33,527 nucleotides of DNA from Planctomycetota bacterium (GTDB lineage: Bacteria; Planctomycetota; J058). This document shows positions 1 through 33,527 of the stretch, one piece after another. Location: the NCBI GenBank assembly GCA_016765095.1, contig JAESQQ010000049.1, positions 1 through 33,527 on the forward strand. Direction: 5' to 3'. The notes under the pieces are model-generated. The model saw nothing but the letters and a program-made list of their open reading frames with translations. It made no database searches and was not told the DNA's origin. Each line of letters opens with the position of its first letter. Within the stretch, counting starts at the first letter, position 1. The translations under genes were made by a program, and so were the position numbers.

Positions 1-981
1 CGCAGGGGCGACGCGGCCCGCGACCTCGACCGTCGGGAGGCCCGCCGCCGCTGCTCGACGAGCGATCTCGAGGGGTAGCTTCCCCCGGAGGGTCTGGGCG
101 TCGAGCTGACCTTCACCGGTCACGACTAGGTCATGGGAGGACAGCCTGGCGTCGAAGCCGACCGCCTCAAGCACGAGCGGTGCGCCAGCCACGAGGCGAG
201 CTTCGCAGAGGCCGAGGAGGCCGGCTCCGATTCCACCTGCGGCGCCGGCTCCTGGCTGCTCCGCGACCTCGCGTCCGAAGTCCTTCGCGACGATCCGAGC
301 GAACTGGGCCAACGCCTCGTCGAGACGATCGACGAGCTCGGGTCCTGCCCCCTTCTGGGGGCCGTAGGTCCGTGACGCCCCTCGAGGGCCGCAGAGGGGG
401 TTGTCGACGTCGCAGGCGGCCACGATCCGGAGCTCGCTGGCGAGGCAGCCCTCGGGTCGCTCGATCCGGGCGAGATTCGCGAGGGCGAGACCTCCGGGGG
501 GCAGCTCGCGGCCCTCAGCGTCAAGGAACAGGACCCCGAGTGCGCTGGCCAGTCCGGCCCCGGCGTCGTTGGTGGACGAGCCGCCGAGGCCCAGGATCAC
601 CTCCCCGCAGCCGGCCTCGTGGGCCGCGGCCAAGAGCTGCCCCGTCCCTCGGCTCGAGGTTCGGCCAGGGTCGCGCTCCGCCCCTGCGAGGAGCTCGTGC
701 CCCGACGCGGCAGCGACTTCAACGACCCCCCGCCCGTCGGGGAGGACTCCGAACCAGGCCTCTCGCAGGCGACCCAAGGGATCCTCGACTCGGGCCGAGC
801 GGAGCTCCCCTCCGCCAGCCTTGACGAGGGCTCGAGTCGTTCCTTCGCCGCCGTCCGCGAGCGGGAGCTGAGTCACGACGCAGCCAGCGCTCACAAGGCC
901 CAAGGCGAGCGCTGCGCAGACCGCCTCCGCTTCCAAGCAGCCTTTGAATCCGTCGCTCGCGACCAGGACGCGGAGGGCCAC
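1..981 (-). CDS. Glycerate kinase (GarK/GlxK family), 3' end truncated by window edge
   Basis: Not in the ORF track. Manual translation of the reverse complement from a GTG at 981 gives VALRVLVASDGFKGCLEAEAVCAALALGL...ADGGEGTTRALV...LGLGGSSTNDAGAGLASALG...ACDVDNPLCGPRGASRTYGPQKGA...GAGAAGGIGAGL...VVTGEGQLDAQTLRGKLP, matching glycerate kinase motifs. The GTG overlaps the TAG stop of the upstream gene (TAGTG). Confidence 0.93.
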   Translation of the reverse strand, partial: MALRVLVASDGFKGCLEAEAVCAALALGLVSAGCVVTQLPLADGGEGTTRALVKAGGGELRSARVEDPLGRLREAWFGVLPDGRGVVEVAAASGHELLAGAERDPGRTSSRGTGQLLAAAHEAGCGEVILGLGGSSTNDAGAGLASALGVLFLDAEGRELPPGGLALANLARIERPEGCLASELRIVAACDVDNPLCGPRGASRTYGPQKGAGPELVDRLDEALAQFARIVAKDFGREVAEQPGAGAAGGIGAGLLGLCEARLVAGAPLVLEAVGFDARLSSHDLVVTGEGQLDAQTLRGKLPLEIARRAAAAGLPTVEVAGRVAPA

Positions 982-2219
982 TATTCGCCTCGGGTCGGAG
1001 ATCCCACTCGAGCCGAGCCCGCGGGCGCGGTGTTCGCGCCCTCGACGGCTACGACCCGTACGCCCGCCCCTGAGCGCAGATCGTCGGGAGCCGCCACGAC
1101 GACTTGCTCACCTTCAGCAAGACCCTCGAGGACTTCGATTCGGCCACCTTGACGGACGCCCGTTCGGATTCGACGGAGGACGACGTGGGAGGTCGGGCCC
1201 CGTTCACCGCCCGCGCTTGGCTTTTCGCTTGGCTTCCCGCTTGGCTTTCCGCTTGGCTTCCCCCCGGGGCCCGGACCCGATTTGGCTGGCGGCGGGCCGG
1301 GAACGCAGACCAGGACGCGGTCCTCGCGACCCCGCACTGCGAGCGCGTCGAGCGGAATCGTGAGCGCTTTCTCGCGGCGCTCGACGATCACCTCGACGGT
1401 CGCGAAGCGGTTCAGCCGAAGGCCTGCGATTCCCTTTCGGAGGGAGACGGTCACGATCACCGTTCCGCTCTCGAGGTCGACGAGCGGCGCGACCCGGACG
1501 ACCTCACCGGGCAGCGGCGCGCTGAGTCCTTCCAATGAGACTCGGGCCAGCTGTCCTGGGTGTACGCGTTCGGCTTGAGCTTCGGGGATTCGGACTCGGG
1601 CCAAGAGTGGGTCACGGTCAGCGATCGTGAACGCGACGTCGCCGGCGCGGAGGCTTTGGCCGATCGAGACGTGGCGTTCCGTGACGACTCCGCTCAAGGG
1701 GCTGCGGACTTGAGTTTCGTCGAGGTCGAGGCGGGCTTGCTCGAGCCCTAGCTCGGCTTGCTTGAGCGCCGTCTTCGCCTGCTCGAGTTCCTCTGCGCTG
1801 CCGACTCCTTGGTCGAAGATCTGCTGAGTTCGGGCCAAGCCGCTCGTCGCGAGCCGGACTGCCAATTCGCTCTCCCGGTGGGCCAGGTTAGCTCGAGTCG
1901 GATCCAGGACTGCGAGGACCGTGCCCTTGGTGACGGTGTCGCCCGCCTCCGCAGACAGCTTCTGGACGTATCCCTCGCCTCGAACCGTGACCTCGACGCT
2001 GGCCGCGGCCTCTAGCGCTGCGTGTCCGATCAGGCGCTCTTCCACGGGTTCGACGCGCACCGTCGCGACGGCGACTGCCGGCGCGGCTGCCTGTCCTCGT
2101 CCAGACCCTCGGCGGCCCCCCTTGGCGTCGCCTTCGCAGGCCGTCAGCACAAGGGCGAGGGAGACCAGCGCGACCTCGATCCCGCGAGCTCGAGCGCGCT
2201 GGGTTCCAAAGGACTTCAC
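981..2219 (-). CDS. RND efflux / HlyD-family periplasmic adaptor subunit, lipoprotein, with KPSG-repeat insert
   Basis: 412 aa; signal plus lipobox (LALVLTAC); VEVTVRGEGYVQKLSAEAGDTVTKGTVLAVLDPTRANLA biotinyl-lipoyl-like domain, coiled-coil hairpin, SPLSGVVTERHVSIGQSLRAGD; C-terminal GKPSGKPSGKPSEKPSAGG insert. Confidence 0.9.
   Translation of the reverse strand: MKSFGTQRARARGIEVALVSLALVLTACEGDAKGGRRGSGRGQAAAPAVAVATVRVEPVEERLIGHAALEAAASVEVTVRGEGYVQKLSAEAGDTVTKGTVLAVLDPTRANLAHRESELAVRLATSGLARTQQIFDQGVGSAEELEQAKTALKQAELGLEQARLDLDETQVRSPLSGVVTERHVSIGQSLRAGDVAFTIADRDPLLARVRIPEAQAERVHPGQLARVSLEGLSAPLPGEVVRVAPLVDLESGTVIVTVSLRKGIAGLRLNRFATVEVIVERREKALTIPLDALAVRGREDRVLVCVPGPPPAKSGPGPGGKPSGKPSGKPSEKPSAGGERGPTSHVVLRRIRTGVRQGGRIEVLEGLAEGEQVVVAAPDDLRSGAGVRVVAVEGANTAPAGSARVGSPTRGE
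1214..1261 (-). repeat. 4 x 12-bp in-frame tandem repeat encoding the GKPS repeats of the HlyD-like adaptor
   Basis: CGCTTGGCTTYY units at 1214-1225, 1226-1237, 1238-1249, 1250-1261. Confidence 0.9.
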
Positions 2220-3166
2220 TTGGTCTCCAGGATCGTCTGGATTTGGGCCAGAGCCTCGTCACTGAGTTCGAGGTCTGCCGCTAGGCAGTTGGCGCGAACT
2301 TGCTCGGGCTTGGTAGCGCCTGTGATCACGGAGCTGACCGCCTCGGTTCGGAGGCACCAAGCTAACGCCAGGCAACAGAGCGGCGTCCCGAGTTCGCTCG
2401 CGAGCTCTCCGAGCGCCTTGACCCGGGTCAAGTTTTCGTCCGTGACGCGGTCCTTCATGAACTTGTTGAGCTTGTCGTTGGCCAGGCGGCTGTCTGCCGG
2501 GATCGCGCCGTTCAGGTATTTCCCGGTCAGGATTCCCTGGGCCAAGGGGCTGAACACGACTTGGCCGATTCCGAGGTCTGAGCTGGCGGGGATCACGTCC
2601 TCCTCGATGTCGCGTTGGAGGAGGCTGTATTGCGGCTGGTTGCTGATCGGTCGTGGCGCGAGCAGTCGATCGGCCGTCTCGCAGGCTTCGCGCAGCGTCT
2701 CGGCGTCCCAGCAGCTGACTCCCCAGTAGAGGATCTTGCCTTGGCGGATCAAGTCGTCCATGGCGCGCACGACTTCAGTCATGGGTGTCTCGGGGTCGTG
2801 GCGGTGGCACTGGTAGAGATCGAGGTAGTCGACTTTCAGTCGGCGGAGGCTCGCCTCGCAGCTCTCCATGATGTGCTTTCGGCTCAGGCCCGCGTCATTG
2901 ACCTCGTCGGACATTCGGCCAAAGACCTTGGTCCCGAGGACGATCTCGCTGCGCCGGACCCCTGCCAGCGCTTTGCCGAGGAAGCTCTCGGCCGCGCCTT
3001 TGGCGTAGACGTCGGCTGTATCGAAGAAGTTGACTCCAGCGTCGAGGGCTGCTCGGACGCACTCGCGTCCCGCCGCGTCGTCGACTGCGTTTCCATAGGT
3101 CAGCCAGGACCCGAGGCTGATCGTGCTGACCTTGAGTCCGCACTCGCCCAATCGCCGGTACTTCAA
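2216..3166 (-). CDS. Aldo/keto reductase (Kv-beta-like AKR)
   Basis: 316 aa; MKYRRLGECGLKVSTISLGSW, FFDTADVYAKGAAESFLGKAL, YLDLYQCHRHDPETPMTEVVRAMDDLIRQGKILYWGVS. ATGA overlap with the HlyD-like gene. Confidence 0.95.
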   Translation of the reverse strand: MKYRRLGECGLKVSTISLGSWLTYGNAVDDAAGRECVRAALDAGVNFFDTADVYAKGAAESFLGKALAGVRRSEIVLGTKVFGRMSDEVNDAGLSRKHIMESCEASLRRLKVDYLDLYQCHRHDPETPMTEVVRAMDDLIRQGKILYWGVSCWDAETLREACETADRLLAPRPISNQPQYSLLQRDIEEDVIPASSDLGIGQVVFSPLAQGILTGKYLNGAIPADSRLANDKLNKFMKDRVTDENLTRVKALGELASELGTPLCCLALAWCLRTEAVSSVITGATKPEQVRANCLAADLELSDEALAQIQTILETK

Positions 3167-3216
3167 TTCGTCTCCTCGTGGTGAAGGGGGCTGATTGTAG
3201 GCGGGGATCGCGTGGG

Positions 3217-4503
3217 TTAGTAGAACGCGACGGGCAACAGGTAGGCGTGGTGGGCGAACAGGCCGGCGGCCCCTCTCCAGCCGAAGTATTGGCTGAAGAA
3301 CACGAAGAACACGTAGGTCCCAGCGCTCGGGAGCGCGATCGCGAGGCCCACCAAGCGCAGGATCCAGTGCGAGACGCCCTCCCGAGCGGCTCGGGACTGA
3401 GCCCAGCCCGCCGCAATTCGTCCCGGCAAGAGGGCGAGGAGGAAGAGTCCAGCGGGAAGCCAGAGCGCGTCGCGAGGCAGGAGCTCGATCTTGAAGAAGT
3501 AGAGCGGCAACGCCAACGCGAGAGTCAACGTGAGCGCGATCGCCGTGGAGAAGGGAGCTCTGCGAATGTTTGCGCGGATCGCCCAGATCTCAAAGCCTGC
3601 CTTGAGTCGATCTTCCTGGGCAACGCGGGCCTGCGCGACGAGGGCGGGCCGGAGGGCGAGGACGAGCGTCAGCGCCCCGAGGAGCCCGAGCAGGGGGAAC
3701 CGCTTGCCCGAGGCGAGCAGGAGGGAGGGCGGTCCAAGCCAGGCCACGCCAACGACGAAACCCATGAAGCCCAGCCTGAGGTAGTGCGCGGGGCGGAGCG
3801 AGGTGGCATAGGTCACGAAGTCGCGCGGCAGGCTCGCGTCTGGGTCGCGGCGGGCTTTCCAGAGGGTTCGCAAGTTGTGGATCGGACGGACGAAGTTCCA
3901 GAGTCGACCTCGCCCAGCTGCGAGCGCGATCAGGCCGTGCAGCCCAGCCAGGGCCCCATAGATCACCGTCGCCCGGGCGAGCCCGAGCGACGTCGCGGAG
4001 CTCGGGTCGAGGATCTTGGCGTCGGTGGCGTAGCTCGAGAGGACGAGGAAGGGGATCGCGAGAAACCCAATCCCGAGGAGCCCAGCGCCCCAGGGCACCG
4101 CCTTGCGCAACCCGGGCAACACGCCCCCGAGCCCCTCCCCTCGACTCAATCGGCCCTCGGCCTCGAGGAGCCAGCCCAGCGCAGCGAACTGCACGACGGG
4201 GATCGAGGCCACGAAGGCTAGACCGGCCAGGAGGCCGAACCCACCGATGAGGAACACCCAGAGGGCGTCCCAGGCCTTCTGGGTCGTGCCCCAGACACCC
4301 AAGCGCTCCGGCTCGGGGGGGTCAGCCGGAGGGGGCTCCGAGGGCGCAAATCGATTGGGCGGCGCGGGCTCGGAGGCGGCGAGCGCGTCGGGTTCGGGCG
4401 CGAGGGCTGGGGGAGCGGTCGCGGCGGGCTCGAGCTGAGGCGTCTCAGGCCCCGGTTGAGGAGGCTTTAGGGAAGGATCGGGCGGGTTTAGCACAGGAGA
4501 CAC
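3217..4503 (-). CDS. Conserved polytopic membrane protein (DUF4013-like) with Pro-rich N-terminal tail
   Basis: 428 aa; N-terminal Pro/Glu/Ala-rich region followed by several hydrophobic segments (VFLIGGFGLLAGLAFVASIPVVQFAALGWLLEAEGRLSRGEGLG). Family assignment tentative. Confidence 0.7.
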   Translation of the reverse strand: MSPVLNPPDPSLKPPQPGPETPQLEPAATAPPALAPEPDALAASEPAPPNRFAPSEPPPADPPEPERLGVWGTTQKAWDALWVFLIGGFGLLAGLAFVASIPVVQFAALGWLLEAEGRLSRGEGLGGVLPGLRKAVPWGAGLLGIGFLAIPFLVLSSYATDAKILDPSSATSLGLARATVIYGALAGLHGLIALAAGRGRLWNFVRPIHNLRTLWKARRDPDASLPRDFVTYATSLRPAHYLRLGFMGFVVGVAWLGPPSLLLASGKRFPLLGLLGALTLVLALRPALVAQARVAQEDRLKAGFEIWAIRANIRRAPFSTAIALTLTLALALPLYFFKIELLPRDALWLPAGLFLLALLPGRIAAGWAQSRAAREGVSHWILRLVGLAIALPSAGTYVFFVFFSQYFGWRGAAGLFAHHAYLLPVAFY

Positions 4504-4536
4504 TCCCGGCTCTACCGGGGCCGACCTGGGTCGGTT

Positions 4537-6246
4537 TCATTCCAACGCGACTCGCAGCCAGCGGACTTGAAGCCCCGCACCGAGCAGGGCGCCCACCAGC
4601 GGGTCGTCTTCTTGTCGCGGGCCGGGAACGACGACGACCTCGGCTTGGTGTTCGCGGAGGGAGGCCAGGGTTGCCGGAGGGCTGCCGCCAGGCGCAAGCA
4701 CGCCGACGAGATCAAGGGCTGAATCGCTCTCGAGCGCCTCCTCGAGGAGCGGCCGAAGGTCGGGCGAAGCGAGCAGCACCGCGCGTTGCTTGCGCCCCGA
4801 GAGGCGGAGGAGGGACTCGCGGAGCAAGCGGAGGGCAGACCGGCTACCCACGACGGCCAGCAGGCTCAAGACCCAGTCGATCGCGATCACGCCGCGGGAG
4901 TAGTTCTCGAAGCGATCGAGCACGGTCGCGGCCAGCACGATCAGGAGGCTCGCAAGGCTGATCGCCTTCAGGACTCGCACCACGTCTTCGAACCGGATCG
5001 TGCGCCAAAAACCTCGGTAGAGCCGAAACAGGAGGAGCGCTGTGATCTTGCTCCCGATCACGAACGGGAGGCCGGGAAAGCCGCTCTCGCTCAGGTAGAA
5101 GGGGAGGGCGGGCCCACCCTCAGGCAACTCGAGCCCTCCAAAGCGGAGCGCGTAGGCGCCCAGCCAGCAGCCGCTGAGGATCGCGACGTCGACCAAGAGC
5201 TCGACTCCGTACAGGATCGCGGGGTGCCGGGAGCGGGCCACGACCGCCCGTCCGCTCGAATCGCGATAGACGGCCACGTCTCCCAGCAAGACACCCAGCA
5301 GGACGAGCACGATCCCTGCGATCACGACGCTCAAGAGCGTGGTTCCCAAGGACCCGCGAGCGGCCGCGAGCCCGATTCCACCGAGGATCGTGGCCGCGCC
5401 GTAGAGGACGAGCACGGTCCGACGGGGGCTGAGGCCGAGCGCCATCAGCCTGTGTGTGCTGTGGTCGCGCCCCCCCTGAAGAAAGGGCCGATTCGCGGCT
5501 CGCCGGCTAACCCAAACCAGGGCGGTGTCGAAGAGCGGAATCCCGAGGACGCAGGCCGGCGCGATCAGCTGGCGGAGTCCTCCGTCGGTTGGAATCCGAA
5601 CGGCGAGACCGGCCAAGGAGAACCCGAGCAAGAGGCTGCCTGCGTCTCCCATGTAGATCCGAGCTGGAGGGAAATTCCAGACCAGAAAACCCAACGCGGC
5701 CCCGGCCGCGACGAGAGTCGCGAAGGCGACTGTCGCGGACCCGCCGCCCATTGCAAAGCAAAACAAGGCCGCGATCGCCGCCACCCCTGCGGCGCTTCCG
5801 TCCATGTTGTCGAGGAGGTTGAGGGAGTTTGACATTCCGATGTACCAACCGGCAGTCACGATCCAGGCCAGCCATTGGGGCCCCTCCAAAATCAGCGGAG
5901 CGGGACCCGTGTCAAGAGGTCCCCAGACGACCCATAGGGCGGCGACAGCTTGGACGAGCAGCTTGACCTTGGGGGAGAGCTCTCGGCGATCGTCGACGAG
6001 CCCAAGGAGAAACAGGGCGGTGGCGGCCAGCGCCAAGTCCCACGAGCAAGCGGCGAGGCCGACGATCAAGACGGCGTAGATCGCGACGCCTCCGCCGAGC
6101 GCGACGGGGCGCTGGCTCCAGCGTTCGGCCTTCGGGCGCGAGACGAAGTCGATCCTCTGCGCGATCCCCATCCCGGCACGGGTCAGGAGCGCACCCGTCA
6201 GCGTGGCGCCGATCAAGGTCAGGAAGTGAAAGGGTTCTAGATTCAC
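4537..6246 (-). CDS. Glycosyltransferase family 4 (WecA/MraY/TagO-like UDP-sugar:polyprenyl-phosphate phosphotransferase) fused to CapD/EpsC-type N-terminal membrane plus nucleotide-binding region
   Basis: The track ORF begins at 6495, but the homologous region begins at VNLEPFHFLTLIGATLTGALLTRAGMGIAQRIDFVSRPKAERWSQRPVALGGG with a GTG at 6246. GT4 motifs: GLVDDRRELSPKVKLLVQ, NLLDNMDGSAAG, FLVWNFPPARIYMGDAGSLLLGF, RRAANRPFLQGGRDHSTHRLMALGLSPRRTVL. C-terminus: YGVELLVDVAILSGCWLGAYALRFGG...LYRGFWRTIRFEDVVRVLKAI...AVLLASPDLRPLLEEAL. Confidence 0.88.
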   Translation of the reverse strand: MNLEPFHFLTLIGATLTGALLTRAGMGIAQRIDFVSRPKAERWSQRPVALGGGVAIYAVLIVGLAACSWDLALAATALFLLGLVDDRRELSPKVKLLVQAVAALWVVWGPLDTGPAPLILEGPQWLAWIVTAGWYIGMSNSLNLLDNMDGSAAGVAAIAALFCFAMGGGSATVAFATLVAAGAALGFLVWNFPPARIYMGDAGSLLLGFSLAGLAVRIPTDGGLRQLIAPACVLGIPLFDTALVWVSRRAANRPFLQGGRDHSTHRLMALGLSPRRTVLVLYGAATILGGIGLAAARGSLGTTLLSVVIAGIVLVLLGVLLGDVAVYRDSSGRAVVARSRHPAILYGVELLVDVAILSGCWLGAYALRFGGLELPEGGPALPFYLSESGFPGLPFVIGSKITALLLFRLYRGFWRTIRFEDVVRVLKAISLASLLIVLAATVLDRFENYSRGVIAIDWVLSLLAVVGSRSALRLLRESLLRLSGRKQRAVLLASPDLRPLLEEALESDSALDLVGVLAPGGSPPATLASLREHQAEVVVVPGPRQEDDPLVGALLGAGLQVRWLRVALE

Positions 6247-6606
6247 GGGCCTCGACTTCCGCGAACACGAGGAAGTGCAGGGCGGAGCTTGGAACTGGTG
6301 AAGATACTCGCCACCCAGCGCCCGTTCAAAGGAGTTAGGTCTCGAGTCCGCAAGGTGGGCGGGCTGCTCTCGCCGTTCGTCGTCGCCGAGCACCTCGGTC
6401 GACCACCCATTGGGCTCTTGCGGCTGCCTTGTTGCTTCGGTGGACCGGTCGGGAAGACAGGCAGCCGGCGATTTTCCGGGGGAACAACTCCCCAAGAGGA
6501 TGGTGCTTCGCTGAGCTGGAGTGGCTTCGTAAACAGGGGTGGAAGCTGGCTGGACCCCATTCGATTTGGGGTCATTGGAAGGCCTACTTCACCAGACTGG
6601 AAGGAC

Positions 6607-6635
6607 TTGCGGTGGCAAGAAGAGCGAAGTATAGT
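6607..6635 (+). promoter_or_regulatory. Candidate sigma70-type promoter for the pil operon (TTGCGG-17 bp-TATAGT)
   Basis: TTGCGG at 6607-6612, 17-bp spacer, TATAGT at 6630-6635, in the intergenic region upstream of pilM. Confidence 0.4.
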
Positions 6636-6652
6636 CCCGATCCTGCATGGGG

Positions 6653-6674
6653 AAGGGGGGGCTTAACCCCCCTT
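6653..6674 (+). other. Perfect 8-bp stem-loop (AAGGGGGG-GCTTAA-CCCCCCTT) in the putative pil operon leader
   Basis: Direct inverted repeat about 20 nt downstream of the candidate -10 element; no T-tract follows. Confidence 0.5.
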
Positions 6675-6747
6675 GAATGGGACGGTTCTGTGGGGATTCT
6701 TAGCCTTGGATGCGCTCGACGCAACCCTTGGGTGAAGACACTCCTAG

Positions 6748-6807
6748 GCCAAAATCGGTCAAGCCAAAATCGGCCAGGCCAAAATCGGCCAGGCCAAAAT
6801 CGGCACG
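6748..6807 (+). repeat. Four tandem 15-bp units, consensus GCCAAAATCGGCCAG
   Basis: Units at 6748-6762, 6763-6777, 6778-6792, 6793-6807; the central two are identical. Confidence 0.9.
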
Positions 6808-6880
6808 GGATCGCGGGTGGGCAACGGGGGATCAGTCGGTCCTACGTTCACCACCACGCGAAGCACTAGGGAGGACGAAG

Positions 6881-7903
6881 GTGTTCGGCAGGAACAAGCG
6901 AATCCTCGCGTTGGACATTGGCTCCAGCGACATTAAGGCGCTCGAAGTCAACGACGCGGGTGGCAAGATCGAGTTATCGAACTTCGCCTGTACGAAGATT
7001 GGCAACCAGAACGAGACGATCTTCGCGATCCGCGAGATCATGCGGCGGTCAGCTTTCAAGACCAAGCGCTGCGTGACCTCAGTCTCTGGGCGCTCAGTCA
7101 TCGTGCGCTACGTCAACATGGCCCAAATGGGCGAGCAGGAGCTGAAGCAGGCGATTCGATTCGAGGCGGACAAGTACATCCCCTTCGAGGTCGACGAAGT
7201 CGTTATGGACACTCAGATCCTCGAGGAGGAGATCGCCGACGGATCCGGCGAAATGAAGGTCCTCTTGGTCGCGGTTCGTAAGAACCTGATCGAAGAGCAC
7301 CTTCACCTCTTGCAAGAGGCAGGACTTCAATCGGCGATTATCGACGTTGACGCCTTCGCCCTCGGGAACGCCTTCGAAATGCGCGCTCGCGAGTCGGGCG
7401 GGCTCAGCCCCGAGAAGGTCGTGGCCTTGATCGACATTGGCTCGAACAAGACCAACATCAACATCCTCAAGGGCGGCACGAGTTACTTCACTCGTGAGGT
7501 CTATCTCGCTGGAAACGACTTCTCCGAGGCCGTCTCCCGCAAGTTCAACTTGGACGGCCAAGAGGCAGAGCGCCTCAAGTGCAACCCAGACGACCAAGCC
7601 GCCGACGTCGAGGAGGCGATCCTGCCGACCCTCGACGACTTGGGCAACGAGATTCAGCTCTCCTTCGACTACTTCGAGAACCAGTTTGATCGGGTCGTCG
7701 AAGAGGTCTATATCTCGGGGGGCTCTGCTCAGTTGCCGGGTCTCCAACGGGCCTTTGAGGGTGCGTTCGAGAAGAGTGTCGTGTTCTGGGACCCCCTCGA
7801 GTCGCTGGTCATTAAGCCAGGCCTCGACGAGAAGGCGATCGGTGCCTTGGCGGGTCAACTTGCAGTCTCGGTTGGCCTCGCCAGCCGAGTCCGGAGGTGG
7901 TAG
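6881..7903 (+). CDS. pilM: Type IV pilus assembly protein PilM
   Basis: Actin-like ATPase: FGRNKRILALDIGSSDIKALEVNDAGG, RSVIVRYVNMAQMGEQELKQAIRFEADKYIPFEVDEVVMDTQIL, VALIDIGSNKTNINIL, ISGGSAQLPGLQRAFE. GTG start at 6881 with GGAGG upstream; the track start at 6710 lies in the leader. Confidence 0.95.
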   Translation: MFGRNKRILALDIGSSDIKALEVNDAGGKIELSNFACTKIGNQNETIFAIREIMRRSAFKTKRCVTSVSGRSVIVRYVNMAQMGEQELKQAIRFEADKYIPFEVDEVVMDTQILEEEIADGSGEMKVLLVAVRKNLIEEHLHLLQEAGLQSAIIDVDAFALGNAFEMRARESGGLSPEKVVALIDIGSNKTNINILKGGTSYFTREVYLAGNDFSEAVSRKFNLDGQEAERLKCNPDDQAADVEEAILPTLDDLGNEIQLSFDYFENQFDRVVEEVYISGGSAQLPGLQRAFEGAFEKSVVFWDPLESLVIKPGLDEKAIGALAGQLAVSVGLASRVRRW

Positions 7904-7905
7904 CC

Positions 7906-8601
7906 ATGCTCGCCATGATCGAGATCAACCTCCTTCCTGAGGAGTTCCGCCCCCGCGAGAAGACCAACCTCGGTCTGATCGGAACGGTGGCCGTCGGTCT
8001 GATCGTCTCGGGTGCGACCCTCATGATCTCTCTTGATGTCAAGAGTGACCTGAGCACCAAGAGCAACCAGCTCCAGCAGAAAGAGCAAGACCTCAAGGAC
8101 AAGAAGGTCTTGGTCAAGGAGATCAAAGAGCTTGAGGCTGAGATCGCGCAAAAGAAGAATCGGCAGAACACGATCATCAAGATCAGCCAGTCCAAGGTGA
8201 TGTGGTCCCTCAAGCTGCAGCAGTTCTCCGCGATCGCCCAGGATTTTCCCGAGTTCTGGATCGAGGAGCTTGTGCTGACTCGCAAGGCCTCGCGCGCCAG
8301 GAAAGGCAGCTCCGGTACGGTTGAGTCAGTCTTGCGAATGGACTGCGGCGCGACCGGAACGAGCTTCCGCAAAGTGGCGAGCTTCCAAGACGCCCTCAAG
8401 GACGAGCCAAACTTCTTCTATCACTTCGCTGATTTGAAGAGCAACCGCGTCGCCGTCGAGGATCTCGAAGAGGGCTTCAACTTCCGCGAAAAGCTCGTGT
8501 TCTCGGTTGAGTTGCCTCTGCGCAACCTCGCCCCCGAGAAGAAGACGAAGAAGAAGAAAACCAAGCCTGCGGCCAAGAAGCCCGCCGCCAAGACCAAGTA
8601 A
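7906..8601 (+). CDS. pilN: PilN-like type IV pilus inner-membrane protein with Lys-rich C-terminus
   Basis: MLAMIEINLLPEEFRPREKTNLGLIGTVAVGLIVSGATLMISLDVKS then coiled coil; immediately follows pilM; GGAGG SD at 7893-7897. C-terminus KKTKKKKTKPAAKKPAAKTK. Confidence 0.85.
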   Translation: MLAMIEINLLPEEFRPREKTNLGLIGTVAVGLIVSGATLMISLDVKSDLSTKSNQLQQKEQDLKDKKVLVKEIKELEAEIAQKKNRQNTIIKISQSKVMWSLKLQQFSAIAQDFPEFWIEELVLTRKASRARKGSSGTVESVLRMDCGATGTSFRKVASFQDALKDEPNFFYHFADLKSNRVAVEDLEEGFNFREKLVFSVELPLRNLAPEKKTKKKKTKPAAKKPAAKTK

Positions 8602-8611
8602 GGAGGGAACG

Positions 8612-9253
8612 ATGACCAAAGAGATTCAAATGATCGTCGTGGCGGCTGTGATCTTCGTATCCATCACAGGCGGCCTCGCTTGGTGGGGAATGGGCCTCTC
8701 GGACGAAGTGACCTCCCGCGATGGCGCGATCGCAGCCCTTGAGGTCACGATCGACAAGGCCGACGCGGAGATCGCCAAGAAGCCCCGTCTCGAGACCGAG
8801 AAGGAAGCGCTCGACAAGCACATTGCGCGTTACGTCACGATCCTTCCCCCGCCGGAGGTCGCGAGCAAGCAGTCCTTCCTGCGAATGGTTCAGGAGAAGT
8901 GCGAGCGTTCACAGCTCAACGCACGCTCGATTGTGTTCGTCGCGCCGAAGCTGAAGAAAAAGAAAAAGGCCAAGGCCAAGGCCAAGGGCAAGGGCAAGGG
9001 CAAGAAGAAGAGCTCTGGTCCAGCCTTTGAAGAGGTCAAAGTCAACCTCGAGGCGGAGGGCACCTACGACGAGTTCCTCCGGTTCTTGAACTCGATCGAG
9101 CGGCACGAGACCTTCTTGCGGGTCAACACCTTCAGCTGCCGCGTGATTCCCTTCGAGGACGATGCGGAGCCTACGAAGGACGACAACGACAACATCGTTT
9201 GGAACCTCGAGATTCGGCTCCAAGTTTCAACCTTCACCTACAAGACGAAGTAG
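8612..9253 (+). CDS. pilO: PilO-like type IV pilus inner-membrane protein with internal Lys-rich insert
   Basis: ATG at 8612 after GGAGG: MTKEIQMIVVAAVIFVSITGGLAWWGMGLSDEV, coiled coil, insert KLKKKKKAKAKAKGKGKGKKKSS, then VKVNLEAEGTYDEFLRFLNSIERHETFLRVNTFSC, typical of the PilO periplasmic domain. Confidence 0.83.
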   Translation: MTKEIQMIVVAAVIFVSITGGLAWWGMGLSDEVTSRDGAIAALEVTIDKADAEIAKKPRLETEKEALDKHIARYVTILPPPEVASKQSFLRMVQEKCERSQLNARSIVFVAPKLKKKKKAKAKAKGKGKGKKKSSGPAFEEVKVNLEAEGTYDEFLRFLNSIERHETFLRVNTFSCRVIPFEDDAEPTKDDNDNIVWNLEIRLQVSTFTYKTK

Positions 9254-9262
9254 GCGGTCCCA

Positions 9263-10651
9263 ATGAGCATGCGATTCCTAGCAAGCGTTCGTCGGGGAGT
9301 TCCCGTTCTGCTTTGTGCCAGCGCGCTTTGTCTGGCCCCAGCCTTCGCCCAAGACGGCGACGACGGAGACACTCCTACCGATCGAAAGGTCCTCGTGGCT
9401 AAGGCCTACGAGGCTGCTCGCAAGAAGAACTGGAGAGAGGTCTCCGACGCAATCACTGAGTTGACCAACATCAGTGGCGGCAAGGCTGACAGCCGGCTTC
9501 TCTTCCTAAAGGCCAAGGCTTTCTTTGAGCAGGCTAGGCCTTCGCTCGGCAAGAAGGGCAAGAAGGCCGCAGAGGGGAAGGAGGCCCTCGACGCCTCGAA
9601 GGACGCCCTCAAGGTCCTCTTGGAGCAGCACCCGGATCACGTCGAAGGGACCTACCTTTACGCGGTGATCGAGGCCAGTAGCGATAACGAGACCGAAGCG
9701 AAGGGCCGCTTGATTCGTGCGGCTGCCCGGGGTCGTTACGTGCTCTACGACCTCGAGTCGAGTGAGGGCAAAAAAACGTTCAAGGGTTACCTCAAGGATC
9801 CTGAGTTCATTCTCGACGTCATGAACGCGGCGAGCGAGTTCCAGGTCAACCTCAAGAGCCTGCGCAATCCATTCGCGAGCCCGATCCGCAGGATCGTTGA
9901 GAGCGACGACGGCGACGACGACGGGCTCCCCAAGGTCTCGGTTCTCATTCCAAAGCGGCTTCAGCAGCTCGAGGCGCAGGTCGACAAGCTGTTCGCTAAG
10001 ATCGACGAGCTCGCCAAGCGCCAAGACGCTGAGGCCATGAGCATCAAGTTCCAGGAGCTGCGCGCGCTCATGAATGAGTACGGGGCCGAGGGCTCCGACA
10101 TGGCGAAGGAAAAGCTAGCCACCTGGAAGCAGAAGCTCATTCAATACGGTGACCTTTACCTCTCAATCCAGCTTCAGATCTATATCCAAGAGGGCAACCA
10201 GCACCTCAAGGCCATGGCGAAGGCGCTCGAGCAAGAAGAGTGGGATCTCGCGCTGCAGCGCTTTGAGGACATCAAGGAGCTTCGCGACCAAATGATGGCC
10301 GAGGAGCGAGACGTCTTCCGACGCAACGCCAAGGCCCTTCTCGTCCGGGGTAAGAGCCTCGCTGAGCAAGCGATTCGCATGAAGCGGATCTCCGAGTTCA
10401 AGCTTCGGATCACCGGGATCATCCTCGCTCCACCCGAGGACGAACGGCAAAAGGACAGCGCGATCGTCGACGATCGCATCTACTACGAGCACGACCACCT
10501 CATCGACGTTGAGACAGAGGAAGAGATTCCTGACCTAGAGGTGGTTGAGATCCTCAAATCCCGCGTTAGATTCCGCTACCAAGGTACGGAGTTCGTGCGT
10601 GGGCTTGAGCGCCCTAATGAAAACAAGGCGAGCGAAGAGGCCGGGAAGTAG
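9263..10651 (+). CDS. Secreted/periplasmic helical (TPR/coiled-coil-like) protein in the PilP operon position
   Basis: 462 aa; signal peptide GVPVLLCASALCLAPAFAQ; helical repeats and coiled coil; C-terminal segment IYYEHDHLIDVETEEEIPDLEVVEILKSRVRFRYQGTEFVRGL. Sits between pilO and pilQ. Confidence 0.75.
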   Translation: MSMRFLASVRRGVPVLLCASALCLAPAFAQDGDDGDTPTDRKVLVAKAYEAARKKNWREVSDAITELTNISGGKADSRLLFLKAKAFFEQARPSLGKKGKKAAEGKEALDASKDALKVLLEQHPDHVEGTYLYAVIEASSDNETEAKGRLIRAAARGRYVLYDLESSEGKKTFKGYLKDPEFILDVMNAASEFQVNLKSLRNPFASPIRRIVESDDGDDDGLPKVSVLIPKRLQQLEAQVDKLFAKIDELAKRQDAEAMSIKFQELRALMNEYGAEGSDMAKEKLATWKQKLIQYGDLYLSIQLQIYIQEGNQHLKAMAKALEQEEWDLALQRFEDIKELRDQMMAEERDVFRRNAKALLVRGKSLAEQAIRMKRISEFKLRITGIILAPPEDERQKDSAIVDDRIYYEHDHLIDVETEEEIPDLEVVEILKSRVRFRYQGTEFVRGLERPNENKASEEAGK

Positions 10652-10656
10652 CGACC

Positions 10657-10746
10657 TCAGTCTCTCAGTCTCAGTCTCAGTCTTTTTGACTGGGCTGGTT
10701 GACTGGGTCTCTCAAAGACAAGGTTGGGTCTCTCAAAGACAAGGTT
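10657..10746 (+). repeat. Composite intergenic tandem repeats: CTCAGT array, TTGACTGGG pair, and 2 x 21-bp GGGTCTCTCAAAGACAAGGTT
   Basis: Identical 21-bp units at 10705-10725 and 10726-10746; CTCAGT hexamers in about 10657-10682. Confidence 0.9.
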
Positions 10747-10831
10747 GCTTGAGGCATTTCGGCTCAAAGCCTACGACGAAACAAAATACGGGGGAAGCAG
10801 GGCCGGGGGCTCTGCTCCAAGCACTGGAGAC

Positions 10832-10849
10832 CGCCGGCTACGGCCGGCG
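10832..10849 (+). promoter_or_regulatory. GC-rich hairpin with UACG (UNCG-type) tetraloop just upstream of pilQ
   Basis: CGCCGGC-TACG-GCCGGCG, perfect 7-bp stem closed by C(UACG)G, ending 18 nt before the pilQ ATG (10868). Confidence 0.6.
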
Positions 10850-10867
10850 TGACCAAAAGGGGGAACA

Positions 10868-12889
<2,022 letters not shown>

Positions 12890-12893
12890 GCCC

Positions 12894-12919
12894 TAGGTCC
12901 AACTCTTAGGTCCAACTCT
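12894..12919 (+). repeat. 2 x 13-bp tandem repeat TAGGTCCAACTCT directly after pilQ
   Basis: Identical units at 12894-12906 and 12907-12919. Confidence 0.9.
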
Positions 12920-12927
12920 TCGGTCAG

Positions 12928-12955
12928 AACGCCCCGCGAATCCGCGGGGCGTTTT
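12928..12955 (+). terminator. Rho-independent terminator after pilQ
   Basis: AACGCCCCGCG-AATC-CGCGGGGCGTT followed by TT: perfect 11-bp stem. Confidence 0.85.
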
Positions 12956-13104
12956 GCTTGGTTCTGGACTCAAACGGGGGGCTGAGGGGGGCAGGCCCTC
13001 AAAGGAAACGGTATCCTCTGGCCCACCTACCGAGCGGCGCCCTCGGTGCGGCGGGTTGATCCTGCCCCGAGCCTAGCGTCGCGCCCCTAAGAGAGACTGC
13101 TTCC

Positions 13105-14559
13105 ATGAGCAAGCGAATGCTGATCAACGTCGCCGAGGCTGAAGAGGCTCGGTTGGCGATCGTCGAAGACGACCTCCTCTCTGAGCTCTATGTCGAGCGG
13201 ACGACTGAGGAAAAGTACCTCGGCAACATCTACAAAGGCCGGATCGCCAACATTGAGCCGAGCATTCAGGCTGCCTTCGTGGACTTCGGGCGCGAGGTCA
13301 ACGGTTTCCTCCACGCGAGCGACGTGATGCCTGCCTACAGCAGGGCGCCGCAAGGTGAGCGGGAGGACATAGGCGCGATGCTGGTCAAGGGCCAGGAGAT
13401 CCTGGTTCAGATCACCAAGGATCAGATCCGGACCAAGGTCCCGACGGTCACGACGTACATCAGCCTGCCGGGTCGCTATCTGGTCTTGATGCCTTCGATC
13501 AACAAGTGCGGCGTCAGCAAGAAGATCACCTCCGAGGAGGAGCGCCAGAAGCTGCGCGCGCTGCTCAAAGAGCTCAACCCGCCCGCTGGCATGGGCTACA
13601 TCATTCGCACGGCGGGGATCGATCGCTCGCGCGAGGAGCTGGCCCGAGACCTCGATTATCTCCTCAACCTCTGGAAGGCGATCCTCGACAAGGTCAAGAC
13701 CCAAGAGTCTCCCGCCACGATCTATAAGGAGAGCGACCTCGTGATCCGCTCGATCCGTGACCTGTTCACGGGCGACATCGAGGAAGTCATCATTGACGAC
13801 TACGAGGTCTACACCCGCGCCAAGGACTTCCTGGCAGCTGTCATGCCGCGACACCAGGACGGGATCAAGTTCTATCCCGGCCCGACGCCTCTGTTCCACA
13901 AATACAACGTCGAGCGGCAGATCGTTGGCCTCCAGGCGCGCCGCGTGCCGCTGAAGTCTGGCGGCTCGCTGATCATTGAGCAGACGGAGGCCCTGGTCGC
14001 GATCGACGTCAACTCGGGCAAGTTCAAGGGGGAGAAGAACCTCGAGGACACCGCTTACAAGACCAACCGAGAGGCCGCTGCTGAGATCGCACGTCAGGTT
14101 CGCCTCCGCGACCTCGGCGGCTTGATCGTCTGCGACTTCATTGACATGCGGGAGTCGAAGCACCGCACGTCGATCGAGCGGAGTCTGCGAGCTCAGCTCC
14201 GCCGCGACCGGGCTCGCGTTCGCGTCGCCCGCATGTCGCGCTTCTCCCTGATCGAAATGACCCGTCAACGTGTCCGGGAGAGTCTCAAGCGGACCACCTA
14301 CGACCAATGCCCGACCTGCACCGGGACGGGCTACGTGAAGTCCGTCGAGTCGCTCGCGCTTGAGGTCTTGCGTGAGCTGCAACTGCACTTTGTGGATCAT
14401 CCCGAGACCAAGGCCACCGTCGTCTGCGGCAACGAGGTCGCGGATTACCTGCGTCAGCGGAAGCAGAGCTCGTTGGACCGAGTCAGCGAGCGCTTCGGCC
14501 AAGCGATCGACCTCGTCGTCTCCCGTGAGTTCGGGCGCGAGGAGTTCAAGGTCGGCTAG
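13105..14559 (+). CDS. rng: Ribonuclease G/E family endoribonuclease
   Basis: MSKRMLINVAEAEEARLAIVEDDLLSELYVERTTEEKYLGNIYKGRIANIEPSIQAAFVDFGREVNGFLH; GGSLIIEQTEALVAIDVNSGKF; GGLIVCDFIDM; CPTCTGTGYVKS. Lacks a long RNase E scaffold tail. Confidence 0.95.
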   Translation: MSKRMLINVAEAEEARLAIVEDDLLSELYVERTTEEKYLGNIYKGRIANIEPSIQAAFVDFGREVNGFLHASDVMPAYSRAPQGEREDIGAMLVKGQEILVQITKDQIRTKVPTVTTYISLPGRYLVLMPSINKCGVSKKITSEEERQKLRALLKELNPPAGMGYIIRTAGIDRSREELARDLDYLLNLWKAILDKVKTQESPATIYKESDLVIRSIRDLFTGDIEEVIIDDYEVYTRAKDFLAAVMPRHQDGIKFYPGPTPLFHKYNVERQIVGLQARRVPLKSGGSLIIEQTEALVAIDVNSGKFKGEKNLEDTAYKTNREAAAEIARQVRLRDLGGLIVCDFIDMRESKHRTSIERSLRAQLRRDRARVRVARMSRFSLIEMTRQRVRESLKRTTYDQCPTCTGTGYVKSVESLALEVLRELQLHFVDHPETKATVVCGNEVADYLRQRKQSSLDRVSERFGQAIDLVVSREFGREEFKVG

Positions 14560-14803
14560 TGGGGTGAGGCCCTTTGCGTGGGCCTAGCCTGCCTCGCCAG
14601 GAATCTGGCGGCGCGCGGGTCACGAGATCCCTACGATCAACCCAACGCATTGGGCTCAAAGGGGATAGGGTCGAGCTTCCTGGATCTGGGAATCGAGGAA
14701 TCGATGCAAGAGCAGCTGCTGGGCGGCGTCTATCCCCCTGAGTCCGGCCGAGTCGTTGACACTGCCGGATCCAGCACGATACAGTCCTCCGTCTCTCAAT
14801 TGT

Positions 14804-14888
14804 CTACCCACAGCGCCTTTCTACCGACAGCGCCTTTCTACCGACAGCGCCTTTCTGGCGACCCGCGCCTTTCTGGCGACCCGCGCCC
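14804..14888 (+). repeat. Two adjoining tandem repeat families (3 x 17 bp CTACCGACAGCGCCTTT, 2 x 16-18 bp CTGGCGACCCGCGCCTTT)
   Basis: Units at 14804-14820 (one mismatch), 14821-14837, 14838-14854; then 14855-14872 and 14873-14888 (truncated). The families share a GCGCCTTTCT core. Confidence 0.9.
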
Positions 14889-14946
14889 CTAGCTAGGGCA
14901 AAATACAGCCCACGGCAGCCTCCCACCGGCGTCTGCCTGGGCCAGC

Positions 14947-14962
14947 CGACTTCACGAAGTCG
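14947..14962 (+). promoter_or_regulatory. Dyad-symmetric element CGACTTC-AC-GAAGTCG upstream of the first prepilin gene
   Basis: Perfect 7-bp arms with 2-bp spacer, 14 nt before the putative TTG start at 14977. Confidence 0.4.
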
Positions 14963-14976
14963 ACAAAGGTCGAGCC

Positions 14977-15759
14977 TTGCGATTCAAGCCAACCGCCGTC
15001 CGGCGCCCTCGTGGATTTACCCTTATCGAGCTCCTGGTCGTGATCGCGATCATTGGAATTCTGGCGAGCCTGATCTTGTCAGGGCTGAGCTCTGCCAAGC
15101 GGCGGACTCAGATCGCCGTCGCTCGGAGCCACATCACGGCTCTCAAGGCCGCGCTGGCCAACTACAAGTCAGACATGGGGCGCTATCCCCGACTCACGCC
15201 GCGACCCACCGCGCCAGGCGACGGGCCTCACTACGACGACGACTCGATCGCGCTTTACGCGGCACTTCGCAACCGCGCCACGGTCGAAACGGGCGGCGGT
15301 CAGAACAGCCCCTACGTCGAGGACTGGAAGCCCGAATACGTGGGCCTCGTGATCAACCGGAGCCAAAACACCGCGAACAACATGGGCTCGGACGGCACCG
15401 AATACACCACCCCGATCCCACCTGCGGACGCTGAGAGGGCCACGACCCTCACCTATCAGAAGCTGCACTTGCCCGGCAACACCGGCCAGCAGCCGCTCGT
15501 GTTCATGGATCCCTGGCAGAACCCGTATCACTATCGCGAGTGGGCCTCGGTCCGCAGCTCCGTCAAGGACGGCTTGATCACCGCGCCGAGTTCGCGCACC
15601 GTCAGCCAACCGGCTGAGGTCGAGGGCTCCGTGCTTGTTGGCACGGTTCCCGACCAGCCACACTCGCCAGAGGGCTTCGATATCTGGAGCAACGGGCCGA
15701 ACTTGATCAACGAGTTTGGTCACCCAGAGTCCGACGACGTCTCAAGTTGGAGCAACTAG
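14977..15759 (+). CDS. Prepilin-type N-terminal methylation protein (GspG-like pseudopilin)
   Basis: RRPRGFTLIELLVVIAIIGILASLILSGLSSAKRRTQIAVARSHITALKAALANYKSDMGRYPR; GspG-like DPWQNPYHYRE and FDIWSNGPN motifs. Confidence 0.9.
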   Translation: MRFKPTAVRRPRGFTLIELLVVIAIIGILASLILSGLSSAKRRTQIAVARSHITALKAALANYKSDMGRYPRLTPRPTAPGDGPHYDDDSIALYAALRNRATVETGGGQNSPYVEDWKPEYVGLVINRSQNTANNMGSDGTEYTTPIPPADAERATTLTYQKLHLPGNTGQQPLVFMDPWQNPYHYREWASVRSSVKDGLITAPSSRTVSQPAEVEGSVLVGTVPDQPHSPEGFDIWSNGPNLINEFGHPESDDVSSWSN

Positions 15760-15788
15760 GACCCGTGCTGCAACGAAGAGGAGGCCGA

Positions 15789-16760
15789 GTGGTGCGTCGC
15801 GACTTCACCCTGATCGAGGTTCTCGTCTCGATTACGATCATCGTGATCCTGACTTCCTTGCTCATCATGGGGTTGGGCGGGACCAAGGCCAAGGCCATGC
15901 ACAAGGCCAGCTTGGCGACTGTCAACAAGGTCATGGTGGCCCTTGGCAACTACCAGGCGGCGTTTAGGGACTTCCCCCCAGACGGCTATGACCTTGGTGA
16001 GAACGGGAGCGGGAACGGCTGGGACGTCAACACCCAAGGGGTGCTGGTCGGCTACGGCGGAGATCAGCGTCGAGTCCGTGGGACCGCCGCCCTGATCTAT
16101 TTCCTCTGTCGGCCGGTCGTGCGCGTGACTCGTCAGAGCGCCGATCCCGACGACACGAGCGCGACCTTCACTCTGGTGGGTCCCTTCTTGACGCTCGAGG
16201 CGGGCGACTTCTCCTTGGAGAGGGTCACCCTCAACGGAGTCGAGCAGAGCTTCAACCCGAACCACCCCTGGACCGACGACGCCTTCTGGGACGTTCAGGG
16301 CGGGATTCGCTGCGAGATCATTGACGCCTTCGGTCGTCCCCTCTGCTACGACAAGGTCAAGACGGACCACACCACGCAGAACCCAGCGACGAACCAGTTC
16401 CAGTTCTACAACCCGAGCCTGTTTCAGGATCCGAACGGGAGCCAGACAGGGGGTGGTGGGATCTACGCTCACCCCGACGCTGTCCGCTACATCGTGGGTG
16501 GTCTCATGCCGATCAGCATCGACGAAGAGCCAGACGCGCTCGGACTCAGCGAGGACGAGCTGATCAAGTATCGCTGCGACCCGCGCTTCCTCGACAAAGC
16601 GCAGTTCCAGGCCTTGATCACAGGCCTCGAGGGCGGCACTCCGCCTGGCGCGGCGAGCGCCGCTACACACAAGCCCAAGAACGTCCCTGGTTATGACCTT
16701 TGGTCTGCAGGGCGCTCCTGGGTGGATCCTCGTGACGACATCACGAGTTGGGGTGACTGA
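15789..16760 (+). CDS. Prepilin-type N-terminal methylation protein, GspG-like
   Basis: GTG start at 15789: VVRRDFTLIEVLVSITIIVILTSLLIMGLGGTKAKAMHKASLATVNKVMVALGNYQAAFRDFPPDG; C-terminal VPGYDLWSAGRSWVDPRDDITSWGD. Confidence 0.87.
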   Translation: MVRRDFTLIEVLVSITIIVILTSLLIMGLGGTKAKAMHKASLATVNKVMVALGNYQAAFRDFPPDGYDLGENGSGNGWDVNTQGVLVGYGGDQRRVRGTAALIYFLCRPVVRVTRQSADPDDTSATFTLVGPFLTLEAGDFSLERVTLNGVEQSFNPNHPWTDDAFWDVQGGIRCEIIDAFGRPLCYDKVKTDHTTQNPATNQFQFYNPSLFQDPNGSQTGGGGIYAHPDAVRYIVGGLMPISIDEEPDALGLSEDELIKYRCDPRFLDKAQFQALITGLEGGTPPGAASAATHKPKNVPGYDLWSAGRSWVDPRDDITSWGD

Positions 16761-16774
16761 TTCGAGTGGGGTCG

Positions 16775-16862
16775 GATCCCAAGTCGGGGTCGGGTCCCGA
16801 GTTGGGGTCGGTTCGAGGGAGCAAGTTGCTCTCTGGAGAACGTGAGGCGGAGAACGTGAGAC
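16775..16862 (+). repeat. Degenerate about 18-bp GTGGGGTCGG(A/G)TCCC repeats and 2 x 14-bp GGAGAACGTGAGRC repeat in a prepilin leader
   Basis: GAGTGGGGTCGGATCCC / AAGTCGGGGTCGGGTCCC / GAGTTGGGGTCGG, then units at 16835-16848 and 16849-16862. Confidence 0.75.
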
Positions 16863-16924
16863 GCGACGTGTCGTTGGGTCTTTCTGAAGTGGGCGCCCGA
16901 GTGGGCAACCTGAGCGGAGCCGGA

Positions 16925-17686
16925 ATGAAGAGCAGATTGATTCGGGCCTTCACGCTCATGGAGCTGATGGTGGTGATCGGGATCATCATGATCATGACCG
17001 CGATCTCGATCCCTGCGATCAGCAAGTTCATGGACGGTCAGAAGCTCCAGCAGAGCGGCCGGCTCATGCAGAGCTCGTTCAACGAGGCTCGTCGCGCGGC
17101 GATCACACAGCGGGCTAAGAACGTCCTCGTGTTCTTCCGGGAAGAAGACGCGGGTCGTCCCGGCTTCTTCCGGTGGGGCACTCGGCGCTACCGCGAGCGT
17201 GTTGGCTACGACAGCGAGCCGCAGTATCTCCTCGCGGGTGCTCAGTTCGAGCTCGAGACGGGGACGATCGTGGGCGGCGGTGGTGCGCCTCCCGGGCACC
17301 CCATCGTCGGCAGGCTGGCGGGGCTCCCGATTCCGGTCTTCGACGGGATCCCAGACGAGGCGAACACCGCGCTCTTTGGTGTTCAGCGCCGTCCGACGCA
17401 GCCGCCTCCCGGCTCGAGTTGGCTCTGGGTCGAGTTCCAGCGGGACGGGACGATCAACACCAACTCGATTGACAACTTGCCGACGACCGAGGGGTTCTAC
17501 GACCTCAACATTCCCCTCACGTTTACGCCGGCCGACTTCGACGCCCTCATGACGGTGCCCAACAAGCAGTTCGACATCTGTCTCCGCGAGTCTGGCGATC
17601 ACCAAGTCGACAAGCGGTGCTTCATGAACCTTGACCCCAACACTGGACGCCTCCGCTTGCGGGTGCACCAGATCAACGCCGAGTAG
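16925..17686 (+). CDS. Prepilin-type protein, GspH/FimT-like pseudopilin
   Basis: ATG at 16925: MKSRLIRAFTLMELMVVIGIIMIMTAISIPAISKFMDGQKLQQSGRLMQSSFNEARRAAITQRAKNVLVFF. Confidence 0.88.
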   Translation: MKSRLIRAFTLMELMVVIGIIMIMTAISIPAISKFMDGQKLQQSGRLMQSSFNEARRAAITQRAKNVLVFFREEDAGRPGFFRWGTRRYRERVGYDSEPQYLLAGAQFELETGTIVGGGGAPPGHPIVGRLAGLPIPVFDGIPDEANTALFGVQRRPTQPPPGSSWLWVEFQRDGTINTNSIDNLPTTEGFYDLNIPLTFTPADFDALMTVPNKQFDICLRESGDHQVDKRCFMNLDPNTGRLRLRVHQINAE

Positions 17687-17694
17687 GAGGGTCC

Positions 17695-18780
17695 GTGCAG
17701 CGCACTCAGCCTCACACTGTTCTCATTGGTCTCGCTACTCCTCTTCGGATGCGACGGCTTCGCGCCCGTAAGAGGGGCTTCACGATCATCGAGATTCTGA
17801 TCGCGATCGTGGTCCTCGTCTTGGGAATCACGGGGATCGTGGCCTTGTTCCCGACGGCGATCGAGTCTGGCAATCAGACCGTCGAGGACACCTACTCAGC
17901 CACGATCACCCAGAGCGTGGTCGACGCGATCTCAGTCGGCATTCGTGAGAGTCGGTATTCCTACCGCGCTCCAGTCACGAACCGGGTTTGGACCTACTTC
18001 CTCATGAACCACGACGGGGTCGTGGACGAAGCGGTCCCGACGCCTGAGATCTACACCGACGCGACTGGGAAGATGTGGGCGCGGGACTACTGCGTCTTGC
18101 TGCCCCAGTCCGCCGCGCCGGACAACTTCGCCTCGGCCAACGAGCCGACTTTCGTGTTCCCAATCCCAGCCCTGCCTGACCAAGTGATTCCTTTCCGGGA
18201 CACCGGAGCGGAGGGGGCCCCGAGCCAACCCTTCCTGGACCTGTTCGTGCGCAAGCCGACCAACCTGGACGCTGGTGCGGGCGTGTTCAACACCATGAAC
18301 GGCGTTGATCCCGTCAACTTCGCTCGGACGACCTCGGCCGGCACGCCAACGCGCTGGTTCACGCGGGTCTACCACTTGGGTCGGCTCCGCAAGGGCGACC
18401 CGGGCGTCCTCCCTGCTGACGTTGGTCAGATCCGCCCAGAGTTCCGGGGTGAGGACATCATGGACGGCACAGTCGCAGTCCAGACGATCGCGGTCGATCC
18501 GTATCCCAACTACTCGTTCGCGTTCACGATCAAGCGGGCTCGTCTCGACACCCACGCCACGGGTGGTGGGGGCGGCGTGCCGAACCCAGACGGCACGATC
18601 TCGGCCGACGACCGGTTCAGCAACAGCCTGTTCGAGCTCAAGATCTACATATTCAAGAACTTTAGCGACACCGTCGCTGCTGGCCTGGCGATTCCCGAGA
18701 CGGGTGGTGGGGGAGCGTTCCCACCAGTCACTCGCGGGAACCGGGCGGTTCGCGAGTTCATTACCCTGATCTCGCTCTAG
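17695..18780 (+). CDS. Prepilin-type protein, PilV/GspI-like
   Basis: RARKRGFTIIEILIAIVVLVLGITGIVALFPTAIESGNQTVEDTYSATITQSVVDAI. Confidence 0.86.
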   Translation: MQRTQPHTVLIGLATPLRMRRLRARKRGFTIIEILIAIVVLVLGITGIVALFPTAIESGNQTVEDTYSATITQSVVDAISVGIRESRYSYRAPVTNRVWTYFLMNHDGVVDEAVPTPEIYTDATGKMWARDYCVLLPQSAAPDNFASANEPTFVFPIPALPDQVIPFRDTGAEGAPSQPFLDLFVRKPTNLDAGAGVFNTMNGVDPVNFARTTSAGTPTRWFTRVYHLGRLRKGDPGVLPADVGQIRPEFRGEDIMDGTVAVQTIAVDPYPNYSFAFTIKRARLDTHATGGGGGVPNPDGTISADDRFSNSLFELKIYIFKNFSDTVAAGLAIPETGGGGAFPPVTRGNRAVREFITLISL

Positions 18781-18797
18781 TCGTCGATTCAATGAGC

Positions 18798-18816
18798 TCG
18801 CCTACGAGAGGCGAGT
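18798..18816 (+). other. Small hairpin CTCGCCT-ACGAG-AGGCGAG between prepilin genes 4 and 5
   Basis: Perfect 7-bp stem, no T-tract; intergenic. Confidence 0.35.
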
Positions 18817-18892
18817 CACTCGAGCTTCGAGCTTCGGCCCGAAGGTAGCTCACCCGCCGCGTCCGTGCGGCAACCCCTCACGAGGAGGGACC

Positions 18893-20185
18893 ATGCGCCC
18901 AGGAACACCTGGTGGCCGTCGACTCAGCCGTCGACGCAGCCCTCTCCTCAGCCGTCGACTTGGCAAGGCGAGTCGGCGATTCACGCTGATCGAGCTTCTC
19001 GTCGCGGTCGCGCTGTCGACGATCCTGACTGGGGCCGTCGTCTTCATTTTCATTCAGGCCCAGAACATCTTCACCAAGCTCGACGCCAAGGTGCAGGTCT
19101 ATCAGTACGCCCGCTTCGCTTTCGATCGGATCGAGCGGGACTTGGGCAACGTCACCAACTCCCGCGACATGGAGTTCTTCAACGACCAAGCCCCCCCTCA
19201 GGGGACGAAGGGTCGCCTCGACGTCGGCGAGGAGCTTCCGATTCGTGGAACGGCTAACAACGACGCTTCGAACACGGGCGACGATATCTACAACCACTCG
19301 TTCACGATTCGCCAGCCGGCGAAGTACACCGACACCGAGAACGGCATCGAGCGCCGCTGGGACTCGATCTACTTCAAGACGATCACTCGGATCGGCGGCC
19401 AGACTTCAGCGACTCTGATCGAGTACGCCATGGTGGACACGGACAAGCCGCGCCCGAAGCTCCAGCGCAAGCTGTGGCGAGTGACGGGCGTCGACGCCGC
19501 GAACCCCCTCGCGCCTCGCTTCGAGATCAACGGCCCCCAGGGCGGTCAGCCCCAGAAGCAGGACCTCTGCCTCTACACGATTGACTGCAAGCTCGAGGTG
19601 TTCGTCAAGAACTTCCGTCGCAGCGACGGAGGCGCCTTCTACTCCGCAGCGCAGCTCGTCAAGCCTCCCAGGGAGTGGGACCGCGATATCAACACCAACA
19701 CCGAACCTTCGATCCCCCCCATGAAGAACGACTGGCGGGGCAAGCACGCGCAGGTTCAGTGCTACTACGACGCGAAACACGACGACGCTCGCATGCAGCC
19801 CGACCTCGGCGTGTTCGAGCCCGGTGAGAACGGCCTGTTCCACACCCAGGCCTCCTTTGGCTTCCCAATGCTCCGGGAGGGCGACTCGCTCTACCTCTGG
19901 GGTGGGTTCCGCGGCTTCAAGGGGCGCGCCTACACGATCAGGAAGTTCCTCATGAAAGACGGCAAGGGCGCCTTGGTCCCTTGGAATCCGCGCACGGGCG
20001 ACATGACTCAGCTTCGGGTCCAGTTCGCCGAGCCGGTCGAGGGCCAGCGTCCGAACCAGCAAATGCTGGTGCGCTACGCCGCAGGTTTCGTGCCCGCTGC
20101 CCTCCGCGCGACGGTCGTGATCAAGGACTCCAAGAGCCTCGCGAATCGCTCGGTCTCTCGCGTGTTCAAGATCATGTCGAACTAG
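18893..20185 (+). CDS. Prepilin-type protein, GspJ/PilW-like
   Basis: LGKASRRFTLIELLVAVALSTILTGAVVFIFIQAQNIFTKLDAKVQVYQYARFAFDRIERDLGN; long C-terminal domain. Confidence 0.88.
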   Translation: MRPGTPGGRRLSRRRSPLLSRRLGKASRRFTLIELLVAVALSTILTGAVVFIFIQAQNIFTKLDAKVQVYQYARFAFDRIERDLGNVTNSRDMEFFNDQAPPQGTKGRLDVGEELPIRGTANNDASNTGDDIYNHSFTIRQPAKYTDTENGIERRWDSIYFKTITRIGGQTSATLIEYAMVDTDKPRPKLQRKLWRVTGVDAANPLAPRFEINGPQGGQPQKQDLCLYTIDCKLEVFVKNFRRSDGGAFYSAAQLVKPPREWDRDINTNTEPSIPPMKNDWRGKHAQVQCYYDAKHDDARMQPDLGVFEPGENGLFHTQASFGFPMLREGDSLYLWGGFRGFKGRAYTIRKFLMKDGKGALVPWNPRTGDMTQLRVQFAEPVEGQRPNQQMLVRYAAGFVPAALRATVVIKDSKSLANRSVSRVFKIMSN

Positions 20186-20214
20186 GTTTCGGCGGCATTC
20201 GACGCGAGCTCAGG

Positions 20215-20248
20215 CGCCCTCAGCTATGGCTGGGGGCGTTGTTGCTTT
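20215..20248 (+). terminator. Candidate Rho-independent terminator after the prepilin operon
   Basis: CGCCCTCAGC-TATG-GCTGGGGGCG (10-bp stem with one G-U) followed by TTGTTGCTTT. Confidence 0.6.
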
Positions 20249-20369
20249 GGTTGAGGAGACCATCGATTCAGGCAAGGTGTCGCACGACTTCGGACGAGGG
20301 CCCACGAGCACTTGGCGCGCCCTGATTAAGGGCTCGCGATGCCTCATGGGGGGCTGTTACAACGGCTCA

Positions 20370-20383
20370 GCTCCGATCGGAGC
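20370..20383 (+). promoter_or_regulatory. 14-bp perfect palindrome GCTCCGATCGGAGC upstream of the triple-PrcB gene
   Basis: Perfect palindrome ending 20 nt before ATG 20404. Confidence 0.45.
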
Positions 20384-20403
20384 GCCGGCCCCAAGAGGTC
20401 CCC

Positions 20404-22359
20404 ATGACTCGTTCGACCCTCGTCTCTGTGTCTCTGCTCCTCCTCGCGGGGACGGTCGCGTCTGCTCAAGACGTTGCTTTCCAGCAATGGCGTCAGGGGA
20501 GCATGGCTCCTCAGCGGGCGGTCGAAGGCCGGGCCGCGATTCGGAGCGCCCAGGATCTGCGGGATCGAGGGCTGGAGCAGTTGATGCCGGTCGGTGGCAG
20601 CTTCGACTTCAGTAAGGAAATGCTCCTGGGCTTGGTCATGCCGCGCCAGAGCAGCGGCGGGATTTCGATCTCGGTCGAGTCGATCAAGCGCCAGATTTTG
20701 CCCGTCAGTGGCCCTGGCGGCGCCCTTGGAGGCCAGGCTCAGCTGGTCGTCACCGTTCGCGTCGCGAGGCCCGCGCTGGGGGCACCTGCGACCGCCGTGA
20801 TCACGCGGCCCTTCGTCATGGTCAAGACGGCGGCGAGCACCCTCCCCGTCCGGTTCGTGACCGCGACCTCAACGCCGGGCGGCGGTGGACTCCTCCCGCC
20901 TGGGCAAATGCCCTTCCACGTCGTGCGTGACGGGGTGCAGGCGCCCTCTTCGGTAGCGACGGGCAACACCGTGATCCGAAGCGCGGCGGATCTGGCTGCC
21001 AGCCCGCTGCGGGCCCTGGTCCCCAACCCGAGCTCGATCCGCTGGAACGCGGAAATGCTCGCGATCCTGGTCATGGATCAGCAGAGCACCGGCGGCTACG
21101 GAATCGGCGTCCAGCGGGTCTCCCGCCGGATTACGCCGACCTCAGGGGGTCCCGGTGTACCCAGTGGCGGCTCGCTGCACTTTGAGATCGAGTTCGAACT
21201 GACTCGACCCGCTCCGGGCCAAGCCGTCACCATGGCGCTGACGCGCCCCTTCCAGGTCGTGCGCCTCTCGCGCTCTCCGCGCGTCGTGTTCACCAACGTC
21301 ACCCAGCCCCACACTGGCCCGGTCGGACCGCTCTTGCCTCCCGGTCAGCTGCCTTTCCACGTCGTCCGAGACGGCGTGCAGGCGTCCATGGGGGTCCCCA
21401 CCGGTGAGTTCGTCGTGCGCAGCGCTGCTGAGCTCACCTCAAGCGGCCTCAGCTCGCTGGTCCCAAACCCGGGCTCGATTCGATGGAGCCAAGAAATGCT
21501 GGCGATCCTGGTCCGTGAGCCTCAGAGCACGGGCGGCTATGGGATCGCGGTCGACAAGGTCTTTCAACGGATCACCCCCACGGGCGGCGGCCCGGGCGGC
21601 GGCCCGCTCGGAGGCGCTCGTCACCTCGAGATCCAGTTCTCCACGACGAACCCGGGGCCCAACGATCTCGTCACCAAGGCGCTGACGCGTCCCTTCCAGG
21701 TCGTGCGCCTCTCTGCCAGCCCGCGGGTCGTGTTCGAGCGGACGGCGCAGGGCACGGAGGTGACCGGCGTCGTGCAGGTCGAGCGGAGCTTCGGAATCAC
21801 GCGTGTCTTCCTCGTGAGCGGCCAGCAGCGCCGCTACCTGACCCCCCGCAGCTTCGCCCTCAGCCTCGAGGCCCTCGCCGGCCAGACGGTGCGGATCGAC
21901 GCCCACCGGACTCTGTCCTGGTTGGTCAGCGCGCGGGAGCTCCTCTCGCCCCGCCCCTTCCGTGGCGCAGGCGAAATCGGCGGCACCGCCGGCGCGCCAG
22001 TCTTGGTCCAGAGCACTGGGAACCTCCGAATCGAAGGGCGCCTCGCGCAGACCCTCAGCGAGCACGCTCGAGGCGTGCGCGTCGAGGGCGTTCGAGGATT
22101 TCGGTTTGGCAACGAGCGCCTGCTCGTGACGAGCTTCCAGGCCAAGACGAAGCACCCCACCTGGGTGACCCGCCGGGGGCGTCGCCTGAACCGTCTTCAG
22201 GCTGGTGAGACCGTGACCGTCACCAGCCGCTCGCGCTCGGGACGCTCGCTCGTCGTGACGCCCGCCCAAGGCGCGTCTGGCTACGTAACCAACTGGCGCC
22301 TGACCCTCGGCCAGACAGTCGGCGCCGCCGGCGCCTTGAAGGCCGCCGGCGGTCAGTAA
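20404..22359 (+). CDS. Secreted protein with three tandem PrcB_C-like domains plus a C-terminal beta-rich region
   Basis: 651 aa; signal peptide MTRSTLVSVSLLLLAGTVASAQ; three copies of IRSAxDL..L.LVP..(S/F)..xxEMLxxLVM..QSxGGxxIxV..V.R.I.P.......a.TRPFxVV (from about 20470, 20908, 21349). Resembles the PrcB C-terminal domain pattern (DF...m.v.v..G...TGGY.i.i). Confidence 0.75.
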   Translation: MTRSTLVSVSLLLLAGTVASAQDVAFQQWRQGSMAPQRAVEGRAAIRSAQDLRDRGLEQLMPVGGSFDFSKEMLLGLVMPRQSSGGISISVESIKRQILPVSGPGGALGGQAQLVVTVRVARPALGAPATAVITRPFVMVKTAASTLPVRFVTATSTPGGGGLLPPGQMPFHVVRDGVQAPSSVATGNTVIRSAADLAASPLRALVPNPSSIRWNAEMLAILVMDQQSTGGYGIGVQRVSRRITPTSGGPGVPSGGSLHFEIEFELTRPAPGQAVTMALTRPFQVVRLSRSPRVVFTNVTQPHTGPVGPLLPPGQLPFHVVRDGVQASMGVPTGEFVVRSAAELTSSGLSSLVPNPGSIRWSQEMLAILVREPQSTGGYGIAVDKVFQRITPTGGGPGGGPLGGARHLEIQFSTTNPGPNDLVTKALTRPFQVVRLSASPRVVFERTAQGTEVTGVVQVERSFGITRVFLVSGQQRRYLTPRSFALSLEALAGQTVRIDAHRTLSWLVSARELLSPRPFRGAGEIGGTAGAPVLVQSTGNLRIEGRLAQTLSEHARGVRVEGVRGFRFGNERLLVTSFQAKTKHPTWVTRRGRRLNRLQAGETVTVTSRSRSGRSLVVTPAQGASGYVTNWRLTLGQTVGAAGALKAAGGQ

Positions 22360-22390
22360 GAGGGGGCTTCGCCGGCCTCCCTCCTGACTG

Positions 22391-24256
<1,866 letters not shown>

Positions 24257-24305
24257 TCAGCCGGCTGGGGCACCCACCTGACGCGCTGCCGCTGAGGTCT
24301 GGGTA

Positions 24306-26156
24306 GTGAGCGCTGTCACCCCTCGCATATGCGATCGTCATGCCGTGGATCAACACCGCTTCCAGATCGACCTCCGGGGCCTGATCGAGCTCCTCTCCGA
24401 CCACCTCTACAGTGGGCCGCAGGTCTACATTCGGGAGCTGCTCCAGAACGGGGTCGACGCGATCACCGCCCGGCGAGCGAAGCAACCTGAGCACGTCGGC
24501 CGGATCGAACTGGAGGTCGTCGAAGTCAAGGGTGACCTCCCGACCCTGATCGTGAGCGACAACGGGGTCGGGCTGACTCCAGACGAGGTCCACCGCTTCT
24601 TGGCCACGATCGGCGAGAGCAGCAAACGCGGCGTGGTCCCCGAGCGCGGCGAGTTCATTGGTCAGTTCGGGATCGGGCTCTTGGCCGGGTTTATCGTCAG
24701 CCAAGAGCTCGTGATGGTCACCCGCTCGATCGAGCCCAACTCGCCAGCGCTCGAGTGGCGCGGTCGTCCCGAAGGGACGTATTCGCTGCGAGAGCTAGAG
24801 GGGCCAGTCGAGCCCGGGACGCGGGTTTACCTCAAGGCCAAGGAGGGGGCCGAGGAGTGGCTCGCCCCGGCGCGGGTCGAGGAGCTCGCTCGCCACTTCG
24901 GCGGTCTGCTCTCGGTGGACGTCGTGCTTCGCCTCCCGAGCGGCGAACGGCGGTTGAACCTCGATCCCCCCTGGCGCTCCCCTCCCGGGGATCCAACGGA
25001 GGAGCGCGAGGCGCTGATCGAACTCGGACGTGAGACCTTCGAGGTCGACTTCTTTGACGCGATCCCGCTTCGTGGGCGGGGCTTGGAGGGAGTGGCCTAT
25101 GTGCTCCCTTATCGCCCGACGCTCGCGACCCAGGGCAGCCACCGGGTCTACCTCAAGGGCATGCTCCTCTCTGAGAGCGCCAAGAACCTCCTCCCGCCCT
25201 GGGCGTTCTTCGTCCGGTGCCTGATCGACGCCCGCCGCCTGCGTCCGACCGCCTCTCGCGAGCAGCTCTACGAGGACGAGGAGCTCGAGCTGACCCGGTC
25301 CGCGCTCGGGACCGCGCTTCGCGACTACCTCGTGGACCTGTCTCGGACCGATCCGATTCGCTGGGGGCGCTTCCTGAGGCTCCACTCGCTCTCGATTCGG
25401 GCCCTCGCCCTCCAAGACGACGAGCTGTTCGACTTGTTCGTAGAGAGGCTCCCTTACGAGACGAGCGCTGGGCGGCTGACGCTGGGCGAGGTCAGAGAGA
25501 TGTTCGGCGCGGTCCGCTACGTGCCCGACCTCGAGTCCTTCCGCCAAGTCCAAGCCGTCGCGTCGGCCCAGGGCCTCTGTCTCGTCAACGCCGGCTACGT
25601 CTACGACGCCGAGATCCTGGCTCGCTACGCGCTCCGCCAAGGCGCAGAGATCGACGTCCAGGAGGTTGATCCTCAGGCCTTGACCCAGAGCCTGGAGTCG
25701 CCAACCGCCGAAGAGAGCCAGCGCTACGCTGGCTTCTTGGCGATCGCGGACGAGGTTCTCGGACCCCACGGCTGCTCAGCCGAGTTGAGGCGCTTCGCAC
25801 CAGCGAGCCTGCCGACGATCTACGCCACCGACCGCGAGGCGCCCTTTCGGCGCGCCTTGGAGCGGACGCAGGAGGACCTGGAGGAGGGCCCTTGGGCGGG
25901 CGTCTTGGACTCTCTCGCCAAGGCGCGCACCGCGCCCCCGGCCCAGCTCTGCTTCAACCTCGACAACCCGTGCGTGGCGCGGCTGGGCGCCCAGTCCGAT
26001 CCGAGCCTCCTCCTGCGCGCGATCGAGCTCCTCTATGTCCAGGCTCTCCTCCTCGGGCAGCACCCGCTGCGCCAGGAGGAGCTCGGCCTGCTAAACAGCG
26101 GGCTGTTGGGGCTCGTCGAGTGGGGCCTCGAGCAGGCCGAGGGGAGTCGCGAGTGA
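24306..26156 (+). CDS. HSP90-family protein (HtpG-like GHKL ATPase)
   Basis: HRFQIDLRGLIELLSDHLYSGPQVYIRELLQNGVDAIT; SDNGVGLTPDEVHRFLATIGESSK; GEFIGQFGIGLLAGFIVS; VYLKGMLLSESAKNLLPPWAFFVRCLIDARRLRPTASREQLYED. GTG start. Confidence 0.9.
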   Translation: MSAVTPRICDRHAVDQHRFQIDLRGLIELLSDHLYSGPQVYIRELLQNGVDAITARRAKQPEHVGRIELEVVEVKGDLPTLIVSDNGVGLTPDEVHRFLATIGESSKRGVVPERGEFIGQFGIGLLAGFIVSQELVMVTRSIEPNSPALEWRGRPEGTYSLRELEGPVEPGTRVYLKAKEGAEEWLAPARVEELARHFGGLLSVDVVLRLPSGERRLNLDPPWRSPPGDPTEEREALIELGRETFEVDFFDAIPLRGRGLEGVAYVLPYRPTLATQGSHRVYLKGMLLSESAKNLLPPWAFFVRCLIDARRLRPTASREQLYEDEELELTRSALGTALRDYLVDLSRTDPIRWGRFLRLHSLSIRALALQDDELFDLFVERLPYETSAGRLTLGEVREMFGAVRYVPDLESFRQVQAVASAQGLCLVNAGYVYDAEILARYALRQGAEIDVQEVDPQALTQSLESPTAEESQRYAGFLAIADEVLGPHGCSAELRRFAPASLPTIYATDREAPFRRALERTQEDLEEGPWAGVLDSLAKARTAPPAQLCFNLDNPCVARLGAQSDPSLLLRAIELLYVQALLLGQHPLRQEELGLLNSGLLGLVEWGLEQAEGSRE

Positions 26157-27223
26157 GCTGGTTGCTGTATGGGGCCTATGGCTACACGGGCAAGCTGATC
26201 CTTGAGCAAGTCCTGGCCGAGGGCGGCGAGCGCCCGATCCTGGCTGGGCGCCGCGAGGCGCCGACGCGGGAGCTCGCAGAGCGCCACGGCCTTGAGTGGC
26301 GTCAATTCACCCTCGGCGAGGACCGCGGTCGCGTCGAGCGCGGGCTCGACGGCGTCGAGGCGGTTCTCCACTGCGCGGGACCCTTCTCCGCGACGAGCAA
26401 ACCCATGGTCGAGGCTTGCCTGGCTCGCCAGGTCCACTACTTGGACATTACGGGGGAGCTGGCGGTGATCGAAGACGTCCTCCAGGCCTCTCCTCGGGCC
26501 AAGGCGGCTGGCGTCGCGCTCTTGCCCGGCGTGGGCTTCGACGTCGTGCCCAGCGACTGCTTGGCCGCGACCCTGGCGGCCTCGCTCCCCGAGGCGGTCC
26601 GGCTCGAGCTGGCCTTTCGGAGCGACGGGGCGGCGAGCCGCGGCACGACCAAGAGCATGATCGAGAGCCTCCCCGAGGGCGGCTGCATTCGCAAGGACGG
26701 CAAGCTGACGACGGTTCGGCCGGGGCACCGCACGCGGGTCGTGCCCTTTCGTCGGGGCGCGCGGCGCTGCGTCGCGATCCCCTGGGGGGACGTCAGCAGC
26801 GCCTACTACAGCACCCAGATCCCAAACATCACTGTCTACATGGCCCAGCCCGAGGCGGTGATCGCCGGAATGCGGCTCATGAGCCTCGTCCGCCCGGTCC
26901 TGGGCTCCAAACTCGTCCAGCGAGGACTCAAGCGCGTGGCCGATCGGATCCAGGGGCCGGACAGCGCCACCCGCCAGGCGGGCCGGGTCGAGCTCTGGGG
27001 TCGGGTCGAGGACCGCTGGGGCGACGCGCGGGAGGCTCAGCTCGAGGTCCGAGAGGGCTACCGGTTCACTGTCGACGCGTCCCTCGCCTGCTTGGAGCGA
27101 GTCTTGGCTGGTGCCGTCGCGCCCGGGTCTTGGACCCCTAGCATGGCCTTTGGAGCTGACTTCGTCCTCGGGCTTCCCGAGACCGAACTCACCCCGCCCG
27201 CCCGCCCAGGGAGCACTTTATGA
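26153..27223 (+). CDS. Saccharopine dehydrogenase-like NAD(P)-binding protein (trans-acting enoyl reductase type)
   Basis: GTG at 26153 overlapping the HSP90 stop: SWLLYGAYGYTGKLILEQVLAEGGERPILAGR...AVLHCAGPFSATSKPMVEACLARQVHYLDITGE...ALLPGVGFDVVPSDCLAATLAASLP. Track start at 25892 is spurious. Confidence 0.88.
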   Translation: MSWLLYGAYGYTGKLILEQVLAEGGERPILAGRREAPTRELAERHGLEWRQFTLGEDRGRVERGLDGVEAVLHCAGPFSATSKPMVEACLARQVHYLDITGELAVIEDVLQASPRAKAAGVALLPGVGFDVVPSDCLAATLAASLPEAVRLELAFRSDGAASRGTTKSMIESLPEGGCIRKDGKLTTVRPGHRTRVVPFRRGARRCVAIPWGDVSSAYYSTQIPNITVYMAQPEAVIAGMRLMSLVRPVLGSKLVQRGLKRVADRIQGPDSATRQAGRVELWGRVEDRWGDAREAQLEVREGYRFTVDASLACLERVLAGAVAPGSWTPSMAFGADFVLGLPETELTPPARPGSTL

Positions 27224-27693
27224 ACAGCTTTCCCAAACGCCTCCTCAGCCTCGCGTCCGGGCGCTATTCCGGTGAGGGGGTCAATCACGACCAGGAGCCT
27301 TTCGTGGGCCTCCTCCAGCTGCGCTACTTGATCGGAGAGGCGGGCCTCGGGTTGACGTTCACAGCGACCGGCGTCGGCGGCGAGGTCTATCACGAGGAGG
27401 AGACGCTTCTTGCGCCTGGGCCCACGGGCGAGCTCGTCCTCGCGACCTTGAACAGCAATGACCCTTCTCTGCGGACCTATGAGCTTCGGCGTGAGGATTC
27501 AGAGGGCGAGAGCGAACACACCTATGTGTTCGGCACGGGGGACCCCTCGGCTGGGGACACGTTTCGCTGCGAGATCTCGCTCGACCTCCACGAGAACGGG
27601 GATCTCGGCTATCGCTATGCCTGGGGCGTGCCTGGCGGCGAGTTCGCTGAGCGGAGCAGTGTTCGAATGCGCAAGGAGCGCCACGAACGCTAA
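27220..27693 (+). CDS. Small beta-rich protein (possible lipocalin/DUF1579-like fold), unknown function
   Basis: 157 aa; ATGA overlap with the upstream gene; alternating strand-like pattern. Confidence 0.65.
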   Translation: MNSFPKRLLSLASGRYSGEGVNHDQEPFVGLLQLRYLIGEAGLGLTFTATGVGGEVYHEEETLLAPGPTGELVLATLNSNDPSLRTYELRREDSEGESEHTYVFGTGDPSAGDTFRCEISLDLHENGDLGYRYAWGVPGGEFAERSSVRMRKERHER

Positions 27694-27730
27694 CTAGATC
27701 CTCAGAGGACGTGCTCGACCCGGGGGGAGC

Positions 27731-27775
27731 CCTGCTACGCAGCTACCTGCTACGCAGCTACCTGCTACGCAGCTA
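27731..27775 (+). repeat. 3 x 15-bp perfect tandem repeat CCTGCTACGCAGCTA
   Basis: Units at 27731-27745, 27746-27760, 27761-27775, identical. Confidence 0.95.
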
Positions 27776-27804
27776 GGAACCGTTCTCTTCCTAGTAGAGC
27801 GGAG

Positions 27805-27882
27805 CACGATTCTGAGCGAGGTCGCCGTCCTGGCGAAGGGGAGTCGTGAGACCACCTTCGTGGGCGACCTCTCAGAATCGTG
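27805..27882. terminator. Long imperfect inverted repeat between convergent genes (candidate bidirectional terminator or structured element)
   Basis: CACGATTCTGAGCGAGGTCGCC (27805-27826) versus GGCGACCTCTCAGAATCGTG (27863-27882), reverse complementary apart from a 2-nt bulge; inner CGAAGG/CCTTCG stem at 27834-27839 and 27855-27860. Confidence 0.7.
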
Positions 27883-27891
27883 GCCTCCGGT

Positions 27892-28707
27892 CTAGGCTTC
27901 GACGGCCTTGCGGGCGGGAACTTTGACCTTGTTGCGAACCGCGATCGGGCGCTCGCGGCGCGGGATCCGGTTGCGCCAGCGGCGCTTGGGCGGCTGAGCG
28001 TGCGGGTCTTGGTCGAGGGCCTCGCGCTCCATTTCGCGCAGCGACTCCATGATCTCGCGGGTGACCGCGCGCCAAGTCGGCAGCTCGTCGGGGGCGTCGC
28101 GCAGGTGCTCGAAACGCAGGGGAGCGCCGATTCGGACTTTCATGCGGATTCCGAGGCCAAGCATTCGGGTTCCGCCGACGTGATAGATCGGGATCACCGT
28201 CGCCTTGGTCTGGTGCTGGAGCCAGCCGATTCCAGGGCGCCCCCGGCGGCGGAGGCGGCCGTCCTTGGAGCGAGTCCCTTCGGGGTAGCAGGTCAGAATG
28301 ATCCGCTTCTTCTTCTCGCTGAACAGGCGGACCGTATCGGACATGGCGAGTTGGTCGACGCCTTGTTCGCGGTCGACGGGGATCGCGCCGAGGGTCGCGG
28401 TCAGCGCCTTGAGGAGGGGAGTTGGGATGTTCTCTGGCGCCGCGAACACGGCGGTGTAGCTCCCGTGATCCGCGTAGCGCTTGCGGTGGCTGAGCGACCA
28501 GAGCGTCGCCAGGAACCCGTCCCAAGCCGAGGTGTGGTTGGGGGCAATGATGATCGACTCGCCCTCGACTTCGTCGAAGTGCTCGAGGCCCTCGACCGTG
28601 ACTTGGTTGAGCCAACGGAAGACGACCCACACCAGCGGCAACATGAAGAAGCGCTGCATGAGGAACGTGAGGCCGAAACGGAGCCAGTCGGGCTTAAGGA
28701 TGATCAC
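27892..28707 (-). CDS. PlsC-family lysophospholipid / 1-acylglycerol-3-phosphate acyltransferase
   Basis: NHTSAWDG (HX4D), AAPENIPTPLLKALTATLGAIPVDRE, YPEGTRSKDGRL, IPIYHVGGTRML. Confidence 0.92.
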   Translation of the reverse strand: MIILKPDWLRFGLTFLMQRFFMLPLVWVVFRWLNQVTVEGLEHFDEVEGESIIIAPNHTSAWDGFLATLWSLSHRKRYADHGSYTAVFAAPENIPTPLLKALTATLGAIPVDREQGVDQLAMSDTVRLFSEKKKRIILTCYPEGTRSKDGRLRRRGRPGIGWLQHQTKATVIPIYHVGGTRMLGLGIRMKVRIGAPLRFEHLRDAPDELPTWRAVTREIMESLREMEREALDQDPHAQPPKRRWRNRIPRRERPIAVRNKVKVPARKAVEA

Positions 28708-28883
28708 AGAGGGGTCCTAGCCCTAGTTTAGCGCGCTTTTTGGCCAGAATCCCTCCTCAGGACAGGGCTGGTGCCTAGGAGGACGACCCGCACGAGCACG
28801 GACTCAACGGGGCAATTGGCCAGAGGGGCGCGGCCGGCCTTTCGCTGCTAAACTCGCCGACCCCAAGGGGATGAGGAGGAAGT

Positions 28884-30944
28884 GTGGCGAGCCCAGAGCG
28901 CGTCGAGTTGGGCTGTCCGAGTTGTGGCGCGAGCTTTCGGGCTCGCAGCATGGGCTCTAGCTACTACATAGCCGGCATTGACACCGATCTCCGCGAGAAG
29001 GGGAGCATTGAGGACGTCCGCCGCTACAGCCTCGCCTCCTGTCCCCACTGCACCTACAGCGACTACACCTGGGAGTTCCAGACAGGCGAGCGGTTCACGG
29101 ACGCCGAGCAGAAGGCCCTCGCGAGCGCGCTTGGGACGAGCGAGGGAGCTCCGGCACGCAACCGCCCCTTTGGTGACTTCGAGCGCCTTCAGCTGGCTCG
29201 GACTTGCTTCGACGCCCGGGGCTTGGCTGCGAGCTCGCGGGCAGAGTTGGCCTTGCTTGGCTACTACGTGGCCCGTGACCTCGGTCGCCGCGATCTCGAG
29301 CCCGGACTCCGCGACGAGAGTCAGGCCCTGTTCACCGAGGCCCTGAGCGAAGAGCTCCCCGGGCCGCTCCTCCAGCGCTATGCCTATCTGGGCGGCGAGT
29401 TGGCGCGGCGCGGCGGTCGCCGCGACGAGGCCCTCGCGCTCCTCGACCAAGCGCTTCAAGTCGAGGCCGGCGATCCCGAGTGGGACCCCGAAGGTCGCGC
29501 CTGGGACATTGAGCGCCTCGCCCGCCGAATGCACGCGTCCGTGCTCCACGCTGACGCGGAGCCCGCCGATCTCCTCGCGCTAATTCGAGAGGGGCAGCCC
29601 GAGGTCGCTCACGAAGCCTGTCGAATCCTCTCCGGTCGTCGCGACAAGGCGTCGCTGGAGCCTCTCCAAGCTGCCTGGAGTGAGGCTCCAAGCGAGACTC
29701 GGACGGGCATGCTGCGCGAGTTGGTCGTCGAGCCGCACAGCGCCTTCGAGCCCGTCTTCCGCGAGGCGATTCAGAGCGCGGTCCCAGACGACGTTCGCCT
29801 CGCAGCGCGCGGCCTGGCCCAGCTTCGCCAAGGCCGGGACGCTGTCCTCGAGGCCCTCCGCCGCGGCGTGCTCTCGACCGAGGCCGCCTTGACCGACGCC
29901 CTCCGCCACCTCAACGGCGACGACACCCTGGCCCAGGTCCAAGAGATCCTCACCTCGTGGGAGGCTCAGGCGCCCGAAGCGGCCGACGAGTGGTACTTCG
30001 GGAGCGACCCCGCTCCTCTCCGGAGCTTCCTCTATACCTCGGGGACCGCCGACGGACGCGAGCTCCTCGTGCGCGATCTATGTGCCCTCGACGAGAACGA
30101 TCTCTGGGACAAGGTCCCCTCGGGCGGCCCCGTCAGCGCTGCGCTTGCCGTCGGCGACGAGCTCGTCTCGGACTTAATCGCGCTCTTGGGGCACGAGAAC
30201 GCGGCCACCCGTCGCTGGTCCTGCTACCTCTTGGCCGAGCTCCGCCACCGCGGAGCGATCGCCGAGATTGAGCCTCTCGTCGAGGATCCAGACGCCGTCG
30301 TTCGCCTCCAGGCTGCGACCGCCCTCGCCCGGCTCGGGGACTCGGCCCACGAGGCGGTCGTCCTGAGCGGGCTCCGCGAGCTCGACGAGGGAGACTTGCC
30401 CTTCGCGCTTCACTTCCTCGTGCCTTTCCAAAGCGACGCGATCAAGGCCTTCCTGTTCGAGCTCCTCGACTCGGACCAATGCGCGCGGAGCGAACTCCTG
30501 CCGCTGATCGGGCGCCAGGTGCCCGACGACCGAACCGACGACACGCTCAACACCTCACTCCTCGAGCTGAGCGACGACACCCGCGCCGGCGCCGTGACGG
30601 GGCTCTCCTTTCGGAACCAAGAGCAGATCGTCGAGCGCCTCCGCCTCCTCTACGACCACGAGGACTCCGACGAGGTGCTGCGGCGCCTCGTCCACGGGCT
30701 CGGACGCCTGGCTCGCAACGGGCACCGTCGCGACGAGACGACTGTGTTTCTCCGCGAGCGCCTCGAGAGCGCGACGCCGCGGCTCCGGTTCCCGATCGCC
30801 CACACGCTCCTGACTTTGGACGATCCGACTGGAATCGACGTCGTCCGCGAGCGGGCGGCTTTGTTCCACGAGTCGCCCGATCGTTACGACCTCGTGGCCC
30901 CGGCCCTCAAGGCACTCGCCGAGTACGAGCGACGACGGGCTTGA
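28884..30944 (+). CDS. DUF2225-like zinc-ribbon N-terminus fused to HEAT-like repeats
   Basis: CPSCGASFRARSMGSSYYIAGIDTDLREKGSIEDVRRYSLASCPHCTYSDYTWEF; TPR-like helices; HEAT-like DLIALLGHENAATRRWSCYLLAELRHRGAIAEIEPLVEDPDAVVRLQAATALARLGDSAHE. Confidence 0.75.
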   Translation: MASPERVELGCPSCGASFRARSMGSSYYIAGIDTDLREKGSIEDVRRYSLASCPHCTYSDYTWEFQTGERFTDAEQKALASALGTSEGAPARNRPFGDFERLQLARTCFDARGLAASSRAELALLGYYVARDLGRRDLEPGLRDESQALFTEALSEELPGPLLQRYAYLGGELARRGGRRDEALALLDQALQVEAGDPEWDPEGRAWDIERLARRMHASVLHADAEPADLLALIREGQPEVAHEACRILSGRRDKASLEPLQAAWSEAPSETRTGMLRELVVEPHSAFEPVFREAIQSAVPDDVRLAARGLAQLRQGRDAVLEALRRGVLSTEAALTDALRHLNGDDTLAQVQEILTSWEAQAPEAADEWYFGSDPAPLRSFLYTSGTADGRELLVRDLCALDENDLWDKVPSGGPVSAALAVGDELVSDLIALLGHENAATRRWSCYLLAELRHRGAIAEIEPLVEDPDAVVRLQAATALARLGDSAHEAVVLSGLRELDEGDLPFALHFLVPFQSDAIKAFLFELLDSDQCARSELLPLIGRQVPDDRTDDTLNTSLLELSDDTRAGAVTGLSFRNQEQIVERLRLLYDHEDSDEVLRRLVHGLGRLARNGHRRDETTVFLRERLESATPRLRFPIAHTLLTLDDPTGIDVVRERAALFHESPDRYDLVAPALKALAEYERRRA

Positions 30945-31017
30945 GTAGCCTCCTGCCGACGATCGCCCTCCGCTCCTTGAACGGAGCGTGGGAGGGGTTG
31001 AAGGGAGCGTGGGCGGG

Positions 31018-32217
31018 GTGATCCGCGACCTTCTGCTCTTCCTGCGCGCCCCGCTCGCCGCGAGCGCGATCGCGAACCTCCTCGTGGGGATCGCTCTGGC
31101 CCGGCCTGCCGAGGCGATTTCGCCAGCCGCCTGGGCCGGCGTCGCGGTCTTAGCGCTCGCGACTCTCTGCCTCTACTGGGCCGGAATGGGGCTGAACGAC
31201 TTGTTCGACCTCGAGCGGGATCGTGAGCTCTTCCCGAACAAGCCGCTCCCCTCAGGACGGCTCCCTCACGGGCTGGCCAAAGGCGTCGCTTGGGGACTCC
31301 TGCTGACCGGCGTCGGCTGTGGCGGCCTGGGGGCTTGGCTCGCGACGGGATCGCCGCTGCGTGGGCTCTTTGGCGCCTCGGCCGTCGCGATCTGTATCCT
31401 GGCCTACGACGCCTGGCTCAAGCGCTGGAAGATCCCGGGCGCGATCGCAATGGGCGCCTGCCGCTTTAGCAACGCGCTCTTTGGAGCCTATGCGCTTGGC
31501 TGGTGGTCGCCGACGACGGGGTGGGCAGAGGCACTCCCCCTCTACGCCCTGATCCTGGGCGGCTACGTGATGGCCCTGACTTTCCTCTCGACCTACGAGG
31601 AGGAGTCCGCTGGACCGCTCGCCATGACGGGCGGGTTCCTGGTGACCGCCGCCGCGCCGGGGGTCCTCCTGGCGCTCTGCTTGATCAATGACGAGTGGCG
31701 GCCCTACGGCCTCGTGGGTGGGGTTCCCCTGTTCGGGGTTGTGTTGGCCCAGTGGATCATGGCGATCATGGAGGGAACCCGCGCTCGCGGGCAGAGCATG
31801 ACTCGCGCCTTCCTCCAGGCGCTTTGGCTGCTCGACCTTGGCGTCGTGGCCGGCCGGCTCGAGACTGGCTGGATTCCGCTCCTCGTTGGCGGTGTGCTCT
31901 TGTTCCTGGTCGGCAAGCTGGGCGCCAAGATCCTGTTCCGACCTCCGCCCGACCCCACCACGCCTGCGCCGGGCGATGCCCCGCTCGTCTCGGACTCTTC
32001 ACTCGAGGGGATCCCGGAGTTGGCCGCTGACGGCGACCCCGCCCCAGTCGAGCCTGACGCTAGCTCAGCGCCAGCCGCCCCGGCTCCGAGCGAAGTCGTG
32101 GTTCGCCCCGTCCCGGAGTCTTTCGAGACGAAGCTGCCCTCGTCTGCCACCATGGATCTGCCCACGCCGAGCGACTCGGAAGAATCTACGGGCGGCGGCG
32201 CGGGAGCCCCGGAATGA
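31018..32217 (+). CDS. UbiA-family prenyltransferase (EboC-like) with low-complexity C-terminal extension
   Basis: LRAPLAASAIANLLVG; GMGLNDLFDLERDRELFPNKPLPSGRLP (NDxxDxxxD motif); AYDAWLKRWKIPGAIAMGACRFSNALFGA; many hydrophobic segments. GTG start at 31018. Confidence 0.87.
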   Translation: MIRDLLLFLRAPLAASAIANLLVGIALARPAEAISPAAWAGVAVLALATLCLYWAGMGLNDLFDLERDRELFPNKPLPSGRLPHGLAKGVAWGLLLTGVGCGGLGAWLATGSPLRGLFGASAVAICILAYDAWLKRWKIPGAIAMGACRFSNALFGAYALGWWSPTTGWAEALPLYALILGGYVMALTFLSTYEEESAGPLAMTGGFLVTAAAPGVLLALCLINDEWRPYGLVGGVPLFGVVLAQWIMAIMEGTRARGQSMTRAFLQALWLLDLGVVAGRLETGWIPLLVGGVLLFLVGKLGAKILFRPPPDPTTPAPGDAPLVSDSSLEGIPELAADGDPAPVEPDASSAPAAPAPSEVVVRPVPESFETKLPSSATMDLPTPSDSEESTGGGAGAPE

Positions 32218-33209
32218 GCGAGCAGGCGTCAGTCGACGACGAGCAAGCAGAGCAAGAGGTCTTGCTGCCCGCTCGGCTGATGCCCTTCGCTCCCCCCGAT
32301 CCTGAGGCAGAGGCCGCCACGGCGGCGCGGCTCCGCGGCATGAGCAACAACCAGCTCCGCCAGCGACGTGACAAGATCGACCGTCGCCTTTATGAGCTCG
32401 GCCTCGCCATGGGGAGCCCAGCCCTCGCGATCCCCAGCGTGCGCGGGACGGGGCTGATCGACCTCGACCGGATCCTGCGCAAGCTGGGTCGCCTCCTCGA
32501 GGCCCGCGAGCAGGCCGAACTTGAGCGCGACGTGAGCCGAGCGGAGGGAGGGATCCTGGGTCGGATCGACCTCGGCTGGGTCTCGAATCTGTTCCGGAGT
32601 CGGGAGATTCGAACTCGTCGCCAGCTCTTGACGTCAGAGCTCGGGCTCGCGCTTTGCGCCTCCGATCCGCGCGTCTTGAGCGAATACGCGCCCCACGTCA
32701 AGCTGCTCCTCGACGGCCACGTCACCGAGGCGCGTCGAGTCGACGAGCTCTTCGTCGAAATGCGCTTGGTCGACGAAGAGCTCCAGCAACGGATTCGCGA
32801 CGGCGTGGACACCGACCCCGAGAAGGAGATCGACTTGTTCCTGACTCGAGCCCTCGACTCGGTCGACGACGTCTCTATGCGCGTGGGAGGGAAGGTCGCG
32901 GAGTTCGGGCTCAAGGCCGCTCAGGAGGCCGCGAGCGGTGGCGGCCAGGCCGCCTGGGCGTTGGCCAAGGGGGCTGCTCAGGGAGCGATCACGCTCGGGG
33001 GGCGGCTCGGGCGGAAGCGTGGGGGAGCGGAGTCTCCCGAGGTGGAGCCTCTCGATCTGCCCCCGGCGCTGGAGGGGCCCGGGAGTGAGCGAGAGGCCGC
33101 GAGCGGGATTCCGGCCTTGATTCGCGAGTTGGCTCGCCTTCACGCGGACGGGATCCTGACCGACGAGGAGTTCCGGGCCAAGAAGGCCGAGCTCCTCAAG
33201 CGGCTCTGA
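32214..33209 (+). CDS. SHOCT-domain protein of unknown function
   Basis: 331 aa; C-terminal IPALIRELARLHADGILTDEEFRAKKAELLKRL is a SHOCT motif; ATGA overlap with the upstream gene. Confidence 0.78.
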   Translation: MSEQASVDDEQAEQEVLLPARLMPFAPPDPEAEAATAARLRGMSNNQLRQRRDKIDRRLYELGLAMGSPALAIPSVRGTGLIDLDRILRKLGRLLEAREQAELERDVSRAEGGILGRIDLGWVSNLFRSREIRTRRQLLTSELGLALCASDPRVLSEYAPHVKLLLDGHVTEARRVDELFVEMRLVDEELQQRIRDGVDTDPEKEIDLFLTRALDSVDDVSMRVGGKVAEFGLKAAQEAASGGGQAAWALAKGAAQGAITLGGRLGRKRGGAESPEVEPLDLPPALEGPGSEREAASGIPALIRELARLHADGILTDEEFRAKKAELLKRL

Positions 33210-33527
33210 CCGCTGTGAGCTCGACGAGTCCTGAGGGAGGCCTGGCAGCCGATTTCGCGCCCTCCGCGAAGCCGACCTAACGCGACCCGACTAACCGCAG
33301 CCCACCCCTCGCGCCCCGTGTCTCCCGCCCCGGGCGAACGCGCAAGCAACGAAACCGCCTTCGGACAAGCTCGCCCTGCTGTAGCGCATCGCTTAATCGC
33401 GCGACCCGAACTCGCCAAACGCCGACTCATGCGATCCGAACTCGCGAGCGAACTGCCGCCTCCGCTGGACCTTGCACGCGAGCCGGTGAGGGGATGCCCG
33501 TAGGTTCGAGCCTCCCCTGTCCAATAA

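Follow-up and report, generated by a model that had tools for sequence, protein, structure and literature searches.

In Treponema denticola, PrcB is an outer-membrane lipoprotein on which the subtilisin-family protease PrtP depends and with which it interacts (PMC8167434), and the PrcB domain has been described as binding and stabilising PrtP (PMC5674127). In the papers found, PrcB is known experimentally from this one oral spirochaete, although many bacteria and also an archaeon carry the domain. Our literature search for PF14343, PrcB-like domains or DUF5818 found nothing relevant. Here we describe a planctomycete protein with three such units in tandem, encoded in a stretch of 33,527 nucleotides (hereafter, the window), and compare it with its closest known counterparts.

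A planctomycete protein with three PrcB units

The open reading frame at 20404-22359 of the forward strand begins with an ATG closely preceded by a Shine-Dalgarno-like AAGAGGT, encodes 651 amino acids and has the composition of a coding sequence (third-position GC of 0.83). Residues 1-21 (MTRSTLVSVSLLLLAGTVASA / QDV; 20404..20466, forward strand) read as a Sec-type signal peptide, whose junction, '...A.A-Q(D/E)VPF', is shared by relatives; inspection by eye found no lipobox cysteine in the signal region. This signal-peptide-like start suggests that the protein is exported through the Sec pathway. No solved sequence relative of the 651-residue protein was found, and querying the genome contigs with the single protein returned zero matches.

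The original prediction described three tandem PrcB-type domains in repeats of about 147 codons and proposed a search with PF14343 (PrcB_C). That search indeed recovered three matches in the protein (93.4 bits in total, E 9.3e-27). In the genome search, each domain exceeded the Pfam gathering score of 24 bits, with 29.4 bits at 20635-20829, 37.8 at 21067-21267 and 38.2 at 21511-21711, so that the repeats are PrcB domains and not members of another family. The measured spacing, 435 and 441-444 nucleotides or 145-148 codons, likewise agrees with the predicted repeat length. The true repeat is the whole PrcB unit of about 107-120 residues. We therefore refer below to a full-unit profile, built from the three copies together with related sequences, whose 107 positions make it twice as long as the Pfam domain with its 56-residue core. 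All on the forward strand, unit 1 (residues 26-143; 20479..20832), the most diverged copy, scored 90 bits with this profile, unit 2 (residues 171-290; 20914..21273) 97.5 bits, and unit 3 (residues 318-437; 21355..21714) 93 bits. The NCBIfam model of dentilisin PrcB, NF033596, also matched (E 7.9e-16) over profile positions 65-172 of 176, indicating that homology reaches beyond the short Pfam domain; at 58.4 against 125 bits, the match missed the equivalog cut-off. The unit alone makes up whole proteins of 149-206 residues in other planctomycetes, a Bacteroidales and a Chloroflexi MAG, and its occurrence as stand-alone proteins in many bacteria marks it as a self-standing folded module. Overall, we regard the assignment to the PrcB family as virtually certain, and the protein represents a genuine variant of this known family, though not the only one of its kind. 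The C-terminal domain of the PRD1 spike protein P5 (PF08949), considered as a candidate, was rejected at 15.5 bits against a cut-off of 25.

The AlphaFold2 model of unit 2, based on 19 sequences, has a mean pLDDT of 93.7 and consists of beta strands with two short helices. Comparing it by Foldseek with the PDB (best E 0.22) and with viral models (best E 0.10) revealed no relative; we thus found no solved example of this fold at that sensitivity. Sequence searches with the unit and tail profiles likewise gave no solved relative at a meaningful E-value. A chagasin-like (I42) inhibitor fold, prompted by the TGGY motif, was discarded: chagasin was not among the 50 listed PDB matches, and the viral libraries gave no support.

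Age and recurrence of the tandem arrays

The units arose by genuine internal duplication, as had been proposed, since their similarity far exceeds the shuffled expectation (1000 shuffles). Units 2 and 3 share 68% protein identity (z 74) and are sisters in the unit tree (support 99/97); unit 1 is 40% identical to unit 2 (z 29) and 37% identical to unit 3 (z 24). The proposal that copies 2 and 3 duplicated recently is not supported by their DNA, which is only 67% identical. Among the residues identical between the two, 48 of 89 use the same codon, where 39.7 are expected from codon usage alone. Silent sites are therefore near saturation and the duplication is not recent; the retention of 68% protein identity over that time implies that selection has held both copies. 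The units of three related proteins, namely L032 (of the same genus), L036 (L125 in the tree) and L106, also cluster within their own proteins. This indicates that tandem duplication happened several times independently, in a tree built on a short alignment in which many forks are unresolved.

We surveyed the phylum for comparable arrays. PF14343 was found in 48 of 392 sampled Planctomycetota genomes, and among the roughly 72 open reading frames listed, seven had at least two matches and only that at 20404-22359 had three above the cut-off. The more sensitive full-unit profile matched 79 of the 392 genomes, with at least 18 of the listed frames, across several families, carrying two or more units. 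Three or four units occurred in four frames among the matches listed, each from a different family: three in the window protein, in G010:C4 and in G039:C221 (L081), and four in G007:C198, the same 1514-residue frame as L106. Within the window's own family, PrcB is carried by all seven genomes. The window's own genome encodes a second PrcB protein with two diverged units in a 508-residue open frame (G000:C161:5866-6624), many family members have a single unit, and copy number varies. Tandem PrcB arrays in Planctomycetota are thus recurrent but a minority, uncommon rather than unique. The expectation that they would be unusual is not well supported: their recurrence in several families, with three or four units in four sampled frames, goes halfway towards the opposite outcome, an already common architecture.

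Two of these arrays have features of their own. The L106 frame (4840-9381, forward strand, of JAJDCQ010000029.1) combines its four PrcB units, two intact and two without the GG loop, with other repeated sequence in between and the C-terminal OB-OB-SH3 tail described below. The three-unit protein of L081 (817-2610, reverse strand) has a C-terminal end that weakly resembles the propeptide of fervidolysin, a subtilisin-type protein (E 0.011, below the cut-off).

The C-terminal OB-OB-SH3 module

Residues 451-647 constitute a separate C-terminal module, matched by the profile of alignment A6 with 177.9 bits over 21754-22344. Its AlphaFold2 model (pLDDT 86.5) shows two domains that share one order of strands and helices and, after them, a small beta barrel. 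The first OB-like domain (residues 451-515; 21754..21948, forward strand, as are the following) is supported by the A6 profile and the model, and is where the DUF5818 matches of homologues fall. The second (residues 517-582; 21952..22149) repeats the strand and helix order of the first and has weak double-OB matches in Foldseek. The third domain (residues 586-636; 22159..22311) is SH3-like by Foldseek, with weak SH3_3/SH3_4 matches in homologues, and is followed by a tail (22312..22356) that has, close to its C-terminal end, a G-x-x-G-A/S motif common to family members in alignment A6. Against the Abl SH3 domain, the last domain reached a Foldseek probability of 1.00 (TMt 0.70-0.79, rmsd 2.0-2.7, E 0.02-0.06); the first two gave weaker matches to OB-fold proteins, including RNase II, HIN tandem-OB domains and EF-P. 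The modules of homologues match DUF5818 (PF19135) with E-values down to 4.9e-7, and the C-terminal part of the window protein itself reached no Pfam family.

The module was found in all seven genomes of the family (2-12 matches each) and in one more genome of the order, for a total of eight of 294 genomes of the phylum, all within one order. Its N-terminal partners include PrcB, a phospholipase-D-like domain, a middle domain of about 130 residues (alignment A7) and other parts, and all tail-bearing PrcB proteins follow the order PrcB(1-4), optional middle domain, OB-OB-SH3. This fixed order, and the recurrence of the tail on a phospholipase-D-like protein, are what one would expect of a targeting or anchoring module used by several proteins. 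Together with fold resemblances of modest E-value, they lead us to infer that OB-OB-SH3 may be a tail used in common for surface targeting or anchoring, which would make it a candidate, order-restricted surface-targeting module in planctomycetes. A broader and rather doubtful proposal is that of an order-specific secreted set, in which the common tail would bring interchangeable N-terminal modules (arrays with one to four PrcB units, the ~130-residue domain, phospholipase-D-like or other enzymes) to one cell site, the PrcB arrays serving as multivalent docks for exported proteases.

Several carriers of the module are of interest in their own right. The phospholipase-D-like protein (PLDc_2, E 2.3e-15) is encoded at L042:4846-7116 (forward strand; G005:C755). 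Secreted proteins at L031:8533-10167 (reverse strand), on contig C350 of the window's own genome, and at L126 in G003 join the tail to a conserved N-terminal part with no Pfam match, whose Arg ... S-T ... E-x-E pattern looks ADP-ribosyltransferase-like by eye only. The ~130-residue domain, which lies between PrcB and the tail or has the tail as its only companion (L030, L033, L036, L037, L039, L040, L043, L137-L139, L141, L142, L146 and L147), corresponds to no Pfam family or solved structure and may be a novel domain belonging to this planctomycete family. An emfourin-like identity for it was dismissed, having no support in Pfam or the PDB (best E 0.028, to DUF6438).

Genomic setting, possible role and relation to known systems

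The neighbouring operon resembles a pilus or type II secretion locus, with PilM, a GspM-like gene, a secretin, RNase G and five N_methyl-type pseudopilins. Its RNase E/G gene (13105-14559) lies between the secretin and the pseudopilins, in an order kept in G001, G002 and G003, where the fetched stretch reaches these genes. On the other side of the PrcB gene, the window encodes a protein that weakly resembles SpoIIE and has CxxC pairs and a linker rich in PEPEPKP (22391-24238, reverse strand), beside it a divergent Hsp90-like ATPase (24306-26156, forward strand), and further on a DUF2225 domain fused to HEAT repeats (28884-30944, forward strand). The PrcB gene begins 218 bp downstream of the last, pseudopilin-like gene of the operon (18893..20185, weak N_methyl match) and on the same strand, an arrangement that had suggested a pilus- or secretion-associated adhesin encoded together with the pseudopilins. 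This association did not survive comparison with relatives. The pseudopilin genes PPN1-5 are kept in six of six other genomes of the family, and in none of the six does the fetched flanking sequence (3.7 kb downstream of the operon in G001, a genome of the same genus) place a PrcB gene beside them. The eight family PrcB loci examined contain neither pilus genes nor other genes from the window, and the flanking genes sampled in relatives are unrelated. Moreover, a stable hairpin (20213..20240, forward strand; 12-pair stem, folding z -3.5) lies between the two genes and, having no clean U-run, is only suggestive of a terminator, and the prepilin N-methylation family PF07963, present in the upstream genes, is absent from the PrcB protein. 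We consider a pilus-linked adhesin highly improbable.

Our preferred reading, with a probability of roughly 40%, is a secreted or envelope multivalent protein-binding scaffold with proteases as favoured clients, whose binding, avidity and anchoring we infer. The protein would be exported via Sec to the envelope or outside the cell, where its three duplicated units would present three similar protein-binding faces, copy number conferring avidity, and where OB-OB-SH3 would attach it to the envelope or to some shared component of the surface. Its clients, secreted proteases or other exported proteins, would be bound and stabilised much as PrtP is by T. denticola PrcB. The independent duplications in the window protein, L032, L036 (L125) and L106 are what a useful copy number would predict. 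Since no protease adjoins the gene, and a motif scan of 469 kb of the window and fetched related loci detected no subtilisin (S8) Ser and His motif pair, a protease client is only presumptive, and generic adhesion is nearly as likely. The units would then be adhesion or ligand-binding domains for polysaccharide or cell surfaces with no tie to proteases, the dentilisin link then reflecting just one specialised role of a common fold. Besides the missing protease neighbours, this realistic possibility is favoured by the wide spread of PrcB_C, which is also found in Thermus, Deinobacterium and Methanocaldococcus control genomes, by its fusion to right-handed beta-helix proteins in other planctomycetes, and by the starch-binding-like domain of L032 (CBM_20, E 9.7e-5, just below the cut-off). 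However, the one PrcB member with published experiments that we found binds a protease (PMC8167434), and Foldseek returned no carbohydrate-binding or adhesin structure.

Tandem duplication is also typical of inhibitors, and a multi-headed inhibitor, in which each unit would block one protease molecule and so protect the cell envelope, would fit the weak propeptide resemblance in L081, below the cut-off as it is, and the interaction of PrcB with a subtilisin-family protease (PMC8167434). We judge it unlikely: loss of PrcB in T. denticola removes PrtP rather than activating it (PMC8167434), the behaviour of a helper and not of an inhibitor, and the chagasin and emfourin resemblances spotted by eye were not confirmed. 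Less likely still is a largely neutral duplication, with the array functioning no further than a single unit. It would account for the many one-unit family members and the variable copy number, but none of the three units has lost its good match to the family profile, and selection has held units 2 and 3 as silent sites approached saturation. Arrays with two to four units, having arisen several times in nature, would make it possible to ask whether PrcB binds proteins or proteases in general and whether copy number tunes binding.

Compared with T. denticola PrcB of the dentilisin complex, the window protein belongs to the same family and, like it, appears to be exported, but it has three units instead of one and adds the OB-OB-SH3 module, lacks a lipobox and scores below the NF033596 equivalog cut-off. 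Unlike the prcB-prcA-prtP operon, its gene is accompanied by neither prcA nor prtP, with no protease among its neighbours. The stand-alone PrcB proteins of Planctomycetota, Bacteroidota and Chloroflexota (for example L101, L107 and L111) consist of the same unit, in single copy and without the C-terminal module. That module is related to DUF5818 (PF19135) and bacterial SH3 domains by family matches in homologues, and in the window protein itself only by its SH3 fold. Among tandem proteins, G010:C4 has a similar three-unit array, as does L081, which differs in its C-terminal end, whereas L106 shares both tandem PrcB units and the OB-OB-SH3 tail with the window protein, having reached this architecture through its own separate duplication and with different sequence between the units.
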